This document shows, one piece after another, positions 1-64,000 of a DNA stretch of 64,000 nt. This DNA comes from Rhizobium sp. TH2. GTDB taxonomy: Bacteria; Pseudomonadota; Alphaproteobacteria; Rhizobiales; Rhizobiaceae. The position numbers were made by a program, and so were the translations under genes. Where the stretch lies: positions 3,658,001 to 3,722,000 of the forward strand of contig NZ_CP062231.1 in assembly GCF_024707525.1 (NCBI RefSeq). Direction: 5' to 3'. Each line of letters starts with the position of its first letter. Position 1 is the stretch's first letter. Under the pieces are notes generated by a model. It did no database searches, had not been told where the DNA came from, and saw only the letters and a list, made by a program, of their open reading frames with translations.

Positions 1-219
1 ACCCGCTACAAAGTCGAGCATCAAGGACATGTCTGGGAGATCGACGTCTATGAAGGCGACCTCAAGGGCCTCGTGGTCGCCGAGGTCGAACTCGAAAGCG
101 AAGATGAAAAAGCCGCCCTGCCCTCCTGGCTCGGGCGCGAAGTGACTAAGGACAAGCGTTTTTCCAATCAGGCGCTCGCCGAAGGCAGCCTGGGAAAGGA
201 CTGGCGCGATGGAATATGA
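1..219 (+). CDS. CYTH domain protein, C-terminal end (partial)
   Basis: The frame is open from the first base of the window and stops at TGA 217-219, giving 72 residues. The visible part (VWEIDVYEGDLKGLVVAEVE, later LPSWLGREVTKD) matches the last third of the CYTH/YgiF-type triphosphate tunnel fold, where the acidic strands 'EIDVYEG' and 'AEVELESE' contribute metal and phosphate binding. The family hydrolyses inorganic tripolyphosphate or related compounds. It overlaps the next gene, which starts at 209, so the two are translationally coupled; CYTH and CHAD domains are frequent partners, often fused, and are linked to polyphosphate metabolism. The N-terminus is outside the window, so family assignment rests on the C-terminal motif and on the CHAD neighbour. 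Confidence 0.8.
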   Translation, partial: TRYKVEHQGHVWEIDVYEGDLKGLVVAEVELESEDEKAALPSWLGREVTKDKRFSNQALAEGSLGKDWRDGI

Positions 220-1120
220 CATCGACTTCAGCGAATCCTTGGAAAGCCAGGTCCGCCGCATTGCGCGCCACAGGCTGGAAGACGCCGCATCGCTTCTCGA
301 CGACATGCCCGATGGCCCCGACGACGCGATCCACGGCGCCCGCAAGCACATCAAGCAGTGCCGCGCGCTTTATCGTTTAGTCGCCGAATCCGCGAAGGAA
401 TTCCAGCAGGCTGAGAACCAGCGGCTCGGCGATATCGCCCGCGAACTTTCACACCTTCGCGACGCCGCTGCGCTGATGGACGTCACCCAGTATCTCAAGC
501 ACGAGATCAACTCGAAATCCAACGCCATGCTGATGGACCGGCTCGCCAAGCGCCTCGAACGCCGCCACCGGCGCTTGACGGGAGAGTCCACTGAGGCGTC
601 AGAGATATTGCATAATGCATCGCGCGACCTCAGACAGGCTGCATCGGATGTCGATCGGCTCGGCCTGCCCAACGGCCCGCGCAAGGGCGCAGACTGCGTG
701 GTGACTGGTTGGGAAGAGGTCGGCAAGAAGGCCCGGCGTGCCATCGCGCTGGCAGCGTCGGGGGATCACGAGGAAGCCTTCCATGACCTGAGGAAACGGA
801 GCCAGGACCGCTGGATGCACGCGGCCCTGATCCGCGATCTCTGGCCTACCGCGATGGTCTCCATACAGCGCCAGGCCAAGGGCCTCTCGGATCTGCTGGG
901 CCACATGCAGGACCTCTCCGTGCTCGACGAAGCCATCACGACCGCGCCGGACCTCGTGCAGGACAATGTGGAAAACGAGGCTGTGCGAGACGCAATCCGC
1001 ACCCAGCAGGCAAAACTCCGCGAGGAGAGCCTCGATCAGGCCGGCGATCTGTTCCGCAAATCCAAGCCGCGCGACGGCAAGGTCATCGGCCGCCTCATTC
1101 GCAAGTGCGCCGGGGAATAA
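209..1120 (+). CDS. CHAD domain protein
   Basis: 303 residues. The CHAD (conserved histidine alpha-helical domain) signature IHGARKHIKQCRALYRLV lies near residues 34-51, followed by 'LSHLRDAAALMDV' near residue 80 and a second helical repeat with 'AFHDLRKRSQDRWMHAALI' near residues 190-208, as expected for the two four-helix bundles of the family. CHAD proteins bind polyphosphate through the conserved histidines and basic residues. The start ATG lies inside the last codons of the upstream CYTH gene (overlap 11 nt). The protein is cytoplasmic with no signal peptide or membrane segment. The specific biological role (polyphosphate granule binding or substrate delivery to the CYTH enzyme) is inferred from the family. 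Confidence 0.88.
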   Translation: MEYDIDFSESLESQVRRIARHRLEDAASLLDDMPDGPDDAIHGARKHIKQCRALYRLVAESAKEFQQAENQRLGDIARELSHLRDAAALMDVTQYLKHEINSKSNAMLMDRLAKRLERRHRRLTGESTEASEILHNASRDLRQAASDVDRLGLPNGPRKGADCVVTGWEEVGKKARRAIALAASGDHEEAFHDLRKRSQDRWMHAALIRDLWPTAMVSIQRQAKGLSDLLGHMQDLSVLDEAITTAPDLVQDNVENEAVRDAIRTQQAKLREESLDQAGDLFRKSKPRDGKVIGRLIRKCAGE

Positions 1121-1164
1121 AGCCCCGCCGCACGCGTTCTCCATGTGCTGAAAAGGAGAACGGC

Positions 1165-1968
1165 ATGCTCGACAGGATCATCGACACTATTCTTCAGCGT
1201 GGTCCCCCGCGCGCCCCGGCCGGCGAGAGAGAAGACGGCCCGCTGGTCAGTTTCCTCTGCGAGCCGGAGGATTTCGGCGTCATCGCCGAGCCGGCTCCCG
1301 CCCGCACCATGCTGCCGGATTGGTTCAGGCACTTGCCTGCAATCGACAACAGCGTCTTGTCTGCCACCAACAATGGCCTGACGATCAAGCGCTGCATGCC
1401 CTTTCTCGATGCGATGACGCTGGGCTTCGTCCTGCCGCTCGCCGCTTCAGTTCGGCTGGAGATAGACGACGGCGGCCGCAAGGTCGATGGCGGCTGGGAA
1501 TTCGACAAGGTGATGGTCTCCAACCATGGCTCTTATCAAGTCAAGGGACACCCGTTCGGTGACAGGCCGCCGATGAAATTCCACAATTACTGGACGATCA
1601 AGACCCCGCCCGGCTGGAGCTGCCTGTTCGTGCCGCCCCTGAACCGGCCGCCCCTGCCCGTCGAGGTGCTGGCGGGCGTGGTGGATACGGATAGCTACGC
1701 ATCGCTCATCCACTTTCCGTTCTTCGCGACAGGTGCCGATGGCGTCCACACCTTGGCCAAGGGCACCCCGCTGGTGCAGGTCATCCCTTTCAGGCGCGAG
1801 ATCTACGAGAGCGAGACAGGTTCCCGCCAGTCGCCATCGACGATCAGCCAGTTAGAAGTACGGCCGGAAACGCAGAAAGAAGAAAATGAGAAAGTTAAAA
1901 TACTGCGGAATACGAAATCCGTTGACGGATGGTATCGAAAATATTCCAGAGATAATCGGAAATCTTAA
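1165..1968 (+). CDS. Conserved protein of unknown function (DUF6065-like)
   Basis: 267 residues starting MLDRIIDTILQRG. I chose ATG 1165 over the upstream in-frame start because an AAAGGAGAA ribosome binding site sits at 1152-1160. The middle part is compact and conserved-looking: 'PDWFRHLPAI', 'IKRCMPFLDAMTLGFVLPL', 'FHNYWTIKTPPGWSCLF', 'PLNRPP', 'VVDTDSY', 'FPFFAT', ending with 'KGTPLVQVIPFRRE'. This pattern recalls a family of phage- and bacteria-encoded proteins that I know as DUF6065, but I have no function for it. The C-terminal 40 residues are Lys/Glu/Asn-rich and the DNA there (1855-1968) is clearly more AT-rich than the rest of the gene. Follows the CHAD gene by 44 nt, same strand. 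Confidence 0.6.
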   Translation: MLDRIIDTILQRGPPRAPAGEREDGPLVSFLCEPEDFGVIAEPAPARTMLPDWFRHLPAIDNSVLSATNNGLTIKRCMPFLDAMTLGFVLPLAASVRLEIDDGGRKVDGGWEFDKVMVSNHGSYQVKGHPFGDRPPMKFHNYWTIKTPPGWSCLFVPPLNRPPLPVEVLAGVVDTDSYASLIHFPFFATGADGVHTLAKGTPLVQVIPFRREIYESETGSRQSPSTISQLEVRPETQKEENEKVKILRNTKSVDGWYRKYSRDNRKS

Positions 1969-1986
1969 AAATTAGGTCCGAAAACA

Positions 1987-2036
1987 TCTCACGATGCGGA
2001 ATAGTTTTGATCAAAATCCGTTCTTCTATCGTGAGA
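1987..2036. promoter_or_regulatory. Nested inverted repeats upstream of the Ser/Asn-rich gene
   Basis: A 9-bp inverted repeat (TCTCACGAT at 1987-1995, ATCGTGAGA at 2028-2036) encloses a perfect 12-bp palindrome TTTTGATCAAAA (2005-2016). A further CTCAC at 2044-2048 repeats the half site. The block lies in an AT-rich stretch 35-84 nt before the start codon at 2071. It could be an operator or a stable mRNA 5' hairpin; no regulator is recognised. Confidence 0.45.
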
Positions 2037-2070
2037 AACGTCGCTCACATCAGAAATGAAAGGAAATGAA

Positions 2071-2400
2071 ATGCCTAGTAAACTCGGATTTATACTCGGC
2101 GTCGCGACGATCGGCGTGAGCGCTGGCGCAGTCGAGGCATCGACCATGGGCGGCCTTCGCACCGATCCCGAGCGCTTCGTCCGGGCTGAGCACGGCCAGG
2201 TCATCCTGGCCGGCAACAGTTCGTCCAACTCCAGCTCCAACAGCTCGTCCAATTCGAGCTCCAACGGTTCGTCGAACTCAAGCTCCAACGGTTCGTCGAA
2301 CTCGAGCTCGAACGGCTCATCCAATTCCAGTTCGAACAGTTCCTCGAACTCGAATTCCAACTCTTCGGACGGGGATCGCCCCAGGCGCAAGCGTCGCTAG
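2071..2400 (+). CDS. Secreted Ser/Asn-repeat low-complexity protein
   Basis: 109 residues. Start ATG 2071 chosen because AGGA (2061-2064) is at the right distance; an in-frame ATG at 2056 has no ribosome binding site. Residues 1-24 look like a signal peptide (MPSKLGFILGVATIGVSAGA, then VEAS). After a short spacer (GGLRTDPERFVRAEHGQVILAGN) residues about 51-97 consist almost only of Ser and Asn in tetrads of the type NSSS/NGSS, encoded by a 12-nt near-repeat (tcgaactcgagctc-like). The tail is DGDRPRRKRR, strongly basic. Such compositions occur in exported or surface low-complexity proteins; no family is recognised. The locus ends in a strong terminator at 2415. Confidence 0.65.
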   Translation: MPSKLGFILGVATIGVSAGAVEASTMGGLRTDPERFVRAEHGQVILAGNSSSNSSSNSSSNSSSNGSSNSSSNGSSNSSSNGSSNSSSNSSSNSNSNSSDGDRPRRKRR

Positions 2401-2414
2401 AGGCTGCGGAAATT

Positions 2415-2443
2415 GGGCCGAGGGGCACATCGCCCCTCGGCCC
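2415..2443. terminator. Bidirectional intrinsic terminator hairpin
   Basis: A 12-bp perfect stem GGGCCGAGGGGC (2415-2426) / GCCCCTCGGCCC (2432-2443) with a 5-nt loop lies between the convergent genes ending at 2400 (+) and 2453 (-). No long U tract on either side, but placement and stem strength fit a shared terminator. Confidence 0.75.
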
Positions 2444-2452
2444 ATATCCGTA

Positions 2453-4159
2453 TCAGCCACGCTCTTCGAGCATCCGGTTGATCGCCGAGACGATGGCTTC
2501 AAGCGACGCCGCCACGATATTGGTATTGATGCCGGCGCCGAAAAGCTTGCCCTTCGGCGTGTTCATCTCGACATAGGCGATGGCCGCTGCGTTCGAGCCA
2601 TGCTGTAGCGAATGCTCCGAATAATCCTCGACCGAAATATCCACCCCAAGATAGATCGACATCGCGTTCACGAAGCCGTCGATCGGGCCCGTGCCCTTGC
2701 CTTCGATCCGCTTGGTCTCGCCCTTGTCGGTTATTTCGGCGGCGAGAACTCGCACGCCCTTGTGCCCGACATCCGGATAGGTGTGGTGATCGATGAACTT
2801 GAAGCGGCCATTCGGTTGGTCGACATAGCGTTCGATGAAGCGCGCATGGATCGCCTTGGAGGGCATTTCCTTGCCCTCCTCGTCGGTGATGCGCTGGATA
2901 TCGTTGCGGAACTCGACCTGCAGGTTGCGCGGCAGGTTGATGCCGTAATCCTCCTGCATGATATAGGCGATGCCGCCCTTGCCCGACTGCGAATTGATGC
3001 GGATGATCGCCTCATAGGTGCGGCCGACATCCTGCGGATCGATCGGCAGGTAAGGCACTTCCCAGAGCGGCTTGTTCGCCACCTTCAGAGCCTTCATGCC
3101 CTTGTTGATCGCATCCTGGTGCGAACCCGAGAAGGCCGTGTAGACCAACTCGCCGACGTAAGGATGCCGTTCGCCGATCTTCATCTGGTTGGAATATTCG
3201 TAGACGTCCTTCATCCGCTCGATGTTGGAGCAGTCCAGCTTGGGATCGACGCCCTGGGTGTAGAGGTTCAGCGCCAGCGTCACGATATCGACATTGCCGG
3301 TGCGCTCGCCATTGCCGAACAACGTACCCTCGACGCGATCGGCGCCGGCCATCAAAGCCAGTTCAGTCGCGGCGATCGCCGTGCCACGGTCGTTATGCGG
3401 ATGCAGCGAGATCACCAGGTTCTCGCGATTGTCGAGATTGCGGCACATCCATTCGATCTGGTCGGCATAGACGTTGGGCGTCGCCATTTCGACGGTCGAT
3501 GGCAGGTTGATGATCAGCTTGTTGTCCGGCGTCGGCCGCATTTCGGCGATCACCGCGTTGCAGATCTCCAGCGCGACGTCCAGTTCGGTGCCCGTAAAAC
3601 TCTCCGGCGAATATTCGAAGCGGAAGCCGCCGCCGGCCTTCTCGGCCATGTCGGTGATTATCTTGGCGGCATCGACGGCGATCTGCTTGATGCCGGGCAC
3701 GTCCTTGGCAAACACCACGCGGCGCTGCAATTCCGAGGTCGAATTGTAGAAATGCACGATCGGCCGGTGTGCGCCCTGCAAGGCCTCGAATGTGCGGGTG
3801 ATCAGTTCCGGCCGGCACTGCACCAGCACCTGCAACGACACATCCTCCGGTACGCCGCCTTCTTCGACGCACCAGCGCGCGAAGTCGAAATCGGTCTGCG
3901 AGGCGGAGGGAAAGCCGATCTCGATTTCCTTGAAGCCCATGTCGAGCAACAGCTTGAACATGCGCTCCTTGCGGTCGTGCCCCATCGGGTCGATGAGCGC
4001 CTGGTTGCCGTCGCGCAGGTCGACCGAGCACCAGACCGGCGGCGTCGCGATGACATTTCCAGGCCAGGTCCGGTCCTTCAGGCCGATCTGCGGATAGGGT
4101 TGGTATTTGATCGCGGCATCGGGCATGCCGTTGTTTACGGAGTGGGTCTTGATAATCAT
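2453..4159 (-). CDS. leuA: 2-isopropylmalate synthase
   Basis: 568 residues, the usual length of the long proteobacterial LeuA type. It condenses acetyl-CoA with 2-oxoisovalerate, the first committed step of leucine synthesis. Visible motifs: WCSVDLRDGNQALIDPMG near residue 43 (catalytic Arg/Asp of the DRE-TIM barrel), 'FARWCVEEGG', 'FEYSPESFTG', the metal-binding 'SLHPHNDRGTA' and 'GNGERTGNVD', then the regulatory C-terminal domain with 'IDGFVNAMSIYLG' and 'YVEM' that binds leucine for feedback inhibition. It is monocistronic, flanked by a terminator at 2415 and by a Leu-codon leader peptide and GC-rich hairpin upstream (4285-4401), so transcription attenuation by leucyl-tRNA supply is very likely. 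An alternative start 11 codons downstream (MPDAAIKY) is possible. Confidence 0.97.
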   Translation of the reverse strand: MIIKTHSVNNGMPDAAIKYQPYPQIGLKDRTWPGNVIATPPVWCSVDLRDGNQALIDPMGHDRKERMFKLLLDMGFKEIEIGFPSASQTDFDFARWCVEEGGVPEDVSLQVLVQCRPELITRTFEALQGAHRPIVHFYNSTSELQRRVVFAKDVPGIKQIAVDAAKIITDMAEKAGGGFRFEYSPESFTGTELDVALEICNAVIAEMRPTPDNKLIINLPSTVEMATPNVYADQIEWMCRNLDNRENLVISLHPHNDRGTAIAATELALMAGADRVEGTLFGNGERTGNVDIVTLALNLYTQGVDPKLDCSNIERMKDVYEYSNQMKIGERHPYVGELVYTAFSGSHQDAINKGMKALKVANKPLWEVPYLPIDPQDVGRTYEAIIRINSQSGKGGIAYIMQEDYGINLPRNLQVEFRNDIQRITDEEGKEMPSKAIHARFIERYVDQPNGRFKFIDHHTYPDVGHKGVRVLAAEITDKGETKRIEGKGTGPIDGFVNAMSIYLGVDISVEDYSEHSLQHGSNAAAIAYVEMNTPKGKLFGAGINTNIVAASLEAIVSAINRMLEERG

Positions 4160-4284
4160 GGTCGCGTCTTCGCTCTTCAGGCAGTCGGCTTCGCTGATAC
4201 TGTCTCTGGATCGTTTTGACGACAGTAAATCGCGGGCAACCGAACAATTTCAGAAAATTCGGGTGATGGAGAAGGAGCGATTTT

Positions 4285-4314
4285 GCGCCTGCGGCGGTTT
4301 CGGCCGCCGGGCGC
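4285..4314 (-). terminator. leuA attenuator hairpin
   Basis: Read on the minus strand the segment forms GCGCC-CGGCGG, a 6-nt loop, then CCGCCG-CA-GGCGC, an 11-bp stem with one 2-nt bulge, starting four nucleotides after the stop codon of the Leu leader peptide. Flanking GGAGCG (4312-4317) can also pair with CGCTCC (4274-4279). The downstream run is AAAAUCGCUCC rather than oligo-U, so whether this is the terminator or the antiterminator arm is unresolved. Confidence 0.55.
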
Positions 4315-4317
4315 TCC

Positions 4318-4401
4318 TCAGTGGACCCGGCAACCGCGAGTAAGCTTGAGAAGAAGCAGCGACGACAGCGCACGGCAATGGGCGGCGGAAGCCGTCATCA
4401 T
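4318..4401 (-). CDS. Leucine leader peptide of the leuA attenuator
   Basis: A 27-codon reading frame begins at adjacent in-frame ATG codons (4401 or 4398) and ends at TGA 4320-4318. Residues 12-20 of the longer form read LSSLLLLKL: six Leu codons in nine positions, four of them consecutive (CTG, CTT, CTT, CTC), followed by TRGCRVH and stop. It lies between a good promoter (4441-4469) and a strong GC hairpin directly after its stop codon, 158 nt before leuA. This is the textbook arrangement of ribosome-mediated attenuation. A Shine-Dalgarno sequence is weak (CCAGGC). The peptide itself probably has no function other than stalling the ribosome when charged tRNA-Leu is scarce. Confidence 0.85.
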   Translation of the reverse strand: MMTASAAHCRALSSLLLLKLTRGCRVH

Positions 4402-4440
4402 ATGCCTGGAAATGTCCGCGCCGGAAGTATTCATGCGGCT

Positions 4441-4469
4441 TCTATAGCGGGGAGAACGTTAACAGGCAA
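4441..4469 (-). promoter_or_regulatory. Probable leuA promoter
   Basis: On the minus strand TTGCCT (4469-4464) and TATAGA (4446-4441) are separated by 17 nt, a good sigma-70 type match. It starts seven nt after the stop codon of the upstream benE gene and about 40 nt before the leader peptide, which fits a transcript that carries the attenuator. Confidence 0.6.
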
Positions 4470-4475
4470 TATCCG

Positions 4476-5666
4476 TCACGCCCGCCCGCGAAATTTCTTG
4501 GCCATAGCTGCAAACGCCATCACGACGCCGCCTGCCAGCAATCCCCAGAACGCACCCGACACGCCGGCAAAAGCAATGCCCGAAGCGGTGACGAGGAATG
4601 TCACCGCCGCAGCCTCGCGCGTCTCCGGTTCCTTGAACGCCGCCATGGCCGACCCCGAGAAGGCGCCGATCAGCGCAAGCCCGCCGACCGCCTCGATCAG
4701 GATCGCCGGCGACAGCGCCACAAAGGCCGTCACCGCACCCGCGGCGAGGCCGAGGATCACTTGGCAGATGCCGTTGATAACCGCTGCCGTGTAGCGTCGC
4801 GCCGGGTCGCGATGGGCGTCCTCGCCGGCACACATGGCGGCCGTGATCGCAGCAAGATTGACCGCATGCCCGCCGAACGGCGCCGCGAGAAGCGAGAAGA
4901 TGCCGGTTGTCGTAAACAGCGGTCCCGGCGCCGGCTCGTAGCCATTGACCCGTAGCACCGTGATGCCGGGAATGTTCTGCCCGGCCATGGTGATGATGAA
5001 GAGCGGCAGCGCGATCGACATGACCGCTTCCCGGCTGAACTGCGGCACCACCAGTTCCGGCGACGGCCAGATCGCGCGACCGACATTGGCGAACGCGCCG
5101 TCGGGGATATCGACTCCGAAGGCGATGACAAACACGAAAGCCACAAGAGCCAGGGGAATCGCGGCAAGACGGTTGATCGCGCCGCCGATGAAATAGGCGA
5201 CTACGATCGGCAACCCGAACCAGGGATTGAAGGCAACCGCCTTGACCGGTGCGAAGCAAAGCCCGATCAGCACGCCCGCCAGCATCGCATTGGCGAGCGG
5301 AGCGGGAATCGACGATACCGCCCGGTTCAACGGCTTGAAAAGCCCGGCCGCGACGATCAGCACAGCAGTGACGAGAAAGGCGCCGACCGCAACCGCGAAC
5401 CCGCCTTCCAGCGAACCCGAAGTCGCGAGAAAGGCCGCGCCCGGCGTCGACCAGGCGATGGAAATGGGCATCTTCGTCTTCAGGCTGAGCAGGATGCCGC
5501 AAAGCCCCATCGCGATCGACAACGCCATCAGCCCCGAGGCCGCCTGGGCATCGCTGGCGCCCATGCCTTTCAGCCCCTGCAGGACGACCGCGAAGGATGA
5601 CGCGAAGCCGACAAATGCGGTGAGCACGCCCATGACGAGGCTCTGCATCGAAAGGTCTTTGAACAT
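4476..5666 (-). CDS. BenE family benzoate/H+ symporter-like membrane protein
   Basis: 396 residues, almost entirely hydrophobic, with about 11-12 membrane segments. Characteristic BenE stretches include 'GVLTAFVGFASSFAVVLQGL' near the N-terminus, 'KMPISIAWSTPGAAFLATSG', 'FAPVKAV', 'MAGQNIPGITVLRVNGYEP', 'FGGHAVNLAAITAAMCAGEDAHRDPARRY'. The family was named from a benzoate transporter, but most members are of unknown substrate. I start at ATG 5666 (MFKDLSMQSLVMG); the longer frame to 5714 begins with a hydrophilic Arg-rich stretch lacking family similarity. No aromatic catabolic genes are nearby, so the benzoate label should be read as family only. The start lies 86 nt after the neighbouring hydrolase gene, beyond a terminator. 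Confidence 0.88.
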   Translation of the reverse strand: MFKDLSMQSLVMGVLTAFVGFASSFAVVLQGLKGMGASDAQAASGLMALSIAMGLCGILLSLKTKMPISIAWSTPGAAFLATSGSLEGGFAVAVGAFLVTAVLIVAAGLFKPLNRAVSSIPAPLANAMLAGVLIGLCFAPVKAVAFNPWFGLPIVVAYFIGGAINRLAAIPLALVAFVFVIAFGVDIPDGAFANVGRAIWPSPELVVPQFSREAVMSIALPLFIITMAGQNIPGITVLRVNGYEPAPGPLFTTTGIFSLLAAPFGGHAVNLAAITAAMCAGEDAHRDPARRYTAAVINGICQVILGLAAGAVTAFVALSPAILIEAVGGLALIGAFSGSAMAAFKEPETREAAAVTFLVTASGIAFAGVSGAFWGLLAGGVVMAFAAMAKKFRGRA

Positions 5667-5703
5667 GGCTGATATCCGGCGGCGGGAATGCTGAAAATGA
5701 AAA

Positions 5704-5725
5704 CGGCGGCACATGTGCCGCCGTC
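5704..5725 (-). terminator. Intrinsic terminator of the hydrolase gene
   Basis: A perfect 22-bp palindrome (ACGGCGGCACA / TGTGCCGCCGT) followed on the minus strand by TTTCATTTTC. It lies 27 nt after the stop codon of the gene ending at 5753. Confidence 0.8.
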
Positions 5726-5752
5726 TGGAAATACGAGAATGATGCCTTCAAG

Positions 5753-6658
5753 TCAAAGCGTGGCTGCGAACCACTCGGCCGTCTTGGTGATCACGCTGTC
5801 GGCCATGGTCTGGTCGGTGCCAAGCACGCCGAAGATGTGGTCGCCATCAGGGATGACCATCGCTTCCTTGGTCGGGTTCTTGGCGAGACCGACGAAACGA
5901 TCGGAATACTGCGCCGAGAAATCCTTGGAGCCCGTGATCGTCAGATAGGGGCCGGGATAGGTCGCGATGGCGTCGTCGAGCTTGAAGGCCGAGAGGCTGT
6001 CGAAGAAGCTCTGTTTCAGGGCGATGGTGCGGAAGCCGAGATCGAGACCGACGATTCCATCTTCCTTGGCGCGATCGAACGCCTTCTGGCCCAGCGCACC
6101 CAGCATATCGGCCTGGAAATCGCCGACGGACGACCATGTCACGAGCGATTTCACATCCATCGGCTGACCCGACGCGACGAGCAGCGCGACGCCGCCGCCA
6201 AGGCTGAAACCGAGCACGCCCACTCGGTTGGGATCGACGCCCTTGGTGCCCTTGAGCACGGCAAGGGCGGCCTTCGCCTGATCGAGCTGCGCATCGATCG
6301 TGGTCGAGCCCGTGTCACCGTCGCTCTTGCCGAAGCCGGCGAAATCGATGCGGAGCGATGCAATGCCCTTCTGCGCCAGCGCCGTGGCGACGCGCGCATA
6401 CATGCCGCCGACCTCGTCCTTCGAGCTTCCGAACCCGTGCAGCAGCAGCACCGCCGGCACCGGCTGCGTAGCATCCGGCATGTTGAGCGTTGCCGAAATT
6501 CCGCCATCGAGCGTCAAGGGAACATCCGTGGCATGGGCATTGAGAGGCATGAGGGAAAGCGCGAAAAGGCAGGCGGCGAACCAGGCCCTGAGGCCTGCGA
6601 TGGATACCGGGTTTCCCCGACGGCACGCGCCGGCCTGGAAGCCCTCTGAACTTAGCAT
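5753..6658 (-). CDS. Exported alpha/beta hydrolase
   Basis: 301 residues. ATG 6658 is chosen because GGGAGA lies 9 nt upstream and because it gives a signal peptide (AWFAACLFALSLMPLNAHA, cleavage after residue about 43). The mature part shows the alpha/beta hydrolase core: 'PAVLLLHGFGSSKDE' (oxyanion hole), 'GIASLRIDFAGFGKSDGD', the nucleophile elbow 'VGVLGFSLGGGVAL' (GFSLGG), an acidic region 'YLTITGSKDFSAQY' and the terminal catalytic 'IPDGDHIFGV' His. Substrate unknown; likely a periplasmic esterase or peptidase of the dienelactone hydrolase / DUF3530-like type. Monocistronic between two terminators. Confidence 0.85.
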   Translation of the reverse strand: MLSSEGFQAGACRRGNPVSIAGLRAWFAACLFALSLMPLNAHATDVPLTLDGGISATLNMPDATQPVPAVLLLHGFGSSKDEVGGMYARVATALAQKGIASLRIDFAGFGKSDGDTGSTTIDAQLDQAKAALAVLKGTKGVDPNRVGVLGFSLGGGVALLVASGQPMDVKSLVTWSSVGDFQADMLGALGQKAFDRAKEDGIVGLDLGFRTIALKQSFFDSLSAFKLDDAIATYPGPYLTITGSKDFSAQYSDRFVGLAKNPTKEAMVIPDGDHIFGVLGTDQTMADSVITKTAEWFAATL

Positions 6659-6768
6659 GAAAAGTCTCCCAGCATGCTGCAATGGAACGGGCGGGATGCT
6701 AAGCGGTTTCCGCCGCCCGTGCAAGGCGTGCAGGGCACAATCGCAGAGCTTTGAAAACAAAAAAGAAA

Positions 6769-6792
6769 TACCCCGGCTTGATGGCCGGGGTA
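6769..6792 (-). terminator. Intrinsic terminator of the clpP-like gene
   Basis: Stem TACCCCGGC (6769-6777) / GCCGGGGTA (6784-6792), 6-nt loop, followed on the minus strand by TTTCTTTTTTG. A classic Rho-independent terminator 30 nt after the stop codon at 6822. Confidence 0.9.
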
Positions 6793-6821
6793 GTACCGAA
6801 ATGTGGCGATTTCGCCTTGTC

Positions 6822-7418
6822 TCAGATATCGGCTTGCGATGTGATGATACGGGAAACAAGCCCGTAATCGATAGCCTCCTGCGCGGAGAGCCAATAGTCG
6901 CGGTCGGTATCCTTGGCGATCTTCTCGACCGGCTGGCCGGTCGCCGCTGCGTAAATCCGGTTCAGCCGCTCGTTCATGCGAATGATCTCGCGAGCCTGGA
7001 TTTCGATGTCCGACGCCATGCCGCGCGTGCCGCCAGACGGTTGGTGCAGCAGGAAGCGCGTATTGGGAAGGCAAAGGCGCCGCTCTTTCGGAACCGCGAC
7101 AAAGATCAACGAGCCAGCGGACGCTGCCCAGCCCGTCGCAATCATCCAGACCTTCGGCTTGATGAACCGGACCATGTCATGGATGGCATCGCCGGATTCG
7201 ACGTGGCCGCCCGGTGAGCTGACGAAAATCCGGATGTCATCGTCGCTAGCGGCGGCAAGCGCGATCAGCTGTGCGCAGACCTTGTTGGCCAGCTCCTGCG
7301 TGATCGTGCCATAGATGAAAATGGAACGCGACTTGAAGAGATTGGACTCCATGTCCTTGCCCAGCGGGGCTTCGCTCTTCTTCTGCTTGTCGTCATCGTC
7401 GTCTTCGTCGTCGAGCAT
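6822..7418 (-). CDS. ClpP-type serine protease subunit, divergent paralogue
   Basis: 198 residues. Start ATG 7418 follows GGAGAA at proper spacing. The N-terminus is unusual: [18 protein letters not shown], a run of acidic residues in place of the usual ClpP axial-loop sequence. The core is ClpP: '[11 protein letters not shown]', '[20 protein letters not shown]', catalytic Ser in [11 protein letters not shown] (the common form is GQAASMGS), catalytic His in '[10 protein letters not shown]', Asp in 'DTDRDYW', and the YGLVSRII end. All triad residues are present. It stands alone, with no clpX or tig beside it; rhizobia carry several clpP copies and this resembles the accessory type. It may work with ClpA/ClpX as a mixed ring, or independently; this is inference. 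Confidence 0.88.
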
Positions 7419-7668
7419 CCAATTCTCCAAACTTCCATTCGAATGCCCATGAGATAGGGCGACTCGGCTGCAAAAACAATGCAACATTCTCCGATTAAGG
7501 GAAACCGCTGAATTCAGGGTAAATGCCGCAATCCCCGGCCGCCGGCGGAACTGGTTGAAAGAGCTCGATATGGCGTTGCGTCAAACGACGTATCGACACA
7601 TATTGACGCCTGACGATAAGACGAAGGTTCCTGCCCGGGAACCGCAAGCGACATGCCAGGGGAACAGA

Positions 7669-8241
7669 ATGCTCAAGCGCCTTTCGATATCAGCCGCCAT
7701 CCTTGCCACCATGACCGCGCCGGCCTTCGCGCATCTCAACCCCGCCGAACACGGCTCATTCATGTCTGGCCTAACGCATCCGCTCTCAGGCGCCGATCAC
7801 ATGCTGGCGATGATCGCCGTCGGTCTCTGGGCCACTCAGATTGGTGGCAAGGCGCGCTGGGCAGTTCCGGCAACTTTCATATCGGTCATGGCAATCGGCT
7901 TCATGCTCGCGCTCGTCGGCGCCCCCCTACCCTTCGTCGAGCCCGGCATCCTGGCCTCGGTCATCGGGCTTGGCCTGCTTGTGGCGCTGGCTGTCCGGGT
8001 GCCCGTGGCGGCAAGTGCGGCAATCCTCGGCATCTTCGCCCTGTTCCACGGCCATGCGCATGGCGGCGAGCTGGGCACGGCAACAGCGATCTCATTCAGC
8101 TTGGGTTTCGTGGCCGCGACAGCTCTGCTCCACGCACTCGGCGTTGGCATCGGGATGTTTCTCGGCGGACGCAACCAGATCGTCACGCGCCTGCTTGGTG
8201 CCGCAACCGCTCTCGGCGGCACAGCCCTGATCTTCGGCTGA
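7669..8241 (+). CDS. HupE/UreJ family nickel/cobalt permease
   Basis: 190 residues. The start at ATG 7669 is supported by CCAGGGGAACAG and by the resulting signal-peptide-like N-terminus (ISAAILATMTAPAFAH). The family signature HPLSGADHMLAMIAVGLWA near residues 33-51 and 'ALFHGHAHGGE' near residue 124 are present, with about six membrane segments. HupE/UreJ proteins move Ni2+ (or Co2+) for hydrogenase or urease. No urease or hydrogenase gene is in the window. It ends 2 nt before the convergent queF stop, with no terminator between. Confidence 0.9.
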   Translation: MLKRLSISAAILATMTAPAFAHLNPAEHGSFMSGLTHPLSGADHMLAMIAVGLWATQIGGKARWAVPATFISVMAIGFMLALVGAPLPFVEPGILASVIGLGLLVALAVRVPVAASAAILGIFALFHGHAHGGELGTATAISFSLGFVAATALLHALGVGIGMFLGGRNQIVTRLLGAATALGGTALIFG

Positions 8242-8243
8242 GC

Positions 8244-8711
8244 TCAGCCCCGTCCGCGATAGGGCGGCACGCCCTGATCGGGCACCCAGACATGTTCCGG
8301 CGGTTTGCCGGATTGCCAGAACACATCGATTGGAATGCCGCCGCGCGGATACCAGTAGGCACCGATCCTCAGCCATTTCGGCGACAGCAGGTCGACCAGC
8401 CGCTTGGCGATATCCATGGTGCAATCTTCGTGGAAGGCGCCGTGGTTGCGGAACGAATGCATGAAGAGCTTCAGCGACTTGGACTCGACCAGCCAGTCGC
8501 CGGGCATATAGTCGATCACGATATGGGCAAAGTCCGGCTGGCCGGTCATCGGGCAGAGCGAAGTGAATTCCGGGCACACGAACCGCACCAAGTAATCCAT
8601 CGCGCCGTTTTCGGTCGGCACGCGCTCCAGGATCGCTTCATCCGGACCCCTCGCCGTGTGCGTGGTCGAGCCGAGCATGGTCAGCCCGGAAACATCAGTC
8701 GTCGACATCAA
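8244..8711 (-). CDS. queF: NADPH-dependent 7-cyano-7-deazaguanine reductase
   Basis: 155 residues, the single-domain (YkvM-like) QueF. It reduces preQ0 to preQ1 in queuosine biosynthesis. The active-site Cys is in '[17 protein letters not shown]' and the QueF motif is [15 protein letters not shown]. Located 8 nt downstream of the CDF transporter gene on the same strand, so the two are probably cotranscribed. No other queuosine genes are present here. Confidence 0.95.
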
Positions 8712-8719
8712 AAGCTTCC

Positions 8720-9625
8720 TTACATCTGCATTTGAACGCGCACTCCATGCGCCTTTTCGCTTTCCGGCTCAACATGGATTTCGCATTGCGCCGTCGGGAG
8801 TACCACCTGGATCGCATCTTCCAGCCGGTCGCAAATGTCATGCGCCTCCGCCACCGTCATCGAAGCCGGTACCACCATGTCGAAATCGATGAAGATTGCC
8901 CGCCCCGCCTTGCGCGACCGGAGATGATGGACGTTGAGCGCACCTTCCGCATTGGCCGCGATCGCCGATTTGATCGCTTCTTCCTCATCCGCATCGACGG
9001 CATGATCCATCAATCCGCTGACGGAGTGAGAGATCACCTTCCAACCCTGGTAGAGAATGTTGACGGCGACGATCAGCGCCATGACAGGGTCGAGAATGGC
9101 ATATCCCGTACCGAGCACCAGCAGCAATCCGACCAGAACGCCGGCGGACGTAATGACATCCGACAAAATGTGCTCGCCATCGGCCGAGAGCGCCGGCGAA
9201 CGATGGCGCTTGCCCGCAGTGATCAACACATGGGCCCAGACCGCATTGACGGTGGCCGCAACGGCATTGATGCCGAGACCGAGCACCGGCGCTTCTGGCA
9301 GAGCAGGATTATCGAGACTTCCGATCGCCTCACGCGCGATCAGCAGCGCCGCCACGACAATCAGCACCCCCTCGATAACCGCCGACAGATATTCCGCCTT
9401 GTGATGCCCAAAGGGATGGCTTTTATCAGCGGGCCGCGAGGCATAGCCAATCGCAAGCCAGGCGATCACGGCGGCAATCACGTTGACGGTGGATTCCAGT
9501 CCGTCCGACAGCAGCGCTACCGACCCGGTCACATGCCAGGCAAGCATCTTCAGAGCCATCACCGCGAGCGACAGCGGTATGCCCCAGAAGGCAAGGCGCT
9601 TCACCACGCTATCCGACTTTTCCAT
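8720..9625 (-). CDS. Cation diffusion facilitator metal exporter
   Basis: 301 residues. ATG 9625 is preferred to the upstream GTG 9649 because of AAAGG at good spacing. CDF features: membrane segment II with '[18 protein letters not shown]' (metal-site D and related residues), '[15 protein letters not shown]' after segment III, '[16 protein letters not shown]' with the second metal-binding Asp, and a C-terminal cytoplasmic domain ('[22 protein letters not shown]', 'EIHVEPE'). The HxxxD/DxxxD type of binding site suggests Zn2+, Fe2+ or Mn2+ export; the exact metal cannot be read from sequence. Upstream partner of queF in a two-gene operon. Confidence 0.93.
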
Positions 9626-9693
9626 CAAAGCACCTTTGGCCCCGGCCACATTCGCAAATGCGAATGAATAGCAAGTGCATGTTTCAAAACGAC

Positions 9694-9727
9694 AAACCGC
9701 GCGTAGGGTTTGCCCTGCGCGCGGTTT
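9694..9727. terminator. Orphan GC hairpin between divergent genes
   Basis: AAACCGCGCG (9694-9703) pairs with CGCGCGGTTT (9718-9727), and an inner AGGG/CCCT stem closes a TTTG loop. It is flanked by T-rich sequence on the plus side (TTTTCAATT) and resembles an intrinsic terminator, but both neighbouring genes point away from it. It could end a small unannotated transcript. Confidence 0.4.
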
Positions 9728-9791
9728 TCAATTGACGCTCATATGGTCCAATGGAACGCGGAGGTCAAGCGCCCCACTGAAAACTTCGGTG

Positions 9792-9824
9792 TAACGAGTT
9801 GCGTTATATAACGCGATGCGTTAT
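9792..9824 (+). promoter_or_regulatory. Operator/promoter of the higBA pair
   Basis: Contains a perfect 14-bp palindrome GCGTTATATAACGC (9801-9814), an upstream TAACG half site (9792-9796) and a downstream GCGTTAT (9818-9824). A -35 TTGCGT (9799-9804) and -10 TATGCT (9822-9827) with 17-nt spacing would put the transcript start at about 9833, the higB ATG, giving a leaderless mRNA. The overlap with promoter elements fits autorepression by HigA. Confidence 0.6.
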
Positions 9825-9832
9825 GCTGAGAT

Positions 9833-10117
9833 ATGATCAAGAGCTTTGCGGATGCTGAAACAGAAGTCGTCTGGTCCGGCCGGCGAAGCCGACGTCTTCC
9901 ACCTGATATCCAGGCAACAGCGCTTCGCAAACTCAGGATGCTGAACAACGCGCGCGTGCTACAGGACTTGCGAGTACCGCCGGGTAACAGGCTTGAAGCG
10001 CTAAGCGGTACCCTCGCCGGACAATACAGCATCCGCATAAACGACCAATGGCGTATCTGCTTCAAATGGCAGGATGGAGGCCCAAGCGATGTCCAAATCG
10101 TCGACTACCATGATTGA
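9833..10117 (+). CDS. higB: HigB-type RelE-superfamily toxin
   Basis: 94 residues. The RelE/HigB host-inhibition fold is seen from 'MIKSFADAETEVVWSGRRSRRLPPDI', 'ALRKLRMLNNARVLQDLRVPPGNRLEALSG', and the C-terminal 'GQYSIRINDQWRICFKWQDGGPSDVQIVDYHD', the typical HigB ending with catalytic basic residues. These toxins cut mRNA on the ribosome. It has no clear Shine-Dalgarno site and may be translated from a leaderless message. The toxin gene precedes the antitoxin gene, the order typical of higBA. Confidence 0.93.
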   Translation: MIKSFADAETEVVWSGRRSRRLPPDIQATALRKLRMLNNARVLQDLRVPPGNRLEALSGTLAGQYSIRINDQWRICFKWQDGGPSDVQIVDYHD

Positions 10118-10403
10118 ACTTTTGCCCAATCCGCATCCCGGCGAAATCCTGCTGGAAGAATTTCTGAAGCCGATGGAAATCAGCCAGAACGGACTCGCCA
10201 ATGCCGTCCATGTGCCGCCGCGCCGCATCAACGAAATCGTGCTTGGAAAGCGTGCGATCACCGCCGACACCGACCTGCGGCTTGCCCGCTATTTCGGCAT
10301 GTCCGAGGGCTTCTTCCTCGGCCTGCAGATGGATTACGACCTGATGCAGCATCGCAGGCAGATCGACGGCGAGTTGCTGACGATCAAGCCTCGCGCGGCA
10401 TAA
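10089..10403 (+). CDS. higA: HigA-type antitoxin
   Basis: 104 residues. ATG 10089 is preferred because GGAGG (10076-10080) lies 8 nt upstream; in-frame ATGs at 10074 and 10110 are possible. The XRE helix-turn-helix region 'HPGEILLEEFLKPMEISQNGLANAVHVPPRRINEIVLGKRAI' followed by 'TADTDLRLARYFGMSEGFFLGLQ' is diagnostic of HigA. It overlaps the toxin gene by 29 nt. It should neutralise HigB and bind the palindromes at 9792-9824. Confidence 0.94.
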   Translation: MSKSSTTMIELLPNPHPGEILLEEFLKPMEISQNGLANAVHVPPRRINEIVLGKRAITADTDLRLARYFGMSEGFFLGLQMDYDLMQHRRQIDGELLTIKPRAA

Positions 10404-10420
10404 TGCAATGCCGCGCGAGG
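10389..10420. terminator. Hairpin overlapping the higA stop codon
   Basis: A 13-bp perfect stem CCTCGCGCGGCAT / ATGCCGCGCGAGG with a 6-nt loop, between convergent higA and trpE(G). No U tract is visible, so it may act as a bidirectional terminator or as a 3' end stabiliser. Confidence 0.6.
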
Positions 10421-10436
10421 GAATCAGGAAGTTAGG

Positions 10437-12626
10437 TCAAGCCGCCTTCACCTTGGCCCGCTTCGCCAGATGCGCCACGACATTCTCGATCATCCGCATG
10501 CCGGCATCCGAGCCCAGCGTCATGATCGATTCCGGATGGAACTGGACTGCAGCCACCGGCTCCTTGCTGTGCTCTATGCCCATGATCGTGCCGTCCTCGG
10601 CCTCTGCGGTGATGGTGAATTCACGCGCCAGAGTCGTGGGATCGGCGAAGATCGAGTGGTAACGCCCGACCGTCACTTCCTTGCCGAGGCCGGAGAAGAC
10701 GATGCCCGGCTCCAGCACCCGGATGCGCGACGGCTTGCCGTGCATCGGGATCGCGAGATGACGCAGCTCGCCGCCATAGGCCTCGGCCAGCGCCTGCAGG
10801 CCCAGGCACACACCGAAGATCGGCAGCTTGCGCGCCCGCGCCTTCTTGATCGTCGCCTTGCAATCGAAATCGGACGGCGAGCCGGGTCCGGGCGACAGCA
10901 CGACGAGATCCGGCTTCATCCGGTCGAACACTTCCTCCGGCACCGGCGTCCGCACGGTCGTGACATTGGCGCCGGTCTGGCGGAAATAGTTGGCGAGCGT
11001 GTGGACGAAAGAGTCCTCGTGATCGACGAGCAGGATGTTGACGCCCTGCCCCACCTTGGCGACATCGCGTTTGTTCATGGCGGAATTTCCCGATTTTGCG
11101 TCCCGGATGGCGGATATCATGGCCGAGGCCTTGAGCTCGGTCTCGGCCTCTTCCTCCTCCGGAATGGAGTCGTATAGCAGCGTGGCGCCGGCACGCACTT
11201 CGGCGATGCCGTCCTTGATGCGGACCGTGCGCAGCGTCAGCCCCGTATTCATGTCGCCGTTGAAGCCGACAAAGCCGATCGCGCCACCATACCACACACG
11301 CGGGCTCTTCTCATGCGCCTCGATGAACCGCATCGCCCAGAGTTTCGGCGCGCCGGTGACGGTCACCGCCCAGGCGTGGCTCAAAAATCCGTCGAACGCA
11401 TCCATGTCGTCGCGCAACCGGCCCTCGATATGGTCGACGGTATGAATCAGCCGCGAATACATCTCGATCTGCCGGCGGCCGATGACCTTCACCGAGCCCG
11501 GCTCGCAGACGCGGCTCTTGTCGTTGCGATCGACATCGGAGCACATGGTCAGCTCGGATTCGTCCTTCTTCGAATTGAGCAATTTCAGGATCTGCTCGGA
11601 GTCCGAAATCGCATCGTCACCGCGGCGGATCGTACCGGAGATCGGGCAGGTCTCGATGCGGCGGCCATTGACCCGCACGAACATCTCCGGCGAGGCGCCG
11701 ACCAGATATTCCTGGTTGCCGAGGTTGATGAAGAAGGAATAGGGCGACGGATTGATCGCCTTTAGCCGCTTGGAAATATCCGACGGCTTCGAGTCACAGC
11801 GCTCCATGAACTTCTGCCCGGGGACAACCTCGAAGAGATCGCCGCGACGAAAGCTCTCCTTCGCCTTGGTGACCAGGCCGGCATATTCGCCGGGGCGGTG
11901 GTCGCCACGCGGCGGGATCGTATCGGTATGCTGGAAGGGTTCGGCCGGAATATCGCCCGCCTTGCCGCGCGTCGTCCTGCCGCCCTTCTCGTACTCGTAT
12001 CGATCGATCCATGCCTTGGCCGAATAGTTGTCAACGACGAGGATTTCATCGGGCAGAAACAGCACCATGTCGCGCTGGTCGTCCGGCCGCTTGAGCTTGA
12101 GGTCGATCGCATCGAACTGGAAGCAGAGATCATAACCGAACGCGCCATAAAGCCCGATCGAGGAATCCTCGCCGGAATGAAACAGGTCGGTGATGGCGCG
12201 CAGAACCGTGAACACGGTCGGCATCCGCGAGCGCTCTTCCTCGGTATAGATCCGGCTCGGCTGGTTGATCGTCAGGTCCAGACGGCGCGCCGTGCGGGCA
12301 CCCAGCGTGATCTCATCGACGCCCTCGAGGTGCTCGGTGATGATCTCGAGCAGCACTTCGCCGCGCTCATTGTAGGCATCGAGCCACATCGCCCGGCCGA
12401 AGGAGGAAATGCCGAGCGGCGGATCGGCCACGGCGACATCCCAGCGCGTATAGCGGCCCGGATATTCATAGTTGGAGGAGAGCACGGCGCCGCGCCGCTC
12501 GTCGAGCTTCTCGACATAGGAGGTGATCGCATCGCCATATTGTATCTCGCGCCGGGCGCGGGTGATGACCACGCCGCCCTTGGTCGTATATTGTTCCGAG
12601 CCGTCTTCCAGTACGCGCGTTCCCAT
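10437..12626 (-). CDS. trpE(G): Fused anthranilate synthase TrpE-TrpG
   Basis: 729 residues: the chorismate-using component I (residues 1 to about 510, with '[18 protein letters not shown]', '[12 protein letters not shown]', '[21 protein letters not shown]', '[16 protein letters not shown]') is fused to a class I glutamine amidotransferase (about 525-729) with the triad Cys in '[17 protein letters not shown]' and 'VQFHPES'. The fusion is the hallmark of rhizobia and relatives. It makes anthranilate, the first step of tryptophan synthesis; the leucine-rich 'LEDGS' start region carries the feedback site of the family. Expression is controlled by the trpL attenuator upstream (12677-12787). Confidence 0.97.
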
Positions 12627-12676
12627 TCATCTTCTCCGTTATGGCCCGGTCTTCGCGCGGCTCCGGATATAGAAAA

Positions 12677-12701
12677 AGCCGCCTCAGGTCTCCGGGCGGC
12701 T
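12677..12701 (-). terminator. trp attenuator terminator
   Basis: On the minus strand AGCCGCC, an 11-nt loop, GGCGGCT, then TTTTTC. It lies 41 nt after the trpL stop codon and 51 nt before trpE(G): the terminator form of the attenuator. Confidence 0.9.
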
Positions 12702-12742
12702 TCGTGTCTTGTCGTTTCACATGACTGTTCGAGGCCGCGTTT

Positions 12743-12787
12743 TCAGCGAGCCCACCACCAGACAGTCTTGATCGACGACGTTTTCAT
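12743..12787 (-). CDS. trpL: Tryptophan leader peptide TrpL
   Basis: Fourteen codons: MKTSSIKTVWWWAR then TGA. Three consecutive Trp codons near the end act as the tryptophan sensor. It matches the organisation of the Sinorhizobium meliloti trpE(G) leader, where the transcript begins at the AUG and the attenuated RNA (rnTrpL) and the peptide are reported to act also in trans. No Shine-Dalgarno site is present here and the -10 element ends 7 nt before the ATG, so the leader is probably translated from a leaderless message. Trans activity is known from the relative, not shown here. Confidence 0.92.
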   Translation of the reverse strand: MKTSSIKTVWWWAR

Positions 12788-12794
12788 GAAAATA

Positions 12795-12822
12795 CAAATA
12801 CCAGCGTTTTTGAGATTCACAA
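12795..12822 (-). promoter_or_regulatory. Promoter of the trpL-trpE(G) transcript
   Basis: TTGTGA (12822-12817), 16-nt spacer, TATTTG (12800-12795) on the minus strand. Expected start of transcription at about 12787, the A of the trpL ATG. Confidence 0.6.
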
Positions 12823-12867
12823 GGGGTGTCGGACATTCCGCGTCTCGCCCTGTTCCCTGCGAAACAT

Positions 12868-14400
12868 TCAGATCAGGAAATCAGCCTCAGTCAGTTCTTC
12901 CTTGGAGATGTCTTCGATGGTCAGGATATCGGTGCCGATCTGGATGACGACATTGCTGTCATCATCCACCATATGGTTGTCACGGAGATCGTTGAAGTTT
13001 GTGAACCCTTTGAGCCGGGTTAGATCGATGTGATCGCCGGCTTCGAAATCCTTGATCGCATCCTCGCCGTAGCCGGTCGAGAACACGAAACGGTCGGCGC
13101 CGATCTCACCATACAGCTCGTCAATGCCACGCCCGCCGTCAATCCGATCGTTGCCGTCACCACCATAGAGCGTGTCCGCGCCGCTGCCGCCAAGCATGGT
13201 GTCATTGCCTGCAAAGCCGTAAAGCGTGTTGTCGCCCTCGTTGCCGATCAGCAGATCACCCTTGTCGCCGCCATTGGCGTCTTCGATCTCCGCCCCATGC
13301 GCGATCGAAAAGCCGCCTGATGTGCCCCTGTAATCAGCGCCGTTGGTCGCCAGCACGCGCGAAAAGAACCCGCCCGCGTGATGCCAGGCGTCGGTGATCT
13401 CGTCCTGTAGCTTGGACGACAGGTGATCGAAAAACGCCGTGATCTTCAACTGGGAAATAAGCGCCCTAAGGTCACCCGTTGGCTTGTTCGTATCGAGCGT
13501 CGCGTCGTTGAGGTTGATGAGAACGGAACTCTCTGCGTCGGTATAATTGATCTGGTCTTTCCCACCGGAATCCCAGATGCAATAATAAGCCCGGCCGATA
13601 TCGACATCGCCCTCCTCGATGCTGAGCGGACCACCGCCGGCGTCGAGAAGTGTATAGATCGAACCCGTAATGGCATAATCCTCCGCCCCGTAGAGCGCCT
13701 GGAGCGAGGCAATGTCGAGGGCCATGAAGCTGACGGCGTGCCCGTATTCGAATGCCTTGGCAGAGCCATTGTAGGACATGACGGAGTAGCGTTCGTTGTC
13801 CATGAACTTGCCGACGGTCGAGAGCGGCGGCAACCCACGCCGTTCCTGATGCGTGTGCTTGAGGCCGACGCTGTGACCGATCTCGTGCAGCACGGTCCAG
13901 TTGGCATATTCCCCGTCGCCAGCGAGTTCCGGCGTCGCTGTCATTTGTTCGAGACCGCCGTTGAATGCTCCGAGCGACCAGCTATCCGTCTGTCCGGTGT
14001 CGTGAAACGACGTGCCGGGAAATTCGAAAAAGCCCTCCGTGCCGCTGTTCGGCCTGTTGTTCGTTACCAGCACCTGATCGGCTTCGGATTGGATGAACGT
14101 CTCTGAGAAATCGAGGATTGAAACCGAATCGATTACCTTAAAGGCATCGAGAGCAACCGCTTTCAGGCTCGCCAGGAACTCTGCATCCGGCAGCCCACCG
14201 AATGTCGTGTGATAGTCACTTGCGAATTCTGCGTCCCAGGTCAGTGTCGTCTCGTCACCGAACATGAACTGCAAATCGGTATCGTCCCAGATCGTCCTGG
14301 CCGTCAGCGAATAGAGCAGCTTCAGTCCCTTGGCCGAGAGATCACTCAGGTTGTCGGGCAAGGTTACTGAAAAATCCGGCTTGAATGTCGTGGCTGCCAT
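12868..14400 (-). CDS. M10-type metalloprotease with RTX repeats (paralogue 1)
   Basis: 510 residues. The zinc site HEIGHSVGLKHTH begins at His172 (ligands His172, His176, His182; Glu173 general base), and the Met-turn is 'YSVMSYNG' (Met208): a metzincin of the serralysin type. Residues about 375-435 carry calcium-binding RTX nonapeptides ('GNEGDNTLYGFAGNDTMLGG', 'GADTLYGGDGNDRIDGG'), followed by a serralysin-like C-terminal region. There is no N-terminal signal peptide, as expected for a type I secretion substrate; no type I exporter is in the window. The ATG at 14400 follows GGAGGGGAA closely. It lies downstream of a close paralogue (14559-16067) with a terminator between. Predicted secreted protease; substrate unknown. 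Confidence 0.9.
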   Translation of the reverse strand: MAATTFKPDFSVTLPDNLSDLSAKGLKLLYSLTARTIWDDTDLQFMFGDETTLTWDAEFASDYHTTFGGLPDAEFLASLKAVALDAFKVIDSVSILDFSETFIQSEADQVLVTNNRPNSGTEGFFEFPGTSFHDTGQTDSWSLGAFNGGLEQMTATPELAGDGEYANWTVLHEIGHSVGLKHTHQERRGLPPLSTVGKFMDNERYSVMSYNGSAKAFEYGHAVSFMALDIASLQALYGAEDYAITGSIYTLLDAGGGPLSIEEGDVDIGRAYYCIWDSGGKDQINYTDAESSVLINLNDATLDTNKPTGDLRALISQLKITAFFDHLSSKLQDEITDAWHHAGGFFSRVLATNGADYRGTSGGFSIAHGAEIEDANGGDKGDLLIGNEGDNTLYGFAGNDTMLGGSGADTLYGGDGNDRIDGGRGIDELYGEIGADRFVFSTGYGEDAIKDFEAGDHIDLTRLKGFTNFNDLRDNHMVDDDSNVVIQIGTDILTIEDISKEELTEADFLI

Positions 14401-14508
14401 TTCCCCTCCAACAGCGCCCGAAGCGCCTCATCGCGTTCCCGTTTTCACAGGCAATACCATGATTCACCTCGCGCACATCACCCGACAACTTGCGATACCA
14501 CAAACAAA

Positions 14509-14540
14509 CGGCCGGGCGTTCCAAATGGAAAGCCCGGCCG
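14509..14540 (-). terminator. Terminator between the two protease genes
   Basis: Stem CGGCCGGGC / GCCCGGCCG with a 14-nt loop; on the minus strand followed by TTTGTTTGTGG. It ends the upstream paralogue, so the downstream copy needs its own promoter or readthrough. Confidence 0.75.
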
Positions 14541-14558
14541 CAACAGAGGCATCCTGCC

Positions 14559-16067
14559 TCAGATCACGAAATCGCCGGCGTTGACTTCGGTCACGCCCTT
14601 GATGACAAGCTGGTCGCCCCCCACCGTGATCACCACGTCGCCATCGACGACTTCCATATGGTTGTCGAACAGGTCCTGCATGTTCTCAAAGCCGAGCAGG
14701 GCGCGCAGATCGATCACATCGTCGGCGTCGAAATCCATGATCGTGTCGGTGCCGTAGCCGTCCGAGAACACGAAAATATCCCGGCCCGTGCCACCCCACA
14801 GAAAATCGTCGTCCGTGCCTCCGTCGATCCAGTCGATCCCGGCATCGCCGCTGATGCGCTCTTCGCCGGCACCGCCGAGGATCGTATCGTCGCCGTTGCC
14901 GCCGACCAGGCTGTTGTCCTGCTCGTTGCCGATCAGCAGATCAGCCCTGTTGCCGCCGATGGCATTCTCGATCTCGGCGCCATGCGCGATCGAAAAGCCA
15001 CCGTCGATGCCGTCATACTTGTTCTTCTTGATGTCGAGCACCTGGGAGAAGAAGCCGCCGGCATTGTGCCAAGCGTCGAGCACCTCCTGTTTAAGCGACT
15101 TCGACATGAAATCGAAGAAATTCGTCGCCTTGAGCTGTTCGAACAGGGCCAGGAGTTCCGCGCTGTTATCAGATGTATCGAGGGTCGCGTCGTTGAGGTT
15201 GATCAGTACGGACTTTCCGGCGCTCTTGTAGTCGATCGAGTCGTTGCCGCCCGAATCCCAGATGCAGTAATAGGCCCGGCCGATCTCGACCGCCCCTTCG
15301 GCGAGCGAGAGCTTGCCGCCCTTGGCGTTCATCAGCGAATAGCTCGAACCATCGTCCGCATAGGTCTCGGCGCCGTAGAGCGCCTGCAGTGCTGCCACGT
15401 CAAGCGCCATCATCGAGACGGCATGGCCATACTTGATGCCGTCGGAGGCGCCATTGTAGGACATGACCGAATAGCGCTCGTTGTTCATGAACTTTCCGAC
15501 GGTATCGAGCGCCGGCAGGCCTGAAACCTCCTGATGCGTGTGCTTGAGGCCCAGACTGTGGCCAATCTCGTGCAGCACCGTCCAGCCGCCATACTGGCCG
15601 CCGCCGGCTTCCGGCCTCGCGGTCAGCGCCTTCATGCCGCTGTTGAATGCGCCGATAGACCAGTTCTCGAAGGTTCCATCCTTGTTCATGTTGCCGGGAA
15701 ACTCGAAGAAGCCTTCGAGCGAACTCCTGGGCTTGTCATTGGTGCTGGCGAGCACGAGATCGACCTCTTCGACCTGGTCGGTGAAGGCGAAGTCGATGCC
15801 GGCGACCGAGTCGATCATGGAGAAGGAACGCGTCGCCAGGCCGGTAAAGGCAAAATTCGCGTCCGGCTTGGCATTGCCGAACATCGAACGAAAGATATCC
15901 CTGAACTCGCTGTCCAGGCCAAGCACGCCGCTTGCGCCGAAGCCGTATTGAATGGTGGCATCATCCCAGATGGTCGATGCCGTGATGTCGTCGAGCAACG
16001 CGATGCCGCTGAACGAAACGTCGGGCATGGTCTCGGTAAAGTCGGGCTTGAATGTCGTAAAAGCCAT
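14559..16067 (-). CDS. M10-type metalloprotease with RTX repeats (paralogue 2)
   Basis: 502 residues from ATG 16067, which is preceded by AAGGGGAAATC. It shares its whole architecture with the neighbour: N-terminal 'MAFTTFKPDF', zinc motif HEIGHSLGLKHTH, Met-turn 'YSVMSYNG', the motif 'EIGRAYYCIWDSGGNDSI', then RTX repeats ('GNEQDNSLVGGNGDDTILGG'). The pair clearly arose by tandem duplication; the RTX block and the N-terminal 100 residues differ most. All zinc ligands are kept in both copies. Probably secreted by a type I system encoded elsewhere. Confidence 0.9.
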   Translation of the reverse strand: MAFTTFKPDFTETMPDVSFSGIALLDDITASTIWDDATIQYGFGASGVLGLDSEFRDIFRSMFGNAKPDANFAFTGLATRSFSMIDSVAGIDFAFTDQVEEVDLVLASTNDKPRSSLEGFFEFPGNMNKDGTFENWSIGAFNSGMKALTARPEAGGGQYGGWTVLHEIGHSLGLKHTHQEVSGLPALDTVGKFMNNERYSVMSYNGASDGIKYGHAVSMMALDVAALQALYGAETYADDGSSYSLMNAKGGKLSLAEGAVEIGRAYYCIWDSGGNDSIDYKSAGKSVLINLNDATLDTSDNSAELLALFEQLKATNFFDFMSKSLKQEVLDAWHNAGGFFSQVLDIKKNKYDGIDGGFSIAHGAEIENAIGGNRADLLIGNEQDNSLVGGNGDDTILGGAGEERISGDAGIDWIDGGTDDDFLWGGTGRDIFVFSDGYGTDTIMDFDADDVIDLRALLGFENMQDLFDNHMEVVDGDVVITVGGDQLVIKGVTEVNAGDFVI

Positions 16068-16304
16068 GATTTCCCCTTGCAAAATGAGCCGGCACGGATA
16101 CCGGCAGACTGACGCCGGTCACCTGAAACTGGGGCCGGCGATTGTATCAACGGTTCCGAATTTCGATTCATTCGCGGCTGCAAAGAATTATTTGTTACGA
16201 CAGACGAGAACGGTGCAGTCTTTCCTGCCGGCTTCGGAATGCCGGTCCGTGGCACGGCTCTATCGTCGAAAACGGGTGTACAATCTTGGTCGAGGACGAA
16301 CTGA

Positions 16305-17165
16305 ATGGGCTTCCCGCGCGTTCTCACCCTGCCGATCCGATCCGGAGGACAGCCCATTTCCCGCCGCTTGCCGCTTTTGCTCCCAGCCATCCTGCTGCTG
16401 ACCGCCGCCGCTTTGCCGGAAGAGATTCCGGTACCCGAACCGCGGCCGGATATTGCCGCACCCGGTGATACCAAGCCTACCGACGAGAAGACGAAACCCG
16501 TCGGGGACAAGGCGAAACCTTCAACCGATGATGAGAAAAAGAACCCCGCAACTGATGGCGAGGATGAAAAGCCCGACGCCTATATCCCGCCACCCATCGA
16601 GACGGAAAACCCCAAGGTCTACGCCTTTTGCATTGCGGAGATGAAGGCGATGGGCGCGGAATTCACCGAGGCGAAGCGGATCGACGAGCACAATGGCTGC
16701 GGCATCGACACGCCGCTCGAAGTCAAATCCCTCGGCGGCGGCGTGGAGCTTTCCCCACCCGGAACGATGCGTTGCCAGGCAGCCGTCAACCTCGCCCGCT
16801 GGACGCGCGACGTCGTCACGCCGATGTTGAAGAAATCGCAGCCGAAGGAGACGCTCGCCGAAGTCAACCAGGCCTCGACCTATGTCTGCCGCAAGCGCAA
16901 CAATGCCGAGACCGGCAAGATTTCCGAGCACGCCCATGGCAACGCCGTCGATATCGCGGGCTTCACCTTCCAGTCAGGCAAGACATTCACGATCTCGCCG
17001 CGCCAGGAAGACTCGACCCTCAACGGCGCCTTCCAGCGCTCCATCGCCACCGCCGCCTGCCTCTATTTCTCAACCGTGCTCGATCCCGGCAGCGACAAGG
17101 CTCACGAGACCCATCTGCATCTCGACACATTGAAACGGAAGGGAGGCTTCCGCTATTGCTGGTAG
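16305..17165 (+). CDS. Extensin-like family protein, membrane anchored or exported
   Basis: 286 residues. An N-terminal hydrophobic segment (RLPLLLPAILLLTAAALP, residues 20-37) is followed by a Lys/Pro/Asp-rich linker of about 60 residues and then the bacterial extensin-like C-terminal domain: 'CGIDTPLEVKSL', 'PPGTMRCQAAVNLARW', 'YVCRKRNNAETGKISEHAHGNAVDIAGFTF', 'HETHLHLDTLKRKGGFRYCW'. The 'SEHAHGNAVDI' and 'HLHLD' histidines resemble the zinc site of peptidoglycan endopeptidases of the D-Ala-D-Ala carboxypeptidase group, so a cell-wall role is likely. Start supported by CGAGGACGAACTG. It is divergent from the protease gene; the 237-nt gap contains no recognisable element. Confidence 0.9.
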   Translation: MGFPRVLTLPIRSGGQPISRRLPLLLPAILLLTAAALPEEIPVPEPRPDIAAPGDTKPTDEKTKPVGDKAKPSTDDEKKNPATDGEDEKPDAYIPPPIETENPKVYAFCIAEMKAMGAEFTEAKRIDEHNGCGIDTPLEVKSLGGGVELSPPGTMRCQAAVNLARWTRDVVTPMLKKSQPKETLAEVNQASTYVCRKRNNAETGKISEHAHGNAVDIAGFTFQSGKTFTISPRQEDSTLNGAFQRSIATAACLYFSTVLDPGSDKAHETHLHLDTLKRKGGFRYCW

Positions 17166-17195
17166 CGCCTAATCATAGGTGGGCGGGCGACGCGA

Positions 17196-17729
17196 TTATG
17201 CGGGAACGTAGGTCAACCGGATCGTATCCTTGTCGATGAGATCGCTGGCCACAAAATGGAGCGGCGGCCGCGGGCCGGCAAAGAATGGCGTGCCGCGCCC
17301 CAGTACGGCAGGATGGAAGTAGAGTCGATACTCATCAATAAGACCAAGATCGGTCAGGTTTTGTGCCAGCTCTGGTCCGGAAACTGAAATTTCCCCAGCT
17401 AACTGAGCCTTCAGCCCACGGATAAGTGCCTCGATGTCATCAGAAACGAGTGTGGCGTTGGGGCCGACTGACTTCAGCGAGCGCGACACGACCCACTTCG
17501 GTTGGCGCCGCCACGCCGCTGCGAATTCGTGTTGCTCCGCGCTCCACTCAGGGCGGTCTTCGTCCCAATAGCGCATGGTCTCGTACATGCGGCGACCGTA
17601 CACACTGCCGGCCAGGTCGCGCACGTGATCTATCCAGTGACGAAAGAGCGCGGGACTTGGCGCAGGCAATTCCATGTATTCGATATAGCCGTCGAGAGAA
17701 AGGTTCATTCCGAAAATGAGCTTCGCCAC
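17196..17729 (-). CDS. Dihydrofolate-reductase-fold protein (RibD C-terminal family)
   Basis: 177 residues. I choose GTG 17729 because GGAG lies 6 nt upstream and the resulting start (VAKLIFGMNLSLDGYI) matches the family N-terminus; an ATG five codons earlier has no ribosome site. Motifs: 'MNLSLDGYI', 'SVYGRRMYETMRYW', 'WVVSRSLKSVGPNATLV', 'EISVSGPELAQNLTDLGLIDEYRLYFHPAVLGRGTPFF'. The family includes NADPH-dependent reductases related to RibD, but this stand-alone type (YwjB/YyaP-like) has no proven substrate. Confidence 0.85.
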   Translation of the reverse strand: MAKLIFGMNLSLDGYIEYMELPAPSPALFRHWIDHVRDLAGSVYGRRMYETMRYWDEDRPEWSAEQHEFAAAWRRQPKWVVSRSLKSVGPNATLVSDDIEALIRGLKAQLAGEISVSGPELAQNLTDLGLIDEYRLYFHPAVLGRGTPFFAGPRPPLHFVASDLIDKDTIRLTYVPA

Positions 17730-17811
17730 CGATCGCTCCAGCATTTGGTTCGTTGTTAGCCCTCTATCAAAACCGGTTTAAATTTGCAATCAGATTTGAA
17801 GAAAATGGAAA

Positions 17812-17836
17812 GGCCGGGCGCTCAGAGCGCCCGGCC
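17812..17836 (-). terminator. Terminator of fhs
   Basis: Stem GGCCGGGCGCTC / GAGCGCCCGGCC around a single A, effectively a 10-bp stem with a small loop; followed on the minus strand by TTTCCATTTTC. It lies 26 nt after the fhs stop. Confidence 0.85.
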
Positions 17837-17862
17837 AAGCATTGTCAGCGAACGTGCAGTGA

Positions 17863-19542
17863 TCAGAACAGACCTTCGATCTGCCCCAGATCATTCAAGA
17901 AAATCCGCTCCGACGAGGGCGACTTCGGCAGGCCCGGCATGGTCATGATCTCGCCGGTGATGACGACGATGAAGCCGGCGCCGGCCGAGAGCCGCACTTC
18001 GCGGACCGGAACGGTGTGTCCTTCCGGCGCGCCGCGCAGGTTCGGGTCGGTCGAGAACGAATACTGGGTTTTCGCCATGCAGATCGGCAGGTGGCCGTAG
18101 CCCTGGTCTTCCCAGGCGCGCAGCTGATCGCGCACCGACTTGTCGGCGATCACTTCGCCGGCATGATAGATGTCCTTGGCGATCGTTTCGATCTTGTGGA
18201 ACAGCGGCATGTCGTCGGGATAGAGCGGCGCGAACTGCGACTGGCCGGATTCGGCAAGCTGCACGACCTTGTTGGCGAGGTCTTCGATACCGGCCGAGCC
18301 CTTGGCCCAATGCTTGCAGAGGATGGCCTCGGCGCCGAGTGTGGCGACGTAATCCTTGATCGCCTGGATTTCGCCTTCGGTATCGGAGATGAAGTGGTTG
18401 ATGCCGACGACGACAGGCACGCCGAACTTCTTGACGTTCTGGATATGGCGGCCGAGATTGGCGCAGCCCTTGCGAACGGCCTCGATGTTTTCCTTGCCGA
18501 GATCGTCCTTCTTGACGCCACCATTCATCTTCATGGCACGTGCGGTCGCCACGATCACGGCCGCGTCGGGCTTCAGGCCGGCCTTGCGGCACTTGATGTC
18601 GAAGAACTTTTCCGCACCCAGGTCGGCGCCGAAACCGGCTTCGGTCACGACGTAGTCGGCGAGCTTCAGCGCCGTTGTGGTGGCGACGACGGAGTTGCAG
18701 CCATGCGCGATATTGGCGAACGGGCCGCCATGCACGAAGGCCGGATTGTTCTCAAGCGTCTGCACCAGGTTCGGCTGCATCGCGTCCTTGAGCAGCACGG
18801 TCATCGCGCCGTCCGCCTTGATATCGCGGGCGAAGACGGGACTCTTGTCGCGGCGATAGGCGATGATGATGTTGCCGAGGCGCTTTTCGAGATCCTTGAG
18901 GTCCATCGACAGGCAGAGGATCGCCATGACTTCCGAGGCGACCGTGATGTCGAAGCCGGTCTCGCGCGGATAGCCGTTGGGCACGCCGCCGAGCGAGGCG
19001 GTGATCTGGCGCAGTGCGCGGTCGTTCATGTCCATCACCCGGCGCCATGCGACGCGGCGGATGTCGATATTCTGCTCGTTGCCCCAGTAGATGTGGTTGT
19101 CGATCAGCGCTGAGAGCAGGTTGTGGGCAGAAGTGATGGCGTGGAAGTCACCGGTGAAATGCAGGTTCATGTCTTCCATCGGCACGACCTGGGCGTAGCC
19201 GCCGCCGGCAGCACCGCCCTTGACGCCGAAGCAGGGGCCGAGCGAGGCTTCGCGGATACAGACGATCGCCTTCTTGCCGATGCGGTTGAGGCCGTCGCCA
19301 AGGCCCACGGTCGTCGTGGTCTTGCCTTCGCCGGCGGGCGTCGGGTTGATCGCGGTGACCAGGATCAGCTTGCCGCTCTTCTTGCTCGTCTGGGCGGCGA
19401 TGAATTCGGCGGAAATCTTGGCCTTGTCGTGGCCGTAGGGCAGAAGATGCTCGGAGGGGATGTTCAGCTTGGCGCCGATCTCCATGATGTTCTTCTTATT
19501 CGCGGCGCGCGCGATTTCGATGTCGGATTTAACTTCGGCCAT
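17863..19542 (-). CDS. fhs: Formate-tetrahydrofolate ligase
   Basis: 559 residues, normal length. It joins formate to tetrahydrofolate using ATP, giving 10-formyl-THF. Motifs: 'YGHDKAKIS' near residue 37, the P-loop-like '[18 protein letters not shown]' near residue 68, '[25 protein letters not shown]', 'FTGDFHAI', and '[13 protein letters not shown]'. The ATG follows GGGAGG at good spacing. Monocistronic. Confidence 0.97.
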
Positions 19543-19664
19543 GGCCTGTGAGCCTCCCTGGTGTCACTCTTAAAGTTGGCTGGAATAGAGCGCGAACGGG
19601 CTTGTCATGACCCGCCAGAATCTGTCGCGCAATAGACAGAATGCGACATCGCCGACATTTCGTT

Positions 19665-20585
19665 CTACATCAGCAAGAAATCCTTCGGCTGCGGCAATGG
19701 CGGCAGATCCGTTTCCCCCAGCGCCTCGCGCAGGTTGATCTCGATTGTCTCGCTCATCGCCGCCAGCGCGAGACCGTTGGGGTTGTCCTCGAAGGGCTCC
19801 TCCAGATGCATCGAAAGCGCGTCGAGCCCGAAAAACGCATAGGCCGTCAGCGCCGCCGCGAACGGGGTGCCCCAGCCGAGCGACTCCGCAAAGCCGAACG
19901 GCAGCAGGAAGCAGAAGATGTAGGCCGTCCGGTGCAGCAGCAGCGTATAGGCGAAGGGCACCGGCGTGTTATGGATGCGCTCGCAGGCCGCCTGCACCAG
20001 CGCCAGCCGTCCCGCACTCTGGTCGAGCACCTGGAACAGGATGTCGCTAATTGCACCGCGTGCCTTGAGCAGCGCGAATTCACGTCCCATCAGCCGGAGG
20101 ATGGCGTCCGGCCTGTTGCGGCTCGCCTCCACCGAGGCAATGTCATCAGGATCGAGGAAGGCTGCGACACCGGAGAAATCACCGGCCGAGCGGCGCAGGC
20201 TGCGCGCCAGCGAACGTGCAAAGGCGATCTGCAGATAGAGGATGCGCATCCGGCTCGGCGCATCCGGTGTGCCATCCAGAACCAACGTCTGGCGTGCGAG
20301 ATTTCTCGCCACCGCGATCATCTCGCCCCACTGCCGGCGCGCCTCCCACCAGCGGTCGTAGCAGGCGTTGTTGCGGAAGCCGAGGAAGATCGAAAGCGCG
20401 ATGCCGACCAGTGCGAACGGTGCGCCGTTGAACACCGGCACGACATGCGGCCAGTTCTTGTGCGCCAGGACGACCAGCGCCGCCACCACTGCGGCCGCAA
20501 TGATCTGCCCGATGATATCTGGCACGATCGAGCCGCGCGTGATGAAGAGCAGTTGCAGGAAACTCGGGCGCGGACGGACGATCAA
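19665..20585 (-). CDS. Bestrophin-family (UPF0187) chloride channel-like protein
   Basis: 306 residues from TTG 20585, chosen because GGAG lies 8 nt upstream and the resulting start (IVRPRPSFLQLLFITRGS) matches the family. Signature: 'GIALSIFLGFRNNACYDRWWEARRQWG' near residues 60-87, 'AYTLLLHRTAYIFCFLLPFGFAES', and 'DALSMHLEEPFEDNPNGLAL' near the end. Bacterial bestrophins form pentameric anion or cation channels. Four membrane segments are predicted by eye. No partner gene. Confidence 0.9.
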   Translation of the reverse strand: MIVRPRPSFLQLLFITRGSIVPDIIGQIIAAAVVAALVVLAHKNWPHVVPVFNGAPFALVGIALSIFLGFRNNACYDRWWEARRQWGEMIAVARNLARQTLVLDGTPDAPSRMRILYLQIAFARSLARSLRRSAGDFSGVAAFLDPDDIASVEASRNRPDAILRLMGREFALLKARGAISDILFQVLDQSAGRLALVQAACERIHNTPVPFAYTLLLHRTAYIFCFLLPFGFAESLGWGTPFAAALTAYAFFGLDALSMHLEEPFEDNPNGLALAAMSETIEINLREALGETDLPPLPQPKDFLLM

Positions 20586-20674
20586 GGCTCTTACTCCGGA
20601 ATGGCTGGAACGGAACCTAATCGTGATCGGGCCCACTGGCTATGCCAGCCGCGACGCGGCTTATCCCGGACCAA

Positions 20675-21646
20675 TCAGACCGGCTTGCCGGGCTCGCCCT
20701 GCGGCTTGATATCCGTCAGCGGCTCCGGATTGCGCATGATGCAGTTTTCGGGCACCGCGCGTGCAGCGCAGATACTCGGATTGGCAAGCACATCCGACGG
20801 CGACATCTCGGTAATCAGCTTGAGATCCAGCATTTCCACCGGCTCCAGCCGACGGATCTGGTCGGGCGGTGTCGAAAGCATCGCGTCGAGTATCCGGTTT
20901 TCGATCCCCATTTCCTTGAAATAGGCGAGCAGTGCCTTGCGGGTCTTCTTCGGCAGCTTGGTGCTGCTCTGGGTTCCCGCCTTCTTGCGGCTGACGACCT
21001 TGCGGCTGATCACCTTCTTCTTGCCGTTTACGACGCGATACTTCTCCTTGAAATACACGCGCTCGCGGGCATAGACCGTGGTGATCTGGTGTACGCCGGT
21101 ATGCGACCACTGGCTGGAAATGCGGCGTTCGCCGGCCGCGAGTATCAGCGGACAGGCCGACCAGCAGAACGCGCCGGCTGAAAATGCCATGCCGCGATAC
21201 TCGCCTTTCAGCGGGCCGTCCGGCGTGCATTTGTCGTCACGCGGCGAGCAGGAAATGAACCGGGTGGCGCTCACCTCGACATTCATGCCGCGCTTGCGGA
21301 TGACGCGGCCCATCTCGAGCGCCGCCGTCACATTGCCGCCGGGCGAAACAATGAGCAGCGGCAGCTTCCGGTCGCCGGCCTTCTTGAGGATTTTCTTGAA
21401 TGCCGCGGGCGACGCGCCGACGATCTGGCCTTCTGCATAGATCCATTCGGGGCAACTCGGCTCGCAGAAACCGGCCGCCGAGCGGACGATCGAGAAAACC
21501 ATCGGCTGGTCGAGGGGATTGACGGCCTTTTCCACGGCCTGCTTGCGGCTCGCGGCATCAGCCGACGCGGCCAATGTCAAGGCAAGCATCATCGCAACGA
21601 TAGTCGCTGCCATCGCCCGGATAAACCGACGTCCTGCCCCTGTCAT
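20675..21646 (-). CDS. Periplasmic ClpP/crotonase-fold protein of unknown function
   Basis: 323 residues with a signal peptide (AMAATIVAMMLALTLAASADA). The mature part has a ClpP-like order: 'PEWIYAEGQI', 'LPLLIVSPGGNVTAALEMGRVIRKRGMNVEV', 'MAFSAGAFCWSACPLILAAGERRI', 'SQWSHTGVHQI'. The Ser in 'WSACPLI' occupies the position of the ClpP nucleophile and His in 'TGVHQI' that of the second triad residue, so proteolytic activity is possible. A Lys/Arg-rich insert follows (about residues 195-235). This corresponds to a COG3904-like group of predicted periplasmic proteins. Start ATG 21646 gives the best signal peptide; two GTG codons upstream are alternatives. Confidence 0.75.
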   Translation of the reverse strand: MTGAGRRFIRAMAATIVAMMLALTLAASADAASRKQAVEKAVNPLDQPMVFSIVRSAAGFCEPSCPEWIYAEGQIVGASPAAFKKILKKAGDRKLPLLIVSPGGNVTAALEMGRVIRKRGMNVEVSATRFISCSPRDDKCTPDGPLKGEYRGMAFSAGAFCWSACPLILAAGERRISSQWSHTGVHQITTVYARERVYFKEKYRVVNGKKKVISRKVVSRKKAGTQSSTKLPKKTRKALLAYFKEMGIENRILDAMLSTPPDQIRRLEPVEMLDLKLITEMSPSDVLANPSICAARAVPENCIMRNPEPLTDIKPQGEPGKPV

Positions 21647-21775
21647 TGCCAAATTTTGCCGCACCACCGCGTTTCGAGCCGTCTTAAAGGATTAGGGTCA
21701 CCTGAAATTGGCCGCAAGTGCGAGAACGCAACACTCGTCGAGAACATGATGAAAAGAACGGATCCATGCAAAAAA

Positions 21776-21795
21776 GCGCCGGTTTCATCCGACGC
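21776..21795 (-). terminator. Terminator of the ArsR-family gene
   Basis: On the minus strand GCGUCGG, loop AUGAAA, CCGGCGC (one U-G pair) followed by TTTTTTGC. Located 39 nt after the stop codon at 21834. Confidence 0.88.
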
Positions 21796-21833
21796 TTTTC
21801 ATATCAGGCGCAACATTGCCGATCAGCAGCCGA

Positions 21834-22151
21834 TCAAGCAGCCGACTTGCTCTCGGCAGCACCGCCATAGATGCTTTCCAGGGCATCGAGCAACGTCAAC
21901 ACCTGGCTGGCATTGCTGGAATAATAGATGGTCTGCGCATCGCGGCGCGTCTTGACCAGCTTCTGCGCACGCAGCTTGGAGAGATGCTGCGACAGAGCGG
22001 ACTGGCTGAGACCGACCTGCGTGGCCAGCACGCCGACCGGCACTTCGCCATTGACGAGATTACACAGAATCAAAAGCCGCTTCGGGTTCGCCATGGCGGA
22101 CAGCAGAGCAGCCGCGGAACCCGAATGCTCTGAAAGCTTTCTCATTTTCAT
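21834..22151 (-). CDS. ArsR-family transcriptional regulator, NolR-like
   Basis: 105 residues starting MKMRKLSEHSG. The winged helix is complete: 'AAALLSAMANPKRLLILCNLVNGEVPVGVLATQVGLSQSALSQHLSKLRAQKLVKTRRDAQTIYYS'. It lacks the ELCVC metal site of ArsR/SmtB, so it is not a classical metalloregulator. The whole pattern is close to NolR, the global repressor of nodulation genes in rhizobia, and to BigR/HlyU types; without alignment I cannot assign orthology. The initiation region is weak: ATG 22151 and 22145 are both possible. An inverted repeat at 22180-22208 just upstream could be its own operator. Confidence 0.82.
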   Translation of the reverse strand: MKMRKLSEHSGSAAALLSAMANPKRLLILCNLVNGEVPVGVLATQVGLSQSALSQHLSKLRAQKLVKTRRDAQTIYYSSNASQVLTLLDALESIYGGAAESKSAA

Positions 22152-22179
22152 AACAAGGTACTTTCGTTTTATATTGAGT

Positions 22180-22208
22180 AACCGCTCAGTCAAAAGCAGC
22201 GAGCGGTT
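22180..22208. promoter_or_regulatory. Inverted repeat upstream of the ArsR-family gene
   Basis: AACCGCTC (22180-22187) and GAGCGGTT (22201-22208), 13-nt spacer, 29 nt before the regulator's start codon and 50 nt after the stop codon of the HugZ-like gene. Could serve as an autoregulatory site or as the terminator of the upstream gene. Confidence 0.4.
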
Positions 22209-22258
22209 TGAAATCGAACGGAAAAAACATATAAATCAGGATTTGAATTTGTACATCG

Positions 22259-23044
22259 CTAATTTTTAGTCGGTTCTATTAGTAATTTTGAATATTCTGC
22301 AATCAAGCCGTTTGAATCGGTAACGCGATTTACAAACTCCAACCGGTGAATCGTCTCTTTCCGCGCGAGATCGACCCCATCCGCGTCGATGCCGCTGATA
22401 TACCAATTGCCTGTTTTTTCTCTAAAATAGTGCTTCGCCAGCAAATCGGGAACATTGCAACCGAGTTTTTCGATTATCGCAACAAAACGCTCTTCCTGCG
22501 TGCATAACTCGTGATTGAACGGTGAATCAATTATTAATTCGTCCCCCGAAATATTATAGGCCCGGCCGAAGCCGGCATTCAGACTGACCCGTTTTGGCAC
22601 AAGACGGAAGTAGGAGAAGTCCCGAAACGAGGCATAGAGCCTTGCTTTGGGATGTCGCCTGAGGAACCGCGCGCGGATGCGCGCGTCCGATTCGCCATCC
22701 AGTTCGATCCGTTCTGCGACGCAAAGAAGGGTCACGCGCGGCCAGGCCAGCGGGTCTCCCCTGCCCGGCTCGCCAAGAAGCAGCGAGCAACGCGGATCGG
22801 CAATGATCGCCTTCATATGCGTGGTCAGCATCGAGGCCAGTATGACAGGCACGCCGTCGAAATCCGTGCCGACGAGCACGCGGCTCGCGAAGGGATGACC
22901 CGTCTCCGGTTCCAGTACGCTGATCGCGCCGAAGCGCGCCTCGCGGACGAGCTTTCTGGCCAGTCTTATGGAATCGGCGTCGGTCGGCCGGATGACGGAC
23001 GGCTTCTCCGCCTTGGAGCCGCCAGCCGCCGCGTCCCCGGCCAT
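22259..23044 (-). CDS. HugZ/HutZ-like pyridoxamine-phosphate-oxidase-fold protein
   Basis: 261 residues from ATG 23044 (MAGDAAAGGSKAEKP). The split-barrel domain shows 'RKLVREARFGAISVLEPETGHPFASRVLVGTDFDGVPVILASMLTTHMKAIIADPRCSLLLGEPGRGDPLAWPRVTLL', followed by 'RHPKARLYASFRDFSYFRLVPKRVSLNAGFGRAYNI', both typical of HugZ and its heme-utilisation relatives. The C-terminal third ('LCTQEERFVAIIEKLGCNVPDLLAKHYF...') corresponds to a DUF2470-like part. HugZ binds or degrades heme; the activity here is unproven. It starts 5 nt after the choV stop, so it may be the last gene of the cho operon. Its C-terminal half is distinctly more AT-rich than its N-terminal half. Confidence 0.8.
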   Translation of the reverse strand: MAGDAAAGGSKAEKPSVIRPTDADSIRLARKLVREARFGAISVLEPETGHPFASRVLVGTDFDGVPVILASMLTTHMKAIIADPRCSLLLGEPGRGDPLAWPRVTLLCVAERIELDGESDARIRARFLRRHPKARLYASFRDFSYFRLVPKRVSLNAGFGRAYNISGDELIIDSPFNHELCTQEERFVAIIEKLGCNVPDLLAKHYFREKTGNWYISGIDADGVDLARKETIHRLEFVNRVTDSNGLIAEYSKLLIEPTKN

Positions 23045-23049
23045 CGCGC

Positions 23050-24084
23050 TCAGACCTTGCGGTGACGCGTCAGTCCGGTCACCACATCCTGCGCCGAGAT
23101 CACGCCGACGATCGCGCCATTGTCGACGACACCCACGACGCCCGGCTGCCGTGTCATGGCGTCGAGCACATCGACGAGGCGCGCGGTCGGGGTTGCGGTT
23201 CCGGAAACCGTTTCGCTCGGCGATGCCGTCTTGCGCATCACATCCGCAGCCGTCAGCATGTTGATCGGGTTCATGTTCTGCACGAAATCGGCGACATACT
23301 GGTTGATCGGATTGCGGACGATCTCCTGCGGCGTACCGCACTGAATGATATGCCCGCCTTCCATGATGGCGATGCGATTGCCGATGCGGAACGCTTCGTC
23401 GAGATCGTGGCTGACGAACAGGATCGTCTTCTTCAGCCGGCGCTGGAATTCGAGCAGCTCGTCCTGCAGACGCGTACGGATCAGCGGATCGAGCGCCGAG
23501 AACGGCTCGTCCATCAACAGAATCGGCGCGCCGGTCGCAAAGGCCCGGGCCAGGCCCACGCGCTGCTGCATACCGCCCGAGAGTTCCTGCACCTTGCGGC
23601 TCGACCATTTCGCCAGGTTGACCAGTTCGAGCTGCTCGCCGACCCGCCTCTTGCGCTCGTCCTCCGGCACGCCGGCAAGCTCGAGGCCGAAGCCGACATT
23701 CTCTTCCACCGTCCGCCAGGGCAGCAGCGCGAATTGCTGGAACACCATGGAGACCGTGTGCATGCGGAGGTCGCGCAGCTTCTGCGGCGGACACTTGTAG
23801 GGATTGGTGGTGCCGCCACCGGAGAACACCTTCACCTCGCCGCGCACGACCGGCGCCAGCGCGTTGACGGCGCGCAGCAGCGTCGATTTGCCGGAGCCCG
23901 AAAGCCCCATGAGGACGAGGATTTCGCCCTCCTCGATATCGAGCGTCGCATTGGCCACGCCGAGCACGAGCCCGGTGGCGGCGCTGATCTCGTCGCGGGT
24001 CTTGCCCTCATCGGCCATCTTGAGCGCGCGCTCCGGCGCGTTGCCGAAGACGATGGAAACATTGTCGAAGTGAACCGCGGTCAT
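23050..24084 (-). CDS. choV: Choline ABC transporter ATP-binding protein
   Basis: 344 residues. Walker A 'LMGLSGSGKSTLLRAVNAL', signature 'VQELSGGMQQRVGLARAF', Walker B 'ILLMDEPFSALDPLIR', switch 'FVSHDLDEAF'. A C-terminal CBS-like region ('LTAADVMRKTASP' and 'VVDNGAIVGVISAQDVVTG') places it in the ProV/OpuAA/ChoV group. The start ATG overlaps the choW stop by one nucleotide (TGATG). In rhizobia ChoXWV imports choline for use as carbon source or betaine precursor. Confidence 0.93.
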   Translation of the reverse strand: MTAVHFDNVSIVFGNAPERALKMADEGKTRDEISAATGLVLGVANATLDIEEGEILVLMGLSGSGKSTLLRAVNALAPVVRGEVKVFSGGGTTNPYKCPPQKLRDLRMHTVSMVFQQFALLPWRTVEENVGFGLELAGVPEDERKRRVGEQLELVNLAKWSSRKVQELSGGMQQRVGLARAFATGAPILLMDEPFSALDPLIRTRLQDELLEFQRRLKKTILFVSHDLDEAFRIGNRIAIMEGGHIIQCGTPQEIVRNPINQYVADFVQNMNPINMLTAADVMRKTASPSETVSGTATPTARLVDVLDAMTRQPGVVGVVDNGAIVGVISAQDVVTGLTRHRKV

Positions 24085-24956
24085 CAGGACACCTTCTCGT
24101 CGGAGGAGCGGAAGACGCGGTCGAGGATGATCGCGAGGATGACGATGCAGAAGCCGGAATCGAAGCCCTTGGCGATCTGCACCGAGTTCAGCGCGCGCAG
24201 CACGGGAACACCGAGGCCCGGCGCGCCGACGAGCGCCGCAATGACCACCATCGACAGCGACAACATGATACACTGGGTCAAGCCCGCCATAATCTGCGGC
24301 TGGGCGAAGGGCAGTTCCACCTTGGTCAGCACCTGGGTTTTTGTGGCGCCGAAGGCTTCCGCCGCCTCCACCAGCGAGGGCGGCGTCGAGATGATTCCGA
24401 GCCGGGTAAGCCGGATCGGCGCGGGGATGGCGAAGATCACCGTCGCAATCAGGCCCGGCACCATGCCGAGGCCGAAGAGAATGAGCGCCGGGATAAGGTA
24501 GACGAAGGTCGGAATCGTCTGCATCAGGTCGAGAATGGGGCGCAGGATGGCGTAGAGCCAGGGCCGGCGCGCGGCGGCGATGCCGATCGGAACGCCCACG
24601 GCCATGGAAACGGCGGTCGCCGCCAGCACCAGCGCCAGCGTCTCCATCGTCTCTTTCCAATAGCCCTGGTTATAGATCAGCAGAAGGCCAAGCAGCGTGA
24701 AGACCGTGACACCCGCCGAGCGCCGCATGAACCAGGCAATGGCGGTGAAGACGAGGATCATCAAACCCGGATAGAAGGTTTCGAGACCGGTGCCTTTCAG
24801 GAACGGCCCCTGCAACACATAGAGCATGGCGCTGATGATGGCGCTCAGCACGGTTGCGATGAAGTCGAACATCACTGCGAGATTTGCGGTCAGCCAATCG
24901 ACCACCGCCTTCGCACCGTTGCCGATCGGTATCTTGTATTGCGTCAGCCAGTTCAT
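24084..24956 (-). CDS. choW: Choline ABC transporter permease
   Basis: 290 residues, six to seven membrane segments. The binding-protein-dependent permease motif is 'LVEAAEAFGATKTQVLTKVELPFAQPQIMAG' (EAA loop), with 'LDLMQTIPTFVYLIPALILFGLG' just before. The N-terminal 'GNGAKAVVDWLTANL' is typical of ProW/ChoW. Operon with choX upstream and choV downstream; a terminator-like hairpin precedes it at 24994. Confidence 0.94.
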   Translation of the reverse strand: MNWLTQYKIPIGNGAKAVVDWLTANLAVMFDFIATVLSAIISAMLYVLQGPFLKGTGLETFYPGLMILVFTAIAWFMRRSAGVTVFTLLGLLLIYNQGYWKETMETLALVLAATAVSMAVGVPIGIAAARRPWLYAILRPILDLMQTIPTFVYLIPALILFGLGMVPGLIATVIFAIPAPIRLTRLGIISTPPSLVEAAEAFGATKTQVLTKVELPFAQPQIMAGLTQCIMLSLSMVVIAALVGAPGLGVPVLRALNSVQIAKGFDSGFCIVILAIILDRVFRSSDEKVS

Positions 24957-24993
24957 GCATTCCCCCGAAGCCCTGCGGCATCCGCCTAGAAAG

Positions 24994-25019
24994 AAGGAGC
25001 GGCTCTTTGGCCGCTCCTT
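24994..25019 (-). terminator. Intercistronic hairpin between choX and choW
   Basis: Stem AAGGAGCGGC / GCCGCTCCTT with a 6-nt loop; on the minus strand followed by CTTTCT. It probably attenuates transcription so that the binding protein is made in excess over the membrane and ATPase subunits. Confidence 0.8.
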
Positions 25020-25028
25020 TATCTGCTA

Positions 25029-25979
25029 TCAGAGGCCCAAGGCGCTCTTGACCGCGGCGGTGGCGTCTGCACCATCCTTGGTGGTCACGCCTGCGAGCCA
25101 GGGCTCGAATGCACCCGGATTGGCGGTCAGCCACTCGGTGGCCGCAGCTTCCGGCTCCATGCCGCCATCGAGGATCTTCGCCATGATCTCGTTTTCCATG
25201 GGAAGCGTGAACTTCAGGTTCTTGAGGAAGGTGCCGACATTGCTGCATTCGGACGTGTAGCCCTCCCGCACATTGGTATAGACCGTCGCGCCGCCGAAAT
25301 TCGGGCCGAACACGTCGTCGCCGCCCGTGAGATAGGTCAGCTTGAAGTTGGCGTTCATCGGATGCGGCGCCCAGCCAAGGAAGACGATCGGCTTGCCGTC
25401 CTTGTCGAGCTTGGCGACCTGCGACAGCATGCCTTGCTCCGAGGATTCGACCAGTTCCGTGCCCTTGAGGCCGAACTTGTCGCCCTCGATCATGCCGAGG
25501 ATCAGGCGGTTGCCGTCATTGCCCGGCTCGATGCCGTAGACCTTGTTTTCCAGCGCATCCTTGTTCTTGGCAATGTCGGCGAAATCCTTGATGCCAAGCT
25601 TTTCACCGGCCTCATTGGTCGCGAGCGTATATTTCGCACCTTCGAGATTGGCGCCGAGCACTTCCACCGACTTGTCGTCGCGGTATGGCTTGAGGTCGGC
25701 TTCCATCGTCGGCATCCAGTTGCCGAGGAAGACGTCGATGTCCTTGTTCTTCATCGACTGGTAAGTGACGGGAATGGAGAGGACCTTGATGTCGGTCTCG
25801 TAGCCTAGCGCCTTGAGAACCACCGAGGTCGTTCCCGTCGTCGCGGCAATGTCGGACCAGCCCACATCGGCGAAACGCACCGTGCCGCAGCTTTCAGGCT
25901 CGGCAGCGAACGACGCGCCGGCCAATGCGGTCACCGAAAAGCCGAATGCGAGGATGGTGGTGGAAAGCAGTTTGTTCAT
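25029..25979 (-). CDS. choX: Choline ABC transporter substrate-binding protein
   Basis: 316 residues from ATG 25979, preceded by GGGAGAA. Signal peptide 'LLSTTILAFGFSVTALAGASFA'. The mature protein has the betaine/choline-binding fold with 'CGTVRFADVGWSDIAATT', 'LGYETDIKVLSIPVTYQSMKNKDIDVFLGNWMPTM', 'IVFLGWAPHPMNANFKLTYLTGGDD'; the Trp residues of the substrate box are present in DVGWSD, GNWMP and LGWAPH. First gene of the choXWV operon. Confidence 0.94.
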   Translation of the reverse strand: MNKLLSTTILAFGFSVTALAGASFAAEPESCGTVRFADVGWSDIAATTGTTSVVLKALGYETDIKVLSIPVTYQSMKNKDIDVFLGNWMPTMEADLKPYRDDKSVEVLGANLEGAKYTLATNEAGEKLGIKDFADIAKNKDALENKVYGIEPGNDGNRLILGMIEGDKFGLKGTELVESSEQGMLSQVAKLDKDGKPIVFLGWAPHPMNANFKLTYLTGGDDVFGPNFGGATVYTNVREGYTSECSNVGTFLKNLKFTLPMENEIMAKILDGGMEPEAAATEWLTANPGAFEPWLAGVTTKDGADATAAVKSALGL

Positions 25980-26289
25980 ATTTGTTCTCCCAGTTGTTTT
26001 TATGTCGTTAGCCAATCACCAATGAAAGTTAAATTCAAGCGGATAGACGCCGCCAATCTGCGCATTAGCGACCTCGATGTGACGTTTTGGGATTTGCAGC
26101 AGAGATGGAAAGACAAAACCGTGGCCTGAACAACCGGCCAGTTATGCCAGCCAGAACTGTATCGCTTGCCGGCTAAGTATCGATAATGCGGAACATCTAG
26201 GCTGCCTTCCGCAAAATAATCTTGTCTTTTCAGCCGTCTTTTGATCTCGATCACAAGAGAGCAAAAGCGAATATTCCGAGGGTTCGACA
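25980..26289. other. Intergenic region between divergent choX and cytochrome c genes
   Basis: 310 bp. It must contain the choX promoter and the cytochrome gene promoter. I see GGGAGAA for choX at its left edge and no strong inverted repeat or convincing sigma-70 pair; no small gene is evident. Confidence 0.5.
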
Positions 26290-26670
26290 ATGAAATTCCA
26301 AGTCATCCTGTTGAGTGCCGCCATCATCTCTGCGGCAGGCGCCGCCCGGGCAGGCGATGCGAGCGCGGGCGCCGTGGTCTTCCGCAAATGCCAGAGCTGT
26401 CATAGCGCGACGAACCCCGGCAACCGGGTCGGCCCGTCGTTGATGAACCTCATCGGACGTCCGATCGCAACCGCCGAGAATTTCCGCTATTCCGAGGCCA
26501 TGACGGCATTCGGCGCCGGCAAGGTATGGGACGAAGCGACGCTCACGGAATATCTCGCGGCACCCCGCGACTTGGTGCCCGGAACAAGAATGGCCTTTCC
26601 CGGCCTCAAGACGCCGGAAGACATCGCCAATGTCATCGCTTACATCAAGGATCCCGCTGCAGCGCAGTAA
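26290..26670 (+). CDS. Class I c-type cytochrome, periplasmic
   Basis: 126 residues. Signal peptide MKFQVILLSAAIISAAGA then ARAGDASAG. Heme site CQSCH (residues 37-41), 'GNRVGPSLMNLIGRPI' loop, and the axial Met in 'VPGTRMAFPGLKTPEDIANVIAYIKD'. This is the cytochrome c2/c550 fold used as a soluble electron carrier. Its partner is unknown. It stands alone, 191 nt before the next gene. Confidence 0.93.
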   Translation: MKFQVILLSAAIISAAGAARAGDASAGAVVFRKCQSCHSATNPGNRVGPSLMNLIGRPIATAENFRYSEAMTAFGAGKVWDEATLTEYLAAPRDLVPGTRMAFPGLKTPEDIANVIAYIKDPAAAQ

Positions 26671-26861
26671 GCGTGCAAATCGCCTCCCGGAGCGAATATT
26701 ATCCGCCACTTGTGCGTCTGACAGCCGACACCAATCTATTGTATTGGCAGGTCGGTGCCGCGTCGCGCTTTAGGGTTTCAAAGCAACCAAAAAAAGGTAA
26801 TGTCGCGCTCGACCAATTTATCTCAACCGTTCCGCCCGCCAGCGGACACAAGGGGGACACC

Positions 26862-27950
26862 ATGGCCACACTTCAATCCTTCGATGCGGAAATCCAGAAA
26901 ACCCAGGCGATCGTCAACGACATGCGCGGCAAGCTCGACGCATCCACCGGCGTGCTCGACCAGTTCGCCAAGGCCGATGCCAAGATCGGCGACGTCAATT
27001 TCGACATCGAGAATGCCCGCATCCAGGATGTGATCAACCAGCAGAAGGTCATGGAAGGCAATATCGCCGACCTGATCATCGGCCTGGAAGACGCGACCAA
27101 CGTCTTCGGCTCGGAATTCGAGAGCATGAAGAGCCAGACGGGATGGGAAAGTTTCATCGGCATCTTCTCCAAGCAGTCGGCACAGCGCATGCGCACCGAG
27201 CGCGTCCGCAACATGTCGCTCGCCGGCAACCTGCAGGAACTGCTTGCGAAATCCGACTCCATCGTCGGCATGCTCAAGGAGCAGAAGTCTGTCCTGGAAC
27301 AGCGCTACAAGTCCTCCGAGACCAATCTCGTGCAGGTCATCCAGCGCCGCAAGAACACCATCACCAATCTCGAAGCCGTCCAGAAGCGCATCGAGGAAAT
27401 CAATCCGCTGCTGATGGATATCGAAAACAAGATCGCCGCCACCACCGATCAGGTCGCGCGCCAGGATCTCGAGGCCGAACGCTCGAAGCTCGCCACCGAA
27501 TATAATCAGATGCAGGCCAAGGAGCAGGAACTGCTGGCCGAGAGCCAGACGCTCGAACGCTACACCTCGATGTTCCAGACCTTCGTCGATTCGCTCAACA
27601 ACCAGCTCGCCGCCCAGAACACGCTGATCAACAAGCTGACCATCGATACCGAGCAGCGCATCGTGCTCTACAAGGCGCTCGAGGATTCGTTGAAGACCGC
27701 CGCCCAGCAGGACGTCGCCCACAAGATCAACACGCTCGGCAGCCAGGTCGATACCGCCGCGGAGGAAACCATGGCCGGCATCGGTGCAGCTGCCCAGAAG
27801 CACATCGGCGATCTGCTCGAAATGCACGAGAAGAACATGCTGTCGACCCAGGACATCCAGCGCCGCAAGAAGCTCGCCGACGATGCTTTCGCCCGCCGCT
27901 TCCAGACGGTGCTCGACAAGCACAATTCCGCGAATTACGTGAAGCAGTAA
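26862..27950 (+). CDS. Coiled-coil protein, first gene of the SPFH/AAA operon
   Basis: 362 residues from ATG 26862, preceded by AAGGGGGACACC. It is essentially all-helical: no membrane segment, no signal, long heptad-type stretches from about residue 130 to 260 ('EQKSVLEQRYKSSETNLVQVIQRRKNTITNLEAVQKRIEEIN'-like content, quoted in part: 'EINPLLMDIENKIAATTDQV'). A short aromatic patch 'TGWESFIGIFSKQ' near residue 90 breaks the helix pattern. The C-terminal end 'RRKKLADDAFARRFQTVLD' is basic. The organisation is reminiscent of TelA/YaaN-type helical proteins but I cannot establish homology. Leads a tight operon (spacing 71, 13, then the repeat element). Function unknown; a scaffold or adaptor for the membrane SPFH protein and the AAA ATPase is an inference. 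Confidence 0.85.
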   Translation: MATLQSFDAEIQKTQAIVNDMRGKLDASTGVLDQFAKADAKIGDVNFDIENARIQDVINQQKVMEGNIADLIIGLEDATNVFGSEFESMKSQTGWESFIGIFSKQSAQRMRTERVRNMSLAGNLQELLAKSDSIVGMLKEQKSVLEQRYKSSETNLVQVIQRRKNTITNLEAVQKRIEEINPLLMDIENKIAATTDQVARQDLEAERSKLATEYNQMQAKEQELLAESQTLERYTSMFQTFVDSLNNQLAAQNTLINKLTIDTEQRIVLYKALEDSLKTAAQQDVAHKINTLGSQVDTAAEETMAGIGAAAQKHIGDLLEMHEKNMLSTQDIQRRKKLADDAFARRFQTVLDKHNSANYVKQ

Positions 27951-28021
27951 AAGAAACAGTTTGGTTCTTTGCCTGGTGGCCGGTCATGCCGGCTGCCAGC
28001 GGACCCGTGGGAGAGATTTGA

Positions 28022-28903
28022 ATGGCTGAAGCAGCGGCGCCTGCCCCCAAACGCGGATTCATCAGAACAGCAGTGATTGCTATTGTTGTCGGCATCCTCG
28101 CGCTGATCATCTTCGGCGGCAGCTTCTACACGATCGACCAGGGCGAGCGCGGCGTCATCCTGCGCTATGGCGCGGTCGTCGGCACCGCCGAGCCGGGCCT
28201 CGGCTTCAAGCTGCCGATGATCGACACCGTCGTGAAGATTTCGGTCCAGAGCCGTGCCAAGGTCTATGACAACGTCAACACCTATTCCCGCGACCAGCAG
28301 CCCGCCAACATCACCATCTCTGTGAACTACCGCCTGCCGGCCGACCAGGTCGACAAGATCTATGCCGAATATGGCGGCGAGGAGGGCATCGTCAATCGCC
28401 TGATCGACCGCCGCCTTTTCGAGCAACTGAAGAACGTCTTCGGCCGCTTCAACGCCGTGACCGCAATACAGGACCGCGCCAAGCTGAACGCCGAGACGGA
28501 AGACGCGATCCGCAAGTTCATCGTCGGCCCGGTGGTGATCGAAAGCGTGCAGATCGAGAATATCGATTTCTCAGACGCCTATGAGCAGTCGATCGAAAAC
28601 CGCATGCTGGCCGAAGTCGAAGTCCAGAAACTGCAACAGAATGCCGAGCGCGAGAAGGTGCAGGCGCAGATCACCGTCACCCAGGCCAATGCCCGCGCCG
28701 ACGCCGTTCGCGCCGAGGCAGAAGCAAACGCCGCGGCCACCCGCCTCGCCGGCGACGCGGAAGCCGACGCGATCCGTGCCAAGGGCGCCGCACTCCGCGA
28801 CAACCCCTCGCTGATCAACCTGACGGCGGCCGAAAAATGGAACGGGGCGCTTCCCTCGACCATGGTGCCGGGCTCGGCGCTACCCTTCATCGGCGTCAAG
28901 TAA
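28022..28903 (+). CDS. SPFH/prohibitin-family membrane protein
   Basis: 293 residues. One membrane segment at residues 13-38 (FIRTAVIAIVVGILALIIFG), then the SPFH domain: 'IDQGERGVILRYGAVVGTAEPGLGFKLPMIDTVVKISVQ', 'TISVNYRLPADQVDKIYAEYG', 'LNAETEDAIRKFI'. From about residue 185 follows the long Ala/Glu/Arg-rich helix typical of prohibitin and HflC ('MLAEVEVQKLQQNAEREKVQ', 'RADAVRAEAEANAAATRLAG'). Such proteins form large ring or cage assemblies on the membrane and often partner with AAA proteases (FtsH, for HflKC). Here the AAA ATPase is encoded two genes downstream, which suggests a dedicated pair. Start supported by GGGAGAGATTTGA. Confidence 0.92.
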   Translation: MAEAAAPAPKRGFIRTAVIAIVVGILALIIFGGSFYTIDQGERGVILRYGAVVGTAEPGLGFKLPMIDTVVKISVQSRAKVYDNVNTYSRDQQPANITISVNYRLPADQVDKIYAEYGGEEGIVNRLIDRRLFEQLKNVFGRFNAVTAIQDRAKLNAETEDAIRKFIVGPVVIESVQIENIDFSDAYEQSIENRMLAEVEVQKLQQNAEREKVQAQITVTQANARADAVRAEAEANAAATRLAGDAEADAIRAKGAALRDNPSLINLTAAEKWNGALPSTMVPGSALPFIGVK

Positions 28904-28916
28904 AGGGAGCCGGTCG

Positions 28917-30062
28917 ATGCGCCCAGTGGAACCCGCCGTCCAGCAATATTTCTTGACCGTCCGCGCGGCCTTCGAGGGCATGGAGATCTATCTCGATGAC
29001 CTGAGCCGCGGCCAGGCGATCAAGGACCTGACGGCGACGCTGATCATGAAATATGTCGAGCGGCTGAAGACCTCGCTCGGCTGCTGGGAAAACAAGACCG
29101 GCTTCATGGATCGCTTCAAGATCTCGCGCGCCGAATCCGGCTTTCCGATCTACCAGAACGTGCTCGAACTCGAAAACGACCGCAAGACCGCGCCCGAGCG
29201 GCTGTCGGGCATCCCCGACGGCACCAAATTGCGCGCCGAGATGGTCGATTTCATCCTGCGCAACAAGGCTTTCCCCGAGGCGCTACAGGGCCGCATGGCC
29301 GAGCGGCTCTATCTCGAGGAAGTGGTCAAGGGCGAGGTCTTCTCGCCGGTGATCCTGCCCGAGACTTCAGGCATATCCATCAATCCCGACACCCGCCGCC
29401 CCTCGATCGTCGTCAACTGGGCCGCCTTCGACGGTAGCCAGACGCTGCCGATGATCTACATCGCCAAGATCGAGGATTCCTCGGAAAACATGAGCCGGAT
29501 GCTGATCACCCGCGACGGCAAGCTCAACAGCGATCTCGATATCCCGCTGCCGGTCGGCGGCCTGCTCAATCCCGAACTCGCCGCCCGCTTCGACGATTTC
29601 GTGATCCGCAATTCGGGCTTCGCACTGTCGCCGGTGACGATCGTCACCAACATGGACAAGGATTTCGAGACGCTCCATCCCAAGCAGATGCGCCGCATCG
29701 TCATCGGCCCGTTCTATTCCGCCGGCATCACCGAGAACAACGCCGTGATCAACGGCATCCTGTCGCGCGTGAAGAAAAAGGAGAATGCCTGGCTGCTCAC
29801 CTGGACCGTGCAGGAAGTCTTCTCGACGCGCGAGAAGCCCGAGGTGAAGGGCTTCTTCTCCTCGACCAAGGCGCAGCAGGAATTCCACATCGACACGTCA
29901 AATATGGAAGCCTCCCGCATGGGCGTCTCGGCCTTCGAGAAACACGCGCTGGTGCCGCACGAAGCCTATACCGCGCTCTATGCCTCCAACGAGGCGGATA
30001 CGATTTTTGCGGGTTACAAAGTGCATGTGATCTCCGGCAACCAGGTGACGAGCGAGGTTTGA
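28917..30062 (+). CDS. Conserved protein of unknown function, SPFH/AAA operon
   Basis: 381 residues, preceded by AAAGGGAGCC. Soluble, mixed alpha/beta, no membrane segment or signal. The N-terminal 110 residues are helical ('YFLTVRAAFEGMEIYLDDLSRGQAIKDL'); the rest is rich in beta-strand patterns and contains 'RRPSIVVNWAAFDGSQTLPMIYIAKIEDSS' and 'RRIVIGPFYSAGITENN'. No catalytic motif is recognised. Its stop is followed immediately by a 171-bp repeat element, so its original spacing to the AAA gene is lost. Confidence 0.8.
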   Translation: MRPVEPAVQQYFLTVRAAFEGMEIYLDDLSRGQAIKDLTATLIMKYVERLKTSLGCWENKTGFMDRFKISRAESGFPIYQNVLELENDRKTAPERLSGIPDGTKLRAEMVDFILRNKAFPEALQGRMAERLYLEEVVKGEVFSPVILPETSGISINPDTRRPSIVVNWAAFDGSQTLPMIYIAKIEDSSENMSRMLITRDGKLNSDLDIPLPVGGLLNPELAARFDDFVIRNSGFALSPVTIVTNMDKDFETLHPKQMRRIVIGPFYSAGITENNAVINGILSRVKKKENAWLLTWTVQEVFSTREKPEVKGFFSSTKAQQEFHIDTSNMEASRMGVSAFEKHALVPHEAYTALYASNEADTIFAGYKVHVISGNQVTSEV

Positions 30063-30078
30063 GATGGGTGAATTTCGC

Positions 30079-30249
30079 AAGAAAGACCCCGCCCCAACCC
30101 CTCCCCACAAGGGGGAGGGGCTTAACGCGCCGCACCGCCTCACATCGCTTCGAAGCTTGCAGGACATGACGCCGTCCATGATAAAATGAGAGGATGCCGC
30201 AGCTTAGCCCCTCCCCCTTGTGGGGAGGGGTTGGGGCGGGGTCTTTCTT
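30079..30249. repeat. 171-bp MITE-like element with 44-bp perfect inverted repeats
   Basis: The arms 30079-30122 and 30206-30249 are exact reverse complements over 44 nt and enclose an 83-bp centre. Each arm itself contains a 9-bp self-complementary block (CCCCTCCCC / GGGGAGGGG with a 5-nt loop). The element fills most of the 220-nt gap between two genes of the operon. Its size, palindromic arms and GC-rich C/G runs fit the intergenic repeat families found in many copies in rhizobial genomes. No ORF or target-site duplication is evident. It could add transcript stability, a terminator, or simply be tolerated. Confidence 0.9.
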
Positions 30250-30282
30250 ACTTCTAAACCCGACCGCCGAGAGGAAAGACCC

Positions 30283-32199
30283 ATGTCCCTGAACACCGGC
30301 CTGACCGCCATCCCCGAAGACGACATCACCAAGCATCAGTCCATCGCCCAGAGCTTCGTCACCAAGGTCGTGATGCTGGAAAACGATTCCGGCACGTCAG
30401 GCACCGCGCTCGCCGGCACCAACCGCCGCTTCGTCTCGACCGTCTCGACCGGCGGCAACCGCCGCACCCGCGAGGTCGAACTCGCCCGCACCATCCAGTC
30501 GGTCCGCGCGGCCGACCAGATGTTGTCGCCGAACCAGCACACGCTTCTCTTCCGCGCCCGTCGCGGCGTGATGGTGGGCCTCGCCGTCGCCGATGTCTTC
30601 TCGCGCCAGACCAATCTCGAGGGCCTGCAGGCCCGCAACACCACCGCGCCGCTCCAGGGCCCGGACGCCGATAATTTCAAGGCACTGCTCTCGGCTGCTG
30701 CCTACATTACCGCCTTCACCTTCGCGGCCTACCTCACCACCACACTCCCCGGCGAAGGCGAACCGGCGGAGGACGTCACTGAACCGGATTACCTGTTCGA
30801 CACGCCGCAGGATGCCGCCAAATCCATGGTCGCCGGCCTCGAACGCGCAATCGCCGGCTCGCCCGACGACACCGCGATGATCAGCCGCGCCCGGGCCTTC
30901 GCCCGTGTCGCCACCGAAGGCCTGATCTCCCGCAAGGCCCGCTTCACCGGCCTCGCCGCCTTCGAGAACGTTCATATCCGCATCGAACAGGACGATTTCG
31001 ACCTCAACGGATTCGACGTGACGCCAGGCGCGAAACGCAAGCCGCTGGTCATGACCTTCAAGAAGCCTGAAGAGGTCGTCGGCAATCATATCGCCAAATA
31101 CCAGAGCATGAAGCTCGCCAAGATGATCATGGCCTACGACTTCCAGAAACAGATGAACCCTTTCGTCGAACTCGGCGGCTTCCTCTTCACCTTCATCGGC
31201 GACGGCATGCCCGGCACCGGCAAGACCACGCTGATCCAGATGATTGCCGGCCTGATGAACAACTATTGCGAGATCGCCGGCTACGCCTTCCACTACGAAA
31301 ATTTCGGCGTCGACCAGATTTCCTCCTACCAGGGCAAGTCGGGCCAGAACTGCAAGGACTTCATCAACAACGTCATGAACCCGAAGGCGATCGGGTTCGG
31401 CACGATCGATGACGTCGATCAGGTCGCGGCCAAGCGCTCCGACGACCGCGCCTCCGCCGGTCAGCAGGAGGTCACCGCCGTGCTGATGGAAAGCTTCGCC
31501 GGAGCCTCGACCGTGGTGCGCGGCAATTGCACGTTCGGCATGCTCTCCAACTACCCGGAAAATGTCGATGATGCGCTCCGCCAGCGTGCCGGCGCCCGTT
31601 GGCTGGTCGATGGTCCGCAGACCCGCGAGGACTATATCGACATCTTTGCGCTTCTCGCCGGCAAGAACCATTCGATCCCGCTCGGCGAACACCAGCTCTA
31701 CGCCAACCAGGAGATCAAGAAGGCCGTCTCCGAAACCTATCAGGCGCATGCCAAGCCGCACGAGGAAGGCCTCGCCGCAGTCTGGGAGCGCTTCGAAAAG
31801 GAAAAGGGCGGCCTGAAAACCATCGCCGATGTGGGCACCTACCTCCACATGATCCGCATCGCCGAACCCCGCTTCACCGGCCGCGCAGTCAAGAACATCA
31901 CCGACGCGGTCAAGATGCGCGCCATGGATGTCGAGCTTCCCGACCAGTGGTTCGAGAAGCCCGAAAACTTCATGCACAAGTCCTACGATGAGAAGAAGGC
32001 GATGATCGAGCATCTGCGCGGCCCGATCACCCTCGACATGATCCTCCAGGAAATCAACCGCTACGGCGACTCGGAATTCCGCTACACCGACAAATCCGAC
32101 GACGCCGCCATCAACGACATCATCCGCCGCGAACGCCAACGCGAGAAGGCGATCAAGGAGATCGAGGAGATGCGCAAGGATGGACGGTGGAGCGCGTGA
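30283..32199 (+). CDS. AAA family ATPase, SPFH/AAA operon
   Basis: 638 residues from ATG 30283, preceded by GAGAGGAAAGA. Walker A 'GDGMPGTGKTTL' at residues 306-317 (Lys314) and Walker B-like 'IGFGTIDDVDQV' at about 370-381. Downstream 'SNYPENVDDALRQRAGARWLVDG' looks like the sensor/arginine-finger region. The N-terminal 300 residues are a family-specific domain with no membrane segment ('SPNQHTLLFRARRGVMVGL'). The C-terminal 60 residues are charged and helical ('RRERQREKAIKEIEEMRKDG'). It is probably a hexameric remodelling ATPase, not a protease, since no HExxH or Ser/Lys protease site is present. Clusters with SPFH and DUF2333 genes point to a membrane-associated machine of unknown role. 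Confidence 0.88.
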   Translation: MSLNTGLTAIPEDDITKHQSIAQSFVTKVVMLENDSGTSGTALAGTNRRFVSTVSTGGNRRTREVELARTIQSVRAADQMLSPNQHTLLFRARRGVMVGLAVADVFSRQTNLEGLQARNTTAPLQGPDADNFKALLSAAAYITAFTFAAYLTTTLPGEGEPAEDVTEPDYLFDTPQDAAKSMVAGLERAIAGSPDDTAMISRARAFARVATEGLISRKARFTGLAAFENVHIRIEQDDFDLNGFDVTPGAKRKPLVMTFKKPEEVVGNHIAKYQSMKLAKMIMAYDFQKQMNPFVELGGFLFTFIGDGMPGTGKTTLIQMIAGLMNNYCEIAGYAFHYENFGVDQISSYQGKSGQNCKDFINNVMNPKAIGFGTIDDVDQVAAKRSDDRASAGQQEVTAVLMESFAGASTVVRGNCTFGMLSNYPENVDDALRQRAGARWLVDGPQTREDYIDIFALLAGKNHSIPLGEHQLYANQEIKKAVSETYQAHAKPHEEGLAAVWERFEKEKGGLKTIADVGTYLHMIRIAEPRFTGRAVKNITDAVKMRAMDVELPDQWFEKPENFMHKSYDEKKAMIEHLRGPITLDMILQEINRYGDSEFRYTDKSDDAAINDIIRRERQREKAIKEIEEMRKDGRWSA

Positions 32200-32237
32200 T
32201 CCTCGGTTATCTCTTCACTTTCGGCTAGGAGTTTAAA

Positions 32238-32471
32238 GTGTCGAATTCTTTCACCATTGACTTGAATGATGAGGGTCTTGAGCGGTTGAAAGCTGCTGCT
32301 GCTCATGTAGGAAAGTCGCCTATAGATTTCGTCCGTGAGGCGGTGCAAGAGCACATCGAAGATGTTGAAGACGTCATAAGTGCTGAGGCCGCCCTTACGA
32401 AAATTCGTTCAGGCGAAATGAAGACCTATCCACTCGAAGAATTGATGCGCGAATTCGGCCCTGAAAACTGA
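32238..32471 (+). CDS. RelB/DinJ-type ribbon-helix-helix antitoxin, orphan
   Basis: 77 residues from GTG 32238 with TAGGAG at 32226-32231. Pattern of a RHH DNA-binding antitoxin: 'SFTIDLNDEGLERLKAAAAHVGKSPIDFVREAVQEHIEDVEDV' (strand, then two helices), followed by a toxin-wrapping tail 'AALTKIRSGEMKTYPLEELMREFG'. The toxin gene that should follow survives only as its last 26 codons (32472-32552). It is inserted in the SPFH/AAA operon between the AAA gene and the next member. Confidence 0.82.
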   Translation: MSNSFTIDLNDEGLERLKAAAAHVGKSPIDFVREAVQEHIEDVEDVISAEAALTKIRSGEMKTYPLEELMREFGPEN

Positions 32472-32552
32472 CGTGCGGTTTGCGACCTCCAACACAATAA
32501 GCTAGTGGTTCTCGTCATCGAGATTGGACACCGACGTGAAGTCTACAGGTAG
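32472..32552 (+). pseudogene. C-terminal remnant of a RelE toxin
   Basis: Directly after the antitoxin TGA, the same frame stays open for 26 codons ending in TAG 32550-32552. The translation contains AVCDLQHNKLVVLVIEIGHR, then REVYR and the stop: this is the standard end of RelE-type toxins (YR..CDIQDD.LVVLVV..GHRREVYR). The start and the first roughly 60 codons of the toxin are missing, so the gene is dead by internal deletion. Not expressed as a product unless by readthrough of the antitoxin stop. Confidence 0.85.
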
Positions 32553-32567
32553 AACATTGGCCGCCGC

Positions 32568-33857
32568 ATGAAACGCCTCCTCGAAGCAGAACTGATTTAC
32601 GGACGGCTGTTGTCGGTCAACGAGCCGCATCTGATCGCCCGCTACAACAAGGCGCTCAAAGGGTTTGGCTTGCCCGAGACCAAGCTCACCGAATTCGACA
32701 TCGACATGACCGGCTTTTCGCCGCAGATCGCGGCCGAACTCGGCGACCGGGATTATCTCGACCCCAACCGCGTCAACCGCCGCTTCGTCATCCTCACCCC
32801 CGGCCAGGAGCAATTGCCCGTCGTCCATACGAGCTTTTCCAACACCGCCGCCCTGATGCACGAATTCTTCAACGCCAATGCGCGCGCCATCAATGCCGTC
32901 ACCATCAAGGACGCGCTCTATGGCGAGATCGAGGATTCGGTCGCCACCGTCGATCACATCGAGGACCTGCTTTCGATCAACGAGGTGCATTTCCAGGTCC
33001 ATTCGGCCGAAGACATCCTCGGCAAGGCAGCCGAACTGCGCCAGCTCGCCGACATGCTGGTTTCCAAGCCCGATGCCTGGCGCGACAACGAGATGCTCAA
33101 TCGCATGGTCGAACTGTCGAGGACCACTGGCGACATCCGCCAGAACACGCTCGTCCCGGACCAGCTCGTCTTCCGCCACGATGCCTTCTGGGCCAATCAT
33201 TTTGGCGGCGTGTTCGTATTCCACGACGACCGCAACACGACCGTCATCTGCAAGTCCGATGTTCCAGGCTTCCGCAAGGCGCGTCCGTGGCAGGTCTCCT
33301 ATATCGATATCGAGGATTACGAGACGATCTACGGCTTCCTCGCCCGCACCAAGCGGCTGGAACTGCCGCAAGGCTCGTGGATCCGCGAATCCGGCCTGCT
33401 CGAGCACCGCATGGAAATGGCTCTCCTCAACCTCGCCGGCCAGAAGGATCCCGCTTTCGACCCTGCCAAGGCAGATCGCGTCTGGCTACAGACCTGGGCG
33501 CATATGAATGCCAGGACGGTCGCCGAGGATGGCGTCTATCCTTTTCTGGCCGAGATGCAGCGCCAGATCGTTTCGACCGGCCAGGTGCGCATGCCCGATG
33601 TCGCGGCCCGCTTCCGCTTCCTGCTCGTCCGCGCCAACCCCGGCCATCCCGACAAATGGCTGGTCAACCAGTTGATCTCGCGGATGCAGACCTTCGATTT
33701 CGTCTCGCTATACGTCTTCGACAAGCAGGGTTTCTACGAAGCCTACGAGCGCTATCCGGACAAATTCCAGGAACACGTTGTGCAGACGCTGCAGGATACA
33801 TATCTGACTGACAAGGCCGCCTTCCGCCGTCGCCTGTACGGCATCAAAGAGGATTGA
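32568..33857 (+). CDS. Conserved protein of unknown function (possibly DUF6638), SPFH/AAA operon
   Basis: 429 residues, start MKRLLEAELIYGRLLSVNEP. Soluble, no membrane segment. Conserved-looking parts: 'HLIARYNKALKGFGLPETKLTEFDIDMTGFSPQIAAELGD', 'VVHTSFSNTAALMHEFFNANARAINAVTIKDALYGEIEDSV', 'TLVPDQLVFRHDAFWANHFGGVFVFHDDRNTTVICKSD', 'LLVRANPGHPDKWLVNQLI'. I recall this as the family catalogued DUF6638; the number should be checked. There is no strong Shine-Dalgarno site, perhaps because the decayed toxin-antitoxin module replaced the original upstream sequence. Ends 4 nt before the DUF2333 gene. Confidence 0.8.
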   Translation: MKRLLEAELIYGRLLSVNEPHLIARYNKALKGFGLPETKLTEFDIDMTGFSPQIAAELGDRDYLDPNRVNRRFVILTPGQEQLPVVHTSFSNTAALMHEFFNANARAINAVTIKDALYGEIEDSVATVDHIEDLLSINEVHFQVHSAEDILGKAAELRQLADMLVSKPDAWRDNEMLNRMVELSRTTGDIRQNTLVPDQLVFRHDAFWANHFGGVFVFHDDRNTTVICKSDVPGFRKARPWQVSYIDIEDYETIYGFLARTKRLELPQGSWIRESGLLEHRMEMALLNLAGQKDPAFDPAKADRVWLQTWAHMNARTVAEDGVYPFLAEMQRQIVSTGQVRMPDVAARFRFLLVRANPGHPDKWLVNQLISRMQTFDFVSLYVFDKQGFYEAYERYPDKFQEHVVQTLQDTYLTDKAAFRRRLYGIKED

Positions 33858-33861
33858 CCAT

Positions 33862-34980
33862 ATGCTCGACCCGATCATCCAGTTCTTCCAGAACATCTTC
33901 AGCGCGATCGGACGCGGCATCGGATATGTCATCGCCTGGATACTCTTCCCCTTCCTGAGCGCCGGCCGCTGGTATGCCTCGCGCGGCTTCATCCTCAAGG
34001 GCGTGGTCGGGTTGATCGTCGTCCTGCTTTTCATCGCCTACGGGCATTTCATCTACCAGACGCAGGTCTGGTACGGCTTCAACCCCGATCGTATCGCCGA
34101 TTACAAACTCGAAACCCGCACCCTCCCGGCCGGCGCACCATTGTCTGGTGAAGACCCTGCCGCGCCGAAGAAGTGCCAGCCGTCGGCGATCGTCGAGGTG
34201 ACGGCTGATCTGATCGACATGGAGGTCAATCAGAACAACTGGATTACGCAGGCGCCGCTCTACAAAATGGGGCTTTTCGGCATCGATTGGGACAACACGC
34301 CCTGGCTTGATAACAAGGCATCGTTCCAGCGCGGCGTGAACCAGGCAGTCCGCCGCACCACCGTGGAGCTTGTCGATCGGCTCGCCCGCGTGCGCGGTAC
34401 ATCGGGCATCAATGCGAAACTGCAGGTCGCCCGTTCCGCCTCGCTCTACGATGAGACGGCCTGGTACATCAACTTTCCCTTCAGCATCAGGGATCCCGCA
34501 TCCAAGCAGTTCAATATTGCGATGAATAACCTGAGGGGGTTCAACACGGAGCTGGCCAACTGCCAATCGATCTTCGATGGCCGCACCGACAACCTGCTGC
34601 AGTTCATGGACAACATTGCCAATGACCTTGGCAATACGTCGAGCATCCTGACCCAGCGCTCGCAGAACTACAATGCGGGCTGGTTCGACACGCGCGCGGA
34701 TGACCGGTTCTGGTTCACCTTCGGCCAGATCTACGGCTATTACTCCATCCTTTCGGCAGCCCGCGCCGATTTCGCACCCGTGGTCAAGGAGAAGAACCTC
34801 GGCGCACTCTGGCAACAGATGCTCGATCGCCTCCGCTCTTCGCTCAAAATCCAGCCGGTGATCATCTCGAATGGTGCGGAAGATGGCTGGATCATGCCCA
34901 CGCATCTGGCGACGCAGGGCTTTTATCTGCTGAACGCGCGCAACACGATTGTTGACATCCGCGACGTGCTCGATCGCTGA
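33862..34980 (+). CDS. DUF2333-type membrane protein, last gene of the SPFH/AAA operon
   Basis: 372 residues. Amphipathic N-terminus (IIQFFQNIFSAIGRGIGYVI) and a membrane segment at about 42-63 (GFILKGVVGLIVVLLFIAYG), followed by a large periplasmic domain: 'CQPSAIVEVTADLIDMEVNQNNWI', 'AVRRTTVELVDRLARVRGTSG', 'NFPFSI', 'YGYYSILSAARADFAPVVKEKNLGALWQQMLD', 'EDGWIMPTHLATQGFYLLNARNTIVDIRDVLD'. The family is known as DUF2333 and is uncharacterised. Together with the SPFH protein it provides the membrane part of the putative complex. A strong terminator follows at 35003. Confidence 0.87.
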   Translation: MLDPIIQFFQNIFSAIGRGIGYVIAWILFPFLSAGRWYASRGFILKGVVGLIVVLLFIAYGHFIYQTQVWYGFNPDRIADYKLETRTLPAGAPLSGEDPAAPKKCQPSAIVEVTADLIDMEVNQNNWITQAPLYKMGLFGIDWDNTPWLDNKASFQRGVNQAVRRTTVELVDRLARVRGTSGINAKLQVARSASLYDETAWYINFPFSIRDPASKQFNIAMNNLRGFNTELANCQSIFDGRTDNLLQFMDNIANDLGNTSSILTQRSQNYNAGWFDTRADDRFWFTFGQIYGYYSILSAARADFAPVVKEKNLGALWQQMLDRLRSSLKIQPVIISNGAEDGWIMPTHLATQGFYLLNARNTIVDIRDVLDR

Positions 34981-35002
34981 CGCGACAAGCTCCAAAAGAA
35001 AA

Positions 35003-35036
35003 AACTCCGTTTCCACGGTCATTTGGAAACGGAGTT
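35003..35036 (+). terminator. Intrinsic terminator of the SPFH/AAA operon
   Basis: 13-bp perfect stem AACTCCGTTTCCA / TGGAAACGGAGTT, 8-nt loop, followed by ATTCTGG. Located 22 nt after the DUF2333 stop. Confidence 0.88.
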
Positions 35037-35318
35037 ATTCTGGCTTGCCGCCGATCATTGCAGAGCACAGCCGATGAATTCGCCCTGAATCGAGGCTGCG
35101 CTCCGAAGCCATAAGTTGCACCGAAACCTTGCTCCGGCCTTGCCCGATGCAAGATATGGATCAATTCCGGTGATCTCTTATGAAATTCTCTTGCCTCCCT
35201 TGACCCGGCAATGCCGCTTGGTAGTTTGCGCGGTGATGACGACGGCGCACATCGACTGCCCAAATCCCTGGATTTCCGGGCAGCGAGCGAAACCAAGGCG
35301 CCCTTTCCGGAGAACGAA
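35037..35318. other. Upstream region of the aminotransferase gene
   Basis: 282 bp without a gene. A likely promoter at 35200-35227 is the only recognised element; an ORF reading into the aminotransferase from 35211 lacks family similarity. Confidence 0.5.
35200..35227 (+). promoter_or_regulatory. Probable promoter of the aminotransferase gene
   Basis: TTGACC (35200-35205), 16-nt spacer, TAGTTT (35222-35227), 91 nt before the start codon at 35319. Confidence 0.45.
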
Positions 35319-36647
35319 ATGTCAAATCGCCTGAACACGACGCCCAACGACATGCGGGCGTTCTGGATGCCCTTCACCGCCAACCGCCAGTTCAAGAAGG
35401 AGCCCAGGCTCTTCGTCAGCGCGAAGGACATGTATTACAAGACCCATGACGGCCGCACCGTGCTCGATGGCACCGCCGGCCTCTGGTGCGTGAACGCCGG
35501 CCACTGCCGCCCGAAGATCACCGAAGCCATCCAGCAGCAGGCCGGCGAGCTCGATTACGCCCCCGCCTTCCAGCTCGGCCACCCCAAGGCCTTCGAGCTT
35601 GCCAACCGCCTGATCGACATCGCACCCGAGGGCATGAGCCATGTGCTGTACACCAATTCCGGCTCTGAATCGGTAGAGACGGCGCTCAAGGTCGCACTCG
35701 CCTATCACCGCGTGAAGGGCAACGGCTCGCGCTTCCGCCTGATCGGCCGCGAGCGCGGCTATCACGGAGTCAATTTCGGCGGCATCTCTGTCGGCGGCAT
35801 CGTCGCCAACCGCAAGATGTTCGGCACGCTGCTCACCGGCGTCGACCACATGCCGCACACCCATTTCCCCGACAAGAATGCCTTCACCAAGGGCGAGCCG
35901 GAACATGGCGGCGACATCGCTTCCGAACTCGAGCGCATCGTAACCCTGCATGATGCGTCCACCATCGCGGCCGTCATCGTCGAGCCGGTCGCCGGCTCCA
36001 CCGGCGTCATCCTGCCGCCCAAGGGCTATCTCAAGAAGCTCCGCGAAATCTGCACCAAGCACGGCATCCTGCTGATCTTCGATGAAGTCATCACCGGCTT
36101 CGGCCGCCTCGGCACCCCCTTCGCCGCCGATTATTTCGGCGTCAAGCCCGACATGATCACCATGGCCAAGGGCCTCACCAACGGCGTGATCCCGATGGGC
36201 GCCGTCTTCGTGACCGACGAGATCCATGACGCCTTCATGCAAGGCCCGGAGCACATGATCGAGTTCTTCCACGGCTACACCTATTCGGGCAACCCGATCG
36301 CCTGTGCCGCAGCCCTCGGCACGCTCGACACCTACAAGGACGAAGGCCTGCTCACCCGCGGCACTGAGATGGCCCCCTATTGGGAAGAGGCGCTGCATTC
36401 GCTGAAGGATTGCCCGCATGTCATCGACATCCGGAACATCGGCCTGATCGGCGCGATCGAGCTCAAGCCGATCGACGGCGAGCCGACCAAGCGCGCCTTC
36501 TCCGCCTTCCTCAAGGCCTATGAGAAGGGCCTGCTGATCCGCACCACGGGCGATATCATTGCGCTGTCGCCGCCGCTGATTATCGAGAAGAGCCATATCG
36601 ACGAACTCGTCGGCAGGCTGCGCGACGTGCTGGTGGCGAACGCCTGA
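35319..36647 (+). CDS. Omega-amino acid:pyruvate aminotransferase (class III)
   Basis: 442 residues from ATG 35319 (MSNRLNTTPNDMRAFWMPF), preceded by CCGGAGAAC. Class III PLP enzyme: 'GTAGLWCVNAGHCRPKI', 'YTNSGSESVETALKVAL', 'RERGYHGVNFGGISVGG', 'VIVEPVAGSTGVILPPKGYL', 'LLIFDEVITGFGRLG', and the PLP lysine in 'MITMAKGLTNGVIPMGAV'. The sequence is of the beta-alanine/omega-amino acid:pyruvate transaminase type; exact amino donor unknown. Monocistronic between a promoter and a good terminator. Confidence 0.93.
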   Translation: MSNRLNTTPNDMRAFWMPFTANRQFKKEPRLFVSAKDMYYKTHDGRTVLDGTAGLWCVNAGHCRPKITEAIQQQAGELDYAPAFQLGHPKAFELANRLIDIAPEGMSHVLYTNSGSESVETALKVALAYHRVKGNGSRFRLIGRERGYHGVNFGGISVGGIVANRKMFGTLLTGVDHMPHTHFPDKNAFTKGEPEHGGDIASELERIVTLHDASTIAAVIVEPVAGSTGVILPPKGYLKKLREICTKHGILLIFDEVITGFGRLGTPFAADYFGVKPDMITMAKGLTNGVIPMGAVFVTDEIHDAFMQGPEHMIEFFHGYTYSGNPIACAAALGTLDTYKDEGLLTRGTEMAPYWEEALHSLKDCPHVIDIRNIGLIGAIELKPIDGEPTKRAFSAFLKAYEKGLLIRTTGDIIALSPPLIIEKSHIDELVGRLRDVLVANA

Positions 36648-36668
36648 GGGCGGTGCAAATGATGGAAT

Positions 36669-36698
36669 AAAAAAGGCGGCCGAAAGGTCGCCTTTTTT
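36669..36698 (+). terminator. Intrinsic terminator of the aminotransferase gene
   Basis: Stem AAAAAAGGCGGCC / GGTCGCCTTTTTT (one G-U pair) with a GAAA tetraloop and a 3' T run; 21 nt after the stop codon. Confidence 0.92.
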
Positions 36699-36751
36699 GC
36701 TACTCTGCGGAGAACCGATGTTTCACTAAGACAGCGCTGGGGGATTTTCAC

Positions 36752-37216
36752 ATGGACCAATTGAGCCTTACAAACCCTGTATTCGCGACATACGTCATCG
36801 CTGCGACATTGATGATCCTGAAGGGCGTTGCGATGTCCTGGCTGACGGTTATCCGCATGATGGGTGAAAATGGCGGCTTCAGAAATCCCGAGGACCTGAA
36901 AAAGACAATGGCCAACCCAAGGCCGAACGACACCCAATTGGCGCCCAACGAGCGCGTTGAGCGTATCCGCCGCATTCAGCTCAACGATCTCGAGAATCTT
37001 CCTTATTTCCTTGTTGCCGGGCTGCTCTATGTAACGACAGCCCCGCCGCTGCTCCTCGCGCAATTCCTCTTTTATGGCTATGTCGTGACGCGTCTGCTGC
37101 ACTTCGTTGCCTACTATACCGCCCAGATTCATGACATTCGCGCGGCACTATGGACACCGGGCTCACTCATCATCATCTTCATGGCGGGCAGCACGTTCGC
37201 GAGCGCTGTTTGGTGA
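36752..37216 (+). CDS. MAPEG-family membrane protein
   Basis: 154 residues, four membrane segments. The MAPEG (membrane-associated eicosanoid/glutathione metabolism) signature 'ERVERIRRIQLNDLENLPYFLVAGLLYV' is present, with the conserved Arg and Asn of the glutathione site, followed by 'YVVTRLLHFVAYYTAQIHDIRA'. It resembles microsomal PGE synthase-1-type members; bacterial homologues have glutathione transferase or peroxidase activity. Monocistronic. Confidence 0.92.
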   Translation: MDQLSLTNPVFATYVIAATLMILKGVAMSWLTVIRMMGENGGFRNPEDLKKTMANPRPNDTQLAPNERVERIRRIQLNDLENLPYFLVAGLLYVTTAPPLLLAQFLFYGYVVTRLLHFVAYYTAQIHDIRAALWTPGSLIIIFMAGSTFASAVW

Positions 37217-37349
37217 GCGGCCAACCCACCCTACTCCGCTAACCATCATCACAGCGCCCGCCGGAACGCATGTCACAATGAAGGTGTTGGATATTGCTAC
37301 CTCGACCACTACATGAGTGGATGAAGGCAGCTGGAACCGGGAGAAGGCG

Positions 37350-38060
37350 ATGAAGGCTCTTATAAAATCCACTCTCTCCTCGTACCTGGTGGTGGCCGGC
37401 CTCCTGGGTTTCTCATGTACCGATGCTCAAGCCGATGATTGCCAAGCGGCCCCCACGCCGGGTATCGACTGGCAGGATTGCGACAAGAAGCTCCTGATGC
37501 TGGGCGGCAGCAATCTCGAAGGCGCCAAGCTGGTCGGCACCGATTTCACCACCACCGATCTCAGCGATGCGAGCCTGCTCGGGGCAAATCTCGAGAAGGC
37601 CAAGCTTTTGCGGGCGACGCTCGCCCGTTCGGCCGCCAAGGGCGCAAGCTTTGTACGCGCCGAGGCCTACCGCACCGACTTCACGGGCATAGGCGCCGAC
37701 GACGCGAATTTCGAAAGCGCCGAGCTTCAGCGCTCCAATTTCAAGGACGCCAAGCTTTCCAACGTCAATTTTACCAAGGCCGATCTCGGCAGGTCGCAGT
37801 TCGATGGCGCCGAAGTCGGCGGCAGCCGCTTCTCGCTGGCCAATCTGGCGCGCGCAGATTTCCGTGCCACGCATTTCTCCAGCCCCGTCGATTTTGAGCG
37901 CGCCTTCTTCTTCCTCACCCGTGTCGAGGGCGTCGATCTATCGACCGCAACCGGGCTGAGCCAATGGCAGCTCGACATGGCCTGCGGCGACGACAAGACC
38001 GTGCTTCCCGAGGGATTGAAGAAACCCGACCAATGGCCCTGCAAATTCCAGCAGGAGTGA
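37350..38060 (+). CDS. Exported pentapeptide-repeat protein
   Basis: 236 residues from ATG 37350, preceded by GGGAGAAGGCG. Signal peptide 'YLVVAGLLGFSCTDAQA'. The mature part consists of right-handed quadrilateral beta-helix repeats A(D/N)LXX: 'NLEGAKLVGTDFTTTDLSDA', 'SLLGANLEKAKLLRATLARS', 'AEAYRTDFTGIGADDANFES', 'DLGRSQFDGAEVGGSRFSLA'. The C-terminal 40 residues have Cys in 'DMACGDDKTVLPEGL' and 'WPCKFQQE', which may form a disulfide with the N-terminal Cys pair. Function unknown. Confidence 0.9.
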   Translation: MKALIKSTLSSYLVVAGLLGFSCTDAQADDCQAAPTPGIDWQDCDKKLLMLGGSNLEGAKLVGTDFTTTDLSDASLLGANLEKAKLLRATLARSAAKGASFVRAEAYRTDFTGIGADDANFESAELQRSNFKDAKLSNVNFTKADLGRSQFDGAEVGGSRFSLANLARADFRATHFSSPVDFERAFFFLTRVEGVDLSTATGLSQWQLDMACGDDKTVLPEGLKKPDQWPCKFQQE

Positions 38061-38092
38061 CAGGCTTAGCGAGTTGGAGAACGCCTCACGCG

Positions 38093-38989
38093 TCAAGTCG
38101 GCCGAACGGAGCGATGATCGCTTGATGCCTCTTGCAGCCAGTTGGCAAAGGTCTGCATCGCGCGCGTCGGGCTTTTGCTCTGCAGCCGGGTCAGCCAGTA
38201 GCTGCCGGTCGAAATCGAAACCTTGAACGGCTGCGCGATCGCACCTGAGCCGAGCAACCTCTGAAACATCAACGGCGGCGCGAGCGCCACGCCCGCCCCT
38301 TGCACTGCCGCTTCCATCATGGCGAGCGACGAGTCAAACACCATCCCCCGCAGTGGCGATGTCAGATCCTTCACACCGGCCGCGGCGAGCCAGCCGGGCC
38401 ATTCATCGCTGCGATAGGATTTAAGCAGCGTATGCCTGAAGATATCCTCGGGCGCGGACAGACCGGCGGCGATGTCGGGACTGCACAGCACTGAGAGCGG
38501 CGCTTCGAACAGTTCCGCCGCATCCAGCCCATGCCACGCGCCGGAGCCGAATCGTATCGCATAATCCAGCCCCTCGGCTGCGATATCGACGCGATTGTTG
38601 TTCGTCGAAAGCCTGAGATCGATGAACGGGGCGTGCGTCCGGAATGCCCCCAGCCTCGGCAGCAGCCAGCCCACTGTGAACGTACCGACGGCGCCGACGG
38701 TCAGCACCTCCCTGACATGACCGCCTTCGAAACGATCGAGCGCATCGCCCATGCGATCGAACGATTCCCGCACCACCGGCAGCAATGCCTCGCCCTCCTC
38801 CGTCACCATCAGGCCGCGTGGCAGCCGCCGGAAAAGCGACACGCCGAGCAGCGCTTCGAGATGCTTCACCTGATGGCTCACGGCAGCCTGCGTGACGAAG
38901 AGTTCGATGGCCGCGCGGGTAAAACTGAGATGGCGCGCGGAGGCTTCGAACGCACGGAGCGCATTGAGAGGGAGACGCGGTCGATCCAT
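38093..38989 (-). CDS. ampR: AmpR-type LysR-family regulator
   Basis: 298 residues from ATG 38989. The helix-turn-helix region LPLNALRAFEASARHLSFTR and 'AAIELFVTQAAVSHQVKHLE' is characteristic of AmpR and relatives, and the effector domain keeps AmpR hallmarks: 'GAVGTFTVGWLLPRLG', 'LSTNNNRVDIAAEGLDYAIRFGSGAWHG', 'YRSDEWPGWLAAAGV', 'MVFDSSLAMMEAAVQGAGVALAPP', 'STGSYWLTRLQSK'. AmpR senses peptidoglycan muropeptides (anhydro-MurNAc peptides versus UDP-MurNAc pentapeptide) and controls beta-lactamase genes. It is divergent from a B3 metallo-beta-lactamase gene, the classical ampR-ampC geometry but with a different enzyme class. Confidence 0.9.
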   Translation of the reverse strand: MDRPRLPLNALRAFEASARHLSFTRAAIELFVTQAAVSHQVKHLEALLGVSLFRRLPRGLMVTEEGEALLPVVRESFDRMGDALDRFEGGHVREVLTVGAVGTFTVGWLLPRLGAFRTHAPFIDLRLSTNNNRVDIAAEGLDYAIRFGSGAWHGLDAAELFEAPLSVLCSPDIAAGLSAPEDIFRHTLLKSYRSDEWPGWLAAAGVKDLTSPLRGMVFDSSLAMMEAAVQGAGVALAPPLMFQRLLGSGAIAQPFKVSISTGSYWLTRLQSKSPTRAMQTFANWLQEASSDHRSVRPT

Positions 38990-39108
38990 TGAGACCCAAG
39001 ATTTTCTAATGCCTGCGGCGAGATTTGATCGTTTGTCGCTCGCACTCGCGGCGAATATGTGTCGAAGCGGCCTCGAAACGGGCCGCCAGCGAAAAGGAAA
39101 TATTCGAC
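38990..39108. promoter_or_regulatory. Divergent control region of ampR and the metallo-beta-lactamase gene
   Basis: 119 bp shared by the two divergent start codons. By analogy with other AmpR systems it should contain LysR-type T-N11-A sites and both promoters. The AT-rich part 38999-39025 (starting AAGATTTTCTAATGC) is the best place for the operator; no single motif is compelling. Confidence 0.5.
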
Positions 39109-39963
39109 ATGAGAAAAATATTGTCATCTGCGATTGCATTGTTAGTCACGTCCTGCATGGCAGCGACCGCTTTCGCCGCCCAGCCCGCCGCGTGGACAAA
39201 GCCGACGAAGCCATTCAAGATTCTCGACAACATCTACTATGTCGGCACCGAAGGCCTGGCGTCCTACCTCATCGTCTCCGACCAGGGCGCGATCCTGCTC
39301 GACGGCACGCTGGCCGAAAATGCCGGGCATATCGAAAAGAACATCCGCGCGCTGGGCTTCGAACTGAGTGACGTAAAGATCATCCTCAACAGCCACGCTC
39401 ATTTCGACCATGCCGCCGGCATCGCGCAACTGAAACAGGATACCGGTGCAAAGGTCATGGCGATGCAAGCGGACCGCTCCGCGCTCGAGAACGGCAAGCA
39501 GGAGGGCGATACCAATTACGGCGGCGCCACTTTCCCCGCCGTCAAGGTCGACCGGGTGCTGAATGACGGCGACGTGGTGACACTCGGCAAGGTGAATATG
39601 GTCGCCATAGCCACGCCGGGGCACACCAAAGGCTGCACCACATGGCAGACCGCCGCCACGGACAATGGTGTATCGCGCCGCGTCGTGTTCCCGTGCAGCA
39701 TCACCGTCGCGGGCAACATACTGGTCGGCAACAAGGGCTATCCCGGTATCGTCGAGGATTTCCGCCGGAGCTTCGAGCGGATGGCGTCGCTTGAGGCCGA
39801 TATCGTGCTTCCCGCACACCCGGAATTCGCCGGCGTGTTTCAACGCGAGGCGAAGCAGGAAGCCGGCGACAAGGACGCATACGTCGATACCGAACTGCTG
39901 CCGCGCCTGGTGAAAAAGTCGAAGATTGCCTTCGAGAAGGAACTCAAGGCCGCACAGAAATAG
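39109..39963 (+). CDS. Subclass B3 metallo-beta-lactamase
   Basis: 284 residues from ATG 39109 (AAGGAAATATTCGAC upstream). Signal peptide 'ILSSAIALLVTSCMAATAFA'. Zinc ligands are all visible: 'LNSHAHFDHAAGI' (HxHxDH, the B3 form), 'TPGHTKGCTTWQT' (second His, B3-specific GHTxGCTTW) and 'LPAHPEFAG' (third His). Members hydrolyse penicillins, cephalosporins and often carbapenems in the periplasm. Natural B3 enzymes are known from environmental proteobacteria. The divergent ampR makes inducible expression likely; this is inference. Terminated at 39981. Confidence 0.93.
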   Translation: MRKILSSAIALLVTSCMAATAFAAQPAAWTKPTKPFKILDNIYYVGTEGLASYLIVSDQGAILLDGTLAENAGHIEKNIRALGFELSDVKIILNSHAHFDHAAGIAQLKQDTGAKVMAMQADRSALENGKQEGDTNYGGATFPAVKVDRVLNDGDVVTLGKVNMVAIATPGHTKGCTTWQTAATDNGVSRRVVFPCSITVAGNILVGNKGYPGIVEDFRRSFERMASLEADIVLPAHPEFAGVFQREAKQEAGDKDAYVDTELLPRLVKKSKIAFEKELKAAQK

Positions 39964-39980
39964 TTGGTCGAGGAATTGTT

Positions 39981-40013
39981 GAGCATGCCCCGCCGCTCCG
40001 TCGGGGCATGCTC
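39981..40013 (+). terminator. Terminator of the metallo-beta-lactamase gene
   Basis: Stem GAGCATGCCCC / GGGGCATGCTC, 11-nt loop, 17 nt after the stop. No marked T run; may work in both directions. Confidence 0.75.
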
Positions 40014-40041
40014 TCAGCGGCCGCAATTTCTTGCGATACCC

Positions 40042-41062
40042 CTATTTCAGTGAGCCTAAGCGGCCGAGCACGGAGTGGGCCTCATCCATCATCTCATGCA
40101 CCACTTCGCGGGCCGGACGAACGTGCTTCACCTGACCGCAAACCTGGCCCGCATAGAGCGCCAGCGCTTCCATGTCGCCTGTCATGCCGCGCAGGGGCGA
40201 ATAGGTGCTCAGGCGATAGACCGGTTCGCCCTCGTCGTGCGCGATGACCTCGCGTGCGAAATCATCCGGCCCATGTCCGAGCAGGTCGTCGGCATAGAGC
40301 TTGGTGAATGCTGTTCTCGATTGTCCTGACGGGCGATTGTGGCGGCCAGCCGATGGCAAATACGTCGGAATAGACCGTATCCTCCGACCCGGCATCGACG
40401 ACGCGCTGCTTGTGATAGTCATGCGCATAGGACTCTTTTGTCGCCAGGAACGCCGTTCCGCAGTGAATGCCTTCCGCGCCGAGCGCAAGTGCCGCGACCA
40501 GGCTCGCACCGGAGCCGAAACCGCCGGCGCCGGCAACAGGTATGGTTACAGCGGCGGCTACCTGCGGAAGCAGCACCATCGAGGTCACCTTGCCGTGAAC
40601 GTGTCCGCCGGCTTCGACCCCCTGGCAGATGATCGCATCCGCGCCGGCGCGCTCGGCGGCAATGGCGTCGGCCAGGTTTCCGACCTGATAGAGAACCTTG
40701 CATCCGGCCTTGTGCGCCCGCTCGACAATATCCGGCCGCACGTCGCAAAAAAACACCATGACCTCGATCTGTGCGGAGAAGCAGGCATCCAGCTCCTCGT
40801 CCAGCAGAGCAGGGTCGGTGGCGGACGGAACAAGATTGACCCCGAAGGCGCGATTGGTCCTGTCTTTCACCGCCGCGATTTCACGCCGGATCAGCTCGGG
40901 CCTTTCCCTGACCATGCCTATACAGCCGAAGGCACCCGCCGCCGTCACGGCAGCACAGAGTTCCGAGCGGCCGGGGCCACCCATGCCGGACTGGATGATC
41001 GGATAGTCGCAGCCCAACAAATCCGTCAGGCGCGTCCGCAAAGGTTCAGGAGGATTGATCAT
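40042..41062 (-). pseudogene. Frameshifted nitronate monooxygenase
   Basis: The start MINPPEPLRTRLTDLLGCDYP and core ('PIIQSGMGGPGRSELCAAVTAAG', 'GADAIICQGVEAGGHVHGKV', 'VAGAGGFGSGASLVAALALGA', 'GTAFLATKES') belong to the FMN-dependent 2-nitropropane dioxygenase/nitronate monooxygenase family. Reading frame 1 runs until 40262 but loses family similarity after '...SPVRTIEN' at about 40316; the continuation 'AFTKLYADDLLGHGPDDFA', 'PVYRLSTYSPLRGMTGDMEA', 'ALYAGQVCGQVKHVRPAREV' is in another frame and ends at 40042. One extra nucleotide near 40311-40315 explains it. Either a recent inactivating indel or a sequencing error. Start ATG 41062 is preceded by GAGGGTGG. Confidence 0.85.
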
Positions 41063-41148
41063 CGACGCCACCCTCTGCCGAGAATTCACCAAGCCGAAGC
41101 CGCATAAAACGCCTCACCCACACCAAAAGCAATGACCAGTCGCCGTGT

Positions 41149-41721
41149 TCACGAAAACGGTACGCGCGGGTCCTGCAGCAGGTAAAACTCGCCAACCGGC
41201 GTGACGTCGGTGATGAGAAAGCCGAAGACCGGCCGGTCCCGGGGATCGACATGACCTTCGCTGAAGCGCAGCCGGTCGAAGCTCTCGAAATTGCTCTTGA
41301 AATGTGCAAACCGGTTGGACGAGATGAGGTCCGGATCGGGGTTGATCTGGTCGAACGACAGCCCGTCGTAGAAGTCGCTCGGCTTGCCACGGATCTCCTG
41401 CAGTTCGAATTCGAACTCGATCCAGGCCAGTCCGCTATTGTTCGTGGGGACAACGCGCAGGTGCAGCCCACCCTCGCCCAGCGCATTATTTCCGCTCCTG
41501 ATCACCAGCGTCACGGGATTGGCCGAGTCGAGCTGCTCGCGGATTTCGATCGGGTCGGCCTTCGTCCCCGAGCCGGTCACCGACAGGATGCTGAAGCCGC
41601 CAAGCTCGTCGGAAAAGGAATAATCCCCGGCATACCAGCGCCCGTCGTCAGCCGGCCCGGCACTGATCGTCAGCAGCGACAGTGTCAGCAATGCAGCCAG
41701 ATTTCGCAAATGACGCATCAT
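41149..41721 (-). CDS. Exported protein of unknown function
   Basis: 190 residues from ATG 41721 (TTGGGAGCC upstream). Signal peptide 'RHLRNLAALLTLSLLTISAG'. The mature part is rich in beta-strand patterns: 'GRWYAGDYSFSDELGGFSIL', 'KADPIEIREQLDSANPVTLVI', 'GLAWIEFEFELQEIRGKPSDFYDGLSFDQ', 'RPVFGFLITDVTPVGEFYLLQDPRVPFS'. No family recognised. It resembles small secreted proteins found in rhizobia; no partner gene. Confidence 0.7.
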   Translation of the reverse strand: MMRHLRNLAALLTLSLLTISAGPADDGRWYAGDYSFSDELGGFSILSVTGSGTKADPIEIREQLDSANPVTLVIRSGNNALGEGGLHLRVVPTNNSGLAWIEFEFELQEIRGKPSDFYDGLSFDQINPDPDLISSNRFAHFKSNFESFDRLRFSEGHVDPRDRPVFGFLITDVTPVGEFYLLQDPRVPFS

Positions 41722-41850
41722 CGCCGTGGCTCCCAAGGCGGAGTATCGCAGCGATACCGAGAATTTCAAGCGCGCATTGAAGGCGATGCCTTCGCCGCCG
41801 GAACCGGCGCGCCTTTCCGGCGATTATAGTGGGCAACCGAGGATCGACGA

Positions 41851-42177
41851 ATGCCCAGATACATCACCATCGGCTATGGCGACCAGGCCGGATATGACAG
41901 GACGCCGCAAGCTGCCAGGCAGGCAGCCCACGATCACGATGCATGGCTCAAGGAGCGCGGCGTGGTGATGGGCATCGCCGAAACGCCGGTACAGGTGCGA
42001 AATCCCGATGGCACCGGCGTCGCCACCAAAGCCGGCCCCTTCATGTCGTCAAACCTGCCCATCGCCGGCTTCTCGATCATGGAGGCCAGAGACCTCGACG
42101 AGGCAATCGCGCTGGCATCGAAATCTCCATGCGCCGTCGCCCATGGCGTGATCGAAATCTGGCCTCTCAAGGAATAG
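41851..42177 (+). CDS. YCII-related (DGPF-type) small protein
   Basis: 108 residues. 'PRYITIGYGDQAGYDRTPQAARQAAHDHDAWLKERGVVM', 'VRNPDGTGVATKAGPFMSSNLPIAGFSIMEARDLDEAIALAS' and 'CAVAHGVIEIWPLKE' give the YCII/dimeric ferredoxin-like pattern. Function unknown. Compare the second YCII gene at 59843, which sits beside an ECF sigma factor; no such gene is here. Confidence 0.82.
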   Translation: MPRYITIGYGDQAGYDRTPQAARQAAHDHDAWLKERGVVMGIAETPVQVRNPDGTGVATKAGPFMSSNLPIAGFSIMEARDLDEAIALASKSPCAVAHGVIEIWPLKE

Positions 42178-42323
42178 CAAAGCCCACTCATCCTCGACTT
42201 GATCAAGGCACCAGCGATAGCGGCATTCGGCGTCGCAGCGGGACAGTCCGTTGACGCCCCCTTGCGGAATGATGCAACCTGTCGAAACGAAGGAAAGCGC
42301 TATTGCCATGCACCGCGATCGCC

Positions 42324-43529
42324 ATGAATAGCGCGCAGCCTTCCGCCAGCCTGCTCGTCGCCGTCATGATCGCCTGCGTCGCCACATGCTATGGTTTCGG
42401 CATCGCCCTGTTTTCCCAGATCATTCCCGATATGCGCCAGGACCTCGGCTTCGGCTATGCCTATGTCGGCGCCGTCACCGGCCTGATCCAGCTTTCCTCG
42501 GTGGCGTTTGCTTTGACGGGAACCTGGCTCGTCCACTGCATCGGCGCGGCCCGGACGGTGGTGGCGTCGGTCGCGCTATGCGGGCTTTGCCTCACGAGCG
42601 TCCCCCTCACCGGCAATCTCTATCTGGTCGCAATCCTCCTGATGATCGCCGGCGGAACGGGCGCATCGACCTTCGTGCCGATGATCGATCTTGCCGCACG
42701 CGTGGTAAGCACCGAGCAGCGCGGCTTTGCCATGAGCCTGATTTCCAGCGCCCCGGCCTATGGCGTGCTTGCCAACAGCGCGCTCGTCCCGGCCTTCGCC
42801 GCCAATGGCCACTGGCAGATGGTCTGGTACGTCACGGGTGCCGCCGCAATCGCGCTGTCCATCGCCGCCCATATTCTGTTCGGGCGGGCAGGTCTCTTCG
42901 GCAATGCGACCAGCCATGAAACGCCCACGTCCTCGGCTGGCGGCTCGGTGAGCCTGCGCTCGACCATGCCCTGGGTGGCGCTGATCTTCGCGCTCGGCTT
43001 CACCAACGGCATGATGCCTTATCCCTATCTCACCTATCTCTCGCCGTTCCTGCGCGAGGAACTCGGCTATTCCGTCGGCTTTGCCTCATGGCTCTGGGCA
43101 ATCATCGGCGCGGTGGGCATTGGTGCGGGCTTCATTGTGGGGGGCATCTCGTCGCGCCTCGGCTCCCGCTACGCGATGCTGTTCTGCTATCTGGTCTTCC
43201 TCGCCGCCGGCGTGCTGATGGTGCTCGATCCATCAAGAGAACTGTCGATCCTCGCCGGCATCCTGTTTTCGCTCGGCTTCTACCCGATCTACGGCCTGCT
43301 GCCGGCCTATGTCTCGCATCGCGCCGTCTCGAGCGTCGCCGTGACGATATTCGGCATCTGCACCGTGCTGCAGGGCATCGGCGGCACGACGGGGAATTTC
43401 CTTGGCGGCGTGATCAAGACCTCGACCGGGAGCTTCAGCGGTATCTATCTCGCCGTCGCGATCATCTCGGCCATAGCCGTCGCGATGACGATCGCGCTGC
43501 CGAAGGACCGCCGCATCCAGGACGCATAG
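42324..43529 (+). CDS. Major facilitator superfamily transporter
   Basis: 401 residues, 12 membrane segments. 'LLVAVMIACVATCYGFGIALFSQIIPDMRQDLGFGYAYVGAVTGLIQLSSVAFALTG' and the loop 'LAARVVSTEQRGFAMSLISSAPAYG' are MFS-like. The second half starts 'RSTMPWVALIFALGFTNGMMPYPYLTYLSPFLREELG'. ATG 42324 chosen; Shine-Dalgarno not obvious. Substrate unknown. Confidence 0.87.
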   Translation: MNSAQPSASLLVAVMIACVATCYGFGIALFSQIIPDMRQDLGFGYAYVGAVTGLIQLSSVAFALTGTWLVHCIGAARTVVASVALCGLCLTSVPLTGNLYLVAILLMIAGGTGASTFVPMIDLAARVVSTEQRGFAMSLISSAPAYGVLANSALVPAFAANGHWQMVWYVTGAAAIALSIAAHILFGRAGLFGNATSHETPTSSAGGSVSLRSTMPWVALIFALGFTNGMMPYPYLTYLSPFLREELGYSVGFASWLWAIIGAVGIGAGFIVGGISSRLGSRYAMLFCYLVFLAAGVLMVLDPSRELSILAGILFSLGFYPIYGLLPAYVSHRAVSSVAVTIFGICTVLQGIGGTTGNFLGGVIKTSTGSFSGIYLAVAIISAIAVAMTIALPKDRRIQDA

Positions 43530-44063
43530 CATCGCCATTTCCAAACTGGCACCCCGTCCCGGCCACGTTATGATCGCGACGAAATTCCGGGGGGATGCTG
43601 AAGTGAGCCGTAGGATCATCGCCAGACTCTTCGGCCAGTAAACGCTGCACCACACCCCCTTGACCACTCTTTGATGTTGCGCCAAACGGCAACGATCTTC
43701 GCGCGCGGCGGCTTGTCGGCCGACCGTGTGGACCGGGAATTTCGGAAAGCTCCAGCAAAAGTCATCTCGGTTCTCCCTCGTTCAGTGCCTCTTGGCTCGA
43801 TGAGAGCAATGTGGATGAACGCGGCGATTTGTGTCCCAAAACGGGGGCCAAAGGCCGAGGTCGTTGGTTCGTATCCGTTCTCCGTAAATTAAGGCCGCAA
43901 ACTCCAATCAATTAGGAGTTTGCGGCAACTTGGATGGGCTTGATCAGATCATAGCGTTTACTGTGCTGCGAGCTCCACATTTATAGACAAAGCCTGTGTT
44001 TGAAGATAGTTTGACGCGATGGCTGGGGAGTCCGTCCGGTTGAACTGTCCCACCGAGGATTTT
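43530..44063. other. 534-bp gene-poor region with one strong hairpin
   Basis: No coding region with family similarity is seen. The only clear element is a 12-bp perfect stem GCCGCAAACTCC (43894-43905) / GGAGTTTGCGGC (43915-43926) with a 9-nt loop. On the minus strand it is followed by CCTTAATTT, so it could terminate a minus-strand transcript starting around 44000; on the plus strand no T run follows. The MFS gene has no other obvious terminator. Confidence 0.55.
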
Positions 44064-44507
44064 ATGACCACTTTTCCTAAATTTGCCCTTGCATTCTTTG
44101 CTTTCTTATTCGCATCGACGTGGTCGGAGGCCGCTGAGACAAAGCTCCGTCCCAGCGGAACCGTCGATATTGTTCAGCGCCAGGCCGGTTACTATTTGAC
44201 CATTGGAACGGGAAAAGGCGTCCTGCACATTGGCGGCCATGACTATCCATTCAAAATCAATGGCCTTGGGTTCGGCGGGACGGGCTTTGCTTCGATCAAA
44301 GCCACTGGCACGGTCTACAATCTTAAATCCAGGCGCCAGTTCGCGGGTCGGTACACCGCTACGAGAACTGGTTTTGTTATTGGCAAAACCAGTCGCGGCA
44401 AGATGTGGCTGAAAAATTCCAACGGCGTCTATCTGGAGCTATCGGTCGAGCGCAACGGACTTATGCTAACGTTCGGTGTAGACGACCTCACCATCACCAT
44501 GAAATAG
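44064..44507 (+). CDS. Small exported protein of unknown function
   Basis: 147 residues from ATG 44064, preceded by GAGGATTTT. Signal peptide 'KFALAFFAFLFASTWSEA'. The mature part is a beta-rich repeat pattern: 'GTVDIVQRQAGYYLTIGTGKGVLHI', 'YPFKINGLGFGGTGFASIKATGTVYNL', 'RQFAGRYTATRTGFVIGKTS', 'MWLKNSNGVYLELSVERNGLMLTFGVDDLTITMK'. It looks like a small beta-barrel, lipocalin-like or YSC84-like fold, but I cannot name the family. No neighbour shares its orientation closely. Confidence 0.7.
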   Translation: MTTFPKFALAFFAFLFASTWSEAAETKLRPSGTVDIVQRQAGYYLTIGTGKGVLHIGGHDYPFKINGLGFGGTGFASIKATGTVYNLKSRRQFAGRYTATRTGFVIGKTSRGKMWLKNSNGVYLELSVERNGLMLTFGVDDLTITMK

Positions 44508-44534
44508 CCTTTGTCAGCCAACGGGAAGCGATCC

Positions 44535-44840
44535 CTACCAGGAAACGCTCCGCCTCGAGACGACGACAATTCCATCGGACAAGCGGCCGGTCAGATCGCT
44601 ACGTGGCGCGCCTATGCCACCAAGTCGTGGACTAGCCTGCCGCGTCGCTTTCTGCAGGGCGTCGCGCAATACCTGCTCTTTCGTTTCATCGAGCGAGGTC
44701 TTCAACACGACGCCGCCATGGGGCGACAACGCCTTGAGCGCCCTGTCTGGCGTCATCTCCAGTATCTGCACAAACAATGCGCCCTTGCCCGGATCAAGAT
44801 TGGCGGCAATATCCTTCAAGAAAGCGTCGTTGGATGTTCG
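44535..44840 (-). pseudogene. C-terminal remnant of a DUF1269 membrane protein gene
   Basis: The minus-strand frame from 44840 to 44535 reads SNDAFLKDIAANLDPGKGAL, 'FVQILEMTPDRALKALSPHGGVVLKTSLDETKEQVLRDAL', which is the conserved end of DUF1269 proteins. An in-frame TAA lies at 44843-44841 and the N-terminal half with its membrane segment is missing. A further 30 unrelated residues follow at the C-terminal side. It is a truncated gene, cut just where the promoter of the ZntB/CorA leader begins. Confidence 0.75.
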
Positions 44841-44882
44841 TTACGACGAATCTGGCACACCCACGACATAGGAATATAATCC

Positions 44883-44910
44883 TTGATATTCTCCACAACT
44901 ATGCCATAAT
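44883..44910 (+). promoter_or_regulatory. Promoter of the structured leader
   Basis: TTGATA (44883-44888), 16-nt spacer, CATAAT (44905-44910): one of the best sigma-70-like matches in the window. Predicted transcript start at about 44917, some 555 nt before the ZntB/CorA start codon. Confidence 0.6.
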
Positions 44911-44914
44911 ACCT

Positions 44915-45330
44915 CCCGTCCTGCCCTCGGCTACACCGTAGGGCGCTATGGCGAGGCGGGACCGGTGCCTGTTGCGGGGAAACGACGTAAAGCCCCACAT
45001 CAGGCGTCCGCGAGAAGGGGCCTCCCCCGGGTGACGCCGAAAGGCAAAGTACCCGTGGCGTGCGTTGTACCGCACACAGGCCTGTCCCCCCCGGATCTGA
45101 CACATCCGGGATCGGGGGTCGGGCGCAGACGGCCGAGTTCGCGGATGAAAATACACCGAACGGGGCGCATGCGTGTGTCTCCCGGCTGCTGTGAGGCAGC
45201 CTACTTACCTCGGCACGCGAATGTGCCCCGGCCGATCCTTCATGCCCAGGTGACAAGGATCGGGAGTGAGAATGCTTCATCCCACGGGGCGAACCGCCCG
45301 CGTGAACGCTCTCCCATGTCCAAAGAGGTC
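44915..45330 (+). ncRNA. Long structured 5' leader, candidate metal-sensing riboswitch
   Basis: No convincing gene lies in this 400-nt stretch, but it folds well by eye. (i) A three-way junction: CCCG.CCT (44915-44922) with AGGCGGG (44954-44960), an inner GCCCT/AGGGC (44923-44927, 44940-44944) and a small CGC-TATG-GCG hairpin (44944-44953). (ii) CGGGT/ACCCG (45028-45032, 45051-45055) capped by GCC-GAAA-GGC. (iii) CCCCC-CCGGAT / ATCCGG..GGGGG (45086-45118). (iv) CGATCCTT/AAGGATCG (45233-45240, 45255-45262). The piece GGCGAGGC followed by GGGG AAACGACGTAAAG CCCC recalls parts of the M-box (ykoK) magnesium riboswitch, but the match is not good enough to assign. It ends beside a translated upstream ORF. 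Confidence 0.55.
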
Positions 45331-45333
45331 CCA

Positions 45334-45453
45334 ATGAACGCCAAGATCAGCCTGACACCGCCGGTCATGTCGCCGGACCTCCGCCCGCATGGCACCATCC
45401 CATATCGCCCCTTCACCTTCTTCCATATCGGGCCTATCATCGGCGCTGGCTGA
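45334..45453 (+). CDS. Upstream ORF / leader peptide of the ZntB/CorA gene
   Basis: 39 residues, MNAKISLTPPVMSPDLRPHG then TIPYRPFTFFHIGPIIGAG. It has its own ribosome site (AAAGAGG, 45322-45328) and ends 19 nt before the transporter's ATG. It is Pro-rich (PP, SP, RP, IP, RP, GP) with an aromatic stretch before the end. Proline-rich leader peptides upstream of mgtA/mgtC in enterobacteria link Mg2+ and proline status to transporter expression, so a sensing role is a reasonable inference. No homologue is known to me. Confidence 0.6.
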   Translation: MNAKISLTPPVMSPDLRPHGTIPYRPFTFFHIGPIIGAG

Positions 45454-45472
45454 ATTGGGAGAAAGAATAGGA

Positions 45473-46501
45473 ATGCTGGAACAGGTCAAACCCATCGTGA
45501 GCTATGGTGCCGAGCCGGGACTGCGTTTTGCCCTGCTGCTCGATGGCCATGGTGGCTGCACGACGCTGACGATGGAAGGTGTTTGCACCTGGAAGCCCGG
45601 GGATGGCGTGGTCTGGCTGCATTTCGAACGCGACCATGAGGCCGCCGCCGATTGGATCACCAACAAGGGCGGTTTTGATCCGCTGGTGGCCGAAGCCCTG
45701 CTGGCCGAGGATTCCCGTCCGCGCGTCGAGCCGATCGACGATGGCCTGCTCATCATCCTGAGAGGCCTTTGCGCCACCCCACCCGAGGAAGTGCAGGTCA
45801 CGCTTCCCGATATCGACCTGGTACCCGTGCATATCTGGGTCGAGGAACACCGGCTGGTCAGTCTGCGCGACAGCGGCCATTACATCACGGCGCTGCGCGA
45901 CATTCGCCTCGCGCTCGAAACCGGCAAGGGGCCGAAGCAGACCGGCGAATTGCTGGCGCTGGTCAGCGACAAGCTGGTCCGCGACCTCGAACCGGTGCTC
46001 GATGGCATGGACGAGGAGGTCGATGATCTCGACGATCTGATGTTCCAGGGCGAGGAAGGCGAGGTGCGCGGCCGCCTCAAGCAGCTTCGCCGCCGATCGG
46101 TCCAGCTCCGCCGCTATCTAGCACCGCAGCGCGATGCGCTCAACCGCATCGAACATGATGATGCACCTTGGCTGAAGGAACGCGACAAGCTGCGCTTCCG
46201 CGAGGTGATCGACAAGCTGATGCGCTTCATCGAATATCTCGACGCCATCCGCGACCGCACCGGCATCCTGCACGACGACCTCTCGACCATGATCAGCGAG
46301 CGGATCGCCCGCAATTCCAACCGCTTTGCGGCGCTGGCGGCCCTGCTGCTGCCGCCGAGTCTCGTCGCCGGCCTGTTCGGCATGAATGTCGGCGGCATAC
46401 CCGGCGTGCACGAGGGCTGGGCCTTCCTGGCGATCGTTGGAGCGGTGGCGTTCACCTCGATCGCCACGCTGATGGTCCTGAAACGGATCAACTGGCTTTA
46501 G
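45473..46501 (+). CDS. zntB: CorA-family divalent metal transporter, ZntB type
   Basis: 342 residues from ATG 45473, preceded by TTGGGAGAAAG. Large cytoplasmic N-terminal domain, a long helix ('DKLVRDLEPVLDGMDEEVDDLDD' to 'IEYLDAIRDRTGILHDDL'), then two C-terminal membrane segments with the family motif 'AGLFGMNVGGIPGVHEG' (GMN, with the GGIPG that marks ZntB) and the last segment 'AFLAIVGAVAFTSIATLMVL' plus the basic KRINWL end. CorA/ZntB pentamers carry Mg2+ or Zn2+ across the membrane; direction differs between members. The long structured leader suggests metal-dependent control. Confidence 0.9.
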   Translation: MLEQVKPIVSYGAEPGLRFALLLDGHGGCTTLTMEGVCTWKPGDGVVWLHFERDHEAAADWITNKGGFDPLVAEALLAEDSRPRVEPIDDGLLIILRGLCATPPEEVQVTLPDIDLVPVHIWVEEHRLVSLRDSGHYITALRDIRLALETGKGPKQTGELLALVSDKLVRDLEPVLDGMDEEVDDLDDLMFQGEEGEVRGRLKQLRRRSVQLRRYLAPQRDALNRIEHDDAPWLKERDKLRFREVIDKLMRFIEYLDAIRDRTGILHDDLSTMISERIARNSNRFAALAALLLPPSLVAGLFGMNVGGIPGVHEGWAFLAIVGAVAFTSIATLMVLKRINWL

Positions 46502-46570
46502 CCGCTGTTTTCGTTTTGCTTCCCGTCCCCTCGCCGCTACATTGAATTGCATCGTGAATCGGAGCCGCGC

Positions 46571-48268
46571 ATGCACAATCTCGAACGGATGATCGACCAG
46601 GGCACGGGCCGCGAGCCGGCCGATATCGTGCTGAAAGGCGGCCGCTTCTTCGACCTCGTCACCGGCGAACTTGTGGAATCCGACATCGCGATCACAAGTG
46701 ACCGCATCGTCGGCACCTGCGGCGACTACACCGGCAAGACGGAAATCGACGTCTCGGGCAAGATCGTCGTCCCCGGCTTCATCGACACCCATCTGCATAT
46801 CGAATCCTCGCTGGTCACGCCGCTGGAATTCGACCGCTGCGTCCTGCCATACGGCGTCACCACCGTGATCTGCGATCCGCACGAGATCGCCAATGTGCTG
46901 GGCACCGAAGGCCTGCAATTCTTCCTCGATTCGGCCCTCGAAACGATCATGGATGTCCGCGTGCAGCTCTCGAGCTGCGTACCGGCCACCCATCTCGAAA
47001 CCTCCGGCGCCGACCTGCCCATCGAGCGCCTGCTGCCGTTCCGCAAGCATCCGAAAGTCATCGGCCTCGCCGAGATGATGAATTTCCCCGGCGTCATCCA
47101 CAAGGATCCGATACCGCTCGCCAAGCTCGCCGCCTTCCAGGACGGCCATATCGACGGCCACGCACCGCTCCTCTCGGGCTATGATCTCAATGGCTATCTC
47201 GCCACCGGCATCCGCACCGATCACGAATGCACCAGTGCCACGGAGGCGATGGAGAAGATCCGCAAGGGCGTGCATATTCTGATCCGCGAAGGCTCCGTCT
47301 CCAAGGACCTGCATGCCCTCATGCCCATCATCACCGAGCGGCTGTCGCCCTATATCGCGCTCTGCACCGACGACCGCAATCCGCTCGATATCGCCGAGCA
47401 GGGCCATCTCGACTACATGATCCGCATGGCGATCGCCAATGGCGCGGAGCCCCTCGCTGTCTATCGCGCCGCCTCGATTTCCGCCGCCCGCGCCTTCGGG
47501 CTCCGTGACCGCGGGTTGGTGGCGCCGGGCTGGCGCGCCGACCTCGTGGTGATCGACAGTCTCGAAAGCTGCAAGGCCGAAATGGTCTTCTCCGCCGGCA
47601 GGCGGGTGACATCCAAGCTTTTCGAAACCCGCGATTTCGTCGAGCCGGTCGGGCTCGACAGCGTCAGGGCGCGGCAAGTCTCGGCGGCGGATTTCGCGGT
47701 CCCGGCGCGTGACAGTGAGACCTCCGTTCTCGGCGTCATCCCCGGCAAGATCATCACCGAGCACCGCCGCTACCAGCTGCCGAATTCAGGCAACCAGGCG
47801 ACCATCGACCTCACCAACGACATCCTGAAAATCACCGTCATCGAACGCCACGGCAAGAACGGCAATATCGCCACCGGCTTCGTCCAGGGCTTTGGCCTGA
47901 AAAAGGGTGCCATCGCCTCGACCGTCGGCCACGACAGCCACAATATCTGCGTCGTCGGCGCCAGCGACGAGGACATGGCGCTCGCCGCCAACCGGCTCTC
48001 GGTGATCAAGGGCGGCTTCGTCGTCGTCGAGAACGGCAAGGTAACCGGCGAGATCGCGCTCCCGGTCGCCGGCCTGATGAGCCTGGAGCCCTACGAAAGC
48101 GTGCGCGACACCCTGCATCACCTGCGCCAGGCCGCCTTCGCGCTGGGCTCGACACTGCAGGAGCCCTTCCTGCAACTGGCCTTCCTCCCGCTGCCTGTGA
48201 TCCCGCATCTCAAGATCACGGACAAGGGCCTGGTCGATGTCGACAGGTTCGAGCTGATCGGGTGGTAG
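46571..48268 (+). CDS. ade: Adenine deaminase
   Basis: 565 residues from ATG 46571 (GGAG upstream). Converts adenine to hypoxanthine. Amidohydrolase motifs: '[21 protein letters not shown]' (metal HxH), '[16 protein letters not shown]', '[12 protein letters not shown]', '[21 protein letters not shown]', 'TDHECTSA', '[21 protein letters not shown]', then the small C-terminal domain with 'GIEVVI..' replaced here by 'LPVAGLMS'. Standard length for the bacterial AdeC type. It feeds hypoxanthine into the Xdh/PuuD route encoded 3-8 kb away. Confidence 0.95.
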
Positions 48269-48283
48269 CGGATACAAACCAAA

Positions 48284-48310
48284 AACGGCGACCGGATGCC
48301 GGCCGCCGTT
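48284..48310. terminator. Bidirectional terminator between ade and the Atu4866-type gene
   Basis: AACGGCG-A-CCGG-ATG-CCGG-C-CGCCGTT: 11 base pairs with one mismatch. On the minus strand followed by TTTTTGG, on the plus strand by CAAAATC. It serves at least the minus-strand gene. Confidence 0.75.
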
Positions 48311-48334
48311 CAAAATCAAATCTTCAGCACTATC

Positions 48335-48703
48335 TTAGCTATCGCGGCGATAGAGGACCATTCCGGCATGGTAGAGAATGCCATCCCGGAAATCCCCGTC
48401 GGCGATGAAGCCGGTGTCGTCCTGGTATTCGATATGATCGCCGACGAGGCGGTACTGGCCCTCATAGGCCTGCTCGCGGTCGCCGCGGCCTTCGACATAA
48501 CGGCCGCCGGGCAGCAGCCGGTGCTGGATATAACCGTCTGCGGTCACCCAGAGCCCGGTATAGGATTGTGTCGTCATCCCGACCTCCTGTTCATCATTCT
48601 TCTTGCGGGCCGCTTCGCCCGGCGTGAAGCCGAACGTGGCAAGTGCCGCGACGAGCGAGAGCGAAAACGTCAGCGCGCTGAGCAAAATTCCGTTTCTAGC
48701 CAT
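48335..48703 (-). CDS. Atu4866-family exported small protein
   Basis: 122 residues from ATG 48703 (GAGGTGGCTCA upstream). Signal peptide 'NGILLSALTFSLSLVAALAT'. The mature part 'GMTTQSYTGLWVTADGYIQH', 'RLLPGGRYVEGRGDREQAYEGQYRLVGDHIEYQDDTGFIADGDFRDGILYHAGMVLYR' is the beta-barrel-like family first described as Atu4866 in Agrobacterium. Function unknown. Its start codon lies inside the last codons of the 42-residue ORF upstream (overlap 8 nt), so the two are coupled. Confidence 0.87.
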   Translation of the reverse strand: MARNGILLSALTFSLSLVAALATFGFTPGEAARKKNDEQEVGMTTQSYTGLWVTADGYIQHRLLPGGRYVEGRGDREQAYEGQYRLVGDHIEYQDDTGFIADGDFRDGILYHAGMVLYRRDS

Positions 48704-48824
48704 TGAGCCACCTCGCATCCTCGTCGTTGCGATCCGCGACAAATTTCGCGATTTTTTCGCGGACGATATTGAAAAGCATCACAGGGAAATCCCACATGGT
48801 TTGGAACAGCGAATTTACGGTCAT
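48696..48824 (-). CDS. Small protein (42 residues) coupled to the Atu4866-type gene
   Basis: Starts ATG 48824, preceded by GAAAGGAAAGACC, and ends TAG 48698-48696. Sequence MTVNSLFQTMWDFPVMLFNI then VREKIAKFVADRNDEDARWLNG. It has an amphipathic/hydrophobic first half and a charged second half, similar in layout to small DUF1127-like proteins but without their diagnostic motif. Good ribosome site and overlap with the next gene support translation. It is the first gene of an operon that is divergent from an AraC-family regulator. Confidence 0.6.
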   Translation of the reverse strand: MTVNSLFQTMWDFPVMLFNIVREKIAKFVADRNDEDARWLNG

Positions 48825-48902
48825 GGTCTTTCCTTTCTTCATCGGTCTTCGTTTCATCTGACGAATACCGGTATAGGCGATGGAACGGAAAATGCGGTAG
48901 AC

Positions 48903-48932
48903 CATTTCTCCGCAAAGATTGCACATTTCTCC
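48903..48932. promoter_or_regulatory. Direct repeats, likely AraC-family operator
   Basis: CATTTCTCC at 48903-48911 and again at 48924-48932: identical 9-mers with a 21-bp period, i.e. two helical turns, the spacing expected for an AraC-type dimer. They lie between the divergent small-protein operon (start 48824) and the AraC gene (start 49025). Confidence 0.6.
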
Positions 48933-49024
48933 AAACATAGAATTTTTGCCTTTGCCAGTTTGGAGTTTTGGGCTATTGATACTTCCATAAAATCCGCCAA
49001 AGCGCCGTAAATAGAGACATACAG

Positions 49025-49918
49025 ATGGAACGATTAGAGGAACTATCAAGCATCATTGCACGATACGCCAAGACGGACGGTATCCATGAGACCGCGGTTC
49101 CGCGCCTGACCATGGTTCGCAAGTCCGCGCCCAGCGAACCCATGCATGGCGTGCACAAGGCCGCGATCTGCATCATCGCGCAGGGCAGGAAACAGGTGAT
49201 CGTCGGCGACGAGGTCTTGCAGTACGGCCCGTCGCAGCATCTTCTCGTCTCGGTCGACCTTCCGGTGATCGGCCAGGTGATCGAGGCGAGTGAAGCCGAA
49301 CCCTATCTCTGTGTCCGCCTCGAACTCGATCTCGACCTCTGCGCCGAGATGCTGCTCAAGTCTCCGCCGACGCAGGCCGAAACCTGCCTCGGCATGGCAA
49401 TCAGCCAGACCTCGCCCGAACTGCTCGACGCGGCAATCCGGTTGTTGAAGCTGCACGAAACGCCGGAGGATGCCGCCGAGCTTGCGCCGCTGATCGAGCG
49501 CGAAATCCTCTACCGCCTGCTGAAGGGCAACCAGGCCGCCTTCATCCGCCGCATGCTGGAGCCGCAGAACCGCAACCGGCATGTCGGCCGCGCCATCACC
49601 TGGATCAAGGAGAATTACACGCGGTCGTTCACGATCGAGGAGGTCGCCTCGCTCTCCGGCATGAGCACCTCGTCGCTGCACCAGCATTTTCGCGACGCGA
49701 CCGCGATGAGCCCGCTGCAATATCAGAAGCAGCTTCGGCTGCAGGAAGCGCGGCGGCTGATCCTGACGCGGGCGCTCGATGCCGCCAGCGCCGGCCACAC
49801 GGTGGGCTATGATAGTCCATCGCAGTTCAGCCGCGAATATAAACGCCTGTTCGGCGCGCCGCCACAACGTGACATCGAACGGCTGCGGACTGAGCCACAG
49901 AGATATGCGGATGCGTGA
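49025..49918 (+). CDS. AraC-family transcriptional regulator
   Basis: 297 residues. N-terminal AraC_N-type (CmrA-like) cupin region: 'AICIIAQGRKQVIVGDEVLQYGPSQHLLVSVDLPVIGQV'. C-terminal tandem helix-turn-helix: 'IKENYTRSFTIEEVASLSGMSTSSLHQHFRDATAMSPLQYQKQLRLQEARRLI' and 'DAASAGHTVGYDSPSQFSREYKRLFGAPP'. Effector unknown. It probably controls the divergent 42-residue ORF/Atu4866 operon through the repeats at 48903. Confidence 0.92.
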   Translation: MERLEELSSIIARYAKTDGIHETAVPRLTMVRKSAPSEPMHGVHKAAICIIAQGRKQVIVGDEVLQYGPSQHLLVSVDLPVIGQVIEASEAEPYLCVRLELDLDLCAEMLLKSPPTQAETCLGMAISQTSPELLDAAIRLLKLHETPEDAAELAPLIEREILYRLLKGNQAAFIRRMLEPQNRNRHVGRAITWIKENYTRSFTIEEVASLSGMSTSSLHQHFRDATAMSPLQYQKQLRLQEARRLILTRALDAASAGHTVGYDSPSQFSREYKRLFGAPPQRDIERLRTEPQRYADA

Positions 49919-49921
49919 GGG

Positions 49922-50311
49922 CTAATAATCCTCGAGATCGAGATGCTGCACCATTGGCAGGAAGTCCCTGTCCTTGTGCATGAGTATGTGTCCGTTCTCG
50001 ATGCAGAATGTACCGATGAGGATATCTGAATCTTTGCGGATGGTGATGCCGAGCGACCTGAGCTTGCGGTAATTTTCTGCTGCTTTTTGAGCAATAGCCG
50101 GGCTCAGAATCGGCTCGATGCGAAAACATCGAAGATCTTTTTCAAGGCGCCGTGCGTGAAGATCGTCGCGGGCGCCTCTCAGCACTTCATACATCACAAG
50201 ATCGCCGACGAGGATATCCAGCGTCGATGTAATTTTGAGGAGTTTTTGGGCTTCCAGGCTCTTGACCTTGTTGAACACATCGATCCAAACCGAGGAATCA
50301 ACAAAGATCAT
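49922..50311 (-). CDS. vapC: VapC-type PIN-domain toxin
   Basis: 129 residues. PIN ribonuclease with the acidic triad visible: 'MIFVDSSVWIDVF' (Asp5), 'LVMYEVLRGA' (Glu near 42), 'TIRKDSDILIGTFCIENGHILMHKDRDF' (Asp near 95 and 113). It cleaves RNA, often tRNA. The start overlaps the vapB stop by 4 nt (ATGA). Confidence 0.92.
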   Translation of the reverse strand: MIFVDSSVWIDVFNKVKSLEAQKLLKITSTLDILVGDLVMYEVLRGARDDLHARRLEKDLRCFRIEPILSPAIAQKAAENYRKLRSLGITIRKDSDILIGTFCIENGHILMHKDRDFLPMVQHLDLEDY

Positions 50312-50520
50312 TTTTCGTCAACCGGCATAAAATCCGTTCTCATTTCATCAAGATTGCCTTCCCAGCCAATGCCCCAGAGCCGATTCAGCGCCTCGCGCCC
50401 TTTTCGCTCCCTGACCAATTCCTCAAGCGCTTCTTCGACGACGGCCTTTTTCGTCTTAAGGCCAGTGACTTTCATCGCTCTCTTCAAGAGCTTATCGTCG
50501 ATCTCGATATTGGTTCGCAT
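50308..50520 (-). CDS. vapB: VapB-type antitoxin
   Basis: 70 residues from ATG 50520, preceded by GGGAGGTTCCG. 'MRTNIEIDDKLLKRAMKVTGLKTKKAVVEEALEELVRERKGREALNRLWGIGWEGNLDEMR' is the VapB pattern of type II antitoxin (ribbon-helix-helix followed by the toxin-binding tail). Regulates its own operon through the palindrome at 50532. Confidence 0.92.
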   Translation of the reverse strand: MRTNIEIDDKLLKRAMKVTGLKTKKAVVEEALEELVRERKGREALNRLWGIGWEGNLDEMRTDFMPVDEK

Positions 50521-50531
50521 CGGAACCTCCC

Positions 50532-50560
50532 ATGTGTATAGATTTCGCATTTATACACAT
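50532..50560. promoter_or_regulatory. vapBC operator
   Basis: ATGTGTATA (50532-50540) and TATACACAT (50552-50560): perfect 9-bp arms with an 11-bp spacer, 12 nt upstream of the vapB start codon. Fits autoregulation by the VapBC complex. Confidence 0.75.
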
Positions 50561-50585
50561 CATTCCAGCGCTTTTCAATCGCCGC

Positions 50586-50799
50586 TCAAAGCCCCGACTT
50601 CACTGCCACCCCCGCCACATAGGTCTCGGCGATCGTCCGGTCATCACCCACCGTCTGCATCCGGACCAACTCTTCCGCCAGCGTGGTGACCGTCTCCATC
50701 TTCAGCGCCCTGGCCGGCGTGGCTCTGCATCTTTGGAAAATGCAGATGCGGATCGATAAAGCCCGGCATGATCGGGTGCGGCCGGTGATCGTTTCGCCG
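50586..50799 (-). pseudogene. guaD: Internally deleted guanine deaminase gene
   Basis: Directly after the puuD stop, one minus-strand frame (50788-50729) reads DHRPHPIMPGFIDPHLHFPK: the N-terminal metal-binding segment of guanine deaminase. After a few residues the similarity jumps to another frame: 'TLAEELVRMQTVGDDRTIAE' then TYVAGVAVKSGL and stop (50586), the C-terminal end of the same enzyme. About 350 codons between are missing. The gene is therefore an internal deletion remnant in the expected place of the purine cluster. Confidence 0.8.
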
Positions 50800-52038
50800 T
50801 CATTGCACGACACCGCCGGCGATTGCGCTCTCATACCAGGCCGTCAGCAATTTTCGCTCCTCGGGCGTGATGTCGGTGATGTTGCCTGGCGGCATGGCGT
50901 GGCTACGCCCGGCCTGCAGATAGATTTCGCGGGCATGCATGGCGATTGCATTGTCGCTATCGAGCATCACGCCCTTCGGTGCCGAGATGATGCCTTCCCA
51001 GACGGGCTCTGCGGCATGGCACATCGAACAGCGCGTCGAGATCGTCTCGGATGCCTCGGCGAAATGGGTGTCGGACTTGAAGCGCTCGAAGGCCGGCGCC
51101 AATGCGGCATCCTGCTCGCCGGTCAGCACCCTGGGCACCGTGGAAAGCCACATGATGAGGATGAACAGAATCACGGTGACCAGCCAGGTCCAGTGCGGCT
51201 CGCCCTTGCGGGCATGCACGGTATTGAACCAGTGGCGGATGGTGACGCCCATCAGGAAGACCAGTGCCGCGATGATCCAGTTGAACTGGGTGGCGAAGGC
51301 CAGCGGATAATGGTTCGACAGCATGAAGAAAATGACGGGCAGCGTCAGGTAATTGTTGTGCAGCGAACGCTGCTTGGCGATCTGGCCGTATTTCGGATCG
51401 GGCGTCCGGCCGGCGATCAGGTCGGCGACGACGATCTTCTGGTTGGGGATGATGATCATGAAGACATTGGCCGACATGATGGTGGCGGTGAACGCGCCGA
51501 GATGCAGGAAGGCGGCGCGGCCGGTGAAGACCTGCGTATAGCCCCACGCCATTGCGACCAAAACGATATAGAGCAGGACCATCAGGCCCCAGGTATTTTT
51601 GCCCAAGGGTGATTTGCAGAGCAGGTCGTAACAGATCCAGCCCACGCCGAGCGAAGCGATCGAGATGAGGATCGCAACCGGGGCAGAGACATCCAGCACA
51701 TGGCGGTCGATCAGGAACAGATCGGCGCCGCCGTAATAGACCACGGCCAGCATGGCGAAGCCGGAAAGCCAGGTGACATAGCTCTCCCATTTGAACCAGG
51801 TGAGATGCTCAGGCATGTTGGCGGGTGCGACGAGATATTTCTGGATATGGTAGAAGCCGCCGCCATGGACTTGCCACTCCTCGCCATAGGCGCCTTCTGG
51901 CAGGCCGGGGCGCTTCACCAGGCCGAGGTCGAGCGCGATGAAATAGAAGCTCGAGCCGATCCAGGCGATTGCCGTGATCACATGCAGCCAGCGCACGGCA
52001 AAGGATAGCCACTCCCAGGCTACGGCATATTCATACAT
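50800..52038 (-). CDS. puuD: Membrane-bound urate hydroxylase with cytochrome c domain
   Basis: 412 residues from ATG 52038 (GGGGACG upstream). Eight membrane segments, conserved His-rich region in the N-terminal part ('VRWLHVITAIAWIGSSFYFI', 'WQVHGGGFYHIQKY'), then a C-terminal heme c site 'CSMCHAAEPVWEG' (about residue 340). PuuD converts urate to 5-hydroxyisourate using the respiratory chain instead of O2, and is found in many alphaproteobacteria. It follows xdhABC and precedes the guaD remnant. No hiuH, uraD or allantoinase is in the window. Confidence 0.93.
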   Translation of the reverse strand: MYEYAVAWEWLSFAVRWLHVITAIAWIGSSFYFIALDLGLVKRPGLPEGAYGEEWQVHGGGFYHIQKYLVAPANMPEHLTWFKWESYVTWLSGFAMLAVVYYGGADLFLIDRHVLDVSAPVAILISIASLGVGWICYDLLCKSPLGKNTWGLMVLLYIVLVAMAWGYTQVFTGRAAFLHLGAFTATIMSANVFMIIIPNQKIVVADLIAGRTPDPKYGQIAKQRSLHNNYLTLPVIFFMLSNHYPLAFATQFNWIIAALVFLMGVTIRHWFNTVHARKGEPHWTWLVTVILFILIMWLSTVPRVLTGEQDAALAPAFERFKSDTHFAEASETISTRCSMCHAAEPVWEGIISAPKGVMLDSDNAIAMHAREIYLQAGRSHAMPPGNITDITPEERKLLTAWYESAIAGGVVQ

Positions 52039-52108
52039 CGGCGTCCCCAGTTTGTTTTTCGCGGATTATGACCATATTTCGCGTGTGCGTGCAAAGCTTT
52101 CCCTGAAT

Positions 52109-52894
52109 TCAGAGCAACGCGCCGAGCAGTTCCGCCGCCACCAATGCGGCTATCACTTCCGGCCGCTTGTCCCTCAGCTTCCGCCCGCCAATCGGCAGGA
52201 CGAGACCATCGATCATGTCGTCGTCATAGCCTTCGCGGACGAGCCAGTTGGAAAACACACCGCGCTTGGTCTTCGAACCGATCATCCCGACATAGGCGAG
52301 ATCGTCGCGCTTCAGTGCTTCCGCGCCGATCAGGAAATCCAGCGCGTGATCATGGGTGAGGATGACGACGGCGCCGCCCGTCCGGATTTCTCCAACGAGG
52401 CTTTCCGGCATCGCGACCAGGCGGGTTTCGATTTCGGCGTCGAGGTCCGCGAGTTCCTCCCGTCGCGTCTCGATGACGACAGTGTGAAACGGCAGAGGCT
52501 TCAGCGCGAGAGCGAGCGCCCGCCCGACGTGACCGGCGCCGAACAGGTAGACGTCGGGGAAGGAAAGCTTTTCCCTGGCGAGCCTCGCCTTGAGGTTTGA
52601 CGTGGCGGCTTCGTCGGCGACCGACAGTTCGAGATCGACGACACCGCCGCAGCACTGGCCGCTGTCGGGGCCGAGCGTGATGCTCATGATCCCGGATTGG
52701 GCTCCGGAAGCGAGCATGCCGCGCGCCTTGTCGATGGCGGCGAACTCGAGATTGCCGCCCCCGATGGTGCCCCATATGTCGGTGATGGAGACAAGCATGA
52801 AGGTGCCGGTTTCGCGTGGGACCGAGCCCTTGGTTGCGGTGACTTCGACGAGGATGGATGGGCCGGAATGGGTGAGGAAGGATTCGAAGGTCAT
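52109..52894 (-). CDS. xdhC: Xanthine dehydrogenase accessory protein
   Basis: 261 residues from ATG 52894. XdhC inserts the sulfurated molybdenum cofactor into XdhB. 'LVEVTATKGSVPRETGTFMLV', 'GTIGGGNLEFAAIDKAR', 'SGQCCGGVVDLEL' (conserved Cys pair), and the Rossmann part 'FPDVYLFGAGHVGRALALAL' are present. Starts 16 nt after the xdhB stop. Confidence 0.95.
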   Translation of the reverse strand: MTFESFLTHSGPSILVEVTATKGSVPRETGTFMLVSITDIWGTIGGGNLEFAAIDKARGMLASGAQSGIMSITLGPDSGQCCGGVVDLELSVADEAATSNLKARLAREKLSFPDVYLFGAGHVGRALALALKPLPFHTVVIETRREELADLDAEIETRLVAMPESLVGEIRTGGAVVILTHDHALDFLIGAEALKRDDLAYVGMIGSKTKRGVFSNWLVREGYDDDMIDGLVLPIGGRKLRDKRPEVIAALVAAELLGALL

Positions 52895-52910
52895 GAGGTG
52901 AACTCCGGCG

Positions 52911-55256
52911 TCAAACCGCCCGCATCCGCTCGACCGCCATCAACACCCGCTCGGGCGTCGCAGGCGCATCCAGCTTCGGGCAAACCTTGTAATCAGCCAT
53001 CGACGCCACTGCCATCGACAACGCTTCGAGCACCGAGACGCCGAGCATGAAGGGTGGCTCCCCGACGGCCTTCGAGCGGCCGATGGTCATCTCCTCGTTT
53101 TCGGACCACTCGGCGAGATCGACGTTGAAGATCTTCGGCCGGTCCGACGCGAGCGGGATCTTGTAGGTCGAGGGCGCATGGGTCCGAAGCCGGCCCTTGT
53201 CGTCCCACCAGAGTTCTTCCGTCGTCAGCCAGCCCACGCCCTGCACGAAGGCGCCCTCGACCTGCCCTTTGTCGATGGCCGGGTTGAGCGACTTGCCGAC
53301 ATCGTGGAGGATATCGGTTCTATCCAGCAGATATTCGCCGGTGAGCGTATCGATCGAGACTTCTGATACGGAGGCGCCATAGGCATAGTACAGGAACGGC
53401 CGGCCCTGGCCGCGCGCGCGGTCCCAATGGATCTTCGGCGTCTTGTAGAAGCCGGCGGCGGAGAGATGCACACGGGCCATATAGGCCTGCTTGATGAAAT
53501 GGGCGAAGGGGATTTCCTCCGTGCCGATCCGCACCCGGTTCGGCAGGAAATGCACATCCGCCACCGGCACCTGCCAGCGTTCGGCGGCGAAAGAATAAAG
53601 CCGGTCCTTGATCTGCCGGGCGGCATCATAGGCCGCCATGCCGTTGAGATCGGAGCCGGAAGAGGCGGCGGTCGCCGAGGTGTTCGGCACTTTGGCGGTG
53701 GTCGTCGCGGTGATCATCACCTGGTCGATATCGATCTGGAACTCATCGGCCAGCACCTGGGCAACCTTGGTATAGAGCCCCTGCCCCATCTCGGTGCCGC
53801 CGTGGTTCAGGTGCACCGAGCCATCCTGATAGATATGCACCAGCGCGCCGGCCTGGTTGAACGGCGTGAAGGTGAAGGAGATACCGAACTTCACCGGCGT
53901 CAGGGCGATGCCCTTGCGGATGACCTTCGACGTCTTGTTGAACGCGATGATCGCGTTCCGCCGGGCCTGATAGTCGGAACTCGCCTCCAGCTCGTCGACG
54001 ATCCGGTGGATGATATTGTCCTCGACCTTCTGGTGATAGGGCGTCAGGCAGCGCTCGTCGCCCTCGATGGCGTAGAAATTCCGCTTGCGGACTTCGAGCG
54101 GATCGACGCCGATCGCATAGGCGATCTCCTCGATGATGCGCTCGGCGCCGACCAGTCCCTGTGGACCGCCAAAACCCCGAAACGCGGTGTTGGAGACCGT
54201 GTTGGTCTTGATCGGCTCCGAGGTCAGCAGGACATTGGGATAGAAATAGGCATTGTCGGCGTGGAACAGCGCGCGGTCCGTGACCGGGCCGGATAGATCC
54301 GACGAGAAGCCGCACCGCGCCGCGTAATTGGTTTTTACCGCGAGGATGTGGCCCTCATCGTCGAAGCCGACGTCGTATTCGGCAAGAAAATCGTGCCGCT
54401 TGCCCGTCATCATCATGTCTTCGTCGCGGTCGGGCCGGAATTTTACCGCGCGCTTGAGCTTCTTGGCCGCCAGCGCCGAAAGTGCAGCGAACTGGTTGCC
54501 CTGGGTCTCTTTGCCTCCGAAACCGCCGCCCATGCGCCTTGTGTTCACGGTCACGGCATGAACCGGGATTTGCAATATATTGGCGACCATGTGCTGGATT
54601 TCGCTGGGATGCTGGGTCGAGGACCAGACAGTCACCTCGTTGTCCTCGCCGGGAATGGCCAGTGCGATGTGGCCTTCGAGATAGAAGTGCTCCTGGCCGC
54701 CAATGCGCATCTCGCCCTTGATCCGGCGTGGCGCCAGTTCGAGCGCGGTGATGGCATCGCCGCGCTTCAGCGTCAGCGGATCGGTGACGTTTTTGTAACC
54801 GAGCGCACGGGCGTCGAGGATATCCGTCGCATGCGGCAGGTCGTGATAGGTGAACTTTGCCTTGCGGGCAGCAGTGCGGGCGATCTCGCGCGTCTCGGCC
54901 ACCACCACGAACACCATCTGGCCGTGAAATTCGATGCGCCGTTCCGCCAGCAACGGTTCGTCGTCGCGATGGTTGGGGCCTATATCGTTGTGACCGGGAA
55001 TGTCCTTGTGGGTGAGAACCAAGACCACGCCCGGCGTCGCCTGAACCTCAGCGAGGTCGAGCGACAGGATATCGGCATGCGCCCGATCCGACAGGCCCGC
55101 AGCCATGTGCAGCGTGCCCTCGGGAAGCGGCATGTCGTCGATATAGTCGGCCTCGCCGGTCACGTGCTTGTGGGCGGAATCGTGCCGGAGATCACGGTGC
55201 ATGCCGCCTGAGATCTCTTCCTTATGCAGACGGATGTCGATATCGATCTTGTTCAT
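52911..55256 (-). CDS. xdhB: Xanthine dehydrogenase molybdopterin-binding subunit
   Basis: 781 residues. Moco-binding motifs 'NTRRMGGGFGGKETQGNQF' near residue 260 and 'SNTAFRGFGGPQG', with 'NHGGTEMGQGLYTKVAQV' and the catalytic Glu in 'AVGEPPFMLGVSVLEAL' near the C-terminus. Start ATG 55256 overlaps the xdhA stop by 4 nt (ATGA). It oxidises hypoxanthine to xanthine and xanthine to urate. Confidence 0.97.
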   Translation of the reverse strand: MNKIDIDIRLHKEEISGGMHRDLRHDSAHKHVTGEADYIDDMPLPEGTLHMAAGLSDRAHADILSLDLAEVQATPGVVLVLTHKDIPGHNDIGPNHRDDEPLLAERRIEFHGQMVFVVVAETREIARTAARKAKFTYHDLPHATDILDARALGYKNVTDPLTLKRGDAITALELAPRRIKGEMRIGGQEHFYLEGHIALAIPGEDNEVTVWSSTQHPSEIQHMVANILQIPVHAVTVNTRRMGGGFGGKETQGNQFAALSALAAKKLKRAVKFRPDRDEDMMMTGKRHDFLAEYDVGFDDEGHILAVKTNYAARCGFSSDLSGPVTDRALFHADNAYFYPNVLLTSEPIKTNTVSNTAFRGFGGPQGLVGAERIIEEIAYAIGVDPLEVRKRNFYAIEGDERCLTPYHQKVEDNIIHRIVDELEASSDYQARRNAIIAFNKTSKVIRKGIALTPVKFGISFTFTPFNQAGALVHIYQDGSVHLNHGGTEMGQGLYTKVAQVLADEFQIDIDQVMITATTTAKVPNTSATAASSGSDLNGMAAYDAARQIKDRLYSFAAERWQVPVADVHFLPNRVRIGTEEIPFAHFIKQAYMARVHLSAAGFYKTPKIHWDRARGQGRPFLYYAYGASVSEVSIDTLTGEYLLDRTDILHDVGKSLNPAIDKGQVEGAFVQGVGWLTTEELWWDDKGRLRTHAPSTYKIPLASDRPKIFNVDLAEWSENEEMTIGRSKAVGEPPFMLGVSVLEALSMAVASMADYKVCPKLDAPATPERVLMAVERMRAV

Positions 55257-56737
55257 GCGCGGCCTCCCACGGCAAAGCGCTGAAGTTCGGCCTCTTCGCC
55301 CTGGCTTTCGATATAGAAGCGAAGGATCAGGTTCTTCGCCGTCATCAGGCGGTACTCGGCGCTGGCGCGCCAATCCGTGAGCGGAGCAAAATCTTCGCCG
55401 AGCAAATCCATTGCCGCCCGGACATTGGCTTCGGTCCACGGCTTGCCGAGAAGTGCGGCTTCGACACTCGCCGCCCGCTTCGGCGTGCCGGCCATGCCGC
55501 CATAGGCGAGCCTGATCTCGGCCACCCTGTCACCAACGAGCCTTAAGTAGAAAGCACCGAGCACGGCGGTGATATCCTCGTCGCGGCGCTTGGAAATCTT
55601 ATGGGCGGCGAACTGGGCGCTTGCCGGCAAAGCCGGAATGAAGATGCTTTCGACGAATTCGTGGCGCTGCCGGTCCTGCTTGCCATATTCGATGAAATAC
55701 TCTTCGAGCAGCAGCGTCCGGGCACCTTCGCGCGAGCGCAGGCGGACCTCGGCACCCAGCGCAATGAGCGCCGGGGGCATGTCGCCGATCGGTGAGCCAT
55801 TGGCGATATTACCGCCGATCGTGCCCATGTTGCGCACCTGCGCGCCACCGATGCGCGGGATCAGCTTGCCCATCGCCGGATAAGCCTCGGCAAGCGCTTC
55901 CAGCGCCTGGCTATAGGTCACCCCGGCGCCGATCGTGATGCCATGCCTTGTGACGCTGATTGTCTGCAGCGCCGTGAGGCCATTGATAAAGATGACCGGA
56001 TTGATCGGCCGCATCTGCTTCGTCACCCAGAGGCCGACATCGGTCGAGCCTGCGACGACCGTGCCGTGCGGATGTGCGGCGAGAATTTCTGCCAGGTCCG
56101 GCACGCTTGCGGGCACGAAGAGTTCATCACCACCATGGACGATATGCACGGAGCCCTGTGCAGCCATCTCGCCCAGCCTCGCGATAACCCGTTCGCGCAT
56201 CGCCTCGATCGGATCGAATACATCGGCGGGTCTGGTCTTCGCTGCCGTTTCCGCTGCCTTGACGATCGGCTCGTAACCCGTGCACCGACAGAGATTGCCT
56301 TGCAGGGCGACTTCGATCTCTTCCCGGCTGGGATCGGAATTGGCGAGCCACAGGCCATAGAGCGACATCACGAAGCCCGGCGTGCAGAAGCCGCATTGCG
56401 ACCCGTGACAGTCGACAATCGCCTGCTGCACGGGGTGCAGCTTGCCGTCCTCACCCTTCAAATGTTCGACGGTAACAATGTGGCACGCGTTCAGCGAACC
56501 CATGAACCGAATGCATGCATTGACGGATTCATAGACCAGCCTGCCCTCGACGAGGCGCCCGACGAGCACCGAACAGGCCCCGCAATCACCCTCGGCACAC
56601 CCTTCCTTGGAGCCGGTCATCCGGCGGTCAAGCCGCAACCAGTCCAGCAGTGTCTGCCGGGGCGGCACGGAGGTCAACGAGACCTCTTGTCCGTTCAGGA
56701 TGAATTCGATGCTGTTCCTGTATGCGATAGCCATCAT
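55253..56737 (-). CDS. xdhA: Xanthine dehydrogenase small subunit (2Fe-2S and FAD)
   Basis: 494 residues. Two ferredoxin-type clusters: 'GSKEGCAEGDCGACSVLVGR' (residues about 41-60) and 'CGFCTPGFVMSLYGL' with 'GNLCRCTGYEPIV'; then the FAD domain 'GSTDVGLWVTKQMRPI', 'QVRNMGTIGGNIANGSPIGD'. Adjacent ATG codons at 56737 and 56734 are both possible starts; no strong Shine-Dalgarno. First gene of the xdhABC-puuD cluster, divergent from a GNAT gene. Confidence 0.96.
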   Translation of the reverse strand: MMAIAYRNSIEFILNGQEVSLTSVPPRQTLLDWLRLDRRMTGSKEGCAEGDCGACSVLVGRLVEGRLVYESVNACIRFMGSLNACHIVTVEHLKGEDGKLHPVQQAIVDCHGSQCGFCTPGFVMSLYGLWLANSDPSREEIEVALQGNLCRCTGYEPIVKAAETAAKTRPADVFDPIEAMRERVIARLGEMAAQGSVHIVHGGDELFVPASVPDLAEILAAHPHGTVVAGSTDVGLWVTKQMRPINPVIFINGLTALQTISVTRHGITIGAGVTYSQALEALAEAYPAMGKLIPRIGGAQVRNMGTIGGNIANGSPIGDMPPALIALGAEVRLRSREGARTLLLEEYFIEYGKQDRQRHEFVESIFIPALPASAQFAAHKISKRRDEDITAVLGAFYLRLVGDRVAEIRLAYGGMAGTPKRAASVEAALLGKPWTEANVRAAMDLLGEDFAPLTDWRASAEYRLMTAKNLILRFYIESQGEEAELQRFAVGGRA

Positions 56738-56929
56738 GTTCCGCTTTATTGTTATGTCCAGCCAGCCTGTGCGCAGACGCCGAAAATCGCAAGAGGCGAT
56801 TTTTACCCGATGGTCAAAAAATTCGCAAAAATAGTGCCGGAAACGCGGGAACCAAACCGGGCACGCCGGAATTGTTATGTTTGGCCGTTTTGCGGCCATA
56901 AGCAACTCACGAAACAGCATGGAGTTGAC
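56738..56929. promoter_or_regulatory. Divergent promoter region of xdhA and the acetyltransferase gene
   Basis: 192 bp. Contains a perfect 8-bp inverted repeat AAAATCGC (56783-56790) / GCGATTTT (56796-56803) and a looser GTGCCGG (56835-56841) with CCGGGCAC (56858-56865). Either may be an operator for purine control; no regulator gene is in the cluster. Confidence 0.45.
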
Positions 56930-57418
56930 ATGATAGTCCAGACACCAACGGCAGAGGATCTGCCGGAAATTCAGGCACTATTGCGCCAATCATTCCCGGG
57001 AGAGGAGGAATCCGTACTGGTCGAGCGTTTGCATGAGGAGGGTGACGCAGAGATAGCCCTGATTGCAAAACATGAAGGCAATATCTGCGGATATGTCGTC
57101 TTTTCAAAAATGTCGGCGCCCTTCCGGGCGCTGGGCCTTGGCCCCGTCGCGGTCCGCGAGGATTTGCGCCGAAGGGGCATCGCCGCCAAGCTCATCCACG
57201 AGGGCCTGCTCAAGGCCGGAGAGATGGAGTTCGAGGGCGTCTTCGTGCTCGGAAAGCCGGACTATTACCAGCGTTTCGGTTTTCATCCGGACCACGCCGC
57301 AAGCTTCGAGTCGGCATTTGCCGGCCCGTACCTGATGGCCGTGCCGCTTAAGCCCGATGGCTTGCCGGCGCAATCCGGAAAGGTCGAGTACGCTCCGGCC
57401 TTCACCATGTTCCAGTAA
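56930..57418 (+). CDS. GNAT-family N-acetyltransferase
   Basis: 162 residues from ATG 56930, preceded by GGAGTTGAC. The acetyl-CoA site 'LGPVAVREDLRRRGIAAKLIHEGL' (motif A) and 'GVFVLGKPDYYQRFGFHPD' (motif B) are clear. Substrate unknown. Confidence 0.92.
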   Translation: MIVQTPTAEDLPEIQALLRQSFPGEEESVLVERLHEEGDAEIALIAKHEGNICGYVVFSKMSAPFRALGLGPVAVREDLRRRGIAAKLIHEGLLKAGEMEFEGVFVLGKPDYYQRFGFHPDHAASFESAFAGPYLMAVPLKPDGLPAQSGKVEYAPAFTMFQ

Positions 57419-57441
57419 TTGGAACCGGCATACATTGATGG

Positions 57442-57473
57442 AAAGCCGCGGGGTTTTGTGCCCCGCGGCTTTT
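57442..57473 (+). terminator. Terminator of the acetyltransferase gene
   Basis: Stem AAAGCCGCGGGG / CCCCGCGGCTTT with a 7-nt loop and a T run; 23 nt after the stop codon. Confidence 0.9.
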
Positions 57474-57574
57474 CTCATATGGCCCGCAACTCAAGGCGCG
57501 TTTATTTTCCTTTGACTTTCGTTTGAAGTTCAGATTGAAAATCTTCAGTGAGGAATTGGGATGGGGAGGATCCG

Positions 57575-59071
<1,497 letters not shown>

Positions 59072-59136
59072 GCGATTGGTTGCCGGAAAGATACAACCAT
59101 AGTAATATGTTCTGGCGTTGTTTTCCGGAGACTTCG

Positions 59137-59367
59137 ATGCGTGTAGCAAAATCAGGTGATCATCTCGTCCTAGAACTGCCCGACACAGTTGTGGAAGCGT
59201 TGGCTTTGGCCGAAGGCGACGAACTTATGGTTCGTATAGAGGGCAAGCAAATGAGTAGCACTCAACTCGCCGAGCGGCGCGCTTGGGCACTTGAGAAGCT
59301 GGTCAACCTAAGAATCAAGCTGCCTGCGGACTGGAAGTTCGATCGCGAAGAAGCGAATTCCCGCTGA
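59137..59367 (+). CDS. MazE/AbrB-type antitoxin
   Basis: 76 residues from ATG 59137 (GGAG upstream). 'MRVAKSGDHLVLELPDTVVEALALAEGDELMVR' is the swapped-hairpin AbrB/MazE DNA-binding fold, followed by 'RRAWALEKLVNLRIKLPADWKFDREEA', the toxin-contact tail found in antitoxins of PIN toxins. Its stop is directly followed by the toxin ATG (TGAATG). Confidence 0.85.
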   Translation: MRVAKSGDHLVLELPDTVVEALALAEGDELMVRIEGKQMSSTQLAERRAWALEKLVNLRIKLPADWKFDREEANSR

Positions 59368-59769
59368 ATGGCGAGCGTCTTTCTCGACACCAATATAATT
59401 GTCTATGCCTTCTCAAACGATCCAAAGGCGACAGCCGCCAGGCCGCTTCTGCAGTAGGGCTTTGTCACCAGTGTTCAAGCGTTGAACGAATTCGCAAACG
59501 TCGCAAGGCGTCGCTTGGGCATGACGCTGGCCGATATGGAAGATGCACTAAAGTCCATCAGGATTCTATGCCAGGATGTTCGTCCGATCGATGTCGAAAC
59601 TCACGAAGGGGCGCTCGTTCTTCCGCGCCGCTATAATTTTTCCTTCTATGATGCCTTGATGGTTTCATCCGCCTTACGAGCCGGCTGTCAGCATCTTCTC
59701 AGCGAGGACATGCACCATAGTTTGCATGTGGAAAGCCGCCTGACCATCTTGAACCCCTTCCTGAAATAA
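59368..59769 (+). pseudogene. PIN-domain toxin with a premature amber codon
   Basis: From ATG 59368 the frame reads MASVFLDTNIIVYAFSNDPK then ATAARPLLQ and a TAG at 59455-59457 (codon 30). The same frame then continues without further stop to 59769: 'GFVTSVQALNEFANVARRRL', 'VRPIDVETHEGALVLPRRYN', 'FSFYDALMVSSALRAGCQHLLSEDM', i.e. a normal PIN domain (Asp7, Glu in ALNEF, Asp in FYDAL and SEDM). One base change (CAG to TAG) explains the break. The toxin is inactive unless the amber codon is suppressed or translation restarts. Confidence 0.88.
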
Positions 59770-59790
59770 CGCGATTTTTCTATCGCCACC

Positions 59791-59817
59791 TGTCGGCACG
59801 CGCGCTATCCATGCGTC
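59791..59817 (+). promoter_or_regulatory. ECF42-type promoter upstream of the YCII gene
   Basis: TGTCGG (59791-59796), 17-nt spacer, CGTC (59814-59817). It matches the reported ECF42 consensus (TGTCGA in the -35, CGA/TC in the -10) and is nearly identical to the site at 61502. Confidence 0.7.
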
Positions 59818-59842
59818 CTCCGTTTCGAGAAAAGGGTTACCC

Positions 59843-60217
59843 ATGCTTTACGCCATCCTTTGCTACAATGAAGAAGACGTGATCCAGGCCTGGTCCAAGG
59901 AAGAGGACGACGCCACCATGGAGCGGCTTTTTGCCGTGACGAACCGCCTGACATCCGAGAGCAAGCTCGGGCCCGTCGCGCGGCTGCTGCCGACGACCGC
60001 GGCCACGACATTGCGCAAGAACGGCAAGGAAAAATTCGTCCTCGACGGCCCCTTCGCCGAAACCAAGGAGCAGTTCCTCGGATTCTACGTCGTGGATGTC
60101 GAGACGCTCAATGACGCGATCGCCATCTCGCATGAACTCGCCGATGCCAATCCCGGCACCGGCTCCTACGAAATCAGGCCGCTTGCGGTCTATGTACCTG
60201 ACGGACGGACGAAATGA
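59843..60217 (+). CDS. YCII/DGPF-domain protein
   Basis: 124 residues: 'MLYAILCYNEEDVIQAWSKEED', the DGPFAETKEQFLGFYVVDV core, and 'HELADANPGTGSYEIRPLAVY'. DGPF proteins are the conserved partners of ECF42 sigma factors, whose gene starts 4 nt before this one ends (ATGA overlap at 60214-60217). Role unknown. Confidence 0.92.
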   Translation: MLYAILCYNEEDVIQAWSKEEDDATMERLFAVTNRLTSESKLGPVARLLPTTAATTLRKNGKEKFVLDGPFAETKEQFLGFYVVDVETLNDAIAISHELADANPGTGSYEIRPLAVYVPDGRTK

Positions 60218-61485
60218 CCGAGCTAGCCTGGATCGACGCGGCCTTCAAAGCAGCACGGCCCCAGGCGCTCGGCGCTTTGTTGCGCTATTTCCGTACGCTG
60301 GATCTCGCCGAAGAGGCATTCCAGGAAGCCTGCCTCCGGGCATTGAAAAGCTGGCCGAAGAACGGCCCGCCGGGTGATCCCGCCGCCTGGCTGATCTTTG
60401 TAGGCCGCAATGCCGGCGTCGACCAGATCCGCAAGCGCTCGAAACTCGAGGCGCTGCCGGATGAAGACCAGATCTCCGACAAGGAAGACGCCGAGGCCGA
60501 CATGGCCGAACGGCTCGACGGCGCGCATTATCGCGACGACATCCTGCGGCTCCTCTTCATCTGCTGCCATCCAGACCTGCCTGCGACCCAGCAGATCGCG
60601 CTCGCGCTGCGTATAGTCTCCGGGCTTTCGGTCAAGCAGATCGCTCGGGCGTTCCTCGTCAGCGAGGCGGCGATGGAGCAGCGCATTACCCGCGCCAAGG
60701 GCCGGGTCGCCGCAGCAGGCGTGCCGTTCGAGGCGCCGGGGCCAGCCGAGCGCGCCGAGCGGCTGGGGCTCGTGGCCTCGATGGTCTACCTCGTGTTCAA
60801 CGAAGGCTACTCGACAGCCAATCCCGATAATTCCAATGCCGCACTCTGCGACGAGGCGATCCGGCTGACGCGGTTGCTGATCAAGCTCTTTCCCGGCGAG
60901 CCGGAACTGATGGGCCTGCTGGCATTGATGCTTTTACAGCATTCCCGGCTCAAGGCGCGCTTCGACGCGCGGAATGCCATCGTGCTGCTTGAAAAGCAGG
61001 ACCGGGCTCTTTGGGATCGTGTCCTGATCACCGAAGCGCTTGCGCTGATCGACAAGGCGATGCGCCATCGCGAGCCGGGCATGTATCAGGTGCAGGCGGC
61101 AATCGCGGCGTTGCACGCCCGCGCCGCAAGGCCGGAAGACACGGACTGGGCCGAGATCGAACTGCTTTACCGCATGCTGGAAAAGCTGCAGCCCTCGCCT
61201 GTGGTCACACTCAACCGCGCCGTCGCCGTCTCGAAAGCAAGGGGTGCCGAAGCGGCGCTCGCGATTGTCGAGCCGCTTGCCGAGGAGCTCTCGGGCTACT
61301 TCTATTTCCATGGCGTTCGCGGCGGATTGTTGAAGGAACTCGGCCGCGCCGCCGAAGCCCGCGAAAGTTTCGACCGCGCCATCGCGCTTGCCAATTCGCC
61401 GGCCGAGGCGGCGCATATCCGCGACCATCTCGATTCGCTCGCGGATATCAGCGCCGGCAAGGCCAAGGTCGTGGTCGACGGATAA
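60214..61485 (+). CDS. ECF42 sigma factor with C-terminal TPR extension
   Basis: 423 residues. N-terminal sigma2 ('LLRYFRTLDLAEEAFQEACLRALKSWPKNGPPGDPAAWLIFVGRNAGVDQIRKRSKLE') and sigma4 ('PATQQIALALRIVSGLSVKQIARAFLVSEAAMEQRITRAKGRV'), then about 200 residues of helical repeats typical of the ECF42 group ('LVASMVYLVFNEGYS', 'LIKLFPGEPELMGLLALMLLQHSR', 'LNRAVAVSKARGAEAALAIVEPL', 'GRAAEARESFDRAIALANSPAE'). In this group the extension is required for activity and no anti-sigma gene is linked; none is seen here. Confidence 0.94.
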   Translation: MTELAWIDAAFKAARPQALGALLRYFRTLDLAEEAFQEACLRALKSWPKNGPPGDPAAWLIFVGRNAGVDQIRKRSKLEALPDEDQISDKEDAEADMAERLDGAHYRDDILRLLFICCHPDLPATQQIALALRIVSGLSVKQIARAFLVSEAAMEQRITRAKGRVAAAGVPFEAPGPAERAERLGLVASMVYLVFNEGYSTANPDNSNAALCDEAIRLTRLLIKLFPGEPELMGLLALMLLQHSRLKARFDARNAIVLLEKQDRALWDRVLITEALALIDKAMRHREPGMYQVQAAIAALHARAARPEDTDWAEIELLYRMLEKLQPSPVVTLNRAVAVSKARGAEAALAIVEPLAEELSGYFYFHGVRGGLLKELGRAAEARESFDRAIALANSPAEAAHIRDHLDSLADISAGKAKVVVDG

Positions 61486-61501
61486 GTTTTTTCTCGGCTG
61501 C

Positions 61502-61528
61502 TGTCGGCGATCGGAGTTGCCTTACGTC
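61502..61528 (+). promoter_or_regulatory. ECF42-type promoter upstream of the DoxX gene
   Basis: TGTCGG (61502-61507), 17-nt spacer, CGTC (61525-61528), then CTTGGAG. Same elements and spacing as the site at 59791, which supports a common regulon. Confidence 0.7.
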
Positions 61529-61566
61529 CTTGGAGCATAAGCCAACCAACTCTCGAGGACTACATC

Positions 61567-61992
61567 ATGACCACGATCGAACAGATTCAAACCCTCAGTA
61601 CAACACCCGGCAAGGCCGCCAAGATCACCGGCTGGGTGCTGAGCGGATTGCTCATCGCATTCTTGATCTTCGATGGCGCCATCAAGCTCGTGCCGTTGCA
61701 GGTGGTGCTCGATACTTCAGCCCAGCTCGGCATACCCAATGACGTGACCTCAGCACGTATCCTCGGCGTTCTGACCTTGCTCTGCGCGGCTCTATACGCG
61801 ATCCCGCGGACCTCGATCCTCGGCGCGATCCTGATGACCGGCTATCTCGGCGGCGCGATGGCCACGCACTTCAACGCCGGCAGCCCGCTGTTCAGCCATT
61901 TGCTGTTCGGGTTTTATCTCGGACTGTTCGCTTGGGGCGGGCTGTGGTTCCGCGATCCAGCGGTGAGAAGGATGATACCGTTCAGGATGTGA
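61567..61992 (+). CDS. DoxX-like membrane protein
   Basis: 141 residues, four membrane segments: 'ITGWVLSGLLIAFLIFDGAIKL', 'SARILGVLTLLCAALYAIPRTSILGAILMTGYLGGAMATHF', 'LFGFYLGLFAWGGLWFRDP'. DoxX-like proteins are common members of ECF-controlled stress operons. Preceded by an ECF42-type promoter. Confidence 0.88.
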   Translation: MTTIEQIQTLSTTPGKAAKITGWVLSGLLIAFLIFDGAIKLVPLQVVLDTSAQLGIPNDVTSARILGVLTLLCAALYAIPRTSILGAILMTGYLGGAMATHFNAGSPLFSHLLFGFYLGLFAWGGLWFRDPAVRRMIPFRM

Positions 61993-62083
61993 GATGTGCA
62001 AAAGCTACGTCATACCCGATCGGAGATGACTTTGAAGCAATTTTGAGTAGTATCATCCTCAGGATCGCGCGAGGAGAATGGCT

Positions 62084-62269
62084 ATGGAGACTGTCAGCAG
62101 CACGACGTTTCACCGTAAGACTCGCAGCCTGCTTGCCGCAGCCGCCGATGGTCCTGTGATTATTACGACAAGAGGTCACGAGACCCACGTGCTGATGACG
62201 GCCGCAGACTATGAGAAGCTTGGCGGCCGGCCTTGGCCACACGAAGCTTCAAAGAAGCCCGAATCCTAA
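62084..62269 (+). CDS. Phd/YefM-type antitoxin, orphan
   Basis: 61 residues from ATG 62084 (GAGGAG 7 nt upstream). 'METVSSTTFHRKTRSLLAAAADGPVIITTRGHETHVLMTAADYEKLGG' is the Phd fold. No Doc, YoeB or PIN toxin gene follows; the next gene, lysE-like, is convergent and its stop overlaps this one by 3 nt. Confidence 0.8.
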   Translation: METVSSTTFHRKTRSLLAAAADGPVIITTRGHETHVLMTAADYEKLGGRPWPHEASKKPES

Positions 62270-62904
62270 GCCACCACCCGCTTCCACCCCGCGGCCAGTA
62301 CCCCTGCCCCGATCATCAGCGAACCGCCAGTGCGGTTGACGATGCGTTGAATCCTTGGTTTGCGGATCTGGGTGCGTGCCATTGCCGCGAGCAGCGCGTA
62401 GAGGCTGGTATTGGTGATTGCCAGAACCAGGAACGTCGCCTCGAAGATGGCGAGTTGCAGGGGCACCGATCCCGACGCATCCAGGAACTGCGGAAGGAAG
62501 GCCACGAAGAAGATGATACTCTTCGGGTTGAGCGCGGTGACGAGATAAGCATGCGCGAATATGCGAAGCGGTTTTTCCCTGGGGCTGGCCGCCGTGTCTT
62601 CACCGCCGGACGGCTCGGCCACCGGCGCGCGCCAGAGCTTGATGCCGAGATAGACGAGATAGGCCGCACCGATCCATTTGAGCACCGTGAAGATCGTTGC
62701 GGATGCCGCGAGCAGCGCGCCGAGACCCAGCATCGAGGCCGTCATTGTCGTAAAATCGCCGAGCGCCGCGCCCGCGACGGTGGCGAAAGCCATTTTTCGT
62801 CCGTGGCCGAGCGCGTAGGATATGACAAGAAGGACGGTGGGGCCGGGGATGGCGAGCAGGATGGCGGACGCAGCACAGAATGCGAGCCAGTGTTCGATAG
62901 ACAT
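62266..62904 (-). CDS. LysE/RhtB-family amino acid exporter
   Basis: 212 residues. 'FCAASAILLAIPGPTVLLVISYALGHGRKMAFATVAGAALGDFTTM' is the LysE/RhtB signature, followed by 'VLKWIGAAYLVYLGIKLWRAP' and 'FAHAYLVTALNPKSIIFFVAFLPQFLD'. Six membrane segments. Substrate not determined (likely a homoserine, threonine or lysine-type amino acid). Confidence 0.93.
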   Translation of the reverse strand: MSIEHWLAFCAASAILLAIPGPTVLLVISYALGHGRKMAFATVAGAALGDFTTMTASMLGLGALLAASATIFTVLKWIGAAYLVYLGIKLWRAPVAEPSGGEDTAASPREKPLRIFAHAYLVTALNPKSIIFFVAFLPQFLDASGSVPLQLAIFEATFLVLAITNTSLYALLAAMARTQIRKPRIQRIVNRTGGSLMIGAGVLAAGWKRVVA

Positions 62905-62950
62905 GGATTCCTCCGCTTAAAAACCAGACTAATCCATAAGGCCCCCAGCT

Positions 62951-62992
62951 TGGCAAGAGAGAAAATTGGCCTGGAAAGAGAGAAAATTGGAC
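62951..62992. repeat. 21-bp tandem direct repeat upstream of the LLM gene
   Basis: Two units 62951-62971 and 62972-62992 share AAGAGAGAAAATTGG at 62955-62969 and 62976-62990. The period of 21 bp is two helical turns, so it may be a regulator binding site. Confidence 0.7.
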
Positions 62993-62995
62993 GGC

Positions 62996-63014
62996 AACGA
63001 ACACAGTGTTCGTT
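62996..63014. promoter_or_regulatory. Palindromic operator-like site upstream of the LLM gene
   Basis: AACGAACAC-A-GTGTTCGTT: perfect 9-bp arms around one base, 66 nt before the start codon at 63080. Typical of TetR- or HTH-family operators. Confidence 0.65.
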
Positions 63015-63079
63015 CGGCTGCCCTTTTCATTTCCAGTGCAGATCGCCATGTTCGCAAAAAGCAAATCCCGGAGTCCGAC

Positions 63080-64000
63080 ATGGAACTTGGCCTTTATACC
63101 TTCGCCGACGTCAATCCTGAAGCCGCCAGCGGCGATCGCGGCCGGGATGCGGCGCAACGGGTGAAGAACCTGCTCGAAGAGATCGAACTCGCCGATCAGG
63201 TCGGGCTCGATGTCTTCGGCCTCGGCGAACATCACAGGCCGGATTACATGGCGTCTGCACCTGCCGTCATCCTCGCCGCCGCGGCTGCGCGCACCAAAAA
63301 CATCAAACTAACCAGCGCGGTGACTGTGTTGAGTTCGGATGATCCGGTGCGGGTCTACCAGCAATATGCGACGCTCGACCTGATCTCAAATGGCCGCGCC
63401 GAGGTGATGGCCGGCCGTGGCTCCTTCATCGAGAGCTTTCCGCTGTTCGGTTATAATCTGGACGACTACGATCAGTTGTTTTCGGAGAAGCTGGAACTGC
63501 TGCTGGCCATCCGCGATGAGGAGAAGGTGACATGGTCGGGCGAGACACGTGCCCCGATCGACGGCCGAGGTGTCTATCCGCGCTCGTTGCAGGAAAAGCT
63601 GCCGGTCTGGATCGCCGTCGGCGGCACGCCTGCCTCCGTGGCCCGCGCGGGCTATCTCGGCCTGCCCCTGGCGCTTGCCATCATCGGCGGCGAGCCGGCG
63701 CGCTTTGCGCCGCTCTTCGATCTCTATCGTGAGGCGGCGAAGAAGGGCGGCCATGATCCCGCCACCCTGCAGACCTCGATCAATGTTCATGGCTTCATAG
63801 CCGATACGACCGAGGCGGCACTTGACCAGTTCTACGGTCCCTCGACCTCGGTGATGAACCGCATCGGCCGCGAGCGTGGCTGGGGGCCATCGAGCCGGGC
63901 GCAATTCGACCAGTCGGCCTCATCCCGGGGCGCGCTCTTCATCGGCGATCCTGAGCGGGTAGCGGAAAAGATCGTCGCGCAGCACAAGAATTTCGGCAAT
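63080..64000 (+). CDS. LLM-class flavin-dependent oxidoreductase (partial, 3' end outside)
   Basis: 307 residues are visible from ATG 63080 (CCCGGAGTCCGAC upstream); no stop before the window end. Luciferase-like monooxygenase pattern: '[14 protein letters not shown]', '[86 protein letters not shown]', '[32 protein letters not shown]', '[12 protein letters not shown]'. It belongs to the group that includes putative FMN-dependent alkanal monooxygenases. Substrate unknown. The palindrome and direct repeats upstream suggest dedicated regulation. Confidence 0.9.

Follow-up and report, generated by a model that had tools for sequence, protein, structure and literature searches.

Genes at the locus

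The window, a 64,000-nucleotide stretch of the Rhizobium sp. TH2 genome, contains six co-oriented open reading frames, A to F (Table 1), as an earlier sequence-only reading had described. Its assignments of a coiled-coil, an SPFH, an AAA and a DUF2333 protein were borne out. A is a coiled-coil protein, predicted by AlphaFold to be all helical with low confidence (pLDDT 58), and neither it nor the C protein matches a Pfam family above cut-off. B, D and F match Band_7/SPFH (PF01145; 9.3e-34; 117.4 bits, cut-off 23.6), AAA (PF00004; 2.9e-12) and DUF2333 (2.3e-17; 63.4 bits, cut-off 22), respectively. A simple hydropathy scan placed one TM-like segment in B (N-terminal, residues 13-31) and one in F; the other four proteins have no such segment. 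This fits the description of the third and fifth genes, C and E, as soluble unknowns; E matches DUF6638 (1.3e-71; 242.2 bits, cut-off 27). The idea that C and E are homologous to each other was dropped after a negative comparison. The C model (pTM 0.80) shows a weak T-fold-like resemblance over residues 157-343, which we regard as a weak lead to its fold.

The six-gene layout overlooked two features: a 77-aa antitoxin-like ribbon-helix-helix ORF (DUF6290) in the D-E gap and a perfect 44-bp inverted repeat in the C-D gap. Reading by eye, we also noticed a RelE-like C-terminal remnant after the DUF6290 ORF. The hairpin that had been taken for a single terminator of the operon is present, but with its T tract on the minus strand it does not qualify as a canonical terminator of A-F.

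Table 1 Features of the A-F locus, in window coordinates.
Feature	Position	Strand	Basis
A, 362-aa coiled-coil protein, proposed scaffold/hub	26862..27950	+	ORF; no Pfam family above cut-off
A residues 273-294 (LEDSLKTAAQQDVAHKINTLGS), block absent from A in lineages without C, D and E	27678..27743	+	Alignments
B, 293 aa, SPFH/Band_7, genus-level addition, non-core	28022..28903	+	Pfam PF01145
C, 381-aa soluble protein without known family, core	28917..30062	+	No Pfam family above cut-off; conserved order
Perfect inverted repeat, 44 bp, C-D gap	30079-30122/30206-30249		
D, 638 aa, classical AAA ATPase by sequence, ~290-aa N-terminal part, putative core motor	30283..32199	+	Pfam PF00004, motifs
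D Walker A, residues 306-315 (GDGMPGTGKT), invariant save residue 309	31198..31227	+	50 sequences
D Walker B acidic pair D376 D377 (DD, not DE), invariant	31408..31413	+	50 sequences
D sensor-1 N423 and second region of homology R433, R435, R439, invariant	31549..31599	+	50 sequences
DUF6290 antitoxin-like ORF, 77 aa, D-E gap	32238-32471		
E, 429 aa, DUF6638, soluble, core	32568..33857	+	Pfam
F, 372 aa, DUF2333, large domain after a single TM-like segment, optional partner in the membrane	33862..34980	+	Pfam
Hairpin, T tract on minus strand	35003-35036		

Judged by its sequence, D is a classical AAA ATPase. Its Pfam matches are confined to AAA, AAA_19 and ABC_tran; no peptidase family matches, in agreement with the reported lack of a protease site, and the Walker A motif lies at the residues originally given for it. 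An alignment of 50 sequences contains 102 invariant positions. The roles of N423, R433, R435 and R439 we take to be those of their counterparts in AAA biochemistry generally.

A conserved unit of four genes

Conservation extends to A, C, D and E as a unit, not to all six genes. Co-occurrence was counted genome-wide for A, D and E. In a sample of 150 genomes of the order, D is found in 27 (in G380 as a fragment of 38 residues at the end of a contig). A is found in the same 27, together with a diverged A in G218 and a spurious coiled-coil hit in G268 (E 2e-4); E is found in the 27 and in G340, where a 3.2-kb contig ends inside the gene. With G268 left out, the association of A with D over the 150 genomes has a Fisher p=6e-29, a statistic that ignores relatedness. 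At the family level, strong D matches occur in 33 of 61 genomes, two more AAA matches at 3-4e-4 being left out of the count, and A occurs in these 33 as well as in G218 and G236. A collection of 72,556 plasmid records yielded D in 10 (limit E 1e-20), A in 11 and E in 10, with the same ten records shared by all three.

Gene order tells the same story. Among 48 loci picked for carrying D or E and scanned by HMM, 47 have A-C-D-E in this order on one strand, and the 48th is interrupted by a contig end. The order is also kept in Vibrio, so that it spans from Alphaproteobacteria to that genus, and the distance matrices of the four proteins correlate at 0.89-0.96 (48 sequences). A is present in every arrangement that holds more than F alone, the cut contig of G340 excepted. 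Because of this co-occurrence and synteny, the set exceeds chance. Hence, of the dedicated six-protein complex that had been proposed, what stands is a dedicated unit of several genes centred on the coiled-coil protein and the AAA ATPase, whereas the SPFH protein is not core and DUF2333 is not constant. Unlinked homologues were named in the sequence-only reading as evidence against its proposal; SPFH has such homologues and DUF2333 has them in part, but A, D and E do not. The four genes travel together from Rhizobiaceae to Vibrio even though three of the four core proteins have no found relative of known function.

The distribution could also be that of an uncatalogued anti-phage or mobile-element conflict system. 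Its patchiness, with DUF6638 in 3 of 190 genomes of the class in addition to the family counts above, would suit this explanation, as would the fact that Vibrio and R. leguminosarum carry the core on large replicons and the toxin-antitoxin-type genes in the D-E gap of several loci. We nevertheless consider it quite unlikely. The PADLOC library, which holds described systems, contains no curated defence model that explains the whole set, and its matches are at the domain level only (D to TRIP13 at 3e-6 and IetA at 0.0015; A to JetC at 0.0027). Among 50,697 phage records we found no relative of D, searched with the window's protein, or of A, searched with the Vibrio protein, and two peptide patterns found no D relative in viral contigs; carriage of the core by phages, for which D and A were searched, was thus rejected. 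Finally, the choline-transporter-linked site of many Rhizobiaceae loci and the slow evolution of D are unlike a defence island.

Literature searches on DUF6638, DUF2333, DUF1523 and S. meliloti SMc02730-02739 uncovered no functional study of the operon, and none was found on the SPFH, AAA and coiled-coil combination or on DUF6638/DUF2333 with transposon sequencing; nor did the matches listed for ChvI, envelope and AAA literature include one. This agrees with the earlier statement that the members lack an assigned function, inasmuch as we found no named function for the conserved unit. From the S. meliloti gene order and a numbering in which choX is presumably SMc02737, we suspect that SMc02733 is gene D. 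The table of a ChvI DNA-binding screen contains a fragment, F9, that lies inside SMc02733 (PMC3687685).

The SPFH protein is a genus-level addition

In the HMM scan, SPFH was present in 2 of 48 loci. Within the window's genus, seven of nine genomes have it, always between A and C, and B is under purifying selection there (dN/dS 0.06-0.16, six comparisons). Other rhizobial replicons carry relatives at 64-69% identity (11 among the 12 matches listed), including one in Shinella sp. PSBB067 that is 1.1 Mb away from the operon. Among the phage copies listed, identity to B is 49-55%, and a copy inside an F-type tra (conjugation) operon is 55% identical. B is therefore a genus-level addition rather than a core member as first supposed: an AAA operon of the host has acquired a phage/plasmid-type SPFH protein and retained it.

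These data bear on the view of the locus as a counterpart of HflKC-FtsH, in which the AAA ATPase would serve a core SPFH cage and DUF2333 would belong to the complex as well. The fixed position of B in all seven SPFH-bearing genomes and its purifying selection speak for such a cage. Against it stand the 46 of 48 loci without SPFH, the unlinked relatives of B in other rhizobia and in phages, and the features that define HflKC-FtsH: B scores below the cut-offs of both HflC (52.6 vs 134.4 bits) and HflK (48.7 vs 159.4 bits), and D has no match to a protease family, the zinc protease domain included. Membership in HflKC-FtsH was rejected on these grounds, and the analogy drawn earlier falls with it. 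The SPFH-core model is refuted as a general model, and we deem it very improbable overall.

An exchangeable membrane protein follows E

All 48 loci have a membrane protein after E on the same strand, namely DUF2333 in 35 and DUF1523 in 13, at a distance of up to 1.7 kb (L094). DUF1523 had been considered as a divergent SPFH protein; it shows no profile similarity to B. DUF2333 is found in 23 of the 27 D-bearing genomes of the order sample. It is also found in 10 of the 150 genomes without D: in G218 with the diverged A, in G340 with an adjoining E, and in eight others in which no A or E was found. F may therefore act elsewhere too, and its place in the set is that of a frequent but optional partner. 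In the account of a T6SS hcp3 locus, a neighbouring DUF2333 gene is noted as conserved but uncharacterised (PMC5256989). No DUF2333 or DUF1523 gene lies near A-C-D-E in the stretches read of Vibrio and of R. leguminosarum pRlX5; membrane tethering is therefore not universal.

Such loci, together with the lack of TM-like segments in A, C, D and E and the eight genomes with F alone, would be consistent with a cytoplasmic chaperone or AAA assembly or quality-control machine, in which C and E would be substrate adaptors, A a tether or ruler, and the membrane genes mere neighbors. The constant presence of a membrane gene after E, even if at some distance, speaks against this explanation, as does the persistence of an A-DUF2333 pair where C, D and E are missing. 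We regard a purely cytoplasmic machine as rather unlikely.

A block in A that is absent together with C, D and E

Two Rhizobiaceae lineages without C, D and E retain a diverged A (A') and DUF2333 at the same choline-transporter site. We infer that C, D and E were lost there rather than never present, and both lineages may trace to one loss. In the A proteins of R. leguminosarum L150 and of G218/L128 the block of residues 273-294 is gapped, and in G236/L152 all seven invariant residues of 276-293 are lost. Outside the block, 16 of 38 invariant positions are lost in L150 and G218, and 22 in G236. The chance of losing all seven block positions is 0.005 for L150 and 0.03 for G236, taking positions as independent and with a block chosen post hoc. 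These alignments lead us to propose residues 273-294 as the likely contact for C, D and E. General decay of the diverged A proteins may also explain the loss of the block, since it was chosen post hoc and a single deletion removes it in one step.

The combination of a long helical hairpin with an AAA ATPase raises the possibility of an ESCRT-III-like system of the PspA/Vipp1 kind for membrane repair, in which D would be a bacterial counterpart of the Vps4 motor, a likeness of architecture only. A fold search with A returned the PspA rod and BAR domains among many weak coiled-coil matches, which are unspecific. The window's A has no match to PspA_IM30 in Pfam up to E 1, and neither PspA_IM30 nor TelA (PF05816) is among the 25 of 60 families listed for 19 relatives of A, none of which gave a Pfam family above cut-off. 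No PspA/Vipp1 structure chain was found for A up to E 1. This makes a repair system of the PspA kind improbable.

A proposed AAA-driven machine

We propose that A, C, D and E constitute one AAA-driven machine with the rod-like coiled-coil protein A as scaffold. D would assemble into a ring that hydrolyses ATP and would engage A at the conserved block around residues 273-294, either itself or via C and E as soluble adaptors. A separate, exchangeable membrane protein would tether A to the inner membrane; this would be F/DUF2333 for most of the loci from the window's order and DUF1523 for a second set. In the window's genus, the phage/plasmid-type SPFH protein inserted between A and C would serve as one more partner in the membrane. 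By turning over ATP, D might then remodel assemblies of A at the membrane or take them apart. On sequence considerations, we give an AAA machine with A as scaffold, D engaging the block and an exchangeable tether an even chance of being correct. The physical contacts, the ring, A as both scaffold and substrate, and the membrane attachment are what we infer from these comparisons, and a role in envelope maintenance is a guess. Natural losses split the set into A+F and A+C+D+E, so the architecture is testable by simple deletions.

Comparison with known systems

HflK-HflC/FtsH, an SPFH-AAA protease, resembles the locus in that an SPFH gene and an AAA ATPase share an operon in the window's genus; it differs in the protease domain, the HflK/HflC scores and the constancy of the SPFH gene, as set out above. 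In ESCRT-III/Vps4 and PspA/Vipp1, as here, an AAA ATPase is encoded with a long helical-hairpin protein, but we found no sequence relationship of A to PspA/Vipp1, and C and E are two extra soluble core proteins. TelA (toxic anion resistance) is a helical protein similar in size to A. The identification of A as TelA was rejected: the window's A has no PF05816 match up to E 1, and TelA is present in 0 of 41 family genomes. B resembles the 'prohibitin family' SPFH proteins of phages and plasmids, but its gene is part of an AAA operon within a 5.9-Mb contig. D has the AAA domain, sensor 1 and second region of homology in common with classical AAA ATPases (Cdc48, PAN, proteasomal Rpt, i-AAA), and differs from them in the Walker B DD in place of DE, in its unmatched N- and C-terminal parts and in its dedicated operon. 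Taken together, the locus may encode an undescribed four-protein AAA core, with a dedicated motor-engagement block at A residues 273-294 and interchangeable anchors (DUF2333, DUF1523 and a captured phage-type SPFH protein). That this core is a bacterial membrane-remodelling apparatus unrelated to the ESCRT-III/PspA, HflKC-FtsH and MoxR systems is a tentative reading, to which we assign somewhat less than an even chance.

Conservation of the A-C-D-E core

The sequence-only reading had claimed six same-strand genes, here A to F, and these are present at window 26862-34980. No Pfam family scored above cut-off in the window proteins A and C. Scanned singly, diverse A (n=19) and C (n=18) proteins gave scattered matches only, each in few members; the matches listed for the 19 A proteins cover 25 of 60 families. 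The core of the inverted repeat separating C from D has no second copy within the window.

Features of the window and of related loci
Feature	Position	Size	Description
Gene A		362 aa	coiled-coil protein
Gene B			SPFH (Pfam)
Gene C		381 aa	family unassigned
Gene D		638 aa	AAA (Pfam)
Gene E			DUF6638 (Pfam)
Gene F	window 33862-34980		DUF2333 (Pfam)
C-D inverted repeat	window 30079-30249	44 bp	perfect; 83 bp between arms
D-E gap	window 32238-32549		site of insertions, likewise in L004, L005, L006, L089, L090, L091, L126, L127, L146
D-E gap, L071	11435-13882		two TadE/TadG-like genes inside the gap
Hairpin 3' of F	window 35003-35036	13 pairs	minus-strand T tract
Next gene downstream	window 35310-36647		aminotransferase, plus strand
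SPFH gene, L151	4001-4780		'prohibitin family'

HMMs of A-F were used to scan the window and 47 fetched loci (45 picked for D and two, L086 and L087, for E). In 47 of these 48 loci, window included, A, C, D and E lie in that order on one strand, the sole exception being L097, whose contig stops within A; at L095, C is broken into two ORFs. Because the loci had been selected for D or E, we ran separate searches of a single fixed set of 150 genomes of the order for D, A, DUF6638 and DUF2333. D occurs in 27 of them (for G380 the match is just a 38-residue fragment where a contig ends). A was found in the 27 D-bearing genomes, in G218 and, as a spurious match, in G268, and DUF6638 in the same 27 and in G340, whose contig stops within E. 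DUF2333 occurs in 33 genomes, 23 with D and 10 without; among the latter, G218 carries a diverged A and G340 carries E beside F. Strong D matches were obtained in 33 of 61 family genomes, with matches at 3-4e-4 in G191 and G249 set aside, and A occurs in these 33 plus G218 and G236. D is sparse at the phylum scale (20 of 299 genomes, one of them, G433, outside the class), and the class sample of 190 genomes contained three with DUF6638, counting that of the window.

Of 72,556 plasmid records, 10 matched D (E limit 1e-20), 11 matched A and 10 matched DUF6638 (Vibrio query), the same ten records carrying all three. Four of the ten come from Vibrio, each a replicon near 0.9 Mb in size, with three from V. 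parahaemolyticus and one from V. vulnificus. The two examined retain the A-C-D-E order, with HMM E-values of 8e-77 to 2e-200, and the proteins of one are 25-40% identical to those of the window. Since the four E copies are 98-100% identical, the Vibrio occurrences probably represent one lineage. The order in S. meliloti Ak57 is choVWX, thymidine kinase, A, C, D, an endonuclease-domain gene, ISRm16, E, DUF2333 and formate-tetrahydrofolate ligase. The S. meliloti record L146 (CP090106.1; 3.7 Mb, labelled pSymB) holds choVWX and the A-C-D-E operon, and may therefore be a mislabelled chromosome.

The gap between D and E is a hot spot for insertions. In the window it contains an antitoxin-like ORF of the ribbon-helix-helix kind (DUF6290 family) and, as read by eye, an apparent RelE C-terminal remnant. 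The gap exceeds 350 bp in 16 of the 48 loci and measures 60 bp or less in 25. Among the inserts in the scanned loci are a ParE-type toxin with an HTH, antitoxins of the ribbon-helix-helix type, a PIN domain, endonuclease-like DUF559 genes and an IS element.

The membrane slot and the SPFH gene

In 35 of the 48 loci, F lies 3' of E in the same orientation, at a spacing of up to 1.7 kb, and a DUF1523 gene lies 3' of E in the remaining 13. All 13 match an HMM made from eleven of them, L082 and L120 thus being independent matches, and the three tested all match Pfam DUF1523. Nine of these loci belong to one other family of the class, which we take to be Rhodobacteraceae, three to the order of the window, and the last is G433. 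Profile comparison of DUF1523 with SPFH gave no similarity. Neither DUF2333 nor DUF1523 was matched in the stretches read of two Vibrio records and of R. leguminosarum pRlX5. In 11 aligned DUF2333 slot proteins, two cysteines of the domain that follows the TM segment, C105 and C234, are invariant; a disulfide is possible. The terminator proposed after F is doubtful because the T tract of the hairpin sits on the minus strand.

SPFH gene B occurs in two of the 48 loci, namely the window and L004, the locus most closely related to it. Seven of nine genus genomes have B, in each case between A and C, the two without a match being 81% and 83% complete. Its dN/dS (0.06-0.16 in six comparisons) is about as low as that of A and C. 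A search of 22 relatives beyond the genus yielded no B relative at E 1e-30. Among the matches listed, relatives of B are 49-55% identical in phages (12 of 85 phage records) and 64-69% identical in at least 11 rhizobial records; that of Shinella sp. PSBB067 lies 1.1 Mb from its operon. Relatives occur in 214 plasmid records, 48 typed conjugative, and the one on a Kosakonia plasmid (L151; 55% identical) is flanked by traB and traV within an F-type conjugation operon. These phage, plasmid and unlinked rhizobial relatives mark the SPFH family of B as one that travels in mobile elements, and the gene was probably recruited to the operon once and then kept.

Lineages without C, D and E

The stretches read of R. 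leguminosarum pSK03, whose gene content is known from that stretch, and of genomes G218 and G236 contain a choline transporter, thymidine kinase (recognised by eye in G218 and G236), a diverged A and DUF2333, with no C, D or E. D is absent from the entire G218 and G236 genomes, and E from the entire G218 genome. We defined 45 invariant positions over 49 A sequences. The A proteins of Vibrio and G433, where C, D and E are present, keep 45 of 45, both being in the defining set; that of pRlX5, outside it, keeps 41, including all seven of the block at residues 273-294. The A proteins of pSK03 and G218 keep 22 and lack exactly this block, and that of G236, 26% identical to the pSK03 protein, keeps 16 and has lost all seven between 276 and 293. 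Since the block is lost in these lineages and retained where C, D and E occur, we read it as the part of A that would serve C, D and E. With positions assumed independent, the chance of losing all seven is 0.005 for pSK03/G218 and 0.03 for G236, figures limited by a block that was chosen after the fact and is removable by one deletion, and by the divergence of these proteins throughout. Both lineages could derive from one ancient loss. The DUF2333 proteins of G218 and G236 are without decay (56-57% identical to window F).

Proposed mechanism and relation to known systems

Five arrangements were seen, with A' denoting the diverged A: A+CDE+F, A+CDE+DUF1523, A+CDE, A'+F and A+B+CDE+F. A is present in every arrangement exceeding F alone, save that of G340, where the contig stops within E, and for this reason A is best read as the hub. 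Motor D is invariant over 50 sequences at G306-T315 (309 excepted), D376-D377, N423 and R433/R435/R439, its Walker B pair being DD in place of DE. Given these motifs, whose roles we assume from general AAA biochemistry, D is expected to act as an oligomer hydrolysing ATP. Together with C and E, D would act on A, the exchangeable membrane protein would anchor A, and A assemblies would be remodelled at the inner membrane. An envelope role for the operon is a guess.

We rejected membership in HflKC-FtsH, the analogue named in the sequence-only reading. At the sequence level no kinship of the window's A with PspA or TelA was found up to E 1, the relatives of D among solved structures are limited to AAA domains, and none of the curated systems explains the set. 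As the motor is the only component of a known kind, we class the set as akin to AAA-driven remodelling machines.
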